NCBI RefSeq assembly: GCF_034009455.1 | Contig: NZ_CP125380.1 | Span: forward strand, 1,405,001 to 1,469,000 | DNA from: Pseudomonas sp. P5_109 | Lineage (GTDB): Bacteria > Pseudomonadota > Gammaproteobacteria > Pseudomonadales > Pseudomonadaceae | DNA length: 64,000 nucleotides | Direction: 5' to 3' | Shown: in pieces, positions 1 through 64,000 of the stretch | Layout: each line of letters begins with the position of its first letter | Position numbering within the stretch: the first letter of the stretch is position 1 | Notes under the pieces: model-generated | Seen by the model: the letters and a program-made list of their open reading frames with translations, nothing else | What the model was told of the DNA's origin: nothing | The model's database searches: none | Made by a program: the position numbers and the translations under genes

Positions 1-1028
1 CTCCAAGCTGGGCGTTGATCCCGCTGGTCGGCCTGTCGACCATGGCCACGGTGATTGCCTCGCAAGCGGTGATTTCCGGTGCGTTCTCCCTGACCCGTCA
101 GGCGATCCAGCTCGGTTACATCCCGCGCATGCACATCCGACACACTTCCAGCGCCGAACAGGGCCAGATCTACATCGGGGCGGTGAACTGGGCGCTGATG
201 GTCGGCGTGGTGCTGTTGGTGCTGGGTTTCGAATCCTCCGGTGCCCTGGCCTCGGCCTACGGCGTGGCGGTGACCGGGACCATGCTGATGACCAGTATTC
301 TGGTGTCGGCGGTGATCCTGCTGCTGTGGAAGTGGCCGCCGGTGCTTGTGGTGCCGGTCCTGCTGGGTTTCCTGTTGGTGGACGGTGTGTACTTCGCCGC
401 CAACGTGCCGAAAATCGTCCAGGGCGGTGCATTCCCGGTGATCGCCGGTTTCGCGCTTTTTGTACTGATGACCACCTGGAAGCGCGGCAAGCAGTTGCTG
501 GTCGAGCGTATCGATGAGGGTGGATTGCCACTGCCGATCTTCATCAGCAGCATCGCGGTACAACCGCCGCATCGCGTTCAGGGCACCGCGGTGTTCCTGA
601 CGGCACGGGCGGATGCCGTGCCCCACGCGCTGTTGCACAACCTGCTGCATAACCAGGTACTGCACGAGCAAGTGGTGCTGCTGACGGTGGTGTACGAAGA
701 CATCCCGCGGGTGCCGCCAACACGGCGTTTCGAGGTCGATGCCTACGGCGAAGGTTTCTTCCGGGTGATCCTGCACTTCGGCTTTACCGACGAGCCGGAC
801 GTACCGAAAGCCTTGAAGCTGTGTCACCTCGACGAGCTGGACTTCAGCCCGATGCGCACCACGTACTTCCTCAGCCGTGAAACGGTCATCGCTTCCAAGC
901 TCGAAGGCATGTCGCGCTGGCGTGAGGCACTGTTTGCGTTCATGTTGCAGAACGCCAATGGTAATTTGCGCTTCTTCAATCTGCCGCTGAACCGGGTGAT
1001 TGAGCTGGGTACGCAGGTGGAGATGTAA
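1..1028 (+). CDS. kup: KUP family potassium uptake protein, C-terminal part
   Basis: This is the last 342 or so codons of a Kup/TrkD potassium:proton symporter of the inner membrane; the 5' end lies outside the window and the frame is open from base 3. The opening stretch ([20 protein letters not shown], then [15 protein letters not shown]) is the well-conserved Kup transmembrane segment and cytoplasmic loop. Three or four further hydrophobic helices follow, then a soluble C-terminal domain of about 150 residues typical of the family, ending in the characteristic [16 protein letters not shown]. The gene is followed directly by an intrinsic terminator. The family assignment is secure; the number of Kup paralogues in the genome cannot be judged here. 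Confidence 0.95.
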
Positions 1029-1036
1029 GCTAGATC

Positions 1037-1077
1037 AAAAAGCCTCCGTTGCCCTTGCGGCAGCGGGGGCTTTTTTG
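1037..1077 (+). terminator. Intrinsic terminator of kup
   Basis: A GC-rich hairpin (left arm AGCCTCCGTTGC, right arm GCAGCGGGGGCT, with G-U pairs) starts 9 bases after the kup stop and ends in TTTTTT. Confidence 0.85.
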
Positions 1078-1113
1078 TGGGCGAACACAACGTCTGCAGA
1101 CGATGAGTATCCA

Positions 1114-1200
1114 CTGTGGGGCTTGCTCGCGAAGGGGGCGTGTCAGTCGAGATAGTTGTTGTTTGACACACCGCTTTCGCGAGCAAGCCCGCTCCCACAG
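1114..1200. repeat. REP element pair, type A (inverted)
   Basis: Two inverted copies of the Pseudomonas REP core (CTGTGGGGCTTGCTCGCGAA and TTCGCGAGCAAGCCCGCTCC) flank a spacer holding TTTGACACACCGC. The left copy lacks the 'agcg' found in full copies. The same core recurs at least seven more times in the window, always between genes. Confidence 0.85.
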
Positions 1201-1225
1201 GGGATATGTGGTGTTTGCTGGAATG

Positions 1226-1264
1226 AAAAAGCCCCCGCTACCGTGAAGTAGCGGGGGCTTTTTT
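1226..1264. terminator. Bidirectional terminator (serves virJ-like gene)
   Basis: AAAAAGCCCCCGCTAC and GTAGCGGGGGCTTTTTT form a perfect stem with A and T tracts on either side, so it can end transcription from the minus-strand virJ-like gene, whose stop codon is at 1279, and any read-through from kup. Confidence 0.9.
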
Positions 1265-1278
1265 GGGGTTGGCTCAGA

Positions 1279-2574
1279 TCACTCCGCAGCCGCCGCGTCC
1301 TTCGGCTGGCGCTTCTCGATCACATCCACCAGACGCTTGGCCAGCGCCGGGTAGTTCTCGTCGAAGTGGTGGCCGCCAGGCAGCTTGATGGCTTCGCCCA
1401 CCGCTGTCTTGTCGGTGCAGCCGCTTTCGTCGGTTTCTTCTTCGCCGTAGATGCACACCACTTTCGCGGCTGGCAGCTTGGCCATTTCCGGGCCGGTGGC
1501 GGCTTCCTTGCCGGCGTTGCCGAGCCAGCCTTCGACTTCGATTTCGAAGCTGCCGGTGCGGGCGAAGGCCAGCAGGATGATTGCGTCGACGCGATTCTGC
1601 TCCGACTCGGCCAGGCGGTTGTAGATCGCCGGCAGGACATCGGCACCGAACGAGTAGCCCGTCAGGATGAAGCGCTTGGTGCCCCATTTCTGCCGGTAGT
1701 GCTGCATCAGTTCAGCCAGGTCCAGGGCGCTTTGCTCCGGGCTCTTGTGCTGCCAGTAGTAGCGCAGGGTGTCGATGCCGACCACCGGGTAGCCGATCTT
1801 GGCCATCTCGCCCGCCACATCGCGGTCCAGGTCGCGCCAGCCGCCGTCGCCGGACAGGAACAGGGTCACGGTGTCCCTGGCCTGACCGGCAGGCACTTCG
1901 ACCACCGGGATCTGCAGGCCACCAGCGGCCTTGTCGCCGCCGACGAGGATCTTGCGCAGTTCGTTGTTCAGCACTTGCGGCAGGTTGATGTCGTAGTCGC
2001 TGATGCTGGTCTCGGCGTTCGGTTGATCGCGCACGAAGCCGGCGCTGGTGTCGTCCGGGTTGTCGTTCCACGCTGCCAGCCAGCGGCCGTGGGCGGCGCT
2101 TTTCGGCAACAGGTGCGTGCAGCCACCCTTTTCCAGGGCCAGGTCGACCGAGACGGCGTAGGCCTTGTCGTCCTTTTGCTCGGACAGCCAGCGCCAGGCC
2201 AGCACGGCACCGGGACCGATGCCGCTGACCAGGGTCGCCGGGCCTTTGAGTTCTCGCAGGCCCGATTGCAGGGCGCGGCTTTGCAGCAGGCAGTCCTTGG
2301 GTAGGATCACCTGGACAATTTGCGCCGAGCCACTGCGGCTCAGGGTCATCAATTGCTTGTCGCTGAGTTTCTGGTCTTCGTTGACCGCCACCAGCACCTG
2401 GGCGCGCGGCGTGGTGCCGGGGATGACACGGGTCATCGGCGCACCGTCGGCCGGGGTCAGCAATTGGAGGGTCGGTTCCGGTGCCGGGCGTTTGAGGTAC
2501 CAGTAACCGCCACCGAGAACCAGGGCCACTATCACCAGTGTGCCCAATACATACCGCAAGGAGCGTTGAATCAT
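1279..2574 (-). CDS. VirJ/AcvB-family aminoacyl-phosphatidylglycerol hydrolase
   Basis: A 431-residue alpha/beta hydrolase of the VirJ/AcvB family. An N-terminal hydrophobic segment (about residues 8-26) should direct it to the periplasm or anchor it in the inner membrane. The C-terminal half holds SGDGGW (241-246) and the nucleophile elbow GYSFG (Ser308), with a likely catalytic His at 402 or 403. The ATG is chosen because it overlaps the mprF stop in a TGATG arrangement, implying translational coupling; longer upstream readings lie inside mprF. Known family members (AcvB of Agrobacterium, PA0919 of P. aeruginosa) hydrolyse lysyl- or alanyl-phosphatidylglycerol, the product of the adjacent gene. 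The two genes thus make and unmake the same lipid. The exact amino-acid specificity is inferred. Confidence 0.85.
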   Translation of the reverse strand: MIQRSLRYVLGTLVIVALVLGGGYWYLKRPAPEPTLQLLTPADGAPMTRVIPGTTPRAQVLVAVNEDQKLSDKQLMTLSRSGSAQIVQVILPKDCLLQSRALQSGLRELKGPATLVSGIGPGAVLAWRWLSEQKDDKAYAVSVDLALEKGGCTHLLPKSAAHGRWLAAWNDNPDDTSAGFVRDQPNAETSISDYDINLPQVLNNELRKILVGGDKAAGGLQIPVVEVPAGQARDTVTLFLSGDGGWRDLDRDVAGEMAKIGYPVVGIDTLRYYWQHKSPEQSALDLAELMQHYRQKWGTKRFILTGYSFGADVLPAIYNRLAESEQNRVDAIILLAFARTGSFEIEVEGWLGNAGKEAATGPEMAKLPAAKVVCIYGEEETDESGCTDKTAVGEAIKLPGGHHFDENYPALAKRLVDVIEKRQPKDAAAAE

Positions 2575-5219
2575 CAGCGTTTCACCAATCCGGTCAAGCC
2601 GCCCGCGATCAGGGCGGCAGTGTCGGCCAGCGCAACCAGCGGATCGAGTCCGGCGGGCACGGCCATATAACGGGGTTCCCAATCAGGCTGGAACTTGTCT
2701 TTGAAGCGGCGCAAGCCTTGGAAGTTATACAGCTGCTCACCACGGCGGAATACCATCGAGCCCAGGCGCTGGGTCAATGGTGCGCCGCGACGGGGTTGCA
2801 ACCCCGACAACGGCACCATGCCCAGGCTGAAACGCGCGTATCCATGGTTTTTATAATGTTGAATCAGGCCGACCATCATGAATTCCATGGTCAGCTTCGG
2901 GGCGTCCGGGTGGGCGCGCATCAGGTCGAGGCTGGCCAGGTCATGACCATAGGTCTCGAGCAGGTTGGCGAACGCCACCGGGCGCCCTTCGAAACGAATC
3001 ACCGCGATGCGGAAATACTTGAGGTAGTCATCGCTGAAGCGGCCCAGCGAAAAACCTTTCTCGCGGACATTTTTGCCAGTCAGCCAGGCATCGGAAATCA
3101 CCTTGAGCTCATCCATCGGCGCGTGGCCCGGCTCATGGATTTCCAGGGACAGGCCGTCACGGGTGCCACGGTTCCAGGTGTAACGCAGGTCCTTCATCTC
3201 TTTGCCCTTGGCTTCGAGATCAAAACGCTTGAGGTCGACCCGCGCTTCTTCGCCGAGCTTGATCGCGGTCAGGCCGATGTCCATGTAGTACGGCAGGTTC
3301 TCGGCGCGCACTTGATAGAACACGGGACGGGCGTGGTGGATGTCGCACAGGTCGCGGAACTGCCAGATCATTTCCGCCCGTTGCTGGCCCGGGCCGATCG
3401 GGTCATACAGCGCCACCAGGCTGCGGCCACGGCGGGCGTACATCAGGAAGGCTTCGTCATTGGGGTGAAACAGCAGCGCCTTGTCACCGGTCAGGGCCAG
3501 GCCGCCATCTGGTTGGGCCGATGCCATGAGGATCTTGCTGGCGCGCTCCAGTTCGTCGGGCGTCGGCAGGTGAATGACCGGACGCGCGGTGCGCAGCAGC
3601 CAGGTCAGCGACACCACCACCAGCAACACTGCGGCGCCGAGCAGCGAACGCAGGCCGCGAGGGGCGTCGGCGTCGAGGGTGAACTGCCACCAGAGTTGGT
3701 GGCTGTACGGAACGTCCTGGTAGGCGAACAGCAGCAGCCACATCGAAGCACCGAGTACGCACAGGCTGGCCACCAGGTACAGCGGCGAGAACGGCAGTTC
3801 GGTCAGGCGGCTGGGGCGATAGAACGAGCGGCGGAATACCCCGAGCAGGCTCGCCGTCAGCACCATCAGGCTGGCTTCTTCCCAGTCAAAACCTTTGAGC
3901 AGTGAGAGCAGGGCGCCGACCAGCAACAGAATGGTGGTCAGCATCCATGCGGCCGACAGCCGCCGACGCAGGCCCTGGGCCAGCAACAGGCAAAGGACGC
4001 CGACCAGGCTGGCGCCAAAGTGCGAAGCATCGACCAGTCGATGGGGGATCAGGAAACCGATGTGTTCCAGGCGGGTATCGATTTCCGGAGTGGCGCCGGA
4101 GAACAGCAGGACAACGCCGGACAGGAATACCAGCACCGCCAGTATCGGAGCCGCCAGGCCTGAGGCCGCGCGCAAGGTCTGGCGTGTCTGGAACAGGCGC
4201 TGGCCTTCGTTGATCAGCAACAGCAGGCAGGCCACCAGCAACGGCAGGACCACGTAGATCAAACGATAGAGCAGCAGGGCGGCTGCCAGCGGCGCAGCAC
4301 CGAGGGTGTCGGAAAACGCCGCCAGTAATATAGCCTCGAACACCCCGACACCGCCCGGCACATGGCTGAGCACGCCGGCGGCGAGCGCCAGCAGGTAAAC
4401 CAGAAGGAACGCGCCGAAGGGTGGCGTTTCCGGCAGCAGTAGATAGAGGACAGTCGCGGCGGCCGCTACGTCCAGGGCCGTGATGATCAATTGCAGGAAC
4501 GTCAGGCGACGCCCCGGCAGGCGTAAGGTACGGCGCCCGATCCTGACCAGCAGGTTGTCCGGGAAAGGCTGGTCCGGAAGCCGACGACGATAGAGACCGA
4601 TCGCCAACACCGAAAACAGCACGAGCACCACGGCGGCCACTACGCCCAGCAGCGTCTCGGAGAGCCCCAGGGCCGTAGACGCGGCTGGCAGGTCGCTGAG
4701 TGTCGCCAGGGCGGCCAGCGGCGGCAGGGCGCAGCCCAGCGAGAGGCTGGCGAACAGCGTCATGCGGGCGACTTCAGCCGCTCCCAGGCCATGACGGACA
4801 TAGAGGCGATAGCGAACCGAGCCCCCCGACAACATTGAAAGACCGATGGCGTTGCCGATGGCAAAGGCGGTGAAACCACCCAGTGCCAGCGCGCGCGGTG
4901 CCAGGCTCACCCCGGCATAGCGGCTGGCCGACCATTCGTAGCCGAGCAGAATGATGAAACCCACCACGGTTGCGCCCAGGGCGCCCATCAACGCAGGTTT
5001 CGGAACTTCGAGGATCGAGTCGTGCAGCGCGTAAAGGTCGAGTTCGCTCAACAGGTGGCGACAGGCAATCAGCGCGATCGCGAACAACAGCAGGGTGACC
5101 GCCAGGCCGATGGGTTGACGGTACTTGCTCAATCGATCAAGCAGGCGCAGACGCTCCGCGTTGATCGGTTGTGTCGCTGTGACAGTGTCTTGTGAATCAG
5201 ACGAGTTGGCGCGCATCAA
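2574..5219 (-). CDS. mprF: MprF, aminoacyl-phosphatidylglycerol synthase/flippase
   Basis: An 881-residue bifunctional inner-membrane protein. The N-terminal 530 or so residues form about 13-14 hydrophobic helices (flippase part; motif HVPGGVGVFEAILL is typical of the lysyl-PG synthetase transmembrane domain). The remaining 330 residues are the cytoplasmic GNAT-like DUF2156 transferase, which moves an amino acid from aminoacyl-tRNA to phosphatidylglycerol and lowers the negative surface charge. The length is normal for Gram-negative MprF. It is the first gene of a two-gene operon with the putative hydrolase. In P. aeruginosa the homologue makes alanyl-PG; whether the product here is Ala- or Lys-PG cannot be read from sequence. 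Confidence 0.95.
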   Translation of the reverse strand: MMRANSSDSQDTVTATQPINAERLRLLDRLSKYRQPIGLAVTLLLFAIALIACRHLLSELDLYALHDSILEVPKPALMGALGATVVGFIILLGYEWSASRYAGVSLAPRALALGGFTAFAIGNAIGLSMLSGGSVRYRLYVRHGLGAAEVARMTLFASLSLGCALPPLAALATLSDLPAASTALGLSETLLGVVAAVVLVLFSVLAIGLYRRRLPDQPFPDNLLVRIGRRTLRLPGRRLTFLQLIITALDVAAAATVLYLLLPETPPFGAFLLVYLLALAAGVLSHVPGGVGVFEAILLAAFSDTLGAAPLAAALLLYRLIYVVLPLLVACLLLLINEGQRLFQTRQTLRAASGLAAPILAVLVFLSGVVLLFSGATPEIDTRLEHIGFLIPHRLVDASHFGASLVGVLCLLLAQGLRRRLSAAWMLTTILLLVGALLSLLKGFDWEEASLMVLTASLLGVFRRSFYRPSRLTELPFSPLYLVASLCVLGASMWLLLFAYQDVPYSHQLWWQFTLDADAPRGLRSLLGAAVLLVVVSLTWLLRTARPVIHLPTPDELERASKILMASAQPDGGLALTGDKALLFHPNDEAFLMYARRGRSLVALYDPIGPGQQRAEMIWQFRDLCDIHHARPVFYQVRAENLPYYMDIGLTAIKLGEEARVDLKRFDLEAKGKEMKDLRYTWNRGTRDGLSLEIHEPGHAPMDELKVISDAWLTGKNVREKGFSLGRFSDDYLKYFRIAVIRFEGRPVAFANLLETYGHDLASLDLMRAHPDAPKLTMEFMMVGLIQHYKNHGYARFSLGMVPLSGLQPRRGAPLTQRLGSMVFRRGEQLYNFQGLRRFKDKFQPDWEPRYMAVPAGLDPLVALADTAALIAGGLTGLVKR

Positions 5220-5456
5220 TCACCTCTTGGATTGTGCGCGACAGGATGGGGGTATCCAGCCAAGTTACCAATCCCTGTAGAAAAAAATAATCACAAATAT
5301 TAACGCCTATCACCGGGCGGCGGGGACGGCGCGACATCAGTCGTGAGGGCTTCAGCCTGTGATAGAGCATAGTCTGAACCTGGCGCATGGGGGATCCCAA
5401 ACGGCTTGCTACACAGTGACAGATCATTGTTGCGAAAGGACTTTTTCAACAGATAC

Positions 5457-5488
5457 AAAAAAGGCCACTCTTTCGAGTAGCCTTTTTT
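5457..5488 (-). terminator. Terminator of tRNA-fMet copy 1
   Basis: AAGGCCACTC / GAGTAGCCTT hairpin bounded by A and T runs, lying just after the 3' end of the minus-strand tRNA gene; identical to the one behind copy 2. Confidence 0.85.
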
Positions 5489-5494
5489 GATGTT

Positions 5495-5571
<77 letters not shown>

Positions 5572-5765
5572 TCTGTGTGGCGGCATTCTATAGAGATACG
5601 CGTGGGTGTCAACCGTTAATCCTGAAGCAGGTCAAATAAACGTTGAATCGCGGCAAACGGTCGCAGGCACAACCTAAGTTTCGGAATCAGAACGATTTCC
5701 TGTTTTGGTAGGGTTGAGGGCCCAGGCCTTGTTTCGGCGCTCGGCGCTACAAAACAAGCACGCAC

Positions 5766-5797
5766 AAAAAAGGCCACTCTTTCGAGTAGCCTTTTTT
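5766..5797 (-). terminator. Terminator of tRNA-fMet copy 2
   Basis: Same hairpin and T tract as at 5457-5488, placed after the second initiator tRNA gene, so each copy can be an independent transcription unit. Confidence 0.85.
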
Positions 5798-5803
5798 GAT
5801 GTT

Positions 5804-5880
<77 letters not shown>

Positions 5881-6096
5881 TCTGTGTGGCTCATTCTATA
5901 GAGATGCGCTCGGGTGTCAACCTTCAATTCTGATAAAACCTGTTCTGCTTCAATCGGTTAGCTAGTCGACGGGGAGGGTTTGCGGTCTGTGAGGCAGGCG
6001 GGGCAAGGCCTGTGGCTCTATTGGGAATGATTTCCCGATTGAAAAAATAAATTCATCAGCGACATTTCCCACGCGTCGAAAAGAACATTCAGACTA

Positions 6097-6112
6097 CTGG
6101 TGCTATATACAG
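6097..6112 (+). promoter_or_regulatory. LexA (SOS) box upstream of dinB
   Basis: CTGGTGCTATATACAG fits the CTG-N10-CAG SOS box with the AT-rich interior usual in Pseudomonas. It ends 68 bases before the dinB start, so dinB is likely repressed by LexA and induced by DNA damage. Confidence 0.8.
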
Positions 6113-6180
6113 GTGTCGGTGAGATACTGCATATCCGTCGTACCAAGACGCCTTTTCCTTGCCATGAACACTGCTTTGCC

Positions 6181-7242
6181 ATGACTCAGCGAAAGATCAT
6201 CCACGTCGATTGTGACTGTTTCTACGCCGCCATAGAGATGCGCGATGACCCGCGTCTGGCCGGCAAGCCATTGGCGGTGGGCGGGTCGGCGGATCGGCGT
6301 GGGGTGATCGCGACCTGCAACTATGAGGCGCGGGCATACGGGGTGCGTTCGGCAATGTCCTCCGGGCACGCCTTGAAGCTGTGCCCGGACCTGACCATCG
6401 TCAGGCCACGCATGGATGCCTATAGAGAAGCCTCCAGGGAAATTCATACGATCTTTCGTGACTACACCGAGATCATTGAGCCGCTCTCGCTCGATGAGGC
6501 GTACCTCGATGTGTCCGACAGCGCGCATTTCGCCGGCAGTGCTACGCGAATTGCCCAGGACATCCGGCGTCGGGTCTCCAACCAGTTGCATATCACCGTG
6601 TCGGCGGGAGTGGCACCAAACAAGTTTCTGGCCAAGATCGCCAGTGACTGGAAAAAGCCCAACGGCCTGTTCGTCATCACGCCGGACCAGGTCGAGGACT
6701 TTGTCAGTGGCTTGCCGGTGAGCAAATTGCACGGGGTCGGCAAGGTCACCGCCGATAAGCTCGGCAAGCTGGGTATCACTGATTGCCTGCAATTGCGCGA
6801 GTGGGACAAGTTGGCGCTGGTGCGTGAGTTCGGCAGCTTTGGCGAGCGACTCTGGAGTCTGGCTCGCGGGATCGATGACCGAGTGGTGCATAACGACAGT
6901 CGTCGTCAGTCGATTAGCGTCGAAAATACCTACGACGTCGATCTGCCGGATCTGAGGAGTTGTCTGGATAAACTACCCGAGTTGCTGGAGACCCTGGCCG
7001 GCCGCATGGCGCGCATCGACAGCAGCTATCGTCCGGGCAAGCCCTTCGTCAAAGTGAAGTTCCACGACTTCACCCAGACTACATTGGAGCAGGCCGGGGC
7101 AGGGCGGGATTTGGGCAGTTATCAGTTGATGCTGACCCAGGCTTTCAATCGCGGCGGCAAACCGGTGCGGTTGTTGGGGGTCGGGGTGCGGCTGGAGGAC
7201 TTGCGGGGCGGGTTTGAGCAGATGGAGTTGTTTGAGCGGTAG
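6181..7242 (+). CDS. dinB: DNA polymerase IV (Y family)
   Basis: A 353-residue translesion polymerase. The N-terminal palm motif DCDCFYAAIE (from Asp10) and the SLDEAYLD motif (Asp105, Glu106) supply the metal-binding acidic residues. The C-terminus ends in QMELFER, a QxxLF-type clamp-binding motif, so it should dock on the beta sliding clamp. The start ATGACTCAGCG is preferred over the upstream in-frame TTG because homologues begin at this point and because it places the LexA box in the leader. Typical length, no defects. It bypasses replication-blocking lesions with low fidelity. Confidence 0.96.
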   Translation: MTQRKIIHVDCDCFYAAIEMRDDPRLAGKPLAVGGSADRRGVIATCNYEARAYGVRSAMSSGHALKLCPDLTIVRPRMDAYREASREIHTIFRDYTEIIEPLSLDEAYLDVSDSAHFAGSATRIAQDIRRRVSNQLHITVSAGVAPNKFLAKIASDWKKPNGLFVITPDQVEDFVSGLPVSKLHGVGKVTADKLGKLGITDCLQLREWDKLALVREFGSFGERLWSLARGIDDRVVHNDSRRQSISVENTYDVDLPDLRSCLDKLPELLETLAGRMARIDSSYRPGKPFVKVKFHDFTQTTLEQAGAGRDLGSYQLMLTQAFNRGGKPVRLLGVGVRLEDLRGGFEQMELFER

Positions 7243-7261
7243 TTCTGGGGTGAATGTGAGG

Positions 7262-7350
7262 GCGCCTTCGCGAGCAAGTCGGATCGCCGCACCGCCGCTC
7301 CCACAATGGACCGCGTGATCAACTGTGGGAGCGGGCTTGCTCGCGAAGCT
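7262..7350. repeat. REP element pair, type A, one arm a variant
   Basis: The right copy (TGTGGGAGCGGGCTTGCTCG) is canonical. The left copy is interrupted: CTTCGCGAGCAAGTC, then about 16 bases (GGATCGCCGCACCGCC), then GCTCCCACA. The same variant arm recurs at 61430-61468, so it is an established sub-type. Confidence 0.8.
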
Positions 7351-7358
7351 TTTGACTT

Positions 7359-8312
7359 TTAGTTCAGCCCCGGATTCGCCACCAGTCGCTCGCCATTCTG
7401 GGCCAGTGACTTGAGGAATTCCGTCTGCAACTCGGGATCATTGCGTGTCAGTTCAATCAGGCTCTGCTCCAGCTCGCTGGCTTCTTCTTCAAGACCCAGC
7501 TCCGACAGGCGTTTGACCCGGTGGACCCACTGATTGACTTCATCTCCTTCGAGGTCGTCATAAATCAGCCCGTGGGCCTCGTAGAGCTTGCTGCGCAAGG
7601 TGCTGCTGATGGCCAGGGTGGAGTCGGTGCGTACGTTGTCCTGGCCATCCTCAACACGAATCAGCAATCGGCTCAGATGGTTGATGTCATGTTCGGCGAA
7701 CGGGTTGTCGAGCAGATTCAGGCGCAATACGCCGTTCTTGTCGGTGGTCAGTTCGAAGGTTTCCTTGCCGGCCTTGACTTCAACCGGACGCTCGCTCCAC
7801 GGCAGGCTTGAGTACTCCGTACGCTTGTCGCGCTGGACTTCATCAATGCCAGCCAGGTTCTGCTGCGCGCGACCGTGTGACTGCACGTTCATGAACGGGT
7901 TGAGCCCGGCGAAACCGTAGCTCAGCCAGTCCTTGGTCACGCTGTCCGGCAGATTGCCGAGGGCGAACACATTGACCACGTTGGCACCGACGCCCGCCAC
8001 CACGGCCACCGCGCCCAGCGGGATTTCGTAAATCTCCCGCCAGGGTTGGTACGGCGTATAGCGGTCGTAGTGCCGCGTGACTTCGTACTCGGTGACTTCG
8101 AAAGTCTTCTGCTCGTGGATTTTCACCCGCCGTTGCGGCAGCTCAAGCACCTTGGGCTCACCGACATCGATCTGCAGGCTGTGATCGAGCAATTTGCGCT
8201 CGACACGTTCCTCGTGCTCGCTGCGTTGTGACATCTGATTGGCACAGCCGCTGACCAGCAGGGTGCCGCACAAGGCGGCAGCACCGAGGCCTAAGGTGTT
8301 TCGCTTGAACAT
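7359..8312 (-). CDS. Uncharacterised lipoprotein
   Basis: A 317-residue protein with a lipoprotein signal peptide ending in LLVSGC (Cys23). After a charged linker it has a Tyr/Trp-rich stretch (DRYTPYQPWREIYEIP), a short glycine/alanine/valine-rich hydrophobic segment near residue 95, and a helical, Glu-rich C-terminus. No enzymatic motif was recognised. It lies 17 bases downstream of the proS stop on the same strand and may be read from the proS transcript. An envelope role is likely from the lipobox, but the function is unknown. Confidence 0.75.
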   Translation of the reverse strand: MFKRNTLGLGAAALCGTLLVSGCANQMSQRSEHEERVERKLLDHSLQIDVGEPKVLELPQRRVKIHEQKTFEVTEYEVTRHYDRYTPYQPWREIYEIPLGAVAVVAGVGANVVNVFALGNLPDSVTKDWLSYGFAGLNPFMNVQSHGRAQQNLAGIDEVQRDKRTEYSSLPWSERPVEVKAGKETFELTTDKNGVLRLNLLDNPFAEHDINHLSRLLIRVEDGQDNVRTDSTLAISSTLRSKLYEAHGLIYDDLEGDEVNQWVHRVKRLSELGLEEEASELEQSLIELTRNDPELQTEFLKSLAQNGERLVANPGLN

Positions 8313-8329
8313 GACGTCTCTATCTGGTT

Positions 8330-10045
8330 TCAGCGGCGGATACGGGCCTGAAGGAACGACAGTACTTCAGCGACCGGCAGCGCTTGCGGCTCGGCCTCGG
8401 TACGGCTCTTGTATTCCAGGTTGCCATCGGCGAGGCCGCGGTCGCTGACCACGATCCGGTGTGGAATGCCGATCAGTTCCATGTCAGCGAACTTGATGCC
8501 CGGGCTGGTTTTCTTGTCGCGGTCGTCGAGCAGCACTTCGAAGCCGGCAGCGGTGAGTTCCGCGTACAGCTTGTCGGTGGCTTCGCGAACCTGTTCGGTT
8601 TCGTAGCGCAGCGGCACCAGGGCAATCTGGAACGGCGCGAGGGTGTCGCTCCAGATGATCCCGTTTTCGTCGTTGTTCTGCTCGATGGCAGCCGCCACCA
8701 CGCGAGACACGCCGATGCCGTAGCAACCCATTTCCAGGGTGACCGGCTTGCCGTTTTCGCCCAGCACTTCGCACTTCATCGCCTTGCTGTACTTGTTGCC
8801 CAGCTGGAAGATGTGCCCGACTTCGATGCCGCGCTTGATTTCCAGGGTGCCTTTGCCGTCCGGGCTCGGGTCACCGGCCACGACGTTGCGCAGGTCGGCA
8901 ACGGTCGGAACAGGCAAGTCGCGCTCCCAGTTCACGCCGAAGTAGTGTTTGTCGTCGATGTTGGCACCGATGCCGAAGTCGCTCATCAGCTCGACCGATC
9001 GGTCGATGATGATCGGCAATGGCAGGTTCAACGGGCCGAGGGAGCCGGCACCGGCGCCAATGGCGTCGCGCAGTTCGCTTTCGGACGCCATCACCAGCGG
9101 GCTGGCAACGCCAGGCTGGTTCGCGGCCTTGATTTCGTTCAGCTCGTGGTCGCCACGGATGATCAGGGCAATCAGCTTGCCTTTCTCTTCGGCGTGAACC
9201 ACGAGGGTCTTGATGGTTTTCTCGATCGGCAGGTTGAAGCCTTCGACCAGTTGCGCAATGGTCTTGGCGTTCGGGGTGTCGACCAGGCGCAGCTCTTCGG
9301 TCGCAGCGGCGCGCGAGGTTTCCCGTGGCACGGCTTCGGCTTTCTCGATGTTCGCGGCGTAGTCTGAGCCGTTGCTGAAGACGATATCGTCTTCACCGGA
9401 CTCGGCCAGCACGTGGAACTCGTGGGAACCGGCACCGCCGATGGAGCCGTTGTCGGCTTCAACAGGGCGGAACTTCAGGCCCAGGCGGGTGAATACATTG
9501 CAGTAGGCCTGGTGCATGCGGTCGTAGGTGACCTGCAGCGAAGGCTGATCGGCGTGGAACGAGTAGGCGTCCTTCATGATGAATTCGCGGCCGCGCATCA
9601 AGCCGAAGCGTGGACGGATTTCGTCACGGAATTTGGTCTGGATCTGGTACAGGTTGATCGGCAGCTGCTTGTAGCTGCTCAATTCGTTGCGCATCAGATC
9701 GGTGATGACTTCTTCGTGGGTCGGGCCGGCGCAGAAGTCGCGGCCATGGCGATCCTTGAAGCGCAGCAATTCAGGGCCGTACTCTTCCCAGCGCCCGGAC
9801 TCCTGCCACAGCTCAGCCGGTTGCGTGCTCGGCATCAACACTTCGAGAGAGCCGGCGGCGTTCATTTCTTCACGAACAACGGCTTCGACCTTGCGCATTA
9901 CCCGCAGGCCCATCGGCAGCCAGGTGTACAGGCCCGAGGCGAGTTTGCGGATCATGCCGGCGCGCAGCATCAGCTGGTGGCTGATCACGACCGCGTCGGA
10001 AGGCGTTTCTTTTTGTGTGGCGAGCAAAAATTGACTGGTGCGCAT
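8330..10045 (-). CDS. proS: Prolyl-tRNA synthetase
   Basis: A 571-residue class II aminoacyl-tRNA synthetase of the bacterial type, charging tRNA-Pro. The motif 2 region ([25 protein letters not shown]) and motif 3 region ([18 protein letters not shown]) are clear, and a YbaK-like editing domain that removes mischarged alanine is inserted between them (about residues 230-390). The anticodon-binding domain ends the protein. The length is typical of enterobacterial and Pseudomonas ProS. No internal stop or frameshift was seen. Confidence 0.97.
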
Positions 10046-10188
10046 GGTTGGCCGTTATCGATTGCTGATGACGAGAAATGACGGAGCATTGTACGGGCGA
10101 GTTCCGCTGGCGTACAGGCGTGCGGTCGGCGGTGTGGCAGGAGGACACGATTCAGTCGGCCCTCCGCGATTTTTCCTGCGTAAAGAAC

Positions 10189-11748
10189 CTACGATTCTTC
10201 GGCGACTGGGGTCTGCACCGGTTCTGGTGTCGGTGTCGGGCCTGCGCGGCGGTTCTCCTGGAACCAGTGCAGCGCGATCAACAGCAGGGTCGGGACGCCG
10301 AGCAGGGCGGTAATCAGGAAGAAGTTGTGATAACCGAACTTCTCCACCATGACCCCGGAGTAACCGCCGATCAGGCGTGGCAGCAACAGCATGATCGAAC
10401 TGAGCAGGGCGTACTGGGTGGCGGAGAACTTGAGGTTGGTCAGGCTCGACAGGTAGGCGACGAAGGCCGAGGTCGCCAGGCCGGAACTGAAGTTGTCCAG
10501 GGAGATGGTCAGCACCAGCATGTTCAGGCTGGGGCCCATGTCGGCGAGCATCAGGAACAGGATATTGGTCGCCGCGGATGCGACGCCGCCGATGAACAGG
10601 ATCGGCAGGATGCCGAATCGCACGATCAGCAGGCCACCCATGCCGGCGCCAACCAGGGTCATGATCAGGCCGAAGATTTTGCTGACGCTGGCGATCTGGT
10701 CCTTGGTGAAGCCCTGGTCGATGTAGAACACGTTGGCCATCACCCCCATGACCGTATCGGACATCCGATAGGTGGCGATCAAGCCGAGCAGCAGCAGCGC
10801 TTGCCAGCGGTAGCGCAGGATGAAGTCGTTGACGGGGGTGAGTACCGGCGCCAGGCCGCGACGGCCCATGGCCGAGAGGCACAGGGCGGTGAGCGTGATG
10901 TAGAGGATGGCCCGCAGGAACGCACGGTCTTCGAGCAGCAGGTCGAGCAGGCTCACGCCTTCGAACAGCACGCTGGCGAAGTCGGTGTTGTAGAGTTGGG
11001 TGAACATGGCCGGCACGGATACCAGCAATATGATCAGCACGAACACCGAGGCCAGTTGGTGCGCGAAGCTGTAGCGCCCGGCCTGCAGTTGCGTGCGCAA
11101 CGGCACGGGTGGTTCGCGCATGAACAGGGAGGTCAGCAGTGCCGGGAGCATCAGCGCCCCGAACAGTATGTAAGTGCCGGCCCAGGCTGAATGCTTGTAG
11201 TTGAAGCCGGTGGAGCCAAAGCCTTCAGCGAAGTACAGCGCACCTGCGGTAGCCAGCAGTGCCGCGACCCGGTAACCGGACATGTAGCTGGCAGCCAGGG
11301 CGGCCTGGCGATTGTCCTCGGCGATTTCCAGGCGATAGGCGTCGACCGCGATGTCCTGTGTCGCAGATGCGAAAGCGACGACCACGGCAATGGCGATCAG
11401 CCAGGACAAATGCTTTTGCGGGTCGCAGAAACCCATCCCGATCAGGCCGAGGATGACCAGTGCCTGGGACAATACGAGCCAGGAACGTCGTCGGCCGAGT
11501 TTGCCGAGCAATGGCAGTCGCCATTGGTCGAGCAAGGGCGACCAGACCCATTTGAAGGCATACGCGAGGCCGATCAGGCTTGCATAACCAATGGTTTCAC
11601 GGGCCACGCCAGCTTCACGCAGCCAGACTGAAAGCGTCGAGAACACCAGCATGTAGGGTAGGCCGGCGGCGAAACCAAGCAGCAACAGCACGAGTGTCGA
11701 AGGGCTGGCATAAGCGGCGAGCGCGGCGCGCCAGGTTTTACGGGGCAT
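10189..11748 (-). CDS. ampG: AmpG-family muropeptide permease (MFS)
   Basis: A 519-residue multi-spanning membrane protein. The N-terminus (FAAGLPYMLVFSTLSVWLREAGV) and the loop around WSPLLDQWRLPLLGKLGRRRSW are characteristic of AmpG, which imports anhydro-muropeptides from the periplasm for cell-wall recycling and feeds the AmpR/AmpC induction signal. About 12-14 helices can be counted, with a Pro/Thr-rich C-terminal tail (GPTPTPEPVQTPVAEES). Pseudomonads often carry two AmpG homologues, so whether this is the main permease or the paralogue (AmpP type) cannot be decided here. Confidence 0.88.
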   Translation of the reverse strand: MPRKTWRAALAAYASPSTLVLLLLGFAAGLPYMLVFSTLSVWLREAGVARETIGYASLIGLAYAFKWVWSPLLDQWRLPLLGKLGRRRSWLVLSQALVILGLIGMGFCDPQKHLSWLIAIAVVVAFASATQDIAVDAYRLEIAEDNRQAALAASYMSGYRVAALLATAGALYFAEGFGSTGFNYKHSAWAGTYILFGALMLPALLTSLFMREPPVPLRTQLQAGRYSFAHQLASVFVLIILLVSVPAMFTQLYNTDFASVLFEGVSLLDLLLEDRAFLRAILYITLTALCLSAMGRRGLAPVLTPVNDFILRYRWQALLLLGLIATYRMSDTVMGVMANVFYIDQGFTKDQIASVSKIFGLIMTLVGAGMGGLLIVRFGILPILFIGGVASAATNILFLMLADMGPSLNMLVLTISLDNFSSGLATSAFVAYLSSLTNLKFSATQYALLSSIMLLLPRLIGGYSGVMVEKFGYHNFFLITALLGVPTLLLIALHWFQENRRAGPTPTPEPVQTPVAEES

Positions 11749-11792
11749 GGGCTGGAGTCTGCCTCAACAAATACGGAAACAAAGCGCGCACT

Positions 11793-12146
11793 CTAACCGC
11801 TGTGCTCTACCGGGCGCCAGCCATGGCGCTGAATATCAACACGATTGTTCAGGACACTGATGCCTTCCATGCGTAATCGCGCGCGCTGCTCGTCGCCCGA
11901 AGGACTGCCGACCGGCAGGCTGATACGCCCGTTTGCGCCCAGGACACGGTGCCAGGGCAGCTTGCTGTCGCTCGGCAATTGGCTGAGGGTGCGGCCGACC
12001 CAGCGGGCGGCACGACCCAGTCCTGCAAGCTCGGCCAATTGGCCGTAGCTGACGACTTTGCCCTCGGGAACTTGCGCCAGTGTCAGATACAGCGCCGTGC
12101 GTCGGATTTGCGCCGCGCTCTCGGGTTCATCGGTTGGGTCGGTCAC
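11793..12146 (-). CDS. Alkyltransferase-like protein (MGMT fold, no catalytic Cys)
   Basis: A 117-residue protein made only of the MGMT C-terminal DNA-binding domain. VVSYGQLAELAGLGRAARWVGRTL is the helix-turn-helix and Arg-finger region. The active-site segment reads PWHRVLG (Trp65), with Trp in place of the acceptor Cys of PCHR. Known ATL proteins with this change bind O6-alkylguanine without repairing it and channel the lesion into nucleotide excision repair. Compact length and complete fold argue against a decayed gene. It stands alone between ampG and a divergent outer-membrane gene. Confidence 0.88.
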   Translation of the reverse strand: MTDPTDEPESAAQIRRTALYLTLAQVPEGKVVSYGQLAELAGLGRAARWVGRTLSQLPSDSKLPWHRVLGANGRISLPVGSPSGDEQRARLRMEGISVLNNRVDIQRHGWRPVEHSG

Positions 12147-12309
12147 GTGCGTCAGTCCTGAAGAAGTCTGCTTTACCGTCTGTAGAGTAATTCCTGCACG
12201 GGCAGTTGAGAAATGAACTCAATAGAAATAGTCGGGTCAGTCCTTGTCAGGGCCTTATTCCTAAGGATAATGCCGATTTTTTTCGCAATCCCGAGCCCGT
12301 ATTTTGCTT

Positions 12310-13317
12310 ATGTTGTCCAGATCCCTGCTGTGTCTCGCCGTCCTTGGTGCTTCCTCCCCCTTGCTAGCCGATACCGTGTGGTTGAAGAACGGTGACAAGT
12401 TGAGTGGCAAGATCACGCTGTTCGATGGTGGCAAGCTGCTGATCCAGACCGAGTATGCCGGGGCGGTGACGATCGACTGGAAACAGGTCAAGACCCTGGA
12501 CAGCGATCAGGAGTTGCTGGTCAAGCAGGATGCCTACACTGGCGAGAAAGCCAAGTCGCTGAAAGCGGCGGACGCAGGCAAAGTCACGCTGGCCAACGGC
12601 GAAGCGCCGAAGACGGTCGAGCTGGCGAGCATTCAGCAGATTCTCAAGCCAAAACCGGTGGTCGAGGATCTGGTGTGGAAAGGCAATGTCGATGTCGCGC
12701 TGGATTATCAGCGGGCGGAAAACGACACCGATGACTACGACATCGATTTCAAGACCAGTGCACGCCACGGTCGCTGGCGCCATACCGCCGAAGGCGAATA
12801 CAACCGTGAGTTCCAGGACGACGTGGTAACCACCGACAACTGGCGGGCCGAGTACTCCATCGACCGATTCCTGACCGAGCAATGGTTCTGGCAGGGGCGC
12901 CTGGTGTACAAGCGCGACAAGGTCGAAGACCTTTCCCGTCAGCGCACGGTCGGTACCGGTCCCGGCTATCAGTTCTGGGATAACGAACTCGGGGCGTTCT
13001 CCCTGGGCTCGCTGGTCAACCGCACGGATTATGAGTTCGCCGATGGCAGTAAGGACAATTTCTACGCCCTGGCCATGAAGTGGGACTACAACCGTTACTT
13101 GATCGGCAAGCGTGTCGAGTTTTTCACCAGTGGTGAAGTCGGCAAGCCGCTGTCGGGTGTGGCTGATTACGCACTCGATGCCGAGATGGGGTTGCGCTAC
13201 AAGGTGACCGACTGGGCTTCGCTGAACCTGAAGGCGGAGCGCGACATCATCAGCGGCACCGATGACGCGGATCTGGACAAGACACGCTACACCGCAGGGT
13301 TTGGCGTGACCTGGTAA
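12310..13317 (+). CDS. DUF481 family outer-membrane protein
   Basis: A 335-residue exported protein. A signal peptide (LLCLAVLGASSPLLAD) is followed by a small domain starting with DTVWLKNGDKLSGKI, which resembles the short beta repeat found before DUF481, then about 215 residues of alternating hydrophobic/polar strands with aromatic girdles ending in TAGFGVTW; the terminal Trp after alternating residues is typical of outer-membrane beta-barrels. The E. coli relative YdiY is salt-induced. The ATG at 12310 is used; no strong Shine-Dalgarno is seen before it, so the start is slightly uncertain. Function in Pseudomonas is not known. Confidence 0.85.
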   Translation: MLSRSLLCLAVLGASSPLLADTVWLKNGDKLSGKITLFDGGKLLIQTEYAGAVTIDWKQVKTLDSDQELLVKQDAYTGEKAKSLKAADAGKVTLANGEAPKTVELASIQQILKPKPVVEDLVWKGNVDVALDYQRAENDTDDYDIDFKTSARHGRWRHTAEGEYNREFQDDVVTTDNWRAEYSIDRFLTEQWFWQGRLVYKRDKVEDLSRQRTVGTGPGYQFWDNELGAFSLGSLVNRTDYEFADGSKDNFYALAMKWDYNRYLIGKRVEFFTSGEVGKPLSGVADYALDAEMGLRYKVTDWASLNLKAERDIISGTDDADLDKTRYTAGFGVTW

Positions 13318-13324
13318 GAAAATC

Positions 13325-13393
13325 AAAAGATCGCCGCCTTCGACAGCTCCTGCAGGGACAACCCGGGAACTGTCGAAGGCGGCGATCTTTTTT
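13325..13393 (+). terminator. Long-stem terminator of the DUF481 gene
   Basis: AAGATCGCCGCCTTCGACAG pairs perfectly with CTGTCGAAGGCGGCGATCTT (20 bp), followed by TTTT. It begins right after the stop codon; the loop is about 23 bases, unusually long. Confidence 0.88.
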
Positions 13394-13416
13394 GTGTGGA
13401 CAAAACACTCGCCCAC

Positions 13417-13450
13417 AAAAAAGCCCCGCTGTTGAGGGCGGGGCTTTTTA
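13417..13450 (-). terminator. Terminator of the cold-shock gene
   Basis: AGCCCCGC / GCGGGGCT stem flanked by A6 and T5, located just 3' of the minus-strand csp gene; bidirectional in form. Confidence 0.88.
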
Positions 13451-13466
13451 CTAAAGCAAGTGCAAG

Positions 13467-13676
13467 TTAGATAACTTGAACTTCTTCAGCTTGCATGCCT
13501 TTCTGACCGCGGGTAGCGATGAAAGAAACCTGTTGGCCTTCTTTCAGGCTTTTGAAGCCGTCGGATTGGATAGCTTTGAAGTGAACGAACAGGTCGTCAC
13601 CGGATTGTGGAGTGATGAAGCCGAAGCCTTTTTCATCGTTGAACCACTTAACGGTACCGGTTTGGCGATTAGACAT
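13467..13676 (-). CDS. Cold-shock domain protein (CspA family)
   Basis: A 69-residue single cold-shock domain. It has RNP1 (KGFGFI) and RNP2 (LFVHF) with the aromatic residues that stack on single-stranded RNA or DNA, and the family opening [12 protein letters not shown]. Such proteins act as nucleic-acid chaperones in the cytoplasm. The Shine-Dalgarno AAGGAG sits just before the start. Over 100 bases of leader upstream are free of genes, consistent with the long structured 5' leaders of csp mRNAs. Several csp paralogues are usual in Pseudomonas; this one could be constitutive or cold-induced. Confidence 0.95.
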
Positions 13677-14031
13677 GGTGTAACTCCTTGAACAAAGATA
13701 ACTGCGACTCAGGAAGAACCCTGGCCGAGACTGAGTGCAAAGAGCAGGAAAAATTCTTGTAGATGGTTGGATCGAAATTCAACATATCGTGTAGAGATTC
13801 TCAGTGACACAAGCAGCACAGTGACGCCACCTTAACCCTTTTTCCGAGACGTGCCAATGCTTCTTGCGAAGGTTTCTCTGTTTTAGGGATCGGCGGTGTG
13901 ACGGTTCGTCGCCAGAGCACGTAATTCCTGCCTGTTCGGCGAGAATTGCACCCCGGACTTTGAACCCGGCGGCGCGCCCGGTAAGATGCCGGACAGAATT
14001 TTTCGACCTCGCTATTCAGGACACCCCCGCC
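13677..14031. other. Divergent intergenic region between csp and dcd
   Basis: This 355-base stretch holds the csp leader and promoter on the minus strand (AT-rich around 13750-13800) and the dcd leader on the plus strand. No convincing small gene was seen; the open frame continuing upstream of dcd has no coding character. Confidence 0.5.
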
Positions 14032-14598
14032 ATGAGCATCAAATCGGACAAGTGGATTCGCCGCATGGCGCAGGAACACGGCATGATCGAGCCTTTCGTC
14101 GAGCGCCAGGTGCGCGGCAGCGACGATAACCGTGTGATCTCCTACGGCGTGTCGAGCTACGGCTACGACGTGCGTTGCACTAATCATTTCAAGGTGTTCA
14201 CCAACATCAATTCGGCCATCGTCGACCCGAAGAACTTCGATGCTGGCAGCTTCGTCGATATCCACAGCGACGTGTGCATCATTCCGCCGAACTCTTTCGC
14301 CCTGGCCAGCACCGTCGAATACTTCCGCATTCCGCGCAATGTATTGACCATTTGCCTGGGTAAAAGCACCTATGCGCGTTGCGGCATCATCGTCAACGTC
14401 ACTCCGCTCGAGCCTGAGTGGGAAGGTCACGTGACCCTGGAGTTCTCCAACACCACCAATCTGCCGGCGAAAATCTACGCCAACGAAGGCGTGGCGCAGA
14501 TGCTGTTCCTCGAGTCTGACGAAGAGTGTGAAGTGTCCTACAAGGACCGTGGCGGCAAGTATCAGGGCCAGCGTGGCGTGACCCTGCCGCGTACCTGA
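14032..14598 (+). CDS. dcd: dCTP deaminase
   Basis: A 188-residue enzyme that converts dCTP to dUTP, the first step of the main bacterial route to dTMP; it acts as a cytoplasmic trimer. The family core is intact: [55 protein letters not shown] with the catalytic Glu in VTLEFSN, and the C-terminal YQGQRG tail that closes over the nucleotide. The start ATGAGCATCAAATCG matches the known N-terminus ([13 protein letters not shown]). Typical length. Confidence 0.97.
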
Positions 14599-14705
14599 GT
14601 CAACCGTCCGACAAATGCCGGGAATTCCTGGGCGGGCGTACACTCTATGGGGTGTACTGTTCCGATCCGCGCAAGGTGGATCGGGCCATCGCTCAGGAGT
14701 GCCGA

Positions 14706-14915
14706 ATGAAGATCCATCCGCGAATCAGTGCCGAACTGGCAAGGCTTGAACCCAATCAGGTTGGCGTTCTGGCCTGGTCCTTGTTGGCACATCCGCCCGT
14801 CAGCATGGCAGGGGGTATTCCCGGCCAGCCTGATCCTGATACCCCGAATGAACAGCCTAACGAGCCAGGCGAGCCGACTCTGCCGGACGAGCCGCCTCCT
14901 GCGCCTGTTGCCTGA
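14706..14915 (+). CDS. Small hypothetical protein with proline-rich tail
   Basis: A 69-residue frame with a good Shine-Dalgarno (CAGGAG, six bases before the ATG). The first 40 residues look folded or helical (MKIHPRISAELARLEPN), then comes an acidic, Pro-rich low-complexity tail (DPDTPNEQPNEPGEPTLPDE). No homology was recognised. It follows dcd by about 100 bases that contain a short hairpin (GTACAC/GTGTAC). It could be a real small gene, judged on the ribosome site and codon use, but this remains tentative. Confidence 0.5.
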   Translation: MKIHPRISAELARLEPNQVGVLAWSLLAHPPVSMAGGIPGQPDPDTPNEQPNEPGEPTLPDEPPPAPVA

Positions 14916-15160
14916 TTTTCGATTTCCGCCTTTCATGCCCGGTGAACTGCGCTTGTTGCCTTCAGCAGGCAGGCCTGTGCCTGTTGTTGCCATGGACGAA
15001 CGTAGCGTCTGAATCGGCCTGCACATATTCGGAAGTAACTGTGTCTGTCGTGGAAACCAATCGACGGATAGACCGTGGTTCTATCCGGGAGCCGCGTGCC
15101 CCGGGGCCGCTGGCAGAGGGCACCATACAGTTGACTACAAATATGAAAGGGAACATTCAG

Positions 15161-15541
15161 ATGAGTGCAAATCGATCGGGATATTTGAGTGCCGAGGTCA
15201 TCACGGCGGACGGCACCCTGCAGTTTCGCGTAACGGATGGGCTCGATTTTTATCAGCGGTCAATCATTCAATGCATCGAGGCGGATAACGGCCAGGGGAC
15301 AGCGTTTTACGTGTACTTGCCGATGGGAATCCAGAGTGGCAGCTTCAGCCTGGGGCTCACCGAGGGATCTCCCATGGTCATCCATGTGACCGGCAGCTCG
15401 GAGGCAGAGCTTTATCCGGGAACGCTCGAGTTGACGGTGGGAGGTGACGCGCAATTTGTCGGGCGCTTCAGCGGGATGGACGCTAATGACCTGCACGTGA
15501 AAAATGGCAGTTTCAGGCTGGAAAACGAAGCGGGCGCCTAA
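15161..15541 (+). CDS. Hypothetical 126-residue beta-rich protein
   Basis: A 126-residue frame. The start at ATGAGTGCAAAT is preferred because AAAGGGA lies about ten bases upstream; an in-frame ATG at 15143 is possible. The sequence alternates hydrophobic and polar residues throughout and lacks a signal peptide or transmembrane segment, suggesting an all-beta cytosolic protein. No family was recognised. It converges on the ABC transporter operon, whose last gene stops 56 bases downstream. Function unknown. Confidence 0.6.
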   Translation: MSANRSGYLSAEVITADGTLQFRVTDGLDFYQRSIIQCIEADNGQGTAFYVYLPMGIQSGSFSLGLTEGSPMVIHVTGSSEAELYPGTLELTVGGDAQFVGRFSGMDANDLHVKNGSFRLENEAGA

Positions 15542-15556
15542 CGGTTGATCGAAGCT

Positions 15557-15579
15557 GGAAGCCGGGTAGGCCGGCTTCC
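15557..15579. other. GC-rich hairpin between convergent genes
   Basis: GGAAGCCGG and CCGGCTTCC form a nine-base perfect stem without a T run. It lies between the converging stop codons and may slow transcription from either side; it is not a canonical terminator. Confidence 0.4.
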
Positions 15580-15596
15580 GCTACTGCTCCCGGTGG

Positions 15597-16361
15597 CTAT
15601 TTCAGGTTGCCACTGAGGAACTGCTGCAACCGCTCGCTCTTCGGACTGCCCAGCACGTCTTCCGGCGCGCCTTCTTCCTCCACCAGTCCCTGGTGCAGAA
15701 ACAACACCTGGCTCGACACTTTACGGGCGAAGCTCATTTCGTGGGTCACCATGATCATGGTCCGGCCTTCTTCGGCCAGGCCCTGGATCACCTTGAGTAC
15801 TTCACCCACCAGTTCCGGGTCCAGCGCCGAAGTCGGTTCGTCGAACAGCATGACCTCCGGCTCCATGGCCAGTGCGCGGGCAATCGCGACCCGTTGTTGC
15901 TGGCCGCCGGAGAGAAAGGCGGGGTATTGGTCCGCCACACGGGAGGCCAGGCCCACCTTGTCGAGGTAGCGCCGGGCGCGGTCCTCGGCTTCCTTCCTGT
16001 CGCACCCCAGCACCCGGCGCGGGGCCATGGTGATGTTTTCCAGCACCGTCATGTGGCTCCACAGGTTGAAGTGCTGGAACACCATGGCCAGGCGGGTGCG
16101 AATCCGCTGCAGCTCGTCGGCGTCGGCCACGTGCATGCCGTGGCGATCCTTGATCATGCGGATGTTCTGCCCGTCGAGGCTCATGGCGCCGTCGTTGGGT
16201 TGTTCCAGGAAGTTGATGCAACGCAGAAAGGTACTTTTACCCGAGCCGCTGGCGCCGATCAGGCTGATGACGTCGCCGGTCTTGGCCTTGAGCGAAACAC
16301 CTTTGAGGACTTCATGGTCGCCATAGCTTTTATGCAGGCCTTCGATGGTCAATTTGTACAT
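15597..16361 (-). CDS. Basic amino-acid ABC transporter, ATP-binding subunit
   Basis: A 254-residue ABC ATPase of the HisP/AotP class. Walker A is GASGSGKST (36-44), the signature is LSGGQQQR (150-157) and Walker B runs into LFDEP (172-176). The insertion [30 protein letters not shown] is typical of the His/Arg/Lys/Orn importers. It is the last gene of a five-gene operon (binding protein, two permeases, desuccinylase-like enzyme, ATPase), the same order as aotJQMOP of P. aeruginosa. Unlike that operon, no argR regulator follows. HisP or AotP would both be fair names. Confidence 0.92.
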
Positions 16362-16374
16362 GGGGCATGCATCC

Positions 16375-17493
16375 TCAAGGCGAAAGTAGATAGCCGCTGC
16401 GATAGGCTTCGGTGCCCGCGACGTGGGCGATCACCATGCCGGCAGTGGCCATGCGGCGCAGCGAACGGGCGTACATCAACCCGGCGGCGGAGCAATGAAC
16501 GGGGGTGACGCGATCGTTGATCGGATCAATGATCTCGGCGATCAATTGCCCGGCTTCCAGGTACTGACCCGGTAGCGCGGTGAACACCAGCAGTCCGCCG
16601 ACGGGCGTGGCCACTGGTTCTACGCCGGCCAGGGGTGTCGCCGGATAGGGCAGGTCGGGCAGGGGCGAGGGTTCGCCGGCGATCGCACCGAAATGGATCA
16701 GGTAATCGATCAGCGCTTGGCAGTCGAGGCCGGCCAGCGGGTGATTGACGTCGCCCTGACCGCGCAATTCGACGGTCACCGAAAAACTGCCTGGCGGAAT
16801 GTCGAAGTGTTCGCCGAAGCGCTCCTTCAACTGCCACCAGAGCAGGGTGAAGCATTCATCGAACGACTGACCGCCGGAATCCGTCGCCAGCAGGCTGGCC
16901 TCGGCGCCGATGTAGCGGGCCAGCGGCTCGACCTGCGGCCAGGCATCCGGCGTGGTGTAGAGGTGAGCGACCGCTTCGAAATCGCAATGCAGGTCGAGCA
17001 CCATGTCGGCGTCGCAGGCCAATCGTTGCAGGGTCAGGCGCTGGGATTGCAATTGGGTGTCGGCAGTTTGCCGGGCCAGCGCGTCGCTCAGGCTGCTGCG
17101 GATCAGTTGCAGGTTGTGCTGCGGATCCTCACCGAGCTTGCCCTCGATCGCGTTACCGACTTCCTCACTGAGGTCGACGAACCAGCGGTTGAAGTTCTGG
17201 CCGCTTTCCAGCTCGTAGCGGCCCAGCGGCACATCCATCAGTACCTGTTCCAGGCCCACCGGGTTGGCGATGGGCACCAGCACGATTTCGCTGCGCAGGC
17301 GACCGGCGGCTTCCAGCTCCGCCAGGCGTTGCTTGAGGTGCCAGGCCACCAGCATGCCGGGCATTTCGTCGGCGTGCAGGGAGGCCTGGATGTAGATCTT
17401 GCCATTGGCCGGTTGTGGGCCGAAGTGAAAACTGTGGATCTGTCGTGCGGTCCCCGGCAGCGGGGCCAGCAGATCATGTTTCTGGTGGCGCAT
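16375..17493 (-). CDS. Succinylglutamate desuccinylase/aspartoacylase family protein
   Basis: A 372-residue zinc carboxypeptidase-fold enzyme. Zinc ligands are visible as SLHADEMPG (His40, Glu43) and DLHCD (His169), and GQNFNRWF supplies the substrate Arg region. The C-terminal third resembles the biotinyl/lipoyl-like beta domain seen in this subfamily ([28 protein letters not shown]). It sits between permease and ATPase genes of an amino-acid importer, so it probably hydrolyses an N-acyl or peptide-like form of the imported compound. It corresponds in position to aotO of the P. aeruginosa arginine operon, which is dispensable for arginine uptake as far as known. Substrate unknown. Confidence 0.85.
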
Positions 17494-17520
17494 CTGTTGT
17501 TTCCTGAAACTGGTTGAGAC

Positions 17521-18231
17521 CTAGTGGGTCGGCCCGAGGAAGGCCAGCCATCGGCGTTCGGCAAGGCGGAACAGGCCGACCAGCGCAAAAGTGACGGTCA
17601 GGTAGATCAGCGCGGCGATGCCGAACGACTGGAAGGTCAGGAAGGTCGCCGAGTTGGCGTCCCGCGCAACTTTCAGGATGTCCGGGATGGTCGCGGTGAA
17701 GGCCACGGTGGTCGAGTGCAGCATCAGGATCACTTCGTTGCTGTAGTACGGCAACGAGCGACGCAAGGCCGACGGCATGATCACGTAGGCATATAGCTTC
17801 CAGCCGGTCAGGCCGTAAGCCTTGGCCGCTTCCACTTCACCGTGGTTCATGCTGCGAATGGCCCCGGCGAAGATCTCCGTAGTGTAGGCGCAGGTGTTCA
17901 GGGCGAAGGCCAGGATGGTGCAGTTCATCGCATCGCGAAAGAACGAGTCGAGCACTGGCTGAGCCCGAATGGCGGCCAGGCTGTAGATCCCCGTGTAACA
18001 GATCAGCAGTTGGATATAGAGCGGCGTGCCACGGAACAGGTAGGTGTAGAACTGCACCGGCCAGCGGATGTAGAAGTGCGGCGATACACGGGCGATGGAC
18101 AGCGGGATCGACACCAGGAAGCCGAAGAAGATCGAGGCGCTGAGCAGCCACATCGTCATGGCCAGGCCGGTGATGTGGTTACCGTCGCTGTAGAGGAAGG
18201 GTTTCCAGTATTCCTGCAGAAGTTCGATCAT
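17521..18231 (-). CDS. Basic amino-acid ABC transporter permease (HisM type)
   Basis: A 236-residue permease with about five transmembrane helices. The cytoplasmic EAA loop reads EVEAAKAYGLTGWKLYAYVIMPSALRRSLP, the site that contacts the ATPase. FRGTPLYIQLLICYTGIY is the family signature for polar amino-acid importers. The start codon overlaps the stop of the preceding permease by four bases (ATGA), so the two subunits are translationally coupled and likely form a heterodimer. Confidence 0.92.
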   Translation of the reverse strand: MIELLQEYWKPFLYSDGNHITGLAMTMWLLSASIFFGFLVSIPLSIARVSPHFYIRWPVQFYTYLFRGTPLYIQLLICYTGIYSLAAIRAQPVLDSFFRDAMNCTILAFALNTCAYTTEIFAGAIRSMNHGEVEAAKAYGLTGWKLYAYVIMPSALRRSLPYYSNEVILMLHSTTVAFTATIPDILKVARDANSATFLTFQSFGIAALIYLTVTFALVGLFRLAERRWLAFLGPTH

Positions 18232-18956
18232 CGTACGGCCTCCCGGGTACCGGCGGAGTAACGACGTTCGAGCCAGCGCAGAATGAAGTTGGACGCGCTG
18301 GTGATCAGCAGGTAGATCATCGCGGCAAGTACCAGGAAATAAAACAGCTGATAAGTACTTTTACCAGCGTCCTGGGCAGCCTTGACCAAGTCGGCGAGGC
18401 CAATGATCGACACCAGGGCCGTGGCCTTGAGCATCACCATCCAGTTGTTGCCGATACCCGGCAGGGCATAACGCATCATCTGTGGGAACACCACGATCCA
18501 GAAACGCTGGCCGCGCTTGAGCCCATAGGCGGTGGCTGCTTCGACCTGACCCCGTGGGACGGCGAGAATCGCGCCACGGAAGGTTTCAGTGAAATACGCA
18601 CCGTAGATGAAGCCAAGGGTGATGACCCCGGCGCTGAACGGGTTGATCTCGATGTATTCCCATTCCATGTAATCGGTAAACGACGTCAGCCAGGTTTGCA
18701 GGCTGTAGAAAATCAGCAGCATCAGGACCAGGTCCGGAACGCCGCGAATGAGTGTGGTGTAAAGCTGGGCAGGCACGCGCATCAGTTTGACTTTTGACAG
18801 CTTGGCACTGGCACCGAGTAGCCCGAGCAACACGGCCACCAACAGCGACAAGGCCGACAACTTGATTGTCATCCAGGTGCCTTGCATCAGCAGCGGACCG
18901 AAGCCCTTGAGGCTGAAGGCAGAGAGCCCCAGATTTTCTAGTAGGTTTTCGAACAT
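18228..18956 (-). CDS. Basic amino-acid ABC transporter permease (HisQ type)
   Basis: A 242-residue permease with five to six helices and the EAA loop QVEAATAYGLKRGQRFWIVVFPQMMRYALPG. TLIRGVPDLVLMLLIFY is the periplasmic-side motif of the HisQ/ArtQ group. It follows the binding-protein gene after an intrinsic terminator (18978-19006), so it should be made in smaller amounts than the binding protein. Partner of the overlapping HisM-type gene. Confidence 0.92.
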   Translation of the reverse strand: MFENLLENLGLSAFSLKGFGPLLMQGTWMTIKLSALSLLVAVLLGLLGASAKLSKVKLMRVPAQLYTTLIRGVPDLVLMLLIFYSLQTWLTSFTDYMEWEYIEINPFSAGVITLGFIYGAYFTETFRGAILAVPRGQVEAATAYGLKRGQRFWIVVFPQMMRYALPGIGNNWMVMLKATALVSIIGLADLVKAAQDAGKSTYQLFYFLVLAAMIYLLITSASNFILRWLERRYSAGTREAVR

Positions 18957-18977
18957 AAATCAGCAACCTGATCGGAT

Positions 18978-19006
18978 GAAAAAAGCGCCCATCGCGAGAT
19001 GGGCGC
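18978..19006 (-). terminator. Intra-operon terminator after the binding-protein gene
   Basis: On the minus strand GCGCCCATC-TCGC-GATGGGCGC is followed by TTTTTT. It lies between the binding-protein stop (19013) and the first permease start (18956). Partial termination here would give excess binding protein over membrane subunits. Confidence 0.88.
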
Positions 19007-19012
19007 CGGGCA

Positions 19013-19795
19013 TTATTTGCCGCTGTACAGATTCAGATCGCCAAAGTGTTTCTTCTGAATGGTGGCGTAGGTGCCATCATCGTGTAACGCTTTGATACCT
19101 TTATCCAAAAGTGCTTTCAGCTCGGTGTTACCTTTCTTAATGCCAACGGCTGTTTTGGCCGGCAGCAAATGGTCGTCCAGTGGCTTGCTGACGTCATAGT
19201 CGGCGCCCTGTGGCGACTTCAGGAAGCCCAGTTCGGCTTGCAGCATGTCCTGAATGCCCGCGTCGAGACGACCGGAAGTCAGGTCAGCGTAAACCTGGTC
19301 CTGGTTGGCGTAGGCCTGGGTTTTCACGCCGGCCTTGTCCAGAACGGCCTTGGCATAGGCTTCCTGAATGGTGCCTTGTTCGTAGCCGACGGTCTTGCCC
19401 TTGAGCGAAGCGACGTCTTCAGTCACGCCAGAACCTTTCTTGGACACGTAGGCGGTTGGGCCGGAGAACAGCTCGCTGGAGAAGTCGATGACTTTTTCAC
19501 GGGCTTCGGTCACGGTCATCGACGAGATCACCCCGTCGAATTTATTGGCTTTGAGGCCAGGGATCATGCCATCGAAGTCACTTTCGACCCATTTGCACTT
19601 GACCTTCAGTTCGGCGCAGATCGCATTCCCCAGATCGATGTCGAAGCCTACCAGGCTGCCATCGGCTGCTTTCGACTCAAACGGTGCGTAGGAAGGGTCC
19701 ACGCCAAAACGCAGTTCTTTGTATTCTTTTGCCATGGCGGAGCCAGCAGCCATGCACAACGCCAGTGCAGAAAGGGTCAGCAATGCTTTTTTCAT
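19013..19795 (-). CDS. Basic amino-acid ABC transporter, periplasmic binding protein
   Basis: A 260-residue periplasmic protein with a Sec signal peptide cleaved near SAMA-KEYK. The mature start RFGVDPSYAPFESKAADGSLVGFDIDLGNAICAEL is the cluster 3 binding-protein signature of HisJ/ArgT/AotJ, and two Cys (in ICAELKVKCKW) can form the disulphide known in this group. Ligand is probably arginine, ornithine, lysine or histidine. First gene of the operon, preceded by a candidate sigma-54 promoter. Confidence 0.92.
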   Translation of the reverse strand: MKKALLTLSALALCMAAGSAMAKEYKELRFGVDPSYAPFESKAADGSLVGFDIDLGNAICAELKVKCKWVESDFDGMIPGLKANKFDGVISSMTVTEAREKVIDFSSELFSGPTAYVSKKGSGVTEDVASLKGKTVGYEQGTIQEAYAKAVLDKAGVKTQAYANQDQVYADLTSGRLDAGIQDMLQAELGFLKSPQGADYDVSKPLDDHLLPAKTAVGIKKGNTELKALLDKGIKALHDDGTYATIQKKHFGDLNLYSGK

Positions 19796-19873
19796 TATTC
19801 AATCCCTAAAACCAATATGAGCGCTTGTGGCGCAGAATTATTGTTACTGGAAAGCGTAAGACCTTTTGAAAGT

Positions 19874-19889
19874 AGCAATTTCCGAACCA
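19874..19889 (-). promoter_or_regulatory. Candidate sigma-54 (RpoN) promoter of the amino-acid transporter operon
   Basis: The minus strand reads TGGTTCGGAAATTGCT, matching the -24/-12 consensus TGGCACG-N4-TTGC at nine of eleven fixed positions, with GG and GC exactly ten bases apart. It lies about 79 bases before the binding-protein start. Nitrogen-regulated sigma-54 promoters drive the homologous argT/hisJ genes of enterics. Confidence 0.6.
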
Positions 19890-20019
19890 GAGTGCCGAAC
19901 AAGCGTTTAAAAGGTGTCTGGAAATAGCCGGACACAGATTTATGCACGAAAACGGGCGCAGGGAAATGGCCGCACCCGTTCGGTTCAAAAAGAAAAAATA
20001 TTGAGGATAAAAAGAGGGC

Positions 20020-21690
20020 CTAGTTGAGCAGGTTCTGCAGGGTCGCCAGACTGTCGGCTTCTTCGACCGACTTGTCCTTGCGCCAGCGCAACATCCGCGG
20101 AAAGCGCACGGCAATCCCGCTTTTGTGGCGGCGGGATAGGGCGATTCCCTCAAAACCCAGTTCAAACACCAGAGTCGGCTGGACACTGCTCACCGGGCCG
20201 AATTTTTCCACCGTGGTCTTGCGCACGATGCTGTCGACCTGGCGGATTTCGTCGTCGCTCAGCCCTGAATAAGCTTTGGCGAACGGCACAAGGGAGCGTT
20301 CGATGGCATCTGGCGGGCCGTCCCAGACGGCGAAGGTGTAGTCGCTATAGAGGCTGGCCCGGCGTCCTTGCCCCCGTTGCGCATAGATCAGCACGGCGTC
20401 AACGCTGAACGGGTCGACTTTCCATTTCCACCACACGCCCATGCCCTTGGTCCGGCCGACACCGTACAGGGCAACGCGCGCCTTGAGCATCAGGCCTTCG
20501 ACACCGAGGGCGCGTGATGCCTCGCGCTGGCGGGCGAGGTCGAGCCAGGTGTCGCCGCTCAACAACGGCGAGAGGTGCAACCGTGGATTGGCGCAGTCGC
20601 TGACCACCCATTCCAGTTGTGCGCGTCGCTCGGCCTGACTCCGGTTGCGCCAGTCTTCACCCTGCCATTCGAGCAAATCGAAGGCGAGCAGCACCACCGG
20701 CACGTCTTCGAGGATTTTCCGGTCCAGGGTCTTGTGAGCGATGCGTTGTTGCAGGAGGGCGAAAGGTTGCACAGCGGGCTCAAAGGCCTTCTCACTGCCG
20801 GTTGGCGCGGATTTCCAGGCGACAATCTCGCCATCGATCACTGATCCGTCGGGCAGGCTCAGAATCAAGCTGTCCAGTTCGGGGAAGCGTTCGGTCATCA
20901 GCTCTTCACCCCGTGACCAGATCCACAGTCGCCCGTCGCGCTTGATCACCTGGGCGCGGATGCCATCCCATTTCCATTCCGCCTGCCAGTGCTGGACGGG
21001 ACCGAGCCGTGCTTCGAATTGCTCCACGGACGACGCCAAGGCGTGGGCGAGGAAAAACGGGTAGGGCTGGCCACCGCGCTGGGCGTATTCATCAACGGAT
21101 TCGGCGGCGATCAGTTTCAAGTAGCTGGCGGCGCTGGGGCGGTGGGTCTGGTCGGTGTAACCCACCAGCCGCTGCGCCACGCGTTTGCTGTCGAGGTGGG
21201 CCATGGCTGCCAGGGCGCGAGTCACGAGCAATTTGGACACACCGACGCGCAAGCTGCCGGTGATCAGCTTGATGCAGATCATCAGGCTCGGGCTGTCCAG
21301 TTGCGCCCACAGCATCGGTAACCGCTGGGCCAGGGATTGCGGTGTATCGCCACGCAGTGGCAGCAGCTTGTCCTCGACCCAGGTGGCCAAGCCGTCGGTT
21401 GAACGGTGCGACATTTGCGGCAACACCAGCGAAATGGTTTCCGCGAGATCACCGACGGCCTGGTAACTCTCTTCGAACAGCCATTCCGGCAACCCCGAAA
21501 ACACCACCGCCAGTTCGCGCAGTACCCGTACCGGTACTAACTGCCGGGGGCGTCCCCCTGACAGAAAGTACACGGCCCATGCGGCATCTTCCGGCGCGGC
21601 CTGGGCGAAGTAGTTTTGCATCGCCGCCAGTTTGGCGTTGTTCGAAGTGGATGCGTCCAGCTCGGCATACAGCTCGGCGAACGCCTTCAT
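20020..21690 (-). CDS. ATP-dependent DNA ligase (ligase-associated repair module)
   Basis: A 556-residue ATP-dependent DNA ligase. An alpha-helical N-terminal domain (about 1-210) precedes the adenylation domain: motif I KWDGIR (Lys240 forms the AMP adduct), motif III IDGEIVAW (Glu288), motif IV EGLMLK, motif V VWWKWK, then an OB domain. This is the stand-alone type, without LigD polymerase or nuclease domains. Its start overlaps the stop of the exonuclease gene by four bases (ATGA). Such ligases are known beside an exonuclease, an Lhr-Core helicase and an MPE nuclease; only the exonuclease is present here. Confidence 0.93.
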   Translation of the reverse strand: MKAFAELYAELDASTSNNAKLAAMQNYFAQAAPEDAAWAVYFLSGGRPRQLVPVRVLRELAVVFSGLPEWLFEESYQAVGDLAETISLVLPQMSHRSTDGLATWVEDKLLPLRGDTPQSLAQRLPMLWAQLDSPSLMICIKLITGSLRVGVSKLLVTRALAAMAHLDSKRVAQRLVGYTDQTHRPSAASYLKLIAAESVDEYAQRGGQPYPFFLAHALASSVEQFEARLGPVQHWQAEWKWDGIRAQVIKRDGRLWIWSRGEELMTERFPELDSLILSLPDGSVIDGEIVAWKSAPTGSEKAFEPAVQPFALLQQRIAHKTLDRKILEDVPVVLLAFDLLEWQGEDWRNRSQAERRAQLEWVVSDCANPRLHLSPLLSGDTWLDLARQREASRALGVEGLMLKARVALYGVGRTKGMGVWWKWKVDPFSVDAVLIYAQRGQGRRASLYSDYTFAVWDGPPDAIERSLVPFAKAYSGLSDDEIRQVDSIVRKTTVEKFGPVSSVQPTLVFELGFEGIALSRRHKSGIAVRFPRMLRWRKDKSVEEADSLATLQNLLN

Positions 21691-22721
21691 GGCAGCATCT
21701 CGGCGGGCTCGGCGGCGGCGATGACCACGTCCTCTTCGTCATGACCAAATTGGGTATCGAACGCCATGGCATCGAACCCCTGCTCGCGCAGATAGCGTAC
21801 AAGTGTGCCGGCCGATCCATGGGTCACCATGATCCGCTGCGCGCCGCTCTGTTCGATGGCCCATAGCAGACCTGGCCAGTCGGCGTGGTCGGACAGCACG
21901 AAGCCTCGGTCCACGCCGCGCCGTCGCCGTGTGCCGCGTACACGCATCCAGCCACTGGCGAAGCCATCGCTGTAATCGCCGACGCGGTGCATCCAACTGC
22001 TGTTCGCCGCCGAAGGAGGGGCAAGCACCAGTGCCTTGCGCATCATCGGGTCGTTCTTTTTGATTTCGGCGGCATTAATCGTGAGGGGCAGGTAAACCCC
22101 CGCTTCGCGGTAGATCCGGTTGATCGGTTCCATGGCGCCATGCACCAGAAGGGGGCCGATTCGTGCGTCGATGCCATGGAGAATGCGCTGGGCCTTGCCG
22201 AGGGAATAGCAGAACAGCACGCTGGTTTTTTCGACTGCCGAATTGGCCTGCCACCACTGATTGATCTCGGCAAACACCTGCGCCTGGGGTTGCCAGCGGT
22301 AGATCGGCAGGCCAAAGGTCGATTCGGTGATGAAGGTGTCGCAGCGTACCGGTTCAAACGGCGCGCAAGTGCCATCGGGTTCGATCTTGTAGTCCCCGGA
22401 TGCGACCCAGACTTCCCCGCCGTATTCCAGCCGAATCTGCGCCGAGCCGAGCAGGTGGCCAGCGGGATGAAAACTGAGGAACACGCCTTGATGCAGCAGC
22501 CGTTCGCCATAGCGCAGGGTTTGCAGGTTGATGTCCTGGCCCAGTCGCGCGCGCAGGATGGTCTCGCCGGGCGCTGCCGCCAGGTAATGCTGACTGCCGA
22601 CACGGGCATGGTCGCCGTGGGCGTGTGTAATCACGGCGCGTTCGACCGGCCGCCACGGGTCTATGTAAAAGTCGCCGGCGGGGCAGTACAAACCTTCGGG
22701 ACGCGAGATAACAAGGTCCAT
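21687..22721 (-). CDS. Ligase-associated exonuclease (metallo-beta-lactamase fold)
   Basis: A 344-residue protein of the beta-CASP/SNM1-like metallo-beta-lactamase group. The metal motif THAHGDHA (His33, His35, Asp37, His38) opens the fold, FHPAGHLLGSAQI carries the next His, SGDYK is the usual Asp motif, and SDHADWPGLL and VTHGS close the site. It is the first gene of a two-gene operon with ATP-dependent ligase. Homologues are annotated as ligase-associated DNA damage response exonucleases. The start at GACCTTGTTATCTCGCG (M-D-L-V-I-S-R-P) fits family N-termini. Confidence 0.92.
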   Translation of the reverse strand: MDLVISRPEGLYCPAGDFYIDPWRPVERAVITHAHGDHARVGSQHYLAAAPGETILRARLGQDINLQTLRYGERLLHQGVFLSFHPAGHLLGSAQIRLEYGGEVWVASGDYKIEPDGTCAPFEPVRCDTFITESTFGLPIYRWQPQAQVFAEINQWWQANSAVEKTSVLFCYSLGKAQRILHGIDARIGPLLVHGAMEPINRIYREAGVYLPLTINAAEIKKNDPMMRKALVLAPPSAANSSWMHRVGDYSDGFASGWMRVRGTRRRRGVDRGFVLSDHADWPGLLWAIEQSGAQRIMVTHGSAGTLVRYLREQGFDAMAFDTQFGHDEEDVVIAAAEPAEMLP

Positions 22722-22810
22722 GGCGTTGTCAGAGTGGAGGGACTTGTTAGCTATGAGGTTGGCGCGGGGGTAGAAGTTCTATCGGGATTTCATGATGGAT
22801 GAAATACCAA

Positions 22811-22834
22811 TGTGGGAGCAAGCCCGCTCCCACA
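22811..22834. repeat. Minimal REP palindrome, type A
   Basis: TGTGGGAGCAAGCCCGCTCC followed by CACA is a fused, internally deleted pair of REP arms, lying between the acylase stop and the exonuclease start. Confidence 0.7.
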
Positions 22835-22845
22835 AGGGACCCGTG

Positions 22846-25296
22846 TTACTTGCCGGGTGTCAGCGTCAGTCGATTCTTGCCATAGGCATTGTCGAAGTTC
22901 TGCGGCTGCATCGGCAGGCTCATGTATTGCCCCTTGAGCCACGGTTCGATGCTGTTGAGGTAGTTCGGGCTGGCCGGGTTGCCGGACTGGCCGGTGCCGT
23001 TCTGCGCCATCAGCGGTTCGGACTGGCCGAAGTCGACGATAAAGCGCATGGCCGGCGCCAGCGTGGTGTTGAAGTCCTGGCCCCAGGCGAACGCCGAGGT
23101 GTTGAGCGTGGTGTGATCGCCGCCAGCCGGCAATGGCCCGCGTACGGTCTGGCCGTTGCTGTTTTTCCACTCATAGCGGTGCAGTTTGCCCCACTGCCAG
23201 GCTTTGTGATCGCTGCCCAACTGGCTGTCGCCTGCACTGATCGCGGCGGCTAGGCTGCGAGCGAGGATGGCCGGTTTGTCTTCTTTCTGCGCGGTGCGCG
23301 CGTCATCCCAGAACGGGCTGTCCTCACGTCCGAGCAGGTGATCGGCCTGGGCTGCGTAGGACAACTTGCCGTCGGCGACAAAGGCCTTCCACGCCGGGCT
23401 GCTTTCCGGGCCCAGTTCATCGAGGAAGATCTGCCGGGTGCTTTCCTGCAGGAACAGTTCGTAGATGGCCGCATCGGTGGAGGTCGGGCTGAGCTTGCCG
23501 TCGAACGCCATCAAGCGGCTGTAGGCTTCGTGTGCCTTGGCGCGATCGGCCACCGGCAAAGCGTCCATGGCTTGCTTGAGTGGCTGGGCCATGCCCGGCG
23601 CTTCGAACATTTTCTTCAGCTTGGCAGCGAAAGTGGTGGTCTGGTCATACTGCATGGCAATCAGGCTGCGGCTGTCGTGTTTGCCTGCGCCAGCCAGTTC
23701 GGCCAGGCGCTCGCCGCGCTCCGGTGCCGCCCACGAGTTGGACAATTGCATGCCGTAGCCATGGGGGATGACCCGCTGGTTGGCGGTGCCGAGCCAGCCC
23801 TGGGCCGGGTCCTGGTCATACGGGTGCAGCATCGGGTCGGCGTAACCGTCCCAATCGTAACGACCTTCCCAGCCCGGGGAAGGCAGCAGGCCTTCACCTT
23901 CGCGGCGGTTCGGGTAACGACCGGTGACTTGCCAGCCGATGTGGCTGGCATCGGCGAACACCAGGTTCAGCGCGATGGCGCGGATTTCACGGCTGGCATC
24001 CGAGGCTTTCTCGACACTCTGGGCGCGGGACAGGTCGAAGAACGCGTCCAGGGACTTGTCGTCGGTGAAGCTTGGCGTCTGCAAGGCCAGGCCGAAGCCA
24101 TTGGCCAGCGTGGTGCCCTGGGCACTGTTGAGCAGCGGGCCATGGCGGGTTTCGTAGACAGCTTCGCGAATCGGTCGCTGGCCTTTGACGAAGTAGGTTT
24201 CGTTGCGCACGATCGCCGGCTGCCACTTCCCGGCGTTTTCATAGGTGAGCCCGTTGCCCTGGCGTTTGATCTTCTCCAGGAACAGGTCCTGGTTGTCGCC
24301 CATCACCGACGTCATGCTCCACGCCACTTTGCCGTTGAAACCGCCAAGCACCATCGGCAGGCCGGCGATGGTCACGCCGGACGCTTGATACTTCGGCGCA
24401 CGAATCTGCACGTAGCTGAACAGCGAAGGCACGCCCAGCGGGCCGTGAGTGTCACTGGCCAACAGGCTCTTGCCGCTGCGGCTGCGTTGCGGGGCGATTG
24501 CCCAGTTGTTCGAGGAAGTGGCGCCCAGCAGGTTCAGGTCCGACAGTTGCCCAGTGGCTTTACTGAGCTCGGCCAGCCCCGGTACTTGCCCGTTGAGCTT
24601 GAGGCCTTGGAGTTTTTCGCTTTCGGCGACCGGCAATTTTTCGTCGGGAGCCGATGGCGTCAGCCATGCGAGTTTGTCGCTGGTGACGGTCTGGGCCAGT
24701 ACCAGCGTGGAAATTTCTTCCGGCAGGTTGGTCGACTGGCTGAAGTTCAGCAGGCAGAAAATCAACGCCGAATCTTCCGGTTGCCAGTACTCGGGTTTGT
24801 AGCCGCTGGCCGCCAGATCCGCCGGCAGTTTGTCGCGGTAGCGGAACAGGTAGGCGTTGACTCCGCGCGCATAGACTTCGAAGAAGCGTTTGAGGCGCGG
24901 CGAAGAGGCCTTGTACAACTCGCCAGCACTTTTCTTCAGGTTGACCGCGCGCATGTAACGGTCGGCATCCAGCAGTTCGGCACCGTGCATTTCAGCCAAA
25001 CGGCCCTGGGCCAGCAGGCGCAGGGTAACCATCTGCGTGATGCGGTCGCTGGCATGCACGTAACCGAGGGTGAACAGCGCGTCGTGGAAGCTGTTGCTTT
25101 CGATCAGCGGCATGCCCATGGCATTGCGGCGCACCGAAACGTTTTGCGCCAGGCCCTTGAGCGGTTGTACGCCGGAGGCCGGCGGGAGGGTGTCCTGGGC
25201 GTCGAAGTTCTGACAACCGGTCAGGCTCAAGACGCCGGCCACTGCTGCGGCAACGCCGAACCGGGGTAGAAAATGAGTAAGGGCTGGCGAGGCCAT
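22846..25296 (-). CDS. Penicillin/AHL acylase family lipoprotein
   Basis: An 816-residue Ntn-hydrolase. A lipoprotein signal ends at LSLTGC (Cys28). The precursor should be cut autocatalytically before Ser262 in [10 protein letters not shown]; this Ser becomes the N-terminal nucleophile of the beta chain, and the oxyanion region ([11 protein letters not shown], then [10 protein letters not shown]) follows. The family includes penicillin G acylase, PvdQ and the acyl-homoserine-lactone acylases of Pseudomonas. The closest type by general layout is the HacB-like group. Amide substrate (AHL, acyl-peptide or beta-lactam) is unknown. Lipid anchoring is less usual for the characterised periplasmic enzymes. 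The gene is alone, transcribed toward the repair pair. Confidence 0.88.
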
Positions 25297-25490
25297 GGCA
25301 AAGCTCCTGCGGGGGTAGAGGCGGCGGCGCGCAATAAAGGCGCTACGTTAGTGAGCGGGAGGTGGCCGCGCAAGCGGGGTACAAGGTTATTTCAGGATTT
25401 GTCTGATAAACCGGAAAGATCGCCGTCTTGCCAGTCGCAATGGGGGGTGTTGAAGTGCGACACGCTCAACAATCCAGGAGAACAGTCGGC

Positions 25491-26048
25491 ATGGAGCTCA
25501 AGGCAAACGCGGCACTGATCATCATCGATCAACAAAAAGGCATCCTGCATCCCAGGCTTGGTCGCAGGAATAATCCAGAGGCCGAAGAGCGCATGCTGGA
25601 AATGCTCGGCCATTGGCGGCGCACGGCCCGGCCGGTGATCCATGTGCAACACCTGTCCCGCTCGGAAGACTCGGTATTCTGGCCGCAGCAGTCGGGGGTG
25701 GAGTTTCAGGAGCGTTTTACGCCACGGACCGGTGAACGCTTGATCCAGAAACAGGTGCCGGATGCGTTTTGTGCGACGGGACTGGAGGCGCAGTTGCGCG
25801 AGGCGGGGATCGGGCAGTTGATCATCGTCGGTGTCGCGACCCACAACTCGGTGGAATCCACGGCGCGTACCGCGGGCAACCTGGGGTTTGATACGTGGGT
25901 GGTCGAGGATGCGTGCTTTACCTTCGACAAGGCTGATTTTTTTGACCAGGCCCATAGCGCCGAAGAAGTGCATGCGATGTCGCTGGGAAATCTGCACGGC
26001 GAGTATGCGACGGTGGTCAGCGCTGCCACCCTTCTGATGCATGACTGA
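25491..26048 (+). CDS. Isochorismatase-fold hydrolase with Ser at the Cys position
   Basis: A 185-residue cysteine-hydrolase fold protein. Asp13 (IIIDQQKG) and Lys87 (LIQKQVPDAF) match two members of the catalytic triad. The third, normally Cys in a TxxCV motif, is Ser120 here (GVATHNSVESTAR). Variants with Ser at this place exist in the superfamily, so the gene need not be inactive. The start is set by AGGAG ten bases before ATGGAGCTC; an upstream in-frame start has no ribosome site. It stands alone between the acylase and a REP pair. The substrate is unknown. Confidence 0.85.
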   Translation: MELKANAALIIIDQQKGILHPRLGRRNNPEAEERMLEMLGHWRRTARPVIHVQHLSRSEDSVFWPQQSGVEFQERFTPRTGERLIQKQVPDAFCATGLEAQLREAGIGQLIIVGVATHNSVESTARTAGNLGFDTWVVEDACFTFDKADFFDQAHSAEEVHAMSLGNLHGEYATVVSAATLLMHD

Positions 26049-26055
26049 CAACTAT

Positions 26056-26145
26056 TGTGGGAGCGGGCTTGCTCGCGAAGAGGGCCTCAGCTTCAACATC
26101 GTTGTTGCCTGACACAGCGCTATCGCGAGCAAGCCCGCTCCCACA
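26056..26145. repeat. REP element pair, type A
   Basis: TTGTGGGAGCGGGCTTGCTC and GCGAGCAAGCCCGCTCCCAC arms in inverted order with a TTGCCTGACACAGCGC spacer. A further half core (TTTGCTCGCGAAGA) lies at 26168-26181. Confidence 0.85.
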
Positions 26146-26220
26146 AGGGAACTGCATTCAACAGCACAGGTTTGCTCGCGAAGACGATTCAGCAGGCGAA
26201 GCAAGAATTCGCCCGAAGCA

Positions 26221-26433
26221 TCAAGCGCCGTGGCACTTCTTGAATTTCTTGCCGTTGCCGCATGGGCACGGATCGTTGCGGCCGACGTCTTTCAGGGCAT
26301 TGCGCACCGGTTCCTGGTGAGCGTGGCCGCAGTTCGGACCGTGGACATGGCCGTGGTCGTGGTCGTGATCATGCTGGTGATGGTCATGATCGTGGTTGCA
26401 GTCAGGGCCGTGGACGTGGGGTTGCTGGGTCAT
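26221..26433 (-). CDS. Histidine-rich SEC-C metal-binding protein
   Basis: A 70-residue protein with two parts. Residues 6-40 are extremely His/Asp-rich, with two copies of HVHGPxC and runs such as [16 protein letters not shown]. The C-terminus is a SEC-C zinc motif ([19 protein letters not shown]). It probably binds zinc or nickel. Its start overlaps the stop of the LEA-type lipoprotein gene by four bases. SEC-C motifs are best known from the SecA tail, where they contact SecB and ribosomes; the role of this free version is unknown. Confidence 0.88.
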
Positions 26434-26924
26434 CGGTGTTGCTCCGGAATTAAATCGGCGGCGATTATCACGCCATTGCGCGCCAGGTGCACGTAGTGGG
26501 CGATGAATATACCGGTTTCCAGTTCACCTTCCAGACGATAGGGAATGGGTCGGTCGGATTTTTTCAGCAGTTTGGCCAGATCACGGACCTTGGACCACAG
26601 GTTGGTGCGGATCGGCACCTTGAAGTACGCGCTATGCCTGGGGCTGATGGTGAACCAGTGTTCGTACTCGCCATCGGCCAGCAGAATGTCAGCCAAGTGA
26701 ACGCGGTACTCCAGGCTGCGCACCGTCAGGTCGCTGTCGTTGGGATTGTCGATGCGAAAATGCAGGAGGAATTTCTGTTCCAGCAGTTTGGCGCTGACCA
26801 CCTCGACTTTCACCAGATGGACCTCGGGGTCCGGCAAGTCGTCGCCGAACCACGATGCACAGCCGCCAAGCCCCAGTGTCAGGAACAAAGTGAGCAGATA
26901 GAGTGAGCCGCGGCGAATGATCAT
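26430..26924 (-). CDS. LEA type 2 family lipoprotein
   Basis: A 164-residue lipoprotein: the signal ends in LGLGGC (Cys22). The mature part holds a LEA14-like beta sandwich ([42 protein letters not shown]), as in the WHy domain of desiccation and stress proteins. It should sit in the periplasm on the inner or outer membrane. It is translationally coupled to the downstream SEC-C gene. No biochemical function can be named. Confidence 0.87.
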
Positions 26925-27011
26925 CGTGGTGTGTCTCCCTTGAGCCCCAGTCTAGACCCAAAAGATCGCAACCTTCGGCAGCGCCTGCGTGACACACAGG
27001 CATTCCATGTC

Positions 27012-27488
27012 CTAGCTGCTGAAATACCCCGCACAGCACTTCTTGAACTTCTGCCCACTCGCGCACGGGCAGGCGTCATTGCGTCCGAGCTTGAGCGCCA
27101 CGGTGGGGTCGATGAAATACCAGCGCCCGGTGTTCTGCACAAATGACGAACGTTCGCGGTGACTGTGCTCGCCATTGCTGTCGTGCCACCGCGCGGTGAA
27201 GGTCACGAAGGCGTGTTCAGGCTGGCCGCCCAGGACTTCGGAGCTTTCCACCTCAAGGCCCAGCCACGTACTTTGCGCGCTCCAGTCGCTGATCGATTGA
27301 CGGTCCAGGCCGGCCTGTTGGGCGGGCAGGGTGGTGGCCACCAGATAGTCGACCAACCCCAGCACGTAGGCGCTGTAGCGCGAGCGCATCAAGGCCTCCG
27401 CGCATGGCGCTGGGTGGCCGGCATGGTAATGACCGCAGCAGGCGTCGAGCAGGGTGCCGCTGCCGCAAGGGCAAATGGATGTACTCAT
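27012..27488 (-). CDS. YchJ family SEC-C protein
   Basis: A 158-residue protein of the YchJ family. It has a Cys-rich N-terminal motif ([14 protein letters not shown]), a central NTF2-like UPF0225 domain ([47 protein letters not shown]) and a C-terminal SEC-C motif ([18 protein letters not shown]). The ATG at 27488 is chosen because the protein then opens directly with [11 protein letters not shown]; a longer frame upstream has no support. It follows a DUF6231-like gene by four bases. Function unknown. Confidence 0.9.
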
Positions 27489-27492
27489 TGCA

Positions 27493-27990
27493 TTACCACC
27501 AGTATTTCCCGAAGTTTTCCGGATTGGCCCAGAAGCGCGAGTTGAGCCAGTCGGGGACCTGTTTGTATTCAAGCAGATCGTAGGTGAACAGGGTCAGGAC
27601 CTGTTCCTCCCGTTGAAAGCGTTCGCTGGCTTGCAGGGCCAGGGAGAAAAAGTCGGTTTCCTGCCAGCCACAGGCCGGCAGATCCGCCAGCACGGCGATG
27701 CGGCTGGCGTTGAGGTTGCGGATACCACCCAGCAGGTTCAGGCCATCGCGCTTGGGCAGGTGCTCCAGGCAATCGACCACCAGGGCCAGGTCGAAACGCC
27801 GGGCCGCCAAATCGTCGGGCAACGGGCCGGGGGCAGCGAAAGCGACGCAGCTGTCCGGGTGCGCGAGTTTGAAAGCCTCCAGCGCCGGGAACTCGCTGGC
27901 GCCGATCAACAACAGGCGCGCAGGGGCATATCGGTCAAGTAAGGCGGCCAGTGCCTGTTGTGGCGTGCGTGAAGAAATACCTGCAATCAT
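27493..27990 (-). CDS. DUF6231-like protein with methyltransferase-like fold
   Basis: A 165-residue protein. [27 protein letters not shown] and [28 protein letters not shown] resemble the nucleotide-binding first strand and the post-IV motif of class I SAM methyltransferases, but the glycine-rich loop is weak (GAS rather than GxGxG), so activity is doubtful. The C-terminus is aromatic ([17 protein letters not shown]). It leads an apparent operon with ychJ-like, LEA-type and SEC-C genes. Family name is from memory of Pseudomonas annotations. Confidence 0.7.
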
Positions 27991-28139
27991 CGAAGATCCT
28001 CAATCAGATCTGCCAAGACTAGCCTGCCCGAACCTTTGGGCCTAGAGCGGCTTGGCGACAAAAGCGCCAACTTGCCGTTATTACACTAATAAACAGCATG
28101 GCCTATTGCTGGCGGAGTTTAAAACTCGGGTCTTTACTA

Positions 28140-28171
28140 CCTGAATCGGTTCTAAGCCGATCCCTCAGGAG
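28140..28171 (+). promoter_or_regulatory. SD-sequestering hairpin before first OmpA gene
   Basis: CCTGA (28140-28144) pairs with TCAGG (28165-28169) and ATCGG (28145-28149) with CCGAT (28157-28161), with a three-base bulge. The AGG of the Shine-Dalgarno AGGAG (28167-28171) is inside the stem. The start codon follows at 28180. Confidence 0.55.
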
Positions 28172-28179
28172 AAAACTAG

Positions 28180-28869
28180 ATGAGCATAGTTCGGACAGCA
28201 TTACCCTTGGTTCTGCTAACCAGTGTCTTGACTGGTTGCGCAGGTTTGCAGAAAACCGACTGGCCGACCTGTGCGGCAGTTGGTGGTGTCGTGGGCGCGG
28301 GCCTCGGTGCGACCGAAAGCTCGGCATGGGCGGGGTATGGTGCTCTGCTCGTCGGCGGTACGGCAGCGGCTTATTGCTGGGTTCACGGTGATGGCGACGA
28401 AGACGGCGATGGTGTGCCGGACAGCCGTGACAAGTGCCCAGGCACGCCAAAAGGCGTTCAGGTCGATGCCAACGGTTGCCCACCACCAGCACCTGTGGTC
28501 GAAGAAGCGGTTGTGGTCAAGGAAGAAACCATCGTCATCCGCGATGTTCACTTCCAGTTTGATAAAGCCACGCTTACCTCGTCCGATAAACAGGTACTCG
28601 ACAAGATTGCCACTCGCCTGAAAGCCGAAGCCCCGACTGCTCAACTGACCGTAACCGGCCATACCGACAGCGTGGGCAGCGACACCTACAACCAGAAACT
28701 GTCGGATAAACGCGCCCACTCGGTGGTTGAATACCTCATCGAGCAAGGCGTACCTCGCAGCAACTTCGTGTCGGTTGTCGGCGCCGGTGAAAGCCAGCCG
28801 GTTGCGGACAACAAAACTGCGGACGGTCGTGCACAGAACCGTCGTACGGAAATCAAAATCCAGCGTTAA
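28180..28869 (+). CDS. OmpA family lipoprotein with TSP3 calcium motif (copy 1)
   Basis: A 229-residue outer-membrane-type lipoprotein: signal to LTGC (Cys20), a glycine-zipper-like segment (GVVGAGLGATESSAWAGYGALLVGGTAAAYC), an acidic thrombospondin type 3 Ca-binding repeat (DGDEDGDGVPDSRDKCPGTPKG), and a C-terminal OmpA/MotB peptidoglycan-binding domain (GHTDSVGSDTYNQKLSDKRAHSV; NRRTEIKI). It likely tethers the outer membrane to peptidoglycan. A paralogue follows 92 bases downstream. The ribosome site lies within a hairpin. Confidence 0.92.
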   Translation: MSIVRTALPLVLLTSVLTGCAGLQKTDWPTCAAVGGVVGAGLGATESSAWAGYGALLVGGTAAAYCWVHGDGDEDGDGVPDSRDKCPGTPKGVQVDANGCPPPAPVVEEAVVVKEETIVIRDVHFQFDKATLTSSDKQVLDKIATRLKAEAPTAQLTVTGHTDSVGSDTYNQKLSDKRAHSVVEYLIEQGVPRSNFVSVVGAGESQPVADNKTADGRAQNRRTEIKIQR

Positions 28870-28877
28870 GCCCCCCT

Positions 28878-28914
28878 CGCATCCGCGCCTTGTGCAGTCG
28901 CGGATGCGGGTCTT
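28878..28914 (+). terminator. Weak terminator between the tandem OmpA genes
   Basis: CGCATCCGCG pairs perfectly with CGCGGATGCG (loop 11 bases) and is followed by GGTCTTT, a short T tract; termination is probably partial. Confidence 0.5.
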
Positions 28915-28916
28915 TA

Positions 28917-28952
28917 CTCCTGTGTAACCGGTATTGGCCGGTGACACAGGAG
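28917..28952 (+). promoter_or_regulatory. Strong SD-sequestering hairpin before second OmpA gene
   Basis: CTCCTGTGT (28917-28925) pairs perfectly with ACACAGGAG (28944-28952), and ACCGG (28927-28931) with CCGGT (28938-28942), separated by one A/G mismatch; loop TATTGG. The whole Shine-Dalgarno AGGAG (28948-28952) is buried; the ATG is at 28961. Confidence 0.65.
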
Positions 28953-28960
28953 CTTTCAAT

Positions 28961-29668
28961 ATGATCGTTCTCACAAGGACCGTCTTGCCGGTTCTACTTC
29001 TTGGCAGCCTCTTGACCGGCTGCGCGACCCACAGCGATGGCACTGCCCCCCTCAATCAACGCACCTGGCCAATTTGCAGCCTTATCGGCGGTCTGGTCGG
29101 TGGTGGTCTGGGCGCAATCGAGAGTGGTGCCTGGGCCGCGGGTGGTGCGGCGCTGGGTATCTTGTCCGGCGGCTTGATCTGCTATGCCCAGGATGGCGAC
29201 GAAGATGGCGACGGCGTTTTCGACCGACGTGACCGTTGCCCTGACACCCCCGCCAATACCCCGGTTGACCACCGCGGCTGCGCGGTTCCGCAGTATCCGG
29301 CCAGCGTCCCGCCCGAACCTGTGCAATCGGAGGTCATTACTCTGAGCGATGTACTGTTTGTCTTCAATCAATCCGACCTGACCCCGACGGCCAAGAGTCA
29401 ACTGGATGCGTTGATGAGCAAGTTCGAGGATGCCGATGTGGTCAGCATCAAGGTGGTTGGCCATACCGACAGCGTCGGCTCGGATGCGTACAACCAGGCC
29501 TTGTCGGAGAGACGTGCCAGTAGCGTGGCGGAGTACTTGATCAGCCAGGGTGTCGCGCCGACCAAAGTCACCAGCGAAGGCAGGGGCGAGAGTCAGCCGA
29601 TTGCCGACAACGAAACGGATGCAGGTCGCGCGAAAAACCGTCGCGTGGAACTGCATATAAACCGCTGA
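28961..29668 (+). CDS. OmpA family lipoprotein with TSP3 calcium motif (copy 2)
   Basis: A 235-residue lipoprotein (signal to LLTGC, Cys21) with the same architecture as its upstream neighbour: glycine-rich segment, TSP3 motif (DGDEDGDGVFDRRDRCPDTP), and OmpA-like domain (GHTDSVGSDAYNQALSERRASSV; GRAKNRRVELHI). The two proteins are clearly paralogues from a tandem duplication. The start ATGATCGTTC is chosen from the AGGAG eight bases upstream; that site is occluded by a 14-pair hairpin, so translation is probably controlled. Confidence 0.92.
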   Translation: MIVLTRTVLPVLLLGSLLTGCATHSDGTAPLNQRTWPICSLIGGLVGGGLGAIESGAWAAGGAALGILSGGLICYAQDGDEDGDGVFDRRDRCPDTPANTPVDHRGCAVPQYPASVPPEPVQSEVITLSDVLFVFNQSDLTPTAKSQLDALMSKFEDADVVSIKVVGHTDSVGSDAYNQALSERRASSVAEYLISQGVAPTKVTSEGRGESQPIADNETDAGRAKNRRVELHINR

Positions 29669-29816
29669 GCCAAGAGATAGAGCCGTCGAGCGACACCTGT
29701 GAGCGCTGCGACGGCCGTTCGGCGGCCTTCATGAAGAATTTTCCGTTGCCCTCTGGCTTATCCCGCGTGGAAGCCGTTACTGTGCGCGCAAACAATAATT
29801 CTCATCGGGGGCGCGT

Positions 29817-30095
29817 ATGAAAGTCTTATGGGGGCTGGGGCGGTTGTTGACCCTGCTGTTCTGGTTGGTGGTGTTGGTCAATCAGCTCACGCCGTTCGTC
29901 TTTCCGCTGCACCTGTTGGTCAATCTGGCCGGCGGCTTGTTGGGGTTCATCCATCTACTGGAGGCGTTGCTGTGCTATCGCACTCTCCGGGGTCGCGCCC
30001 ATCCCTGGCTTGACCGCCTGAAGATCGTCATTTTCGGCGTATTTCACCTGCAAACCATTCCTGCCCCCAGCGCTTCGAAGGCTTCCCATGCGTAA
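29817..30095 (+). CDS. DUF1145 family membrane protein
   Basis: A 92-residue protein with two to three hydrophobic helices (LLTLLFWLVVLVNQLTPFVFPLHLLVNLAGGLLGFIHLLEALL) and a basic cytoplasmic end. The layout fits DUF1145. Its last eight bases overlap the start of the collagen-like gene, so the two are co-transcribed. Function unknown. Confidence 0.85.
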   Translation: MKVLWGLGRLLTLLFWLVVLVNQLTPFVFPLHLLVNLAGGLLGFIHLLEALLCYRTLRGRAHPWLDRLKIVIFGVFHLQTIPAPSASKASHA

Positions 30096-30846
30096 ACTCT
30101 GCCTGCTCGCCGTACTCATCAGTCCATTGGCCAGCGCCCAGGTGGTGAGTGTCGAACCCAACTCGCTGATGCGCTTGCCCAACACCGCCAGCACCCTGCA
30201 ATTGGAACGTCTGGAAGTGGCCGATTACGGCACCTTGCTGATTCCCTCGAACGTCACCGAAGTCATTGTCGGTGAGTTGCATCTGGGCCGTGAAGCACGC
30301 ATCGCCATCGTGCCGGGGGAGCAGGCGCTGGCGCTGAAGGTCCATCGCGCCGATTTGTCCGAAGGCAGCCAGATCACCGCCCGTGGCGCCCCCGGGACCT
30401 ATCAGAAGGCCGCCCGATCCGGACGCAACCTTGATTTGCAGATCAAGGCACTGAACGCAGCGCAATTACTCGTTGATGCTCGCGGTGGTGCGGGCGCACC
30501 GGGGTTTGTGGGGCTTGATGGGGCTAACGGCCAGGAGCCGGGCTGCACCTGGGGCCAGGCGGGGCGCGGTGCCGATGGCAGTGATGGCAGCAATGGTCAG
30601 CCGGGAGCGCCAGGGGCTCTGGTTAAACTGGCAGTGCCGCACGATTTCCCCGCAGACCGGATCAAGGTTCAGGTGGCCGGCGGCGCCGGTGGCCTGGCCG
30701 GCCCTGGCGGCAAGCCGGGCGCGGGTGGCAAGGCCAAGGGCTGCCTGATTTACAACGCCGATGGCGGCAAGAGCGGTAAACCTGGGGCTGATGGTCAGCC
30801 GGGGCCGGAAGGCGCGGCGGGTTCGGTGGTTGTACAGCGGATGTAA
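30088..30846 (+). CDS. Exported collagen-like repeat protein
   Basis: A 252-residue protein with a signal peptide (cleavage near ASAQ-VVS). Residues about 20-120 form a beta-rich domain that resembles a head or anchor. From about residue 128 to the end the sequence is Gly-rich and partly collagen-like, with blocks such as GADGSDGSNGQPGAPGA and GKSGKPGADGQPGPEGAAG, interrupted by a beta segment and two Cys-containing stretches (EPGCTWGQ, AKGCLIYN) that could pair. No long uninterrupted Gly-X-Y tract exists, so a full triple helix is uncertain. It overlaps the DUF1145 gene. Role in the envelope or outside the cell is unknown. Confidence 0.75.
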   Translation: MRKLCLLAVLISPLASAQVVSVEPNSLMRLPNTASTLQLERLEVADYGTLLIPSNVTEVIVGELHLGREARIAIVPGEQALALKVHRADLSEGSQITARGAPGTYQKAARSGRNLDLQIKALNAAQLLVDARGGAGAPGFVGLDGANGQEPGCTWGQAGRGADGSDGSNGQPGAPGALVKLAVPHDFPADRIKVQVAGGAGGLAGPGGKPGAGGKAKGCLIYNADGGKSGKPGADGQPGPEGAAGSVVVQRM

Positions 30847-30860
30847 GCAACACCGAGAGC

Positions 30861-31034
30861 CCTGTGGCGAGGGGGCTTGCCTGTGGTGAGGGGGCTTGCC
30901 CCCGTTGGGCCGCGAAGCGGCCCCAAATTCCGGCAATCGCAATACTGCTGAAGGTTAGCGTTGTCTGGATTTACGACTGCTACGCAGCCGAACGGGGGCA
31001 AGCTCCCTCGCCACAGGCAAGCCCCCTCGCCACA
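30861..31034. repeat. REP-like element, type B (long inverted array)
   Basis: Two copies of a 'GTGGCGAGGGGGCTTGC' core at the left and two inverted copies at the right (GGGGGCAAGCTCCCTCGCCA, GCAAGCCCCCTCGCCAC) enclose about 110 bases with internal palindromes (GGGCCGCGAAGCGGCCC). This is a different family from type A. Confidence 0.8.
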
Positions 31035-31048
31035 AAAGCTCGGCAGAT

Positions 31049-31513
31049 TCAAAACATCGGCCGAGCCGCAGCAATCGCCACCACGGCCAACCCCACCAGT
31101 AGATTGATCCCCACCAAGCGGCGAATCCGTCCCAGCACACCGGCACCCGCCGGCCAATCCTGCTCGGCCACCGCGGTGCGCAACTCCGGCAACATCAGCG
31201 CCTGAATGCGGATAAACAGCGCGGTCATCACCACATACAAGCCCATCATCACCTGTACATAACGTGGCGCAGTTTCAAAGCCACCGAAGTGCATGTGCAG
31301 CATGCCCACGCCGCTGACCGGCAACAGCACGACCGCCACCCAGACCCAACGGAAAAAACCTTGAAACACTTCTACCCACAGCTTCAGCCGGGCAGGGCCC
31401 TCCAGTGCCGTGATCGCAGCGGGTCGCAAGACCATCCAGGCGAAAAACATGCCGCCGACCCAGACCAGGGCTGCCAGTACATGCAGGCTATAAGTGAGGC
31501 TAAAAAGTGTCAT
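31049..31513 (-). CDS. CopD family integral membrane protein
   Basis: A 154-residue protein with four transmembrane helices. The first helix SLHVLAALVWVGGMFFAWMVL carries the conserved His and Trp of the CopD/YtpI-like group, and HMHFGG supplies further His. Homologues are loosely linked to copper handling or haem-like cofactors, but this short form has no proven role. It is divergent from dinG, 99 bases apart. Confidence 0.83.
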   Translation of the reverse strand: MTLFSLTYSLHVLAALVWVGGMFFAWMVLRPAAITALEGPARLKLWVEVFQGFFRWVWVAVVLLPVSGVGMLHMHFGGFETAPRYVQVMMGLYVVMTALFIRIQALMLPELRTAVAEQDWPAGAGVLGRIRRLVGINLLVGLAVVAIAAARPMF

Positions 31514-31612
31514 TGGGGTACTCCGTTCTGCGCGGGATTCATTAGCGGGGTATGATAGCGGCCGAACCGAACTACTGAAAATTTATCCAGCGTTTTTAAC
31601 GCCCGACAATCA

Positions 31613-33757
31613 ATGATCAGCACCGAACTCAAAACCACGATCCAGGGCGCCTACTCGCGTTTTCTCGAAGCCAAGAGCCTCAAGCCGCGCTACGGCCAAC
31701 GCCTGATGATCGCCGAAATCGCCAAGGTCCTGGGTGACATCGACACCGACGACGAAGGCCGGCGCAGTGGCGACCCCGCGATCGTCGCGGTGGAAGCCGG
31801 CACCGGTACCGGCAAGACCGTGGCCTACAGCCTGGCGGCGATTCCGACCGCCAAGGCCGCGGGCAAACGCCTGGTGATAGCCACGGCCACCGTGGCCCTG
31901 CAAGAGCAGATCGTCTACAAGGACCTGCCCGACCTGATGCGCAACAGCGGGCTGAATTTCAGCTTCGCCCTGGCCAAGGGCCGCGGGCGCTACATGTGCC
32001 TGTCCAAGCTCGACATGTTGCTCCAGGAAGGCCACGCGCAGACCGCCACGGCGCAGCTGTTCGAAGAAGAAGGCTTCAAGATCGAGGTCGACGAGGCCAG
32101 CCAGAAGCTGTTCACCAGCATGATCGAGAAGCTCGCCGGCAATAAGTGGGACGGCGACCGCGACAGTTGGTCCACCGCCCTGGAAGACGCCGACTGGGCG
32201 CGCCTGACCACCGACCACAGCCAGTGCACCAACCGCCATTGCCCGAACTTCGGCCAGTGCGCCTTCTACAAGGCCCGCGAAGGCATGGGCAAGGTCGACG
32301 TGATCGTCACCAACCACGACATGGTCCTGGCCGACCTGGCCCTGGGCGGTGGTGCGGTGCTGCCGGACCCGCGCGACACCATCTACGTGTTCGACGAAGG
32401 CCATCACCTGCCGGACAAGGCCATCGGCCACTTTGCCCATTACACGCGCCTGCGCTCCACTGCCGACTGGCTGGAAACCACCGCCAAGAACCTCACCAAA
32501 TTGCTGGCCCAGCACCCGTTGCCAGGCGACCTGGGCAAGTTGATCGAGCAGGTGCCCGAGCTGGCGCGGGAGATCAAGACCCAGCAGCAGTTCATGTTCA
32601 CTGCGTGTGAGCAGATTGCCGATTTCAAACCCGGCGAAGACGTCGAAGGCCGCGAGCGCCCGCGTCATCGATTCGTCGGCGGGGTGATTCCCGAGCACAT
32701 GCGTGAAATGGGCATCGAGCTGAAGAAAGGCTTCGCGCGCCTGACCGACCTGTTCACCCGCCTGACCGACCTGCTCAAGGAAGGCATGGACGGCGAGGTC
32801 AACATTGGCATCGCCAGCAACCAGGCCGAAGAGTGGTATCCGCTGTTCGGCAGCCTGTTGTCGCGTTCTTCCGGTAACTGGGAGCTGTGGACTGCCTTCA
32901 CCGTCGAAGACCCGGAAGACAACCCGCCGATGGCGCGCTGGCTGACCCTGGCCGAAAGCGGCTCGCTGTTCGACATCGAGGTCAACGCAAGTCCCATCCT
33001 CGCGGCGGAAATGCTTCGCCGCAACCTGTGGAACGTGGCCTATGGCTGCTTGGTGACCTCGGCGACCTTGACCGCCCTCGGCACCTTCGACCGCTTCCGC
33101 ATGCGCGCCGGCCTGCCGAAAAAAGCCGTGACGGCGGTAGTGCCAAGCCCGTTCCATCATGCCGACGCCGGTGTGTTGCGGGTGCCGAACCTGAACGCCG
33201 ACCCGCGTGATGCAGCGGCGCATACCGCCGCGATCATTCGTGACCTGCCTGAATTGGTCGAAGGCTCGCGGGGCACGCTGGTGCTGTTTTCCTCGCGTAA
33301 GCAGATGCAGGACGTGTTCGACGGCCTCGACCGCGATTGGCGCAAGCAAGTGTTTATCCAGGGCAACCTGTCGAAACAGGAAACCCTGAACAAGCACAAG
33401 GCAAGGGTCGATGGCGGTGACTCCAGCGTGTTGTTCGGCCTGGCGAGCTTCGCCGAAGGGGTCGACTTGCCCGGTGCCTATTGCGAGCACGTGGTCATCG
33501 CCAAGATTCCATTCTCGGTACCGGATGATCCGGTCGAGGCTGCACTGGCCGAGTGGATCGAAGCCCGGGGCGGCAATCCGTTCATGGAAATCTCCGTGCC
33601 GGACGCCTCGCTGAAGCTGGTCCAGGCCTGCGGCCGCTTGCTGCGCACCGAAGAAGACCGCGGCACCATCACCTTGCTCGACCGGCGCCTGGTGACCCAG
33701 CGCTATGGCAAAGCCATCCTCAACGCGTTGCCGCCGTTCCGTCGAGAAATTTCCTGA
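31613..33757 (+). CDS. dinG: ATP-dependent DNA helicase DinG
   Basis: A 714-residue XPD-like superfamily 2 helicase. Walker A is AGTGTGKT (62-69) and the DEAH box is DEGH (261-264). Four Cys of the Fe-S cluster are all present: Cys129 (RYMC), Cys205, Cys210 and Cys216 (QCTNRHCPNFGQC). Helicase motif VI is represented by QACGRLLRTEEDRG. It unwinds DNA 5'-3', including R-loops and G-quadruplexes, at collisions of replication and transcription. Length and motifs are normal. No LexA box was seen in the 99-base leader, so SOS control as in E. coli is not supported here. Confidence 0.96.
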   Translation: MISTELKTTIQGAYSRFLEAKSLKPRYGQRLMIAEIAKVLGDIDTDDEGRRSGDPAIVAVEAGTGTGKTVAYSLAAIPTAKAAGKRLVIATATVALQEQIVYKDLPDLMRNSGLNFSFALAKGRGRYMCLSKLDMLLQEGHAQTATAQLFEEEGFKIEVDEASQKLFTSMIEKLAGNKWDGDRDSWSTALEDADWARLTTDHSQCTNRHCPNFGQCAFYKAREGMGKVDVIVTNHDMVLADLALGGGAVLPDPRDTIYVFDEGHHLPDKAIGHFAHYTRLRSTADWLETTAKNLTKLLAQHPLPGDLGKLIEQVPELAREIKTQQQFMFTACEQIADFKPGEDVEGRERPRHRFVGGVIPEHMREMGIELKKGFARLTDLFTRLTDLLKEGMDGEVNIGIASNQAEEWYPLFGSLLSRSSGNWELWTAFTVEDPEDNPPMARWLTLAESGSLFDIEVNASPILAAEMLRRNLWNVAYGCLVTSATLTALGTFDRFRMRAGLPKKAVTAVVPSPFHHADAGVLRVPNLNADPRDAAAHTAAIIRDLPELVEGSRGTLVLFSSRKQMQDVFDGLDRDWRKQVFIQGNLSKQETLNKHKARVDGGDSSVLFGLASFAEGVDLPGAYCEHVVIAKIPFSVPDDPVEAALAEWIEARGGNPFMEISVPDASLKLVQACGRLLRTEEDRGTITLLDRRLVTQRYGKAILNALPPFRREIS

Positions 33758-33853
33758 AGCACCGGTGGGCAATTTTGCCCACCGCGTTGTCTATCTCTCT
33801 GCCATCGCTTTTCCACTGGCCCATTGAAGGTCGTTAGGGAGAATTTCGTTCTC

Positions 33854-36337
33854 ATGATTTGCCGTTCGTTGCCCGCTGTTTTTGCCCTGATGTTCGCAAC
33901 ACCTCTGCTGGCCGCGCCTGCCAGCCAGCAGACGCTGTTCAACTTTGTGCGCCCCGCCGATGTGGTCCAGGTGGCGACTCAGGACGCCAGCCTGCCGCAA
34001 TCCAACGCCGAGCAAACCCCCGAGGGCGAAGTGCTGCGCCGGGTGACGTTCAACCCGGTCGCCCGGCCAACCTTGCGCCTGACCCCGCAAACAGGCGCTT
34101 GGGACTGGTCGCAGTCGGGCGTCATGAGCCTGCGAATCCAGAGCGCGATGAACTGGGCCTTGACCCTGTACGTGACCATCCAGAGCAACGACGGCAAGAC
34201 ACTGGTCAGCCGCGTCGATCTGCCGGCGGGGCCTGCGCAAACCCTGTTGGTCCCGTTGCAAGCGACATCGCCGCTCAGCCAGGGCATGAAGGCCGGTCCG
34301 CCGATGCCGATGACCGTGGAGGGTCAACGCATCCTGCTGGCCAGCAGCGCCGGTGAGTTGGATCGCAGCCAGGTCGTGTCGGTGAGCTTGTCGATGGACC
34401 AGCCGAAAGCTGCGCAAAGCATCCTGCTGGAACGCTTTGGTGTGCAGGACGGTGAGTCGGTCACCCAAGCCGTGTATGGCGGGCTGGTGGATGCGTATGG
34501 CCAGTCGACCCGGGCCAAATGGCCGGAAAAAATCAGCAGCGATGAACAACTCAAAGGCGCTGCCGGCAAGGAGCAGCAACAACTGAAAACCTGGCTGGCC
34601 GAGCGCGAAAAGTCCTCCCTGGACAAGTTCGGTGGCTTGACCAAAGGCCCGTCGTTCAAGGCCAGCGGCTTCTTCCGCACGGAGAAACGTAATGGTCGCT
34701 GGTATCTGGTGACGCCTGAGGGGCACCCGTTCTACTCCCTCGGGGTCAATACCGTGGCCCCGGATGTCGACCAGACCTACGTGGCCGGTCGCGAGTGGAT
34801 GTTCGAATCCCTGCCCAAGGCTGACGAGGCGCTGGCCAGCCACTACGGCGAGGGTGACAACCGTGGCGGCAACGGTGCCGATCAAGGGCGCGGCTACAAT
34901 GCCGGGCGCTGGTACGACTTCTACGGTGCCAACCTGCAACGCCTGTTTGGCAATCCTTGCGAATCGAGCAGCGCCACCAAGGCTGGCGTCGCCGAAGCGG
35001 CAAAGGCCGATGCGGTTGAAGCAACGACGGAAAAGGCCGCCGAGAAACCGGTTGTGCCTGCGACTGCCGAGTCCGGTGTCGCCGAAGCAGCCAAAGTCGA
35101 GGCAAATACGCCAGCGCCAGTCGCTGCCGAACCCTGCAAGGCCACATTCGACGAGCAGCGCTGGGCCAGTCATACCCTTGATCGCTTGCAGGCCTGGGGC
35201 TTCAACACCATTGGCAACTGGAGTGCACCGGTACTGGGCAACGCTGATCGCGTGGCGTACACCTTGCCGCTGTCGATCGTCGGCGACTACGCCAGCATCA
35301 GTACCGGTACCGACTGGTGGGGCGGCATGCCCGACCCGTTCGACCCGCGTTTCGCCATGGCCACCGAACGTGCCGTGGCGATTGCCGCCCGCGACCATCG
35401 TGACGATCCTTGGTTGATCGGTTACTACGCCGACAACGAACTGGCCTGGGCCGGTCCCGGCGATGACCCGAAAGCCCGTTATGCCCTGGCCTACGGCACC
35501 TTGAAAATGACCACCGACGTGCCGGCCAAGCGCGCATTCCTCAAGCAACTGCGCGACAAGTACCGCAACCAGGCGGGTCTGTCGAAGGCCTGGGGCATTG
35601 ATCTGCCGGCCTGGGAGTTGATGGAGGACCCGGGATTCGTGCCGCCGCTCCCGAGCGCCGAGCACCCGGAAATCGAAGCGGACTTCAAATACTTCCAGAA
35701 GGTCTTTGCCGACACTTATTTCAAGACCATCTCCGACTCGCTCAAATGGCACGCGCCGAACCAGCTGCTGCTCGGTGGCCGGTTCGCCATCAGCACGCCT
35801 GAAGCCGTGGAGTCCTGCGCCCAGTATTGCGACGTGTTGAGCTTCAACATGTACACCCTGCAACCCCAGGACGGTTACGACTTCGCCAGGCTGCGCAGTC
35901 TCGACAAGCCTGTGCTGATTACCGAATTCAACTTCGGCTCGGCTGATCGTGGCCCGTTCTGGGGCGGGGTCACGCAGTTGGCGAAGGAGGAGGACCGCGG
36001 GCCGGCGTATGCCAACTTCCTCAAACAGGCCTTGAGCGAGCCGTCGATTGTTGGCGTGCATTGGTTCCAGTACCTCGATCAACCGGTCACCGGGCGCCTG
36101 CTTGACGGTGAAAACGGTCACTTCGGGTTGGTGGGCATCACAGACCTGCCGTTCCAGGGCTTTGTCGACAGCGTGCGCAAGAGCAATCTGATGACAGTCG
36201 AGCAATTGGGCAAAGAGGCCGAGAAGGCAGCGGCCGCCGCCGACAAAGCCAGCCACGACGCCGAGGGCGGCCGCAAGGCCGAAGCCGGCAAGGGACCGGG
36301 GAAGGGCGCTGGCGGGCATTCCGGGAATGGCCACTAG
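33854..36337 (+). CDS. Secreted clan GH-A glycoside hydrolase (beta-galactosidase/agarase-like)
   Basis: An 827-residue exported protein with a signal peptide (FALMFATPLLAAPAS). An N-terminal beta-sandwich region (to about 230) precedes a TIM barrel: FFRTEKRNGRWYLVTPEGHPFYSLGVN, GYYADNELAW with acid/base Glu529, and LITEFNFG with nucleophile Glu691, as in GH42/GH50 enzymes. A low-complexity Ala/Glu/Lys-rich insertion (about 370-435) interrupts the barrel, and the tail is Gly/Lys/Ala-rich. The ATG at 33854 is chosen over an upstream TTG from the GGGAG site. The natural substrate, perhaps an exopolysaccharide, is unknown. Confidence 0.8.
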   Translation: MICRSLPAVFALMFATPLLAAPASQQTLFNFVRPADVVQVATQDASLPQSNAEQTPEGEVLRRVTFNPVARPTLRLTPQTGAWDWSQSGVMSLRIQSAMNWALTLYVTIQSNDGKTLVSRVDLPAGPAQTLLVPLQATSPLSQGMKAGPPMPMTVEGQRILLASSAGELDRSQVVSVSLSMDQPKAAQSILLERFGVQDGESVTQAVYGGLVDAYGQSTRAKWPEKISSDEQLKGAAGKEQQQLKTWLAEREKSSLDKFGGLTKGPSFKASGFFRTEKRNGRWYLVTPEGHPFYSLGVNTVAPDVDQTYVAGREWMFESLPKADEALASHYGEGDNRGGNGADQGRGYNAGRWYDFYGANLQRLFGNPCESSSATKAGVAEAAKADAVEATTEKAAEKPVVPATAESGVAEAAKVEANTPAPVAAEPCKATFDEQRWASHTLDRLQAWGFNTIGNWSAPVLGNADRVAYTLPLSIVGDYASISTGTDWWGGMPDPFDPRFAMATERAVAIAARDHRDDPWLIGYYADNELAWAGPGDDPKARYALAYGTLKMTTDVPAKRAFLKQLRDKYRNQAGLSKAWGIDLPAWELMEDPGFVPPLPSAEHPEIEADFKYFQKVFADTYFKTISDSLKWHAPNQLLLGGRFAISTPEAVESCAQYCDVLSFNMYTLQPQDGYDFARLRSLDKPVLITEFNFGSADRGPFWGGVTQLAKEEDRGPAYANFLKQALSEPSIVGVHWFQYLDQPVTGRLLDGENGHFGLVGITDLPFQGFVDSVRKSNLMTVEQLGKEAEKAAAAADKASHDAEGGRKAEAGKGPGKGAGGHSGNGH

Positions 36338-36348
36338 GCCCTGAAACC

Positions 36349-36484
36349 CTGTGGCGAGGGGGCTTGCCTGTGGCGAGGGGGCTTGCCCCCGTTGGGTTGC
36401 GCAGCGACCCCAAAATCTCGGCAACGGCCCAAGACTTTGGGAGTGCTGCGCACTCCAGCGGGGGCAAGCCCCCTCGCCACAAGG
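36349..36484. repeat. REP-like element, type B
   Basis: Left arm holds two GTGGCGAGGGGGCTTGC copies and the right arm GGGGGCAAGCCCCCTCGCCA; the middle holds short palindromes (GGGTTGCGCAGCGACCC and GAGTGCTGCGCACTC). Same family as at 30861-31034. Confidence 0.8.
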
Positions 36485-36587
36485 GATCGGCGGTAAAACA
36501 ACCGCCCGGCCCCACCCTGTTCCCAAAACCCTCAAGGGCTGGAACAATGCCCGCCACTTTGTAGAGTGTTAATCCGGGGAGTTGCGG

Positions 36588-37733
36588 GTGCAGATTCAGG
36601 GTCATTACGAGCTTAAGTTCGAAGCGGTGCGCGAGGCGTTCGCGGCGCTGTTCGACGATCCCCAGGAGCGTGGTGCGGCGTTGTGCATTCAGGTCGGTGG
36701 CGAAACCGTCGTCGATCTGTGGGCCGGCACTGCCGACAAGGACGGCGCCGAGGCCTGGCACAGCGACACCATCGCCAACCTGTTCTCCTGCACCAAGACC
36801 TTTACGGCCGTCACCGCGCTGCAATTGGTGGCTGAAGGCAAGCTGCAACTGGATGCCCCGGTTGCGCGCTACTGGCCCGAATTTGCCGCAGCGGGCAAAG
36901 AGTCCGTCACCTTGCGTCAACTGCTCTGCCATCAGGCCGGCCTTCCGGCACTGCGTGAGTTACTGGCCCCCGAAGCCCTTTACGACTGGCAAACCATGGT
37001 CGACGCCCTGGCCGCCGAAACACCGTGGTGGACGCCTGGCGAAGGCCACGGTTACGCGGCGATCACCTATGGCTGGCTGGTCGGCGAACTGCTGCGCCGA
37101 GCCGACGGTCGTGGACCGGGTGAGTCCATTGTGGCGCGGGTCGCCAAGCCGTTGGGCCTGGACTTCCATGTGGGCTTGGCTGACGAAGAGTTCCATCGCG
37201 TGGCCCACATTGCGCGGGGCAAGGGCAATGTCGGCGATGCCGCCGCCCAACGCCTGCTGCAAGTGACCATGCGCGAGCCAACGGCCATGACGACCCGCGC
37301 GTTCACCAACCCGCCGTCGATCATGACCAGCACCAATAAACCCGAGTGGCGACGCATGCAGCAGCCGGCCGCCAATGGCCATGGCAATGCCCGCAGCCTG
37401 GCCGGTTTCTACGCCGGCCTGCTCGACGGTAGCCTGCTGGAAAGCGAAATGCTCGATGAGTTGACTCGCGAGCACAGCCTCGGCGAGGACAAGACTTTAC
37501 TGACCCGGACGCGTTTCGGCCTGGGTTGCATGCTCGATCAACCGGACGTTGCCAATGCCACCTTCGGCCTTGGCCCGCGGGCGTTTGGTCACCCGGGTGC
37601 CGGCGGCTCCATCGGTTTTGCCGACCCGGAGCACGATGTGGCCTTCGGATTTGTGACAAATACCCTGGGGCCGTACGTCTTGATGGACCCGCGCGCGCAA
37701 AAGCTGGTGCGGGTTCTGGCCACTTGTCTGTAA
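36588..37733 (+). CDS. Serine hydrolase, beta-lactamase/EstB family
   Basis: A 381-residue cytoplasmic-looking (no signal peptide) class C beta-lactamase fold hydrolase. The SxxK motif is SCTK (Ser67, Lys70), the second motif is YGW in ITYGWLVGELL, and HPGAGGSIGFADPE near the end replaces the KTG box, as in esterase EstB. This points to an esterase rather than a beta-lactamase. The GTG at 36588 is chosen because GGGGAG lies just upstream; the TTG six bases earlier is less likely. It ends at a strong terminator. Confidence 0.9.
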   Translation: MQIQGHYELKFEAVREAFAALFDDPQERGAALCIQVGGETVVDLWAGTADKDGAEAWHSDTIANLFSCTKTFTAVTALQLVAEGKLQLDAPVARYWPEFAAAGKESVTLRQLLCHQAGLPALRELLAPEALYDWQTMVDALAAETPWWTPGEGHGYAAITYGWLVGELLRRADGRGPGESIVARVAKPLGLDFHVGLADEEFHRVAHIARGKGNVGDAAAQRLLQVTMREPTAMTTRAFTNPPSIMTSTNKPEWRRMQQPAANGHGNARSLAGFYAGLLDGSLLESEMLDELTREHSLGEDKTLLTRTRFGLGCMLDQPDVANATFGLGPRAFGHPGAGGSIGFADPEHDVAFGFVTNTLGPYVLMDPRAQKLVRVLATCL

Positions 37734-37776
37734 AAGCGGCTATCGGGTTCCAGGGCTGGAACCCGATAGCCTTTTC
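37734..37776 (+). terminator. Terminator of the serine hydrolase gene
   Basis: GGCTATCGGGTTCCAG and CTGGAACCCGATAGCC form a 16-bp perfect stem with a two-base loop, then TTTT. Confidence 0.9.
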
Positions 37777-37846
37777 AGTTTCAAAGCGTCTGTTTAAGCG
37801 GGCCGATGTGGCCTGATTTTTTTGACTTCATTTTTGTGGATATCCA

Positions 37847-38854
37847 ATGTCATCCAATAAAACCCTCGCCTTGGCCCTGTGCTTCGCCATTACCGGTTGC
37901 GCACAGACTCCACAGAAAGATGCGACGACGCCTGTCGCCAAGACTGAAAGCGGCAGCCACTGGTACTGGCCGTTTGGTTCCGATGACAGCGCCGTCAAGC
38001 CCGTGGCCAAGGCGGAAGTGAAACCTGAAGTCAAACCCGTGACGGTGGCCAAGGCCCAGTCCGATAGCGGCAACAAATGGTGGTGGCCGTTCGGTGGCAG
38101 CGACCAGAGCACCGCCAAGGCCGTGCCGATGCCGGACCCGAAAGTCACCCAGGCCTGGCTTGACGACTACGAGCCGCGTCTGCGCGAGGCGGTCAAGGAC
38201 AGCAACATGCAACTCGAGCGCCGCGAAAACGTGCTGGTGGTGACGGCGCCGGTCGAAGGCTCGTTCAACCCTGATCGTCCGGCCATGCTGCTGCCGGTCA
38301 CGCTCGGTCCGTTCACCCGCGTTGCCAAGATCCTTGAAGCCGATCCAAAGACCGCTGTGCTGATCCTCGGCCACAGCGATACGTCCGGCGCCGCGCCTGC
38401 CAACGTCAAGCTGAGCCAGGAACGCGCCCAGGCCGTTGCGGCGATTTTCCGCCTCAGTGGTTTGCAGCGTGATCGCCTGATGCTGCGTGGCTTGGGCGGT
38501 GATGCGCCGCGTGCCGCCAACGACAGCGTGCAAGGGCGTGCGTTGAACCGCCGCGTGGAACTGCTGGTGACCCCGCAGAACACCATGGTTGCGCTGCTGA
38601 GCAAGTACAACATGCCGGCGCCAGCCCCAGTGACCCTGGTTGCTGCCGCTGACGTCAAGCCGGTCGCCAAGCCTGTGACACCGGCCCCTGCGACTAAAAA
38701 GGCGGCTGTTCCAGCGACGAAAAAAGCCCCGGCGAAAAAAGCTCCGGCCAAGAAAACACCTGCGAAAACTGCAACGCCGGCGAAGAAAACCACGCCAGCC
38801 AAAGCCGCTGCGACAGACAAGAAGGTCGCCAGCACCGATACTGCAAAGCAGTGA
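37847..38854 (+). CDS. OmpA family lipoprotein with Lys/Ala-rich tail
   Basis: A 335-residue lipoprotein (signal to ITGC, Cys18). Two repeats WYWPFG and WWWPFG occur in the linker. The OmpA-like domain (about 110-245; GHSDTSGAAPANVKLSQERAQAV, GRALNRRVELLV) binds peptidoglycan. The last 75 residues are a low-complexity AKKA/PAKK region like histone H1 and AlgP, rich in Lys, Ala, Pro and Thr. The upstream gene ends at a terminator, so it has its own promoter; pdxH starts 24 bases downstream. Confidence 0.9.
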   Translation: MSSNKTLALALCFAITGCAQTPQKDATTPVAKTESGSHWYWPFGSDDSAVKPVAKAEVKPEVKPVTVAKAQSDSGNKWWWPFGGSDQSTAKAVPMPDPKVTQAWLDDYEPRLREAVKDSNMQLERRENVLVVTAPVEGSFNPDRPAMLLPVTLGPFTRVAKILEADPKTAVLILGHSDTSGAAPANVKLSQERAQAVAAIFRLSGLQRDRLMLRGLGGDAPRAANDSVQGRALNRRVELLVTPQNTMVALLSKYNMPAPAPVTLVAAADVKPVAKPVTPAPATKKAAVPATKKAPAKKAPAKKTPAKTATPAKKTTPAKAAATDKKVASTDTAKQ

Positions 38855-38878
38855 TTCGTTAACCAAAAGGAATGCGCC

Positions 38879-39526
38879 ATGACCCAGGGCCTGGCTGATA
38901 TGCGTCGTGACTACACCCGTGATGGCCTGACCGAGGTACAAGCCCCGGCCGAGCCGTTCGCACTGTTCCATCAGTGGTTCGCCGACGCGGTGAAAACCGA
39001 ACAGGCGCCGGTGGAAGCCAACGCCATGACCCTGGCCACGGTCGACCAGGACGGTCGACCGCACTGTCGCATTCTGTTGCTCAAGGGCCTGGACGAGCAG
39101 GGCTTCACCTTCTTCACCAACTACGATAGCGCCAAGGGCCAGCACCTGGCCGCGAATCCGTTCGCGGCCATGACGTTTTTCTGGCCGGCGCTGGAGCGCC
39201 AGGTGCGCATCGAAGGGCGGGTGGTGAAGGTCACGCCTGAGGAGTCCGACGCCTATTATCAGGTCCGTCCACTGGGCAGTCGCCTGGGGGCCTGGGCATC
39301 GCCGCAGAGCCGCGTGATCGCCGATCGGGGGGAGCTCGAAGCGCTGCTCAAGGATACCGAGCAACGTTTCAGCGAAACCCAGCCGCATTGCCCGGAACAC
39401 TGGGGTGGTTATCGCCTGCTGCCGGAGCGCATCGAATTCTGGCAGGGCCGCCCAAGCCGCCTGCACGACCGTCTCAATTACCGCCAGCAGGGCGCCGACT
39501 GGATTCTTGAACGTCTAGCACCCTGA
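38879..39526 (+). CDS. pdxH: Pyridoxamine 5'-phosphate oxidase
   Basis: A 215-residue FMN enzyme that oxidises PNP or PMP to the coenzyme PLP. The family stretches [41 protein letters not shown] and the C-terminal [18 protein letters not shown] are complete, including the Arg/His that hold FMN and substrate. The ribosome site AAGGA precedes the ATG. It is probably read together with the OmpA-like gene upstream. Confidence 0.97.
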
Positions 39527-39531
39527 ACAGT

Positions 39532-39768
39532 CTACCGACCGGGATAGCCTGCCGCAGCGGCCTCCAGCCACTTCGGCAGGTCTCGACGCTTGATCTTCTG
39601 CGCATGAGCACTCGCCAACTGTTCGAGCATGAAGGCTTTTTTCTGCTCATTCTTGCCCGCCAGCGCTAGCGCCAGGTCACGGTCCATCCAGCGTTTGATC
39701 CGCACGTACAGCCACCAGTGGAAGTACAAACCGGCAACCGTCGTGACGACAATGATAAAGTAGTCCAT
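39532..39768 (-). CDS. Small membrane-anchored protein
   Basis: A 78-residue protein with one N-terminal transmembrane helix (YFIIVVTTVAGLYFHWWLYVRI) and a basic, helical cytoplasmic part (ALALAGKNEQKKAFMLEQLASAHAQKIKRRDLPKWLEAAAAGYPGR). Its stop is only five bases from the convergent pdxH stop. No function recognised. Confidence 0.72.
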   Translation of the reverse strand: MDYFIIVVTTVAGLYFHWWLYVRIKRWMDRDLALALAGKNEQKKAFMLEQLASAHAQKIKRRDLPKWLEAAAAGYPGR

Positions 39769-39932
39769 GAAAATCCTTGGCCAATGGGCAGTTTTCTGCT
39801 TTTGCCGCTACTGTGTGAGTTCGTGGTGGCGCCTTAACGGAGCCTGAATCAAAGCAATTTTACCCGGGCTGTGCCGTGACAGGCGTCAAGCTGCGGAGTT
39901 TAATGAACATCTGTTTCTTTGGAGTTGATGCT

Positions 39933-40397
39933 ATGCGTAAGTCTGTTCTGCTGGTTGCTTCCTTTTCCACGATGGCGATGTTGCTCACTGGATGCCAATC
40001 GAGCCTGACCGGTGACTCCTATTCCCGTGACGAGGCGCGTCGTGTGCAGACCGTTCGCATGGGCACCATTGAAGCATTGCGCCCGGTGAAAATCGAAGGC
40101 ACCAAAACCCCGATCGGCGGCGCTGCAGGCGCAGTGGTCGGCGGTGTTGGCGGCAGCGCCATCGGTGGCGGCAAAGGCAGTATCGTTGCTGCGGTCATCG
40201 GCGCAGTCGCCGGCGGCCTGATCGGTTCGGCCGCTGAAGAAGGCATGACCCGCACCCAGGGCGTGGAAATCACCGTGCGCGAAGACGATGGCAGCATGCG
40301 CGCCTACGTTCAGGAAGTTCAGCCGAACGAAGTGTTCCGTGTTGGCGAACGTGTGCGCATCGCCAGTGTGAATGGCACCAGCCGCGTTTCGCACTAA
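39933..40397 (+). CDS. slyB: SlyB-like glycine-zipper lipoprotein
   Basis: A 154-residue outer-membrane lipoprotein (signal to LLTGC, Cys21). The middle has a glycine zipper 2TM domain (GGAAGAVVGGVGGSAIGGGKGSIVAAVIGAVAGGLIGS is abbreviated here to GAAGAVVGGVGGSAIGGG and IGAVAGGLIGS), followed by a small beta domain (VEITVREDDGSMRAYVQEV). SlyB/Pcp proteins protect outer-membrane proteins and integrity under PhoP stress in enterics. The start is fixed by GGAG nine bases before the ATG. Single gene between a small membrane gene and a terminator. Confidence 0.88.
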   Translation: MRKSVLLVASFSTMAMLLTGCQSSLTGDSYSRDEARRVQTVRMGTIEALRPVKIEGTKTPIGGAAGAVVGGVGGSAIGGGKGSIVAAVIGAVAGGLIGSAAEEGMTRTQGVEITVREDDGSMRAYVQEVQPNEVFRVGERVRIASVNGTSRVSH

Positions 40398-40416
40398 GCG
40401 CAAATACCGGATAAAC

Positions 40417-40452
40417 AAAAAAACCGATCAGGTGACTGATCGGGTTTTTTGT
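40417..40452. terminator. Bidirectional terminator between slyB and nhaA
   Basis: AAAACCGATCA-GGTGAC-TGATCGGGTTTTTT forms a hairpin flanked by A and T tracts; it can serve both convergent genes. Confidence 0.88.
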
Positions 40453-40489
40453 TTCAAGCCTTGATGGTGCCAGGTGTTGTCGTGGTTTA

Positions 40490-41677
40490 TCAGGAGGCCA
40501 GGCTGGAGCTCTTGCGACTCGCCATTGCCGTCACCCCATAACCGATCAGCGCGGCCAGGATCGAACCGGTCAGGATTCCCATGCGGTCCATCCCGGCGAA
40601 ATCACTCACGCCAGGCTCGAAGGCCAGCGAGCCGACAAACAGGCTCATGGTGAAACCAATGCCGCAGAGAATCGCCACGCCCAGTATCTGGCCCCAATTG
40701 GCGCCTTGGGGCAGGGCGGCGATACCGGTTTTCACCGCCAGCCAGGTCAGGCCGAAGACACCGACGGTCTTGCCCAGCAGCAGTCCGGCGGCAATGCCCA
40801 TGGGGACGTGGTGAGTGAAGCTTTCGACGGTGACACCGCTCAGGGACAGGCCGGCATTGGCAAACGCGAACAGCGGCAGGATGCCGTAGGCCACCCAAGG
40901 GTGCAGGGCGTGTTCCAGGGTCAGCAATGGCGAAGGCTCGGCATTTTTCGTGCGCAGCGGAATGCAAAACGCCAGGGTCACGCCGGCCAGCGTGGCATGG
41001 ACACCGCTCTTGAGCACGCAGACCCAGAGGATCAGGCCAATGATCATGTACGGTCCGAGCTTGACCACGCCGAGTCGGTTCATCCCGATCAGTGCCGCAA
41101 TACAGGCCGCGGCCAGCGCCAGGGACAAGGTCGACAGCGCGCCGGAATAGAAGATCGCAATGATGATGATCGCGCCGAGGTCGTCGATGATCGCCAGGGT
41201 CATCAGGAACAGCTTCAGCGAAACCGGCACCCGTTTGCCCAGCAACGCCAGCACGCCAAGGGCGAAGGCGATGTCGGTCGCGGTCGGGATCGCCCAGCCA
41301 TCGAGGGCCGCTGGCGTGTCGCGATTGAGATACCAGTAGATCAGCGCCGGCACCACCATGCCGCCAATCGCCGCCGCGCCAGGCAGGACGATTTGCGACG
41401 GCTTGGACAACTGGCCGTCGAGGACTTCGCGTTTCACCTCCAGGCCGATCAGCAGGAAAAACAGCGCCATCAGGCCGTCGTTGATCCACAGCAGCAACGG
41501 CTTGGCGATTTTCAGCGCGCCGATCTGGGCCACCACGGGGGTATCCAGCAGGCCGTTGTACAGCCATGACAGCGGCGAGTTGTTGATGATTAGAGCCAGA
41601 ACGGCAGCGGCGATCAGTAACAGACCGCTGGCAGCTTCCAACTGAAAGAAACGCGTGAAAGTGCTACGCAGAGGCAA
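40490..41677 (-). CDS. nhaA: Na+/H+ antiporter NhaA
   Basis: A 395-residue, 12-helix inner-membrane antiporter exporting Na+ or Li+ for protons. The two essential Asp of helix V are visible in [32 protein letters not shown] and the helix II/IX pH-sensor region are conserved, and [24 protein letters not shown] matches the family. Normal length. The upstream intergenic region contains two short palindromes that may be operators. Confidence 0.96.
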
Positions 41678-41715
41678 GGTCGCTCTCCATCTGTGAATTC
41701 AAAAGGTGTTACACC

Positions 41716-41764
41716 CTAACAAGTACTGTTAGTTGTTAAAACAAAAGTTATATTCTTTTTTGTT
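41716..41764. promoter_or_regulatory. Palindromes in the nhaA promoter region
   Basis: A perfect CTAACA-AGTAC-TGTTAG palindrome (41716-41732) is followed by AACAAAA...TTTTGTT (41740-41764) in an AT-rich stretch about 40-85 bases upstream of the nhaA start. This is the likely promoter and may bind a regulator; the binding protein is unknown. Confidence 0.4.
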
Positions 41765-41927
41765 ATATGCCGTTACAGAGTGATCCGCCAGCATCGGGCT
41801 GAGCCTAGCAGTTGTCGGGTGTATTGGATCTCAGCTGTACCTGTGCCGGATGCAGGATTTTTCCTAAGCTTGGTGGATGAGCCTTGATAAAAGGCCGACT
41901 CCTGCCCGATTCAACGAGAAAACCATC

Positions 41928-43022
41928 ATGAGCGACAACCGACAGTGGTCCCGCGAAGCGATCCGGATCATCGAAGCCGATTTCCAGCGCAGCGCCGACA
42001 CCCACTTGATCCCCTTGCCGCTGCCGGGTTTTCCGGGCATCGAGTTGTATTTCAAGGATGAGTCCAGCCATCCCACGGGCAGCCTCAAGCACCGTCTGGC
42101 CCGTTCGCTATTCCTGTATGCGCTGTGTAACGGCTGGCTCAAACCCGGTGCGCCGGTCATCGAGGCTTCCAGTGGTTCCACGGCGATTTCCGAAGCGTAT
42201 TTCGCGCGCATGCTGGGCTTGCCGTTCATTGCGGTGATGCCGGCGACCACCTCAAAAGAAAAGATCGCGCAGATCGCCTTCTACGGTGGCCAAAGTCATC
42301 TGGTGGACGACCCGACCCAGATCTACGCCGAGTCCGAGCGTCTGGCCCGTGAACACGACGGACACTTCATCGACCAGTTCACCTATGCCGAGCGCGCCAC
42401 CGACTGGCGGGCGAACAACAACATTGCCGAATCGATCTTTCATCAGATGCGTTTCGAGCAGCATCCCGAGCCGAGCTGGCTGATTTCCAGCCCTGGCACC
42501 GGTGGTACCACGGCCACCCTGGGTCGATACGTGCGTTATCGCCAGCATTGCACCCGCGTGCTGTGTGCCGATGCCGAGCGTTCGGTGTTCTTTGATTATT
42601 ACCAGACCGGCGATGCCAGCCTGCGTCTGGACCACGGCTCGCGGATCGAAGGCATCGGCCGGCCGCGTGTGGAAGCGTCGTTCCTGTCGAAGGTGATCGA
42701 CGCTATGGTCAAGGTGCCGGATGCCCTGTCACTGGCGGCCATGCACTACCTGGCGGAGCGTCTGGGACGCCATGTCGGCGGGTCGAGCGGGACCAACCTG
42801 ATCGGCGCACTGATGGCCGCCCAGCACATGAAGGCGGCAGGGGAGAAGGGGTCGATGGTGGCGATTCTGTGTGACAGCGGCGAGCGTTATGCCACGACCT
42901 ATTACGATCAGGACTGGCTCAAGGCTCAGGGGTATGACTTGGGTAGCTTGATGGCTGCGGTAGCGGCGACGGTAGAGCGGGGTGAGGCGTTGCCGGAGTC
43001 GGTGCTGCGCGCCAACATCTGA
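41928..43022 (+). CDS. PLP-dependent cysteine synthase family protein
   Basis: A 364-residue fold-type II PLP enzyme. The Schiff-base Lys is Lys54 in HPTGSLKHRLA, the asparagine/substrate loop reads EASSGSTAIS, and the phosphate-binding loop is SPGTGGTTATLG. The C-terminal half (VGGSSGTNLIGALMAA; CDSGERYATTYY) is characteristic of cysteine synthase relatives and of L-cysteine desulfhydrases. It is longer than CysK/CysM. The start is taken at ATGAGCGACAACC; the preceding frame lacks a ribosome site. Lone gene; it could synthesise or break down cysteine. Confidence 0.88.
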   Translation: MSDNRQWSREAIRIIEADFQRSADTHLIPLPLPGFPGIELYFKDESSHPTGSLKHRLARSLFLYALCNGWLKPGAPVIEASSGSTAISEAYFARMLGLPFIAVMPATTSKEKIAQIAFYGGQSHLVDDPTQIYAESERLAREHDGHFIDQFTYAERATDWRANNNIAESIFHQMRFEQHPEPSWLISSPGTGGTTATLGRYVRYRQHCTRVLCADAERSVFFDYYQTGDASLRLDHGSRIEGIGRPRVEASFLSKVIDAMVKVPDALSLAAMHYLAERLGRHVGGSSGTNLIGALMAAQHMKAAGEKGSMVAILCDSGERYATTYYDQDWLKAQGYDLGSLMAAVAATVERGEALPESVLRANI

Positions 43023-43038
43023 CCCCTCGAAGATCAAA

Positions 43039-43128
43039 TGTGGGAGCGGGCTTGCTCGCGAAGGCGGTGGATCAGCCAACACACAGGTTGGATGTGAAAC
43101 CGTCTTCGCGAGCAAGCCCGCTCCCACA
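43039..43128. repeat. REP element pair, type A
   Basis: TGTGGGAGCGGGCTTGCTCG and CGAGCAAGCCCGCTCCCACA arms in inverted order, separated by about 40 bases, between two converging genes. Confidence 0.88.
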
Positions 43129-43139
43129 TTCGGGGGCTG

Positions 43140-44753
43140 TCAGTCCTGGAGACCGAGGATATCCCGAGCCACAGCTTCCGCAATCCGAATCCCGTCAACA
43201 CCTGCCGACAGAATCCCGCCCGCATAACCGGCACCTTCGCCGGCCGGGAACAAGCCCTTCACGTTCAGGCTCTGCATCGACTCGTTACGGGTCATGCGCA
43301 GCGGCGAGGACGTGCGAGTCTCAATCCCGGTCAACACCGCGTCGTGCAACGAGTAACCACGAATCTGCTTTTCGAACGCCGGCAAGGCTTCGCGAATCGC
43401 TTCGATGGCGAACGCCGGCAGTGCCAGCGCCAGATCACCCAGGGCAACGCCCGGCTTGTAGGACGGCTCGACGCTGCCCAGTTCGGTGGAGGGTTTGCCT
43501 GCGATAAAGTCGCCGACCAGTTGCGCCGGGGCTTCGTAGTTGCTGCCGCCCAGCACAAAGGCGTGGGATTCCAGGCGTTCCTGCAACTCGATACCGGCCA
43601 GCGGGCCGCCCGGATAATCGACTTCCGGGGTGATGCCGACGACGATACCGGAGTTGGCATTGCGCTCGTTACGCGAGTATTGGCTCATGCCGTTGGTGAC
43701 CACACGGTTCGGCTCGGACGTCGCCGCCACCACCGTTCCGCCCGGGCACATGCAGAAGCTGTAGACCGAACGACCATTCTTGGCGTGGTGCACCAGTTTG
43801 TAGTCGGCGGCGCCCAGTTTCGGGTGGCCGGCGTACTTGCCCAGGCGCGCACGGTCGATCAGCGACTGCGGGTGCTCGATGCGGAAACCCACCGAGAACG
43901 GCTTGGCTTCCATGAACACGCCACGGCCGTGGAGCATGCGGAAGGTATCGCGGGCGCTGTGACCGAGGGCCAGGATCACGTGTTTCGAATGGATTTGCTC
44001 GCCACCGTTGAGCTCGACGCCGACCAGTTGGCCGTCTTCGATCAACACGTCGGTGACGCGCTGCTGGAAGCGCACTTCGCCGCCGAGGGCGCGAATCTGC
44101 TCACGCATGTTTTCCACAACGCCGGTCAGACGGAACGTACCGATGTGCGGTTTGCTGACGTAGAGGATTTCTTCCGGCGCGCCGGCCTTGACGAATTCGT
44201 GCAGGACTTTGCGACCGAGGAATTTCGGGTCCTTGATCTGGCTGTAGAGCTTGCCGTCGGAGAATGTCCCCGCGCCGCCTTCACCGAACTGCACGTTGGA
44301 TTCGGGGTTGAGCACGTTTTTGCGCCACAGGCCCCAGGTGTCCTTGGTGCGCTGGCGTACTTCGGTGCCACGCTCGAGGATGATCGGCTTGAAGCCCATT
44401 TGCGCCAGCAGCAGCCCGGCGAAAATCCCGCACGGACCGAAGCCGACGACGATCGGGCGCGCGCTCAGGTCGGCCGGTGCCTGGCCAACCACTTTGTAGC
44501 TGACATCCGGTGCCACGTTGACGTTACGGTCATCGGCGAACTTGTGCAGCACCGCCGCCTCGTCGCGAACTTCAAGGTCGATGGTGTAGATGAAACACAG
44601 TTCGGAGGACTTTTTACGCGCATCGTAGCTGCGCTTGAACAAGGTGAAATCGAGCAGATCATCGCTGGCAAGCCCTAAGCGCTGCACGATGGCGGGGCGC
44701 AGGTCTTCATCGGGATGGTCGATCGGCAACTTGAGTTCGGTGATTCGTAACAT
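43140..44753 (-). CDS. FAD-dependent oxidoreductase (COG2509-like)
   Basis: A 537-residue flavoprotein. Residues 1-95 form a small alpha/beta domain, then the dinucleotide fold starts at RPIVVGFGPCGIFAGLLLAQMG (GxGxxG) with ERGTEV as the acidic end of the second strand. GEGGAGTFSDGKL is a typical substrate-side motif, and GLFPAGEGAGYAGGILSAGVDGIRIAEAVA is the C-terminal FAD motif. Similar proteins are annotated as uncharacterised FAD-dependent dehydrogenases. Two adjacent Cys (FCMCPGG) may be redox-active. Substrate unknown. Confidence 0.88.
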   Translation of the reverse strand: MLRITELKLPIDHPDEDLRPAIVQRLGLASDDLLDFTLFKRSYDARKKSSELCFIYTIDLEVRDEAAVLHKFADDRNVNVAPDVSYKVVGQAPADLSARPIVVGFGPCGIFAGLLLAQMGFKPIILERGTEVRQRTKDTWGLWRKNVLNPESNVQFGEGGAGTFSDGKLYSQIKDPKFLGRKVLHEFVKAGAPEEILYVSKPHIGTFRLTGVVENMREQIRALGGEVRFQQRVTDVLIEDGQLVGVELNGGEQIHSKHVILALGHSARDTFRMLHGRGVFMEAKPFSVGFRIEHPQSLIDRARLGKYAGHPKLGAADYKLVHHAKNGRSVYSFCMCPGGTVVAATSEPNRVVTNGMSQYSRNERNANSGIVVGITPEVDYPGGPLAGIELQERLESHAFVLGGSNYEAPAQLVGDFIAGKPSTELGSVEPSYKPGVALGDLALALPAFAIEAIREALPAFEKQIRGYSLHDAVLTGIETRTSSPLRMTRNESMQSLNVKGLFPAGEGAGYAGGILSAGVDGIRIAEAVARDILGLQD

Positions 44754-44848
44754 GGCAGGATCCGGTTCGCGGGGCGCACAACTGCGCCAGGGCGTTTGAA
44801 GCCCGCGATTATAAGCCCCAAAGGCGCAGGCCTGTGAGGCTTAAACGA

Positions 44849-45517
44849 TCAGTCGTCGCGCGAGCCGCCGAAATACCCGCATCCACGCTGGACCTGACCG
44901 TCAACGCGCAGTTCGGCACTCATGTGCTGGATGCTGCCGGTGCTGCTGTCGACGCAACGTTGCGGTGCAACCCACAGTTCGATGTGCTGGTTGTTGGCTT
45001 CGGTGCTGAGGTTGAAACGGCCATCGCCCAGTTGCTCTTCGACGTAAGGCACGGCCAATGGCGGCTGGCCGGCGCGGTCGACGACCATGCCTTTGCCGCT
45101 GACTTTCACGCTCCACTCCGGAGTGTGGCCGGCGGCGCGCAGGATCAGCAATTTGAAATTCGGATCGTCGCACGCGGTGCCCGAGCGCTCGACGCGGTAC
45201 AACTGCTCCAGATCGAGCTGGCCGTCACCGCCGCTGCCGGCCACAACCCGCCCGCGCACGTCGGCAAACAGCTTGCCTTGCTTATCCGCCAGGCTTGCAG
45301 CCTGCTGCAGGACACTGGTACCGCCCGTGTCGTTGACCACGTAGCGGTTAGCCTGGTTGCACGGCTGGAACAGCAGTTTGCCGTCCGCCGCGGTCAACTG
45401 GCCTTGCATGCGTGTCTGGCCGACATGGGAGGCGCTCTGCCGCTCACCCTCGAACAACTGGCAAGCGGCGAACAGCGGAAGCAGGGCAACGAGGACTAAG
45501 GAACGGGCAACACGCAT
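44849..45517 (-). CDS. COG3650-like lipoprotein
   Basis: A 222-residue lipoprotein (signal to LFAAC, Cys19). The mature protein has two similar small beta domains, the first beginning MQGQLTAADGKLLFQPCNQANRYVV and the second PEWSVKVSGKGMVVDR, with paired Cys (RCVD...RGC) near the end that could form a disulphide. The ATG at 45517 directly precedes the signal peptide. It belongs to a group of uncharacterised envelope proteins; a relation to HslJ/META-like domains is possible but not demonstrated. Confidence 0.8.
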   Translation of the reverse strand: MRVARSLVLVALLPLFAACQLFEGERQSASHVGQTRMQGQLTAADGKLLFQPCNQANRYVVNDTGGTSVLQQAASLADKQGKLFADVRGRVVAGSGGDGQLDLEQLYRVERSGTACDDPNFKLLILRAAGHTPEWSVKVSGKGMVVDRAGQPPLAVPYVEEQLGDGRFNLSTEANNQHIELWVAPQRCVDSSTGSIQHMSAELRVDGQVQRGCGYFGGSRDD

Positions 45518-45688
45518 CTTGGGGTCTCCTGACAAGTGCCGCCACGTTACTCAGCCTGACCGTTCATCACAACCCGCGCGTTGCGATTGGCCATGGAATT
45601 TGGACACGTAACATCCGGCTTTACTTCAGATAAGGGGACGACGGAAGTTTGCACGTAACCTTGTAGGCTTTTCGTTGAAGGAGGTTGT

Positions 45689-46057
45689 ATGAAGGGATCA
45701 GGCAAGCTGCTTCTGGTGGCGTTGGCAATGACGACGGCGCTGCAGTGTCGAGCGGCAGATTTTGCATTTTCGTCACGGTCGGACTTCTCCGAGATGAATC
45801 TGCAGCTAAAACAGGCGGGCGAATCGAATCCACAATTCATCGATCTTCAGGTCACCTTAAGTCCTGAGGCGCAACGCCGCTTTACCCAGGTCACGCGCGA
45901 CGAAATGCATCAGCCTTTGCGGCTGTTCATCAACGGCGTGCTGGTGTCGACCGCGACGATTCAATCGGTTATCCGCGGACCCAGTCTGAGGATAGTAGTA
46001 CCGAGCCAGATCGCCCGCGATTTGCTGCCCACGCTACTGGAGCCTCCGATACTCTGA
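45689..46057 (+). CDS. Small periplasmic protein resembling the SecD P1 head
   Basis: A 122-residue protein with a signal peptide (LLLVALAMTTALQCRAAD). The mature part VTLSPEAQRRFTQVTRDEMHQPLRLFINGVLVSTATIQSVI closely follows the pattern of the P1 head subdomain of SecD (SLxxEGARKFAxxTxxNVGKPLAIVLDGxVxSAPxI). There is no membrane domain, so it is a free-standing version in the periplasm. The ribosome site GAAGGAGG is strong. Function unknown. Confidence 0.78.
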   Translation: MKGSGKLLLVALAMTTALQCRAADFAFSSRSDFSEMNLQLKQAGESNPQFIDLQVTLSPEAQRRFTQVTRDEMHQPLRLFINGVLVSTATIQSVIRGPSLRIVVPSQIARDLLPTLLEPPIL

Positions 46058-46092
46058 GGCGACGCTGAATCAGCGCCGCACATTGAGCCGGC

Positions 46093-46692
46093 TCAACCCA
46101 CGTGAAAGGTCTGACCCGTTTGCAGGCCTTCCACGCTCTTGGCGTAGGCCAAGGCTACATCCGCTGCCGGAACCGGCTTGAAGCCACGGAAATACGGCGC
46201 GTATTTGCCCATGGCTTCGACCAGGACATTCGGGCTGATCGAATTCACTCGCAGGCCACGCGGCAATTCGATGGCGGCGGCGCGAACGAAACTGTCCAGT
46301 GCACCGTTGACCAACGCTGCCGAGGCACCGCTGTAAATAGGATCGTGACTGAGCACGCCGGTGGTGAAGGTGAACGAAGCACCGTCATTGGCGAACTCGC
46401 GACCGATCAGCAGCAGGTTGACCTGGCCCATGAGTTTGTCCTTGAGGCCCAGGGCAAAGCTTTCTTCGGTCATCTCGTTGAGCGCAGCGAAGGTCACGTT
46501 GCCTGCGGCGCACACCAGCGCATCGAATTTGCCGGTCTGCTCGAACAGTTTGCGAATCGAAGCGCTGTCGCTGATATCCACCTGAAAGTCGCCGCTGTTG
46601 CGGCCAATGCGGATGATTTCGTGGCGCTGGGACAACTCTTTGTCCACTGCCGAACCGATGGTGCCGCCTGCGCCGATCAAAAGAATTTTCAT
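46093..46692 (-). CDS. Short-chain dehydrogenase/reductase, atypical
   Basis: A 199-residue Rossmann protein, short for an SDR. The nucleotide-binding loop is GAGGTIG (7-13) and CAAGN (61-65) matches NNAG. The active site Tyr120 is present in PIYSGAS, but position +4 is Ser, not the usual Lys. A C-terminal SDR helix (RVNSISPNVL) is present. Divergent from a LysR-type gene 106 bases away, which probably regulates it. The missing Lys is shared by some small SDRs, so activity is uncertain. Confidence 0.86.
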   Translation of the reverse strand: MKILLIGAGGTIGSAVDKELSQRHEIIRIGRNSGDFQVDISDSASIRKLFEQTGKFDALVCAAGNVTFAALNEMTEESFALGLKDKLMGQVNLLLIGREFANDGASFTFTTGVLSHDPIYSGASAALVNGALDSFVRAAAIELPRGLRVNSISPNVLVEAMGKYAPYFRGFKPVPAADVALAYAKSVEGLQTGQTFHVG

Positions 46693-46798
46693 GGAGGCTG
46701 ATCCTCATGTGGGTTGGATGAGCTTTCAGTTTAGAGTGGTTTTTTCTGCGGATAAGCGCACTAATAGGCAACCTTTGGTTTTCAAATGGAAACAATCC

Positions 46799-47707
46799 AT
46801 GAGCGAGATGGATGACCTGGCCGCGTTTGCGGTATTGATCGAAGCGGGTAGTTTTACCTTGGCGGCGCAGCAGCTCGGGTGCAGCAAAGGCCAGTTGTCC
46901 AAGCGCATCAGTCAGTTGGAAGCGCAGTTTTGCGTGGTGTTGCTGCAACGCACCACCCGCCGCTTGAGCCTGACCGCCGCCGGTGCTGCGTTGTTGCCAC
47001 AGGCTCAGGCGCTGGTGGTGCAAGTCGAGCGGGCGCGCCAGGCGCTGGCGAGATTGAAGGACGACATGGCCGGTCCGGTGCGGATGACGGTGCCGGTATC
47101 GCTCGGGGAAACTTTCTTCGATGGCTTGCTGTTGGAGTTCTCCGCCAAGTATCCCCAAGTGCAGATCGAGCTGGAGCTCAACAACAGCTACCGCGATCTG
47201 TCCCGCGACGGCTTCGACCTGGCGATTCGCTCTGACGTGGCCATTGACCAACGACTAGTGGCACGTCCGCTGCTGGCGTGGCAAGAGCTGACCTGTGCCA
47301 GCCCGGCCTATCTGGAGCAATACGGTGAACCGCAAACGCCTCAGGCGCTGGCCGAGCATCGCTGCCTGCTTAACAGCCATTACAGCGGCCGGGAGGAGTG
47401 GCTGTATCACCAGCAGCATGAGTTGTTGCGTGTGCGGGTGTCGGGGCCGTTCGCCAGCAACCATTACAACCTGTTGAAAAAGGCCGCACTGGTCGGCGCC
47501 GGAATTGCGCGCCTGCCGTCCTACTGTTTGCCAACAGAGCTGGCCGACGGGCGTTTGCGTTGGCTGCTGCGCGATTATCAGACCCGCAGTATGCCGATGT
47601 ACCTGGTGCATCCGTATCAGGGCGGATTGCCCAGGCGTACGCAGGTGCTGGCGGACTATTTGATCGGGTGGTTCAAGCGCAGTGGGGAGGTGCTGGACAG
47701 GCTATAG
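46799..47707 (+). CDS. LysR-family transcriptional regulator
   Basis: A 302-residue regulator. The N-terminal winged HTH is clear (MDDLAAFAVLIEAGSFTLAAQQLGCSKGQLSKRISQLEAQ), and the C-terminal effector domain opens with GPVRMTVPVSLGETFFDGLLLEFSAKYPQVQIEL, the pattern of the CrgA/AaeR-like subgroup. The ATG at 46799 (MSEMDDLAA) is chosen over the long upstream reading, which runs into the divergent SDR gene. A start nine bases later is also possible. It probably controls the divergent SDR gene and itself. Confidence 0.93.
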   Translation: MSEMDDLAAFAVLIEAGSFTLAAQQLGCSKGQLSKRISQLEAQFCVVLLQRTTRRLSLTAAGAALLPQAQALVVQVERARQALARLKDDMAGPVRMTVPVSLGETFFDGLLLEFSAKYPQVQIELELNNSYRDLSRDGFDLAIRSDVAIDQRLVARPLLAWQELTCASPAYLEQYGEPQTPQALAEHRCLLNSHYSGREEWLYHQQHELLRVRVSGPFASNHYNLLKKAALVGAGIARLPSYCLPTELADGRLRWLLRDYQTRSMPMYLVHPYQGGLPRRTQVLADYLIGWFKRSGEVLDRL

Positions 47708-47720
47708 GCCAGAACACGAC

Positions 47721-47818
47721 CCCCTGTAGGAGCCGGCTTGCTGGCGATGGCGGTGTAACCTTCAAAAGAGATGTTGACTGATACGCCGCTATCGCCAGCA
47801 AGCCGGCTCCTACAGGGG
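47721..47818. repeat. REP-like element pair, type C
   Basis: CCCCTGTAGGAGCCGGCTTG and CAAGCCGGCTCCTACAGGGG are inverted arms of a third REP family, with TGGCGAT/ATCGCCA next to them and a TTGACTGATACGCCGC spacer. It is only 11 bases before the disrupted terminator holding the IS element. Confidence 0.85.
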
Positions 47819-47828
47819 TTGATGGCAT

Positions 47829-47851
47829 AAAAAAAAACGGCCCGCTAAGGC
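47829..47851. other. Left half of a split bidirectional terminator plus target duplication
   Basis: AAAAAAAAACGGCC and the duplicated target CCCGCTAAGGC (47841-47851). Rejoined with 49289 onward it would give AAAAAACGGCC-CGCTAA-GGCCGTTTTTT, a perfect hairpin with A and T tracts. Confidence 0.75.
47841..47851. repeat. Target site duplication, left
   Basis: CCCGCTAAGGC, repeated exactly at 49278-49288 on the other side of the IS element; 11 bp is typical for IS4-group insertions. Confidence 0.92.
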
Positions 47852-47902
47852 TAATGCCGATCAGTTAAGCCTTCTCGCTTGACCTTTGGCCGCAAGAAAT
47901 CA

Positions 47903-47936
47903 AAATCCGATGCCTGTACTGGCATCGGATTTTTTT
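47903..47936 (+). terminator. IS-internal terminator before the transposase start
   Basis: AAATCCGATGCC-TGTACT-GGCATCGGATTT is a 12-bp perfect stem followed by a T run that ends exactly at the ATG (47937). It should block transcription entering from the left flank and so protect against transposase expression by read-through. Confidence 0.8.
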
Positions 47937-49268
47937 ATGCGTCTCGCTCGGGCACTGGAACTGACCCACAACATCGCCTCCACTCCCAACGCCATCGATG
48001 GATTGGATTCCTTACTCGACCCTTCTTTGGTCGAACAGGCACTTGAGCAGGCCGGTGTAGCGACCCTGCGCAAGCGGCGTTTGCCGCTGGAAATGATGCT
48101 TTGGTGCGTGATCTCCATGTCGTTCTTTCGACGTATGTCGGCCTGGGATGTGGTCAGCCGCATGAACATCATGCTGCCGGGACAGCGTCCGCTGGTAGCG
48201 CCCAGCGCCGTAGTCCAGGCCCGTCAGCGATTAGGCAGCGAAGCTGTACGACAGGTCTTCGATCTGACTCAGAAAAGTTGGCATGAAGCGGCCGCTCATC
48301 CAACTTGGGCCGGTTTGCGCTTACTGGGCGTCGACGGTGTCGTCTGGCGAACACCCGATACCCCCGAAAACCGTGCGCGTTACGACTCGGCCAGTAACCA
48401 GCATGGCGACACTGGTTTCCCTCAGGTGCGCATGGTCTGCCAAATGGAGTTGACCAGCCACTTGTTGATCGGCAGTGCGTTTGACGGCTACCGCAGCAAC
48501 GAAATGAAGCTGGCAGAACAACTGATCGAAACCACGCCCGATCACTCGTTGACGCTGTTCGATCGCGGCTTTTATTCCTTGGGTTTGCTGCACCAGTGGC
48601 AGCAGGCCGGCTCCGAGCGCCATTGGCTGATGCCATTGCGCAAAGGTGCGCAGTACGAAGTGGTTCAGCGTCTGGGTCGCCAGGATGCGGTGGTTTCGTT
48701 AAGCACTTCGCCGCAGGCTCGCAAGCAATGGCCGGGGCTGCCGGAGCGTCTGACCGCGCGACTCCTGAGCAAAACCGTCAAAGGCAAGGTATGTCAGATC
48801 CTGACCTCAATGGCCGACCCGCTGCGCTTCCCGCCCGACGAAATCGTTGATCTGTACAGTCAGCGATGGGAGATCGAATTAGGCTTTCGGGAAATGAAAC
48901 AGACGCTGCTCAACAGCAGCTATACGTTGCGCAGCAAAACGCCCGAGATGATCGAGCAGGAATTATGGGGAGTGTTGTTGGGCTACAACTTGTTGCGCTA
49001 TCAAATGGTGGAAATGAGTCGCCACTGCCCCGGCATTTACCCATGTGAAATGAGTTTTACCGCCTGCACCTGGGCGATCCTCGGGTTTATCAACAGCGTC
49101 TCGGCCGACCGCTCCGGGAACATCCCCAAGTACCTGGCCGAGCTGCATGCCTCAGCCCCGCAGTATGTACTGCCTCATCGACGGGCGGAGCGCATTTACC
49201 CCCGGGCCATCAGGCTCAAATCCCCGAAGTATCCGATCAAAAATAAAAATGCCAGTCAGCTTAACTGA
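47937..49268 (+). CDS. IS4-family transposase
   Basis: A 443-residue DDE transposase with strong similarity, from memory, to that of E. coli IS4 ([12 protein letters not shown], [29 protein letters not shown], [12 protein letters not shown]). Catalytic Asp are in [16 protein letters not shown] and [14 protein letters not shown], and the YREK-type Glu is in [17 protein letters not shown]. The start at 47937 aligns with the IS4 transposase start and lies just after a terminator hairpin; an ATG at 47910 would sit within that stem. The stop codon is inside the right inverted repeat. Intact, so the element could be active. Confidence 0.95.
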
Positions 49269-49276
49269 CTGGCATT
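49248..49276. terminator. Hairpin at the right end of the IS element
   Basis: AATGCCAGTCAG-CTTAA-CTGACTGGCATT is a 12-bp perfect stem that overlaps the right inverted repeat. It contains the transposase stop codon. It can end transposase mRNA and also stop braG transcripts arriving from the right, though a T tract is lacking on the plus strand. Confidence 0.5.
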
Positions 49277-49277
49277 A

Positions 49278-49288
49278 CCCGCTAAGGC
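49278..49288. repeat. Target site duplication, right
   Basis: CCCGCTAAGGC, identical to 47841-47851. It is followed by CGTTTTTT, the right arm remnant of the split terminator. Confidence 0.92.
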
Positions 49289-49311
49289 CGTTTTTTGTTT
49301 ACCGCAAAGGC

Positions 49312-50013
49312 TTAGCCACCCAGGTACGCTTCGCGCACTTTCGGGTCGGTCAGCAATGCTTCACCGGTGCCTTGCATCACCACCCGGCCGTTCTCCAGAA
49401 CGTAGGCGCGGTCAGCGATCTTCAGCGCCTGGTTGGCGTTCTGTTCGACCAGGAACACCGTCACGCCGTCCTTGCGCAGTTGTTCGATGATGTCGAAGAT
49501 CTGCTGGATGATGATGGGTGCCAGGCCCAGCGACGGCTCGTCGAGCAGCAACAACTTGGGCTTGCTCATCAGCGCACGGCCGATGGCGAGCATTTGCTGT
49601 TCGCCACCGGACATGGTGCCGCCGCGCTGGCTGAAGCGTTCTTTCAGGCGTGGGAAAAGTCCGAGAACCTTGTCCATCTGTTCCTGATAGTCGCCCTTGG
49701 CGGTGAAGAAACCGCCCATGGAGAGATTTTCTTCCACGGTCAGGCGGGAAAACACCCGACGACCTTCCGGCACGACGGCGATGCTCTTGCGCATGATCTG
49801 CGAGGAGTCCTGGCCGACCAGTTCCTCACCCATGTAACGGATGCTGCCGCTGTGGGCGCGCGGCGAACCGCAAAGCGTCATCAGCAGCGTGGACTTGCCG
49901 GCACCGTTGGCACCGATCAGGGTCACGATCTCGCCCTGGCGGACTTCGACGTTGACACTGTGCAGGGCCTGGATCTTGCCGTAGAAGGTGGAAACGTTTT
50001 CGAACTGCAGCAT
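49312..50013 (-). CDS. braG: Branched-chain amino-acid ABC transporter ATPase (LivF/BraG)
   Basis: A 233-residue ATPase: Walker A GANGAGKST, signature MSGGEQQML, Walker B LLLLDEP. It is the last gene of braC-D-E-F-G and pairs with BraF under the membrane subunits to import leucine, isoleucine, valine and possibly alanine. No gap separates it from braF. Its terminator is split by the IS4 element about 15 bases downstream. Confidence 0.97.
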   Translation of the reverse strand: MLQFENVSTFYGKIQALHSVNVEVRQGEIVTLIGANGAGKSTLLMTLCGSPRAHSGSIRYMGEELVGQDSSQIMRKSIAVVPEGRRVFSRLTVEENLSMGGFFTAKGDYQEQMDKVLGLFPRLKERFSQRGGTMSGGEQQMLAIGRALMSKPKLLLLDEPSLGLAPIIIQQIFDIIEQLRKDGVTVFLVEQNANQALKIADRAYVLENGRVVMQGTGEALLTDPKVREAYLGG

Positions 50014-50781
50014 TTACGCTTCCCCCAGGTAGGCTTTGATCACTTCAGGATTGTCGCGGATCTGTTCCGGCGTACCGTTGGCCAAGGGCGTGCCCTGGTT
50101 GATCACGACGATGTGGTCGGAAATGCTCATGACCAGCTTCATGTCGTGTTCGATCAGCAGAACGGTGACGTTGTGCTCTTCACGCAGCATGCTGATCAGC
50201 GCCTTGAGGTCCTCGGTTTCCTTCGGGTTCAGGCCGGCGGCTGGTTCGTCGAGCATGAGGATCCGCGGGCGGGTCATCATGCAGCGGGCGATTTCCAGGC
50301 GACGTTGCTGACCGTAGGCCAGGGTGCCGGCGGGGCGGTTGGCGAACTCTTTCAGGTTGACCTTTTCCAGCCAGAACTCGGCGAAGTCCATGGCCTCGCG
50401 CTCGCTTTTGCGGAACGACGGGGTCTTGAACAGGCCGGACAGGAAGTTGGTGTTCAGGTGACGGTGCTGGGCGATCAAGAGGTTCTCGACCGCGGTCATG
50501 TCCTTGAACAACCGCACGTTCTGGAAGGTGCGCACCACGCCCTTGAGAGCGATCTTGTGGCCCGGCAGGCCTTCGATCGCCTCGCCGTCGAGCAGGATGC
50601 TGCCGCCGCTCGGCTTGTAGAAACCGGTCAGGCAGTTGAACACGGTGGTCTTGCCGGCACCGTTGGGGCCGATCAGTGCAACCACTTGTTTCTCTTTCAC
50701 GCTCAAGGCAACGCCGTTGACCGCCAGCAAACCGCCGAAGCGCATGCTCAGGTTTTCTACTTTAAGGATCTCGCGGCTCAT
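50014..50781 (-). CDS. braF: Branched-chain amino-acid ABC transporter ATPase (LivG/BraF)
   Basis: A 255-residue ATPase: Walker [10 protein letters not shown], signature [13 protein letters not shown], Walker [15 protein letters not shown]. It has the C-terminal LivG extension ([29 protein letters not shown]). Its start overlaps the braE stop by four bases. Confidence 0.97.
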
Positions 50782-52034
50782 TTGCGCAGCTCCATGTGAG
50801 GACGTTGCATGGGCAGCAGACCCTGAGGGCGCCAGATCATCATCAGCACCATCAAGGCGCCGAACATCAACATGCGGTACTCACTGAACTCACGCATCAT
50901 TTCCGGCAGCAGGATCATCACGATCGCCGCCAGGATTACACCCAGCTGCGAGCCCATGCCGCCGAGCACCACGATGGCGAGAATGATCGCCGACTCGATG
51001 AAGGTGAAGGACTCCGGCGTTACCAGACCCTGACGGGCCGCGAAGAAGCTGCCGGCGAAACCGGCGAAGCTGGCACCGAGGGTGAAGGCCGACAGTTTGA
51101 TGATGGTCGGGTTCAGGCCCAGGGCGCGGCAGGCGATTTCGTCTTCGCGCAACGCTTCCCAGGCACGCCCCAGGGGCATGCGCAGCAAGCGGTTGATGAC
51201 GAACAGCGCACCCAGGGCAAGCAACAGCGCAACCAGGTAGAGGAAGATCACCTTGTTGATCGAGTTGTATTCGAGGCCGAAATACTCATGGAAGGTTTGC
51301 ATGCCTTCCGCGGCTTTACGTTCGAAGGTCAGGCCGAAGAACGTCGGTTTCTCGATGTTGCTGATGCCGTTCGGACCGCCAGTGAGGCCGGTCAGGTTAC
51401 GCAGGAACAGACGAATGATTTCACCGAAGCCCAGGGTCACGATCGCCAGGTAGTCGCCACGCAAGCGCAGTACCGGGAAACCGAGCAGGAAGCCGAAGGT
51501 GGCCGCCATCAGGCCGGCAATCGGCAGGCAGATCCAGAAGCTCAGGCCGTAGTAGTGCGACAACAGCGCGTAGCTGTAGGCGCCGACGGCGTAGAAGCCG
51601 ACGTAACCGAGGTCGAGCAGACCGGCCAGGCCGACCACGATGTTCAGGCCGAGGCCGAGCATCACGTAGATCAGCACCAGGGTTGCGATATCCACCGCAC
51701 CGCGAGAGCCGAAGAACGGCCAGACCAGCGCACCGGCGATCAGCGCGATGATGATCCAGCGCTGCGTGGTTGGCAGGGTCAGGAAGTTGCTGGCCTTGGC
51801 CGGAATCATCGGCATGCTTGGCGACGAACGCCAGGCCGAGCTGATCTGCTGGTCGAACAGCACACGCAGGAACATCAGTACCGAGCACACCGCGATGGTG
51901 ATCAGGGTGGCGTCGCTGGTGCCATGAACTTCGAGGTTGATGCCGACGATGGTCAGCTTCAGACCGAGTACCGGGTAGGCCACGGCCCACACCAGCAAGG
52001 CGCTGAAAAACGCCTGTTTAAGATTCCTAGTCAT
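50778..52034 (-). CDS. braE: Branched-chain amino-acid ABC transporter permease (LivM/BraE)
   Basis: A 418-residue permease with about ten helices. An extra N-terminal region of around 120 residues with two to three helices precedes the conserved core ([35 protein letters not shown]), as in Pseudomonas LivM. The EAA-type loop [31 protein letters not shown] contacts the ATPases. The four-base overlaps at both ends show tight coupling within the operon. Confidence 0.97.
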
Positions 52035-52954
52035 ACCTTCTCAACCTCCGGACGACCCAACAGGCCGGTTGGCCGGAACAACAGCACCAGAACCAGTAGA
52101 CCGAACGCCACGACGTCCTTGTACTGGTCGCCGAAGATATCGGCACCAAAGGCTTCCGCCACGCCAAGTACCAGCCCGCCGAGCATGGCGCCCGGAATAC
52201 TGCCGATACCGCCCAGCACCGCTGCGGTGAAGGCCTTGAGGCCGACGAGGAAACCGGCGTTCGGGTTGATCACGCCGTACTGCATGCTCAGCAGGACGGC
52301 GGCAATGGCTGCCAGTGCCGCACCGATGACGAAGGTCAGGGCGATGATGTTGTTGGTGTTGATGCCCAACAGGTTGGCCATCTTGATGTCTTCGGCGCAG
52401 GCGCGGCAGGCGCGACCCAGGCGAGAGCGGGAGATGAACAGCGTCAGGCCGAGCATGGCGATCAAGGTCACCACGAACACCACGATTTGCATGTAGGAAA
52501 TCAGCACTTCATGTGCGCCACCTGGCCCAAAGGCAATGTTGCCCGGAATCAGGTTGGGGATGGATTTGTCCTTGGAGTCTTGCGCCAGCAGAACCGTGTT
52601 CTGCAGGAAGATCGACATGCCGATGGCGGAAATCAGCGGGATCAGACGGTTGCTGCCGCGCAAGGGGCGGTAGGCGATCCGTTCGATGCTGTAGCCATAG
52701 GCACTGGTGACGACGATGGTTGCCAGGAAAGCGGCGGTCATCAACAGCGGAACGCTGTCGAGTCCCAGCATGGCCAGCCCGGCGATGGCGATGAACGCCA
52801 CGTAGGAGCCGATCATGTACACCTCGCCATGGGCGAAGTTGATCATTCCAATGATGCCGTAAACCATCGTATAGCCGATGGCGATCAGGGCATACGTGCT
52901 GCCAATGGTCAGGCCATTAACCAGCTGTTGGAAAAAGTGATAGATGTCAGGCAT
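52031..52954 (-). CDS. braD: Branched-chain amino-acid ABC transporter permease (LivH/BraD)
   Basis: A 307-residue permease with about eight helices. The opening [41 protein letters not shown] is the LivH hallmark, and [33 protein letters not shown] is the ATPase-contact loop. It follows braC after a 233-base gap with a hairpin and overlaps braE by four bases. Confidence 0.97.
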
Positions 52955-53134
52955 TACAGCGCTCCTAAAAACCTGATACGCATTTCACTGGTGGAGTCAT
53001 TTTCCCGCCCGGGCCCCGTGGATCTGCATCCACTTCGAATCCGGGGTTTGCCAGCGAACCGCTGATGACGGTTTTGAGATTTTCAGGTGGGGAGACTGGC
53101 GGATCACGCCAGCGCGGCCCAAATACGTTCGTAA

Positions 53135-53166
53135 AACAAAGCCCACGGCACGCCGTGGGCTTTGTT
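53135..53166 (-). terminator. Hairpin between braC and braD (partial terminator)
   Basis: AACAAAGCCCACGGC and GCCGTGGGCTTTGTT form a 15-bp perfect inverted repeat just after braC. On the minus strand it is followed by TTTAC, a short T tract, so termination is probably incomplete and lowers braD-G relative to braC. Confidence 0.75.
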
Positions 53167-53187
53167 GGCAGTCAGTCAGGCAGCGCC

Positions 53188-54315
53188 TTACTGAGGCGAA
53201 GCTTCAGTTTTTGGTTTGCCGAAGTGCCACTCGTAAACCACAAATTTGAAGTCCTTCAGGTCGCCCTTGGCGTCGAAGCTCAGGTCGCCGGTCGGGGTCT
53301 TGAAGGTGCCGGCGTGAATGGCTTCCGCCACTTTTGCAGCGTCTTCGGACTTGGCAGCCTTGATACCATCGGCGATTACGGTCACAGCCGAGTAGGCCGG
53401 GAACACGAACGGACCGCTCGGGTCTTCTTTCTTGGCCTTGAACGCGTCAGCCAGGGCAACGTTGGCAGGATCCTGGTCGAAGGATTTCGGCAGGGTCACC
53501 AGCAGGCCTTCGGAAGCGTCCTTGGCGATCTGCGAAATGGAGTCGTTACCCACGCCTTCCGGACCCATGAACTTGGCTTTCAGGCCTTTTTCCTGGGATT
53601 GACGCAGGATCAGGCCCAGCTCCGGGTGGTAGCCGCCGTAGTAGACGAAGTCGACGTTGGCTTGCTTGAGCTTGGCGATCATCGAGGAGAAGTCTTTGTC
53701 GCCGGCGTTGACGCCTTCGAACACGGCGACTTTAACGCCTTTTTTCTCGAGAGTGGTTTTGACGGCGGTGGCGATGCCTTCACCGTATTGCTGCTTGTCG
53801 TGCAGGACAGCAACGATCTTCGGCTTGACGAAGTCGGCGATGTAGTTACCGGCGGCAGGGCCTTGAGCGCTGTCCAGGCCGATGGTGCGGAACACCATTT
53901 TGTAACCACGGGCGGTGATGTCCGGGCTGGTGGCAGCCGGGGTGATCATGATCACGCCTTCGTCTTCGTAGATGTCCGAAGCCGGTTGAGTGGAGCTGGA
54001 GCACAGGTGGCCGACCACGAACTTGACGCCGTCGTTGACGACTTTGTTCGCGACCGCGACAGCTTGTTTTGGATCACAGGCGTCATCGTATTCAACGGCT
54101 TCGAGTTTCTTGCCGTCTACGCCGCCTTTGGCGTTGATCTGTTCGATGGCCATTTTGGCGCCACTGAACTGCATGTCGCCGTATTGGGCTACAGGGCCGG
54201 TTTTAGGGCCGGCGATGCCGATCTTGATGGTGTCAGCTGCGAACGAATGGCTGGCAACCCCTGCCAGAACCATAGCGGCAAACAGTTTGGAAATCTGCTT
54301 AGTAGCCTTAGTCAT
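53188..54315 (-). CDS. braC: Branched-chain amino-acid binding protein (LivK/BraC)
   Basis: A 375-residue periplasmic binding protein of the type I fold. The signal peptide ends near SHSFAAD. The mature start IKIGIAGPKTGPVAQYGDMQFSGAKMAIEQINAKGGVDGKK and the DYGGYHPE-like region (VDFVYYGGYHPELGLILRQ) match LivJ/LivK. Two Cys (CDPKQ, HLCSSS) form the conserved disulphide. It binds leucine, isoleucine, valine, and in Pseudomonas also alanine and threonine. First gene of the bra operon. Confidence 0.97.
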   Translation of the reverse strand: MTKATKQISKLFAAMVLAGVASHSFAADTIKIGIAGPKTGPVAQYGDMQFSGAKMAIEQINAKGGVDGKKLEAVEYDDACDPKQAVAVANKVVNDGVKFVVGHLCSSSTQPASDIYEDEGVIMITPAATSPDITARGYKMVFRTIGLDSAQGPAAGNYIADFVKPKIVAVLHDKQQYGEGIATAVKTTLEKKGVKVAVFEGVNAGDKDFSSMIAKLKQANVDFVYYGGYHPELGLILRQSQEKGLKAKFMGPEGVGNDSISQIAKDASEGLLVTLPKSFDQDPANVALADAFKAKKEDPSGPFVFPAYSAVTVIADGIKAAKSEDAAKVAEAIHAGTFKTPTGDLSFDAKGDLKDFKFVVYEWHFGKPKTEASPQ

Positions 54316-54666
54316 AGTGCTCCACTCTTACTGTTGTAGTTTTTATAGTCCTGGCGCCGAAAGCAGCAGAACCGGGTCAGATATCTGCGACATTCCCCGG
54401 AAAAGTCCCTCGGCAACTGTACCGGTACAGTGTAGAGCGCCGATTGTCAGCCTGGGAAGGCGGCTCCGGGGGACAAAACCTGCAAGTGTCGCTTTATTGA
54501 AAGTAAAAGACAGAATTGCGGCGGGGCATTGAGGGGCTTATAGCCGGATTCCGTGCATTCCTTGGCTTTCCTGCGCTTTTCATTTCGGTCACTCAATTGC
54601 ATCCGGGTTTTTCTGCCAGACCACCGACGTTATGATTCACGTCGATTTCTTTTTCCGGACAGTCCC
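54316..54666. other. Divergent intergenic region between braC and DUF2288 gene
   Basis: This 351-base region must hold the braC promoter and leader. Apart from the palindrome at 54416-54431 and a plausible leader for the DUF2288 gene, nothing gene-like was seen. Confidence 0.5.
54416..54431. promoter_or_regulatory. Perfect 16-bp palindrome upstream of braC
   Basis: ACTGTACCGGTACAGT is a perfect palindrome about 100 bases before the braC start and 235 before the DUF2288 gene. The spacing CTG-N8-CAG does not fit a LexA box. It looks like a repressor or activator site of unknown owner. Confidence 0.45.
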
Positions 54667-54972
54667 ATGAATCAAGAACCTAGCACCCTCTATGCCAAGC
54701 TGCTTGGTGAAACTGCATCTATTACCTGGAAAGAGCTGGAGCCGTTCTTCGCCAAGGGTGCCCTATTGTGGGTCGATCCCGGCCTGGATTTGATCGCCGC
54801 CGCTGAGGCCGTGGCGACCGATGAGGGCGAGAAAGTGGCTGCCTGGCTGGCCGCCGACAAGGTCGCCAAGCTGTCTGAAACGCGGGCGCTGGATCTTTTT
54901 GAACGTGATCCGCAATTGTGGGCCGTGGTTGTTTCGCCGTGGATTCTGGTCCAGGAAAGGGCGCAGGTATAA
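54667..54972 (+). CDS. DUF2288 domain protein
   Basis: A 101-residue acidic protein with the DUF2288 layout (LYAKLLGETASITWKELEPFFAKGALLWVDPGLDLIAAAEAVATD ... VSPWILVQER). The start at ATGAATCAAGAACC follows the family N-terminus; the longer frame is leader. The fold is probably mostly helical; function unknown. Confidence 0.88.
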   Translation: MNQEPSTLYAKLLGETASITWKELEPFFAKGALLWVDPGLDLIAAAEAVATDEGEKVAAWLAADKVAKLSETRALDLFERDPQLWAVVVSPWILVQERAQV

Positions 54973-55158
54973 AAGGTTGCACCTGATTGGTGCGCTTCTT
55001 TCAGGGGGGAAAGTGTGTAGCCGAGTAGCGTGATGGCATGTTGCCGTAGAGAAAGGCCACAGCCTCACGGTGACGTAAACGTAACGGGAACAGTTGAGAG
55101 GGCAATTGAACGTCCGCTCAATTGTTTCTGGATGTTGATATGTGTGGTTTTCAAAGTC

Positions 55159-55231
55159 GCCTTCGCGAGCAAGCCCGCTCCCACATTCAACCGAGTCGAA
55201 TGTGGGAGCGGGCTTGCTCGCGAATGAGGCG
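55159..55231. repeat. REP element pair, type A (close spacing)
   Basis: CTTCGCGAGCAAGCCCGCTC and GAGCGGGCTTGCTCGCGAAT arms with only about 15 bases between, forming one near-perfect 70-base palindrome just after the tubulin-like gene. Confidence 0.88.
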
Positions 55232-55235
55232 ACGC

Positions 55236-57434
55236 TTAGTGAGCGGTCTTGCCCGTATGGTTATTCAACGAAATAACCTTGGTCTTGCCAATGCGGTGAC
55301 GGTAGATCTCGCGCAGATACTTGATCGATTTCTTCACGCAATCCCGGGACAGGCGGATGTCATTGATCGAGACAAATTTTTCCTTGTCGTTGATCAGCTC
55401 ACGGTACTTCTTCTCGTACATCGGCTTGATCGCGTACCAGTTGGTATCGAGGATCTTCGCCGGGTTCTCGAATTCGTTGAGCAACTCGTCGATCCGGTCT
55501 TCATCGAACTGTTCGTTGATGATGAAGTCCAGGATCGAGTTGTCCAGGGTCTCGTCGAAGCGGTACGGGTTTTTCGCGAAGCAGCGCTTGATGAAGGCCA
55601 CGATCAGCGTCAGGAAGTCGTCCGACAGGCATGGGCTCTTGGCGATCAGAGTGGTCAGCGACAGGTTGGCCGAGGCGCCGATCACCAGCGCGTAGCGCTT
55701 GAGTGTGGTGTTGGGGAACAGGCTGTTGAGGTGAGTCTTCAACCGGTTCAGGTCCATGTAGGACAGCTTGTAGTCCTTCGGCAAGGAAACGATCGACACC
55801 ACCGACGAGCAATTCTTGAAGAAGTGCAGGTCATGCAGGGCCGCCGCGTCGTAACCGGAGTTCTTGTACTGCTCCAGCGACGCGCGATAGCGCTTGGACT
55901 CGATCGGCAACAGGCTGATGCCTTCGATGGCCTGGGTGACCTTGTTGAAGTGCGGCAGGTCGATCGAGCGGAAGAACAGGTCGTCGATATTCAGGCGCTG
56001 CGGCTCTTTCTCGAACACCTTGAACTTGTCGCTGCTCGGCGGTGGGGTTTCCGGCACCACGGACTCGGCATAGGCAATTGCCACCGGGCCAGCCAGGCTC
56101 ATGAACAGGTCGTTGGCGTCCAGGCGGATGGTTTCGCCGATGTCGATTCCGGCACGACGGAAATAGTTCTGGTCGTAGTCGGTGGTCACCGCCTGGGCCG
56201 TCAGAATGTTGAAGATCTGCTGCGAGATGTATTGGTTGGCATGCTTTTCCATGGCATTGACATCAATGTTCTGGATATTGCCGTCATCGTTCTCTTCGGC
56301 GTAACGCATGATGTCGTTGGAGATCAGCATCATCGCGTTCCATGGGCGGATACGGCCCATGACGCTGGCTTCGCTGCTGTCTTCGTTGGCGAAGTTGTAG
56401 GAGAAGTCCCACTCTTCCGACAGGTATTTGCACAGCAGACGGCCGGCGTTGATGTGCAGCGCTTCGGACATTTCACTGCGGTGGTCGGAAATGTTCGGCA
56501 GCACGCAGATGCCACTGGTGAAGATCGGTTCGAAGACGAAGGAGTGGCCGCTCTTGCTGTCGTGCTCGTCCATCGGCTTGGTGTCGAACGTCTTGTTCAT
56601 GTACGAGTGCTGCTGGGCCAGGCCGAATTCCGAGGCCATGCCCGAGCCGGTACCGCCGCCGGCACTGAAGATCGAGAAATACAGGCGCGACTGGTTGGCC
56701 TTGATACCGCAGCTGTCGATCAGGTACGAGTGAATCATTTTCCAGTCAGGGCTGGAGAAACGCTGGGTGTCCTTGTTCAGGATGATCTTGGCCAGGTACT
56801 GGCCGAGGATCGGCGCGTTACCGGCGCCACCGGCGTGGACTTCCGACAAGTCCATGATTTTCATCTTGCTGTAGTCGCGCAGGAATCCGCTTTTTTCGCC
56901 CTTGCGCGAGAAGCGGATGCGTCCGGCGATGTCCTTGTCCAGGTCACCGAGCATCACCAGCGGTTCGACCAGAAACACCGGCTTGGTGTTCTTGTTCTGG
57001 CCCAGGCGCAGGTTGTTGCGGATCCACTGGGCCGGGCTGTAGCCCTTTTCGGCAAAGCGCTTGTCCGGCGACAGGCGATCTTCGTTGTTGAATTCGTTGA
57101 GGTAGAACTTGCGGGCGTTGTACACCAGCTCCGCCACGTCCAGCGCAATGTTCGAGCCGCAACGGCCCAGGCCGATCAGGCACACCGACGGGAATTCCTG
57201 ATCGTTGTGCTGTTCGCTGTCGCCTTCCAGGTGCGGTGCGCGCGGGAACACCATGTCGCGCAGGCCGTCGAGGTTGTCGAGGATGCGGTCGGTGTTGGTT
57301 TCGGTGAAGTACAGGTATTGCTGGGTCGCCAACGGGCGCGATTGAATCAACGGCTTCGGTGATGACGGGCTGTTGGCCGCGGGGCTCAACGTCAGATCGG
57401 TTACCGCAGTGGCCGGGTTGTTTTTAGAAGTCAT
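55236..57434 (-). CDS. Large tubulin/FtsZ-superfamily protein
   Basis: A 732-residue protein with the loop set of the tubulin/FtsZ GTPases: T1-like GLGRCGSN (88-95, close to the GQCGNQ loop of eukaryotic tubulins), T3-like AGGAGNAPILG (201-211, compare GAGANPEVG of FtsZ), the signature GGGTGSG (259-265), and a T7-like RLDANDL (437-443) with the two Asp that activate GTP in the neighbouring subunit. The FtsZ-like GTPase core is spread over about 80-460, with insertions, and a further 270 residues have no recognised domain. No transmembrane segment. Similar proteins are known as the Pfam 'Tubulin-like' group, which has no clear function. It is not the cell-division FtsZ, which lies in the dcw cluster. 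Lone gene. Confidence 0.8.
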   Translation of the reverse strand: MTSKNNPATAVTDLTLSPAANSPSSPKPLIQSRPLATQQYLYFTETNTDRILDNLDGLRDMVFPRAPHLEGDSEQHNDQEFPSVCLIGLGRCGSNIALDVAELVYNARKFYLNEFNNEDRLSPDKRFAEKGYSPAQWIRNNLRLGQNKNTKPVFLVEPLVMLGDLDKDIAGRIRFSRKGEKSGFLRDYSKMKIMDLSEVHAGGAGNAPILGQYLAKIILNKDTQRFSSPDWKMIHSYLIDSCGIKANQSRLYFSIFSAGGGTGSGMASEFGLAQQHSYMNKTFDTKPMDEHDSKSGHSFVFEPIFTSGICVLPNISDHRSEMSEALHINAGRLLCKYLSEEWDFSYNFANEDSSEASVMGRIRPWNAMMLISNDIMRYAEENDDGNIQNIDVNAMEKHANQYISQQIFNILTAQAVTTDYDQNYFRRAGIDIGETIRLDANDLFMSLAGPVAIAYAESVVPETPPPSSDKFKVFEKEPQRLNIDDLFFRSIDLPHFNKVTQAIEGISLLPIESKRYRASLEQYKNSGYDAAALHDLHFFKNCSSVVSIVSLPKDYKLSYMDLNRLKTHLNSLFPNTTLKRYALVIGASANLSLTTLIAKSPCLSDDFLTLIVAFIKRCFAKNPYRFDETLDNSILDFIINEQFDEDRIDELLNEFENPAKILDTNWYAIKPMYEKKYRELINDKEKFVSINDIRLSRDCVKKSIKYLREIYRHRIGKTKVISLNNHTGKTAH

Positions 57435-57630
57435 TGTTCGCCATCTACCTGGGCTGATTGGTTGGCCGACTCACTGTCGTCGAACCGTCACGGAATACAA
57501 TCGCGTCTTTTTTCAGCGCGTACTTGGACCATGCCTTGGTCTTTTGCCTGAGCATTGCTCGGAGTGAATCCTTTCCTAAGTCATGATGGATCGGCCAATA
57601 TTTGGCGATCTTTAATCAAAAGGAGGCTAA

Positions 57631-58527
57631 ATGATGTCAACGCTACCTTCGTTGGGGTTTGCCGGGATCGGCCTGATGGGGTTGCCGATGTGCCAGCGCC
57701 TGCTGGCCGCGGGTTATCCGCTGGTGGTATGGAATCGCAACCCGGACAAGTGCAAGCCGCTGGTGGAAGCTGGCGCACGCCAGGTCGCCAGCCCGGCCGA
57801 ACTGTGCCAGCACGCTGACGTGGTGATGTTGTGCCTGGCGGATACGGCTGTCGTGCGCGAGGTAGTGTTCGGCCCGGCGGGCATTGTCGAGGGGGCAAAA
57901 AAAGGCCAGCTGCTGGTGGATTTTTCCAGTCTGGAGCCCAACGCCACGCGAGAAATGGCCGCCGAACTCGCCGGTAAAACCGGCATGGGCTGGCTCGACA
58001 CGCCGGTGTCCGGCGGTGTGGTTGGGGCGCAAGCCGGGAGCCTGGCGATCATGGTGGGTGGTGATGTGCAGGATCTGCAGCGCGTCCGGCCTGTGCTGTT
58101 GAACCTGGGGCAACGTGTGACGCACATGGGCGGCGTCGGGGCAGGGCAGGTGACCAAGGCGTGCAACCAGATGATCGTCGCCTGCAATGCCTTGGTGATT
58201 GCCGAAGTGGTCGCTTTGGCGGAACGTTCCGGGGTTGATGCCAGCCTGATCGCCGAAGCTCTGGCGGGCGGCTTTGCCGATTCCAAACCCTTGCAGTTCC
58301 TGGCCCCGCAGATGGCTGAAAACCGTTTCGAGCCGATCAAGTGGCACGTGCGCACGTTGCTCAAGGATCTGGATGCAGCGGTGAAGTTTTCCCGTGAGCA
58401 AGGCTCGGCGACACCGATCAGCGGTCTGGCCGCGCAGTTGATGCGCTTGCATGGGAGTCAGGGTTTCCTTGAAAAGGACCCCTCTACATTAGTGCAGATG
58501 TACCGTGAGCCAGACTCAGCGTCGTGA
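57631..58527 (+). CDS. 3-hydroxyisobutyrate dehydrogenase family oxidoreductase
   Basis: A 298-residue NAD(P)-dependent beta-hydroxyacid dehydrogenase. LGFAGIGLMGLPMCQRLLAAGY is the dinucleotide loop; DTPVSGGVVGAQAG is the substrate loop; GAGQVTKACNQMI contains the catalytic Lys. Close relatives act on tartronate semialdehyde or glyoxylate. Two adjacent ATGs follow AAGGAGG; the second (57634) has the better spacing. The last 44 bases overlap the 3' end of the convergent MHYT-GGDEF-EAL gene. Confidence 0.93.
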   Translation: MMSTLPSLGFAGIGLMGLPMCQRLLAAGYPLVVWNRNPDKCKPLVEAGARQVASPAELCQHADVVMLCLADTAVVREVVFGPAGIVEGAKKGQLLVDFSSLEPNATREMAAELAGKTGMGWLDTPVSGGVVGAQAGSLAIMVGGDVQDLQRVRPVLLNLGQRVTHMGGVGAGQVTKACNQMIVACNALVIAEVVALAERSGVDASLIAEALAGGFADSKPLQFLAPQMAENRFEPIKWHVRTLLKDLDAAVKFSREQGSATPISGLAAQLMRLHGSQGFLEKDPSTLVQMYREPDSAS

Positions 58528-60712
58528 CGGTATAGGCATGCTTGCGCTGGTTGATTTCGTTCAGTACCGGAAGCAACTCGGCCAGCGGCACCGGCCGACT
58601 GAGCAAATAGCCCTGAACGAAATCACAGCCATGGTCTTCCAGGAACTGGTATTGCTCGAAGGTTTCGACCCCTTCGGTGACCACTTGCAGTTGCAGGGTA
58701 TGGGCCATGACGATAATCGCCTGGACAATCTCCATGTCCTGGGTGGCCTTGGGGATGTCCTGGATGAACGAGCGGTCGATTTTCAGCGTGTTGAGCGGCA
58801 GGCGCTTGAGGTAGGCCAGGGATGAATAGCCGGTGCCGAAGTCATCGATCGACAGCGACACGCCGAGGGCGCGAATCTGTCGCAGCAACACCAGTGTGTT
58901 GGCGATATTGCCCATCAGGGCGTTTTCCGTGACTTCCAGTTCCAGCCGATGGGGCGCCACACCGGCGGCCCGCAATGCGTACTCGATTTCATCGGCCAGT
59001 TCTTCGCGCGCGAGGTTCAGGGGTGAGCAATTCACGGCGATCTTGAGCTCTTCACAGCCCTGGCGCGACAACTCGCCCAGATCCTCGCAGGCCTTGCGCA
59101 GCACCCAATTGTCCAGTTCGGCGATCAGGCCGTTGGCCTCGGCGATGGCGATGAAACGATCCGGTACGAGGAAACCGTGGACCGGGTGCTGCCAGCGGAT
59201 CAATGCTTCGAGTTTGCTGACCTGGCCGGTCTTGAGGTCATAGATCGGCTGGTAGTAGAGCATCAGGCCGGTGTCTTCACGCAGGGCATGGCGCAACTCT
59301 TCTTCCAGTTGCAGCTCAAGTGTGGCGCGGGTTTTCAGGTTGGCACTGAAAAAGTTCAGGCCGTTGCGGCCGCTGCCCTTGGACTGATACAGCGCCAGGT
59401 CGGCGTTCTTCAACAGTTCCTCACACGTCTTGCCGTCTTCCGGAAACAGGCTGATGCCGATGCTGGTGGTCATGACCATGCGCCGGCCAGCCAGCTCGAT
59501 GGGCTCTTTCATTTTCAGCATGATGCGTTGGGCCATCTGTCGCGCTTCGTCACGATCATTCAGATCGATGAGCAGGCAGAACTCGTCACCGCCGAAGCGT
59601 GCGACCACATCCTCATGACTGCGAATCGAGCTCTTGATGTGCCCGGCAAGCACTTTGAGCAGTTCATCGCCGGCATCGTGGCCAAGGCTGTCGTTGATCC
59701 GCTTGAAATGGTCGATGTCCAGGAACAGCACCGCCAGCATCCCGCCTTCGTTGGTTTTCTCGATGAGCTTTTCGGCGAAGATCTGGTTGAATCCGCGGCG
59801 GTTGATCAGGTTGGTCAGCGGGTCATAGTGCGCCACCTGTTGCAGCGACATGCGCGCCTGGTCCAGTTGGCTGAGCAGGGAGTTGACCCGTTGCAGGTCA
59901 TGGTCCTTGTGTTGCAGTTTCTTGTCCGCCAGCGCCGCGCTGATGCTGCTGCCGATAATCAGCAGGGTCATGACCGTCACGGTCAGCGCCAGTTGCAGGT
60001 GACTGTGCTCGCCGGTCTGCGTTGGCAGACTGCCGCTGGGCAGCACCAGGTTGAAGGCGGCCATGGCAGTGAGGTGCATGCTGAGGATGCCCGCGCCGAG
60101 CAACAGGCTGGCGCAGTATTTGAAGAGCTGATGCAGCATCCCGGCGCCGTCGCGCAGATACCGTGCCAGCAACAAGGCTGCCAGCGCGGCACCGATCGCA
60201 ATCGCGATGGAAAGGGCAAATAGGCCCGGATGATAATAGACCGAGGCATTGGAGTGCATGGCCGTCATGCCCACGTAATGCATGGTTGCGATACCCAGGC
60301 CGACCCCGATCGATGCCTTGAAGCACTGTTGCAGACTCAAGTCCGGGAGACTGAGGGTATGCATTGCCAGCCACGCGGCGAGCAGTGCGATGGTCAGCGA
60401 GAACACCGTGACAGGCAATTGGTAGTGAAGATCGATGGGTGCCTGGAAGGCCAGCATCCCGACAAAGTGCATGGCCCAGATTCCACCCGCCAGGCACGCG
60501 CTACCCACCCAGCGCCAGAGCGTCTGGGACGCGGATTTTTCCGCATGAGCAACCCGTTCGGCCATGTCCAGTGTCGCGAAACAGCCGACGCAGGCGACCA
60601 GATAAGCCAGCAGCACCAGAAACGGGTCATGTGTGCAATCGAGTATGACCTGTCCACTCTCTGGTAGCTCGGTAATGAAATGCAGACCAAGCCACTCCAT
60701 AGCATGCCCCAT
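58484..60712 (-). CDS. MHYT-GGDEF-EAL cyclic-di-GMP protein
   Basis: A 742-residue inner-membrane protein. Seven hydrophobic helices of the MHYT domain (about 15-255) carry the motifs WAMHFVGM, ATMHYVGM and LSMHLTAM, thought to bind copper and sense O2, CO or NO. The GGDEF domain has an intact RFGGDEF, and the EAL domain an intact LEALIRW and DDFGTGYSSL, so both synthase and phosphodiesterase sites look functional. P. aeruginosa NbdA and MucR have the same architecture. A start four codons later (MEWLGL) is possible. Confidence 0.93.
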   Translation of the reverse strand: MGHAMEWLGLHFITELPESGQVILDCTHDPFLVLLAYLVACVGCFATLDMAERVAHAEKSASQTLWRWVGSACLAGGIWAMHFVGMLAFQAPIDLHYQLPVTVFSLTIALLAAWLAMHTLSLPDLSLQQCFKASIGVGLGIATMHYVGMTAMHSNASVYYHPGLFALSIAIAIGAALAALLLARYLRDGAGMLHQLFKYCASLLLGAGILSMHLTAMAAFNLVLPSGSLPTQTGEHSHLQLALTVTVMTLLIIGSSISAALADKKLQHKDHDLQRVNSLLSQLDQARMSLQQVAHYDPLTNLINRRGFNQIFAEKLIEKTNEGGMLAVLFLDIDHFKRINDSLGHDAGDELLKVLAGHIKSSIRSHEDVVARFGGDEFCLLIDLNDRDEARQMAQRIMLKMKEPIELAGRRMVMTTSIGISLFPEDGKTCEELLKNADLALYQSKGSGRNGLNFFSANLKTRATLELQLEEELRHALREDTGLMLYYQPIYDLKTGQVSKLEALIRWQHPVHGFLVPDRFIAIAEANGLIAELDNWVLRKACEDLGELSRQGCEELKIAVNCSPLNLAREELADEIEYALRAAGVAPHRLELEVTENALMGNIANTLVLLRQIRALGVSLSIDDFGTGYSSLAYLKRLPLNTLKIDRSFIQDIPKATQDMEIVQAIIVMAHTLQLQVVTEGVETFEQYQFLEDHGCDFVQGYLLSRPVPLAELLPVLNEINQRKHAYTVTTLSLAHGTSALM

Positions 60713-60847
60713 CGTTATCCCTCAGGCCGACGCAAGGAGCGCCAACGAATGTCTTGGAGTATAGAGGGCATGGATGGAGCGCAAGCGGTAGTGGCACATT
60801 GGCGCCAATGATTTTGACATTAGCCTAATAGCGATTAGTGCTATTAC

Positions 60848-61213
60848 TCAGGCGATTTGCTTCTGAGGCGTCTCGAACGCAGGTTGCAGTGCCGGCAAGC
60901 CGAAAGCGGCACGGGCCGCATCGCAATCGGGATTGGCCAGGCCATCTTCCCAGGAAGCCTCGAACTCCCGGCAGGTGCTGGAGCGTTTTTCATAAATCGA
61001 GCACTGCACCGTACTGCCGACATCTCCCACCAGGCTGGTGCAGCGCACGGGTTTGCAGCCGGTGCCGATCATCGCGACCCGGCTGGGGCTGATCGGCTCG
61101 ACAAGCTCATCGGGTACCGTCCCTCCGGACGAGGCGCATTCACCCCAGAAAAATGACACGCGAAAATGAGAACAGCAGGCACCGCAATTCAGACACGGAC
61201 TGGCTTCGGACAT
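60848..61213 (-). CDS. YkgJ family cysteine-cluster protein
   Basis: A 121-residue protein with the YkgJ/UPF0153 cluster: CLNCGACCSHF near the N-terminus, then single Cys in GECAS, GTGCKPVRCTSL, VQCSIYEKRSSTCREF and NPDCDAAR. These probably bind zinc or an Fe-S cluster. Function unknown. It is read toward the MHYT gene, with an AT-rich gap of 135 bases between. Confidence 0.9.
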   Translation of the reverse strand: MSEASPCLNCGACCSHFRVSFFWGECASSGGTVPDELVEPISPSRVAMIGTGCKPVRCTSLVGDVGSTVQCSIYEKRSSTCREFEASWEDGLANPDCDAARAAFGLPALQPAFETPQKQIA

Positions 61214-61587
61214 GGGCGATTATCGTAAGGAGGAGTGGAAACGCAGGGGGGGAGCAAGGGCGCTATTCTAGGCTTCGCCAACGGCTTGGGAAGGGGGGGC
61301 GAAAGGTATTTTTCATCGACCTGACGGACTGCGAAATATCCGTCATTAGAACGCTTTGCCCCTGTGGGAGCGGGCTTGCTCGCGAAAGCGTCGGGTCAGT
61401 CAATGTAATGGGTGAATGACACACCGCATTCGCGAGCAAGTCGAATCGTCGCACCGCCGCTCCCACAGGGTGTGCACCATGGGCAGGTATCAGCCTGGCG
61501 AATAATGAAAGACAGTCGTGCCTGGCCTGTCTAGATTGCAAAGTCCGGGGGCAGTGACGCCCCAATAACAATAAAAGAGACGGACCC
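61214..61587. other. Intergenic region upstream of the MFS gene
   Basis: This 374-base region contains a type A REP pair (61363-61468) and the MFS leader; nothing else gene-like was seen. Confidence 0.5.
61363..61468. repeat. REP element pair, type A, one arm a variant
   Basis: Left arm CTGTGGGAGCGGGCTTGCTC is canonical. The right arm is the interrupted form, TTCGCGAGCAAGTC, then GAATCGTCGCACCGCC, then GCTCCCACAG, as at 7264-7305. The spacer holds ATGACACACCGCA. Confidence 0.8.
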
Positions 61588-62937
61588 ATGCAGAACTCGA
61601 CCCAAGCGGCCAATGCCTGGCGCATCCTGTTCCTGTTGTTCCTGGCCAACCTGTTCAATTTTTTCGACCGCACCATCCCGGCCATCATCATCGAGCCCAT
61701 TCGCATGGAATGGCACCTCAGTGACTTCCAGTTGGGGATCATCGGTACCGCGTTCACTATCGTCTACGCCATTGCCGGCTTGCCTTTGGGGCGCATGGCC
61801 GATACCGGTTCGCGCAGCAAACTGATGGGGTGGGGGCTGGCGGTCTGGAGCGGGCTGACCGCCGTCAACGGCATGGTGGGCAGTTTCTGGAGCTTCCTGA
61901 TCGTGCGCATGGGTATCGGCATCGGCGAGGCCAGCTACGCGCCGGCCGCCAACTCGCTGATCGGCGACCTGTTTCCGGCGCACCGTCGGGCGCGGGCCAT
62001 GGGCATCTTCATGCTCGGCTTGCCCTTGGGGCTGTTGCTGGCGTTCTTCACCATCGGCGCGATGGTCAAGGCCTTCGATAGCTGGCGCGCGCCGTTCTTT
62101 ATTGCGGCGGTACCCGGGCTGATCCTCGCGATCTTCATGTTTTTCATCAAGGAGCCGAAACGCGGCGCCGCCGAGAGCGTCCAGGTGTCGCAGGAACACA
62201 TCGACCGGCCGATCCGCCGGGTGTTGGCTGTACCGACCTTCCTGTGGTTGGTGATGGCGGGCCTGTGTTTCAACTTCGCCACCTATGCCTGCAACTCGTT
62301 CCTGGTGCCGATGCTACAGCGTTATTTCCTGATGCCATTGCAGGAAGCCGCGGTCGCCACCGGGATTATTGTCGGCGTGACCGGGCTGGTCGGCCTGACC
62401 CTCGGTGGCTGGATCGCGGACAAGATTCACCAGCGGATCGCCAACGGGCGGCTGTTGTTTGCTGCCTTCAGCCTGGTGATCTCGACGGTCTGCACCGCAT
62501 GGGCACTGCATTCCGGGCGCATCGAGATCGGTGTGTTTGTTGCGGTGTTTAGCCTGGGTTGGTTGTTCGCCTACAACTTCTACACCTGCGTGTACACGGC
62601 GATTCAGGACGTGGTCGAGCCGCGCTTGCGGGCGACGGCGATGGCGCTGTTCTTTGCCGGGCTGTACCTGTTGGGCGGTGGCCTGGGGCCGGTGGTGGTC
62701 GGGGCTTTGTCCGATCACTTCGCCCACACGGCGATGCTCGCTGCGGGTGCCGAGCAGATGACTGAGGCGTTTAAAGCGGTCGGCCTGCACGATGCGATGT
62801 ACCTGATTCCGGTGGCGCTGTTGTTCACCGTGGTGTTTCTGTTCCTGGCTTCGCGGTGTTTCGTGCGCGATGCCAAGCGGATGAAGGAAGGGTTGGTGGC
62901 GGTGGTTGAGCCTGAAGGTTCTGCGGTGACTGCTTAA
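61588..62937 (+). CDS. MFS transporter (spinster-like)
   Basis: A 449-residue, 12-helix transporter. The opening FLLFLANLFNFFDRTIPAIIIEPI and the loop GRMADTGSRSKLMGWG match the Spns/ProP-like MFS group for organic solutes, with motif A-like GGWIADKIHQR in the middle. The substrate is unknown. Preceded by a REP pair and followed by another, it looks like a single-gene unit. Confidence 0.9.
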   Translation: MQNSTQAANAWRILFLLFLANLFNFFDRTIPAIIIEPIRMEWHLSDFQLGIIGTAFTIVYAIAGLPLGRMADTGSRSKLMGWGLAVWSGLTAVNGMVGSFWSFLIVRMGIGIGEASYAPAANSLIGDLFPAHRRARAMGIFMLGLPLGLLLAFFTIGAMVKAFDSWRAPFFIAAVPGLILAIFMFFIKEPKRGAAESVQVSQEHIDRPIRRVLAVPTFLWLVMAGLCFNFATYACNSFLVPMLQRYFLMPLQEAAVATGIIVGVTGLVGLTLGGWIADKIHQRIANGRLLFAAFSLVISTVCTAWALHSGRIEIGVFVAVFSLGWLFAYNFYTCVYTAIQDVVEPRLRATAMALFFAGLYLLGGGLGPVVVGALSDHFAHTAMLAAGAEQMTEAFKAVGLHDAMYLIPVALLFTVVFLFLASRCFVRDAKRMKEGLVAVVEPEGSAVTA

Positions 62938-62939
62938 CC

Positions 62940-63035
62940 GCCTTCGCGAGCAAGCCCGCTCCCACAGTGGTTAGTGTTGTTCACAGGTTATGTGGTCAAC
63001 ACTAAACCTGTGGGAGCGGGCTTGCTCGCGAAGAG
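62940..63035. repeat. REP element pair, type A
   Basis: CCTTCGCGAGCAAGCCCGCT and TGTGGGAGCGGGCTTGCTCG arms in the order opposite to 43039-43128, starting three bases after the MFS stop codon. Confidence 0.88.
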
Positions 63036-63068
63036 GCCATCAGCAGCACAACTGAAATTGAATTAAAC

Positions 63069-63101
63069 AAAAAGGCCCGCATCACTGCGGGCCTTCTTTT
63101 T
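63069..63101 (-). terminator. Terminator of rapA
   Basis: AAGGCCCGC-ATCACT-GCGGGCCTT stem with T runs on both strands, 20 bases after the rapA stop codon. Confidence 0.9.
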
Positions 63102-63121
63102 AAGCAGGGTGGAGCAGGGGA

Positions 63122-64000
63122 TTAACCCGCCACCAACACCCGAATCGCTTCCAGTCGCAGCGCAGCCTTGTCGAGCATGGCCAGGCCTTGTTCGCGTTGT
63201 TTGCGCAGGGCTACCAGTTCGCTGTCGCGCACGGTCGGGTTGACCGCTTGCAACGCGGTCAGGCGCGCCAGTTCTTCATCGGTATCGGCGGCCAGGCGAC
63301 GCTGCGCCTCGGCGACACGTTCAGTGTGGCGCGGTAGGATCTTCGCTTCACCGGCGTTGATCCGCGGCGTCAACTGGTCACGCTGGGCCTGGATAAACTT
63401 GTTGGCGCTGGCACGCGGCACGCTTTCGAGTTGGTCGTTCAAGGTTTCGAACGACACGCGGGTCGACAGGTCGTTGCCGTTGGTGTCGAGCAGGCAGCGC
63501 AAGGCGGCCGGTGGCAGGTAGCGGCCCAGTTGCAGCGAGCGTGGGGCAACCACTTCGCTGACATACAGCAGTTCCAGCAACACGGTGCCCGGCTTCAGCG
63601 CCTTGTTCTTGATCAGCGCCACGGCGGTGTTGCCCATGGAACCGGACAACACCAGGTCCATGCCGCCCTGCACCATCGGGTGCTCCCAGGTGATGAACTG
63701 CATGTCTTCGCGAGACAGCGCCTGGTTACGGTCGTAGGTGATGGTCACGCCTTCGTCGTCGCCCAGGGGGAAGCTGGCGTCGAGCATTTTTTCGCTCGGC
63801 TTGAGGATCAGCGCATTTTCCGAATGGTCTTCGCTGTCGATGCCGAAGGCATCGAACAGGGTTTCCATGTAGATCGGCAGCGCGAACTGATCGTCTTGCT
63901 CAAGGATATCTTCCACCAGCGCATCGCCTTCGCCCGCGCCGCCGGAGTTCAGCTCCAGCAGACGGTCGCGACCGGTGTGCAGCTCGTCTTCCAGGCGTTC
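63122..64000 (-). CDS. rapA: RNA polymerase-associated ATPase RapA, C-terminal part
   Basis: The frame is open to the window edge and encodes the last 292 or so residues of RapA (HepA), a Swi2/Snf2-type ATPase that binds core RNA polymerase and helps recycle it after termination. The region covered is the RapA-specific C-terminal domain: the edge begins with [19 protein letters not shown], and [38 protein letters not shown] and [30 protein letters not shown] follow. The helicase motifs lie outside the window. Confidence 0.93.

Follow-up and report, generated by a model that had tools for sequence, protein, structure and literature searches.

The FtsZl2 family of tubulin/FtsZ-like GTPases was defined in 2010 by Makarova and Koonin (Biol Direct; PMC2875224), with PFL_1302 of Pseudomonas fluorescens Pf-5 as type member. 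According to the parts of that article available, the family was found through a search for the motif GGGTG(S/T)G; its members share loops T1, T4, T6 and T7 and helix H7, carry insertions between T1 and T4, and end with a C-terminal region of about 300 residues, mixed alpha/beta, devoid of coiled coils and without relatives, while comparison with PF00091 by HHpred gave an E value of 0.0033. In the same parts, FtsZl2 is described as restricted to Proteobacteria and devoid of associated genes, the formation of filaments is predicted, and Pseudomonas, Marinomonas and Chromobacterium are included among the members shown in a figure. The name also occurs in an article on the degradation of FtsZ by ClpP (PMC7327170), and the titles 'Tubulin-like protein' and 'FtsZ/tubulin family protein' are already given to family members in some database entries. 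No functional study of FtsZl2 was found in the literature searched, subscription journals being outside its scope. A KfrC plasmid paper (PMC8124265) was set aside as unrelated; in its available parts 'tubulin-like' means FtsZ.

The window analysed here, a stretch of 64,000 nucleotides from the genome of Pseudomonas sp. P5_109, contains on its minus strand a gene encoding a member of this family, as judged by the published description; the protein is presumably an orthologue of PFL_1302 itself. A previous reading of the window, based on sequence only, had proposed the gene as the best candidate for an undescribed system. The observation was correct, and the protein belongs to a known family: since FtsZl2 was described in 2010, with a type member from P. 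fluorescens (PMC2875224, available in part), the claim of novelty is unsupported. The gene is a single frame in the list of open reading frames, 732 codons long and starting with ATG (Table 1), and its match in the 6.96-Mb single-contig genome extends from 1,460,239 to 1,462,434.

Table 1. Features of the FtsZl2 locus and other elements of the window. Positions are those of the window; residue numbers refer to the 732-residue protein; A2 is a protein alignment described in the text.
Feature	Position	Strand	Basis
FtsZl2-family tubulin/FtsZ-like GTPase gene, 732 aa	55236..57434	-	ORF, purifying selection, Pfam, structure match
T1 loop GLGRCGSN, residues 88-95	57150..57173	-	G88 and G90-N95 invariant in A2
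T3 loop GGAGNAP, residues 202-208	56811..56831	-	invariant in A2 except Ala204
T4 loop GGGTGSG, residues 259-265, superfamily signature	56640..56660	-	invariant in A2; inside PF00091 match
T6-like loop ISND, residues 371-374	56313..56324	-	invariant in A2; presumed equivalent of FtsZ IPNE
T7 synergy loop RLDANDL, residues 437-443	56106..56126	-	both Asp invariant; presumed equivalent of FtsZ NVDFADV
Conserved C-terminal region, residues 484-725, mixed alpha/beta segment then helices	55260..55985	-	conservation, model 2, tubulin structural alignments
Basic amphipathic helix near C terminus, about residues 693-712	55299..55358	-	hydrophobic moment; helix 697-712 in both models
Antisense open frame, 746 codons	55122..57362	+	rejected as a gene
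Inverted repeat	55162..55224		30-base arms, 97% complementary, 3-base spacer
Terminator-like pair	54978..54994		between DUF2288 and FtsZl2 genes
tRNA gene	5498..5571	-	Rfam, 62.9 bits
tRNA gene	5807..5880	-	Rfam, 62.9 bits

The assignment of the protein to the tubulin/FtsZ superfamily of GTPases, made in the sequence-only reading from four loops in the right order (T1, T3, T4 and T7), was supported. The four loops are found at the positions given in Table 1, and a fifth, ISND, was recognised in addition, the resulting order T1, T3, T4, T6-like and T7 being that of the superfamily. In alignment A2, which contains 107 rows, 106 of them distinct, and in which residue numbers correspond to those of the first row plus 37, all loops are near-invariant, including Cys92 of T1, Asn373 of T6 and Asp439 and Asp442 of T7. 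T1 is unlike the GGGGGN found in the FtsZ of the same genome, as expected from the earlier reading; the likeness to eukaryotic tubulin, also claimed there, refers to the tubulin sequence GQCGNQ. With this sequence and GGGTGSGM taken as the tubulin forms of T1 and T4, both loops of FtsZl2 look more tubulin-like than FtsZ-like.

The FtsZ encoded by the same genome (locus L116) shows the motifs GGGGGN, GLGAGANP, GGGTGTG, IPNE and NVDFADV at positions 20, 68, 106, 164 and 208. Measured between loop starts, the spacing from T1 to T4 is 171 residues in FtsZl2 versus 86 in this FtsZ, that from T4 to T6 is 112 versus 58, and that from T6 to T7 is 66 versus 44. The large insertions, T1-T4 and T4-T6 in particular, could sit on assembly faces, and the protein might then be a tubulin-fold GTP-binding switch or sensor, unable to form filaments because the extra inter-loop segments block assembly. 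This is unlikely: T7, which within a filament acts on the nucleotide of the neighbouring subunit, retains both aspartates and ranks first in conservation (mean 0.965) among the twelve segments compared in FtsZl2, and a constraint of this strength argues for assembly. The least conserved of the twelve are the linker 458-483 and the stretch 38-80.

The gene is intact and real, and under strong purifying selection. Its GC content is within the range of the surroundings. Comparison with 109 relatives having an intact frame, which correspond to 104 distinct sequences, mostly from close pseudomonads, and hence provide non-independent comparisons, gave a median dN/dS of 0.0445, taken over the 106 comparisons with dS above 0.1. 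In the printed rows of the comparison, most of the change is found at third codon positions. The plus-strand frame of 746 codons overlying the gene was evaluated as a gene and rejected, its length not being kept in the relatives and purifying selection being found on the minus-strand gene. In the window, the matching antisense frame contains no stop over 707 codons. For the 109 relatives the median of the longest such run is 510, with at least 600 codons in 43 of them and fewer than 400 in 34. The plus-strand frame is most simply explained as a shadow of codon bias.

Other elements were observed around the gene and elsewhere in the window. Directly downstream lies a near-perfect inverted repeat, which we take to resemble the REP elements common in fluorescent pseudomonads. 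Eight terminator-like sites were counted between positions 54950 and 57650, versus a mean of 2.4 in shuffled sequences, and a terminator-like pair is located between the DUF2288 and FtsZl2 genes. A promoter scan around the gene returned one site, inside the gene itself, a count equal to that of the shuffled sequences. At the other side of the window, two tRNA genes, scored identically by Rfam, lie about 235 bases apart.

Profile searches and structure prediction had been proposed, along with the sequence-only reading, as ways to check the superfamily assignment. The search against Pfam matched the protein to Tubulin (PF00091; E value 0.0031, 18.2 bits) and, over residues 240-377, to Tubulin_2 (PF13809; E value 0.0047, 16.7 bits), scores lying below the respective curated cut-offs of 33 and 27 bits. 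Among 46 family members, 37 match Tubulin (best E value 3.1e-5) and 37 match Tubulin_2 (best 0.0012). Above the PF00091 cut-off, only the separate FtsZ is detected in the same genome; for PF13809, no match was found at an E value of 0.001 in 57 related genomes, this one included. Family-wide Pfam matches, invariant loops and the structure matches of model 2 reported below led to the rejection of a chance motif match. Fourteen of the 46 members also match Pfam DUF6562 (best E value 0.00076), for which the window protein gives no match at an E value of 0.05. Membership in a defence-system or phage family was rejected, as neither PADLOC nor PHROGs returned a match, and the NCBIfam match of the protein was evaluated as chance. 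In searches of PDB, the single protein had no match by sequence, and the family profile retrieved solely ribosomal protein L23 (E values 0.38-0.92), taken as chance.

Two structures were predicted, the second of which (model 2) was derived from a deeper alignment and is of low confidence. No tubulin fold was shown by the structure comparison of model 1; in that of model 2, all 50 rows listed carry tubulin-superfamily titles. The expected fold is shown by the deeper model and not by the other. By Foldseek alone, nothing significant was found among the best 50 of 265 rows, and no row named tubulin appeared among the best 50 of 192 for viral structures. A helix at residues 392-412 of model 2, within blocks of pLDDT of just 43-54, is a candidate for the connector helix H7. 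The 289 residues following the T7 loop (444-732) contain strands and helices in model 2, and the C-terminal region is its best predicted part, with block pLDDT values of 83-93 at model residues 571-620 and 89 at 661-670.

The C-terminal region had been considered devoid of recognised domains, and Pfam, at an E value of 0.05, does return no match within it. Model 2, at its low confidence, nevertheless suggests a different picture. Alignments to CetZ stop at model residues 583-590 (620-627 of the protein), and those to tubulins extend to about 676-686 (713-723), corresponding to chain residues 421-450. On the basis of these end points, obtained from a weak model, the simplest reading, a tentative one, is that residues from about 484 to 620 may form the second domain of the superfamily and residues 656-725 may be the counterpart of tubulin's C-terminal helices. 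Close to the C terminus, the basic amphipathic helix listed in Table 1 reaches a hydrophobic moment of 0.71, the maximum for the protein, whose hydrophobicity over 19-residue stretches peaks at just 1.4.

In Pseudomonas, FtsZl2 is flanked by DUF2288 and 3-hydroxyisobutyrate-dehydrogenase-like genes on the opposite strand, with a branched-chain amino-acid transporter nearby; the three were evaluated as partners and rejected, as they are not kept elsewhere. The survey of neighbours was performed on 32 loci bearing 18 genus labels, 31 of which with an intact gene and some on short contigs, by considering frames of at least 90 aa and reporting the families present in at least four loci. None was found in four or more loci beyond close kin or ABC-type ATPases, the latter present in six loci at scattered positions. 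Four to five loci of one family share two sets of genes beside FtsZl2, presumably a phosphofructokinase-like gene and succinate-pathway genes, and the dehydrogenase is found in four Pseudomonas loci; the remaining recurrent frames either overlie FtsZl2 or a neighbour as shadows or are additional genes from the one-family stretch. The gene is therefore, within this survey, a lone gene without operon partners, as initially described, and the lack of a linked partner suggests that FtsZl2 works by itself or on some common component of the cell.

In the search of relatives, FtsZl2 was detected in 28 of 57 genomes, namely the genome of origin, 26 of the 35 others from the same genus and one of the 21 from the rest of the order; the proteins of other pseudomonads share 78-100% identity with it. 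It was found in 4 of 370 genomes sampled from the class (own included), in 12 of 397 from the phylum (own and one broken copy included), in 27 of 247 from the order of genome G752, a count including the broken copy of G733 and the fragments of G907, and in 2 of 6 from the order of genome G411. Within a collection of species representatives, 566 of 580 pattern stretches encode an FtsZl2 relative; 80 of these were kept, and the corresponding named loci are all from Pseudomonas, P. chlororaphis among them at 97%. Protein listings reported the best 120 of about 650-670 matches each: carriers named among the matches listed include Pseudomonas, Marinomonas, Agarivorans, Celerinatantimonas, Rheinheimera, Arsukibacterium, Cellvibrio and Catenovulum, along with other Proteobacteria, and Chromobacterium does not appear among these best 120. 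The least similar full-length relatives aligned share about 55% identity, and none below this value was found in either the class sample (370 genomes) or the phylum sample (397).

No match to FtsZl2 was found among 72,556 plasmid and 50,697 phage records, and no relative was returned by one scan of IMG/VR. TubZ and PhuZ are carried by plasmids or phages together with a partner gene, unlike the window gene. A DNA-partition tubulin of their kind, which a plasmid or phage would have left stranded in the chromosome, is hardly probable at all, given these searches and the lack, in the 32 loci, of a conserved adaptor-like gene of at least 90 aa adjoining FtsZl2.

Nine of the 35 same-genus genomes lack FtsZl2. 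The gene for a periplasmic binding protein and that for DUF2288 are still adjacent in all nine, and no FtsZl2 match was found in the stretches examined; in one of them (G003), the dehydrogenase-like gene follows DUF2288 by less than 200 bases. In genome G733, FtsZl2 is broken in pieces (locus L124, 8909-11607), with an unrelated open frame of 210 aa in between, and fragments, maybe due to a contig effect, were observed in G907. Clean absence from nine genomes, together with a broken copy, indicates that the gene is dispensable. A second division FtsZ, aiding constriction in some conditions, would have the superfamily loops and coexist with FtsZ, as this protein does; this role is nonetheless very unlikely, as the gene is absent from the nine genomes and no conserved neighbour, division gene or other, was found in the 32 loci.

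The globular cores of FtsZl2 and FtsZ were compared in 25 genomes containing both genes. In all 28 pairs within Pseudomonas, FtsZl2 shows lower conservation than FtsZ (means 87.3% versus 92.6%); of the 136 pairs joining Pseudomonas to another genus, 105 show FtsZl2 as the better conserved of the two (72.5% versus 68.9%). Among the other genera FtsZl2 is more conserved in just 44 of 136 pairs (69.5% versus 73.8%), so that no uniform shift in conservation can be claimed. Lineage differences in rate could contribute to the contrast, although the shares of invariant columns are similar in the two cores (251 of 634 for FtsZl2, 111 of 306 for FtsZ). Trees of 25 tips, with FastTree supports, are in conflict in places: the FtsZ tree groups genomes G541 and G552 with G048 and Pseudomonas (0.943, 0.965), and the FtsZl2 tree groups them with G924, followed by G752 and G885 (0.993, 0.999). 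In the latter, G089 lies inside the Pseudomonas clade (enclosing nodes 0.942, 0.954 and 0.994), its exact place, on a long branch, having a support of 0.18. It is mainly this conflict that makes horizontal transfer of FtsZl2 in some lineages likely, although not proven.

Taken as a diverged tubulin/FtsZ relative of the FtsZl2 family, the protein probably forms a GTP-driven filament with an accessory role. In the superfamily, GTP is bound by loops T1-T6 and its hydrolysis is completed by T7 of the next subunit. From the conserved loops, T1-T6 of FtsZl2 would bind GTP; subunits would assemble head to tail, the T7 aspartates of one completing the GTPase site on the next, and a dynamic cytoplasmic filament would form alongside FtsZ. 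The protein would probably work without a dedicated genetic partner, and the basic amphipathic helix is a candidate anchor, holding the filament either to the membrane or to some widespread component of the cell. Absence from nine of the 35 same-genus genomes and the presence of a normal FtsZ in the genome favour an accessory role over cell division; an accessory organising role, in spatial organisation, shape or envelope function under some conditions, is ranked as most likely, above division or DNA partition. More tentatively, FtsZl2 may be a bacterial tubulin sufficient in itself: in T1, T4 and the C-terminal helices it would be nearer to tubulin than to FtsZ, it would build its own GTP-driven cytoplasmic filament, and it would be transferred from one gammaproteobacterium to another as a single gene. 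We regard this possible reading as somewhat doubtful. If true, a separate cytoskeletal system would be present in 26 of the 35 same-genus Pseudomonas genomes sampled. A cytoskeletal-type GTPase is under strong purifying selection in easily grown soil pseudomonads, possibly as one more tubulin filament system.

Compared to the archaeal CetZ and the plasmid TubZ, the protein is about twice as large, contains large insertions, is chromosomally encoded in Gammaproteobacteria and shares 13-16% identity in structural alignments; the likeness to CetZ is one of fold, as seen in model 2. Eukaryotic tubulin and BtubA show 8-15% identity, in structural alignments which reach the C-terminal helices of tubulin (chain residues 421-450); the window protein is larger and single, no pair partner having been found. 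An invariant T1 cysteine and GGGTGSGM in T4 are features which it presumably has in common with tubulin. With respect to FtsZl1/Tubulin_2 (PF13809), the match is below threshold and no conserved operon is present; no vWA-domain partner, as in operons of the FtsZl1 type, was detected among the ten window neighbours scanned. With the FtsZl2 family, as described in the available parts of PMC2875224, the protein has in common loops T1, T4, T6 (recognised by position and motif) and T7, the insertions between T1 and T4, the mixed alpha/beta C-terminal region of about 300 residues, the distribution in Proteobacteria, including Pseudomonas and Marinomonas, and the lack of gene partners, and no difference from that part of the description was found. 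A tentative reading of the C-terminus in terms of tubulin domains, data on selection and phylogeny, and a larger survey of neighbours are added here to that description.
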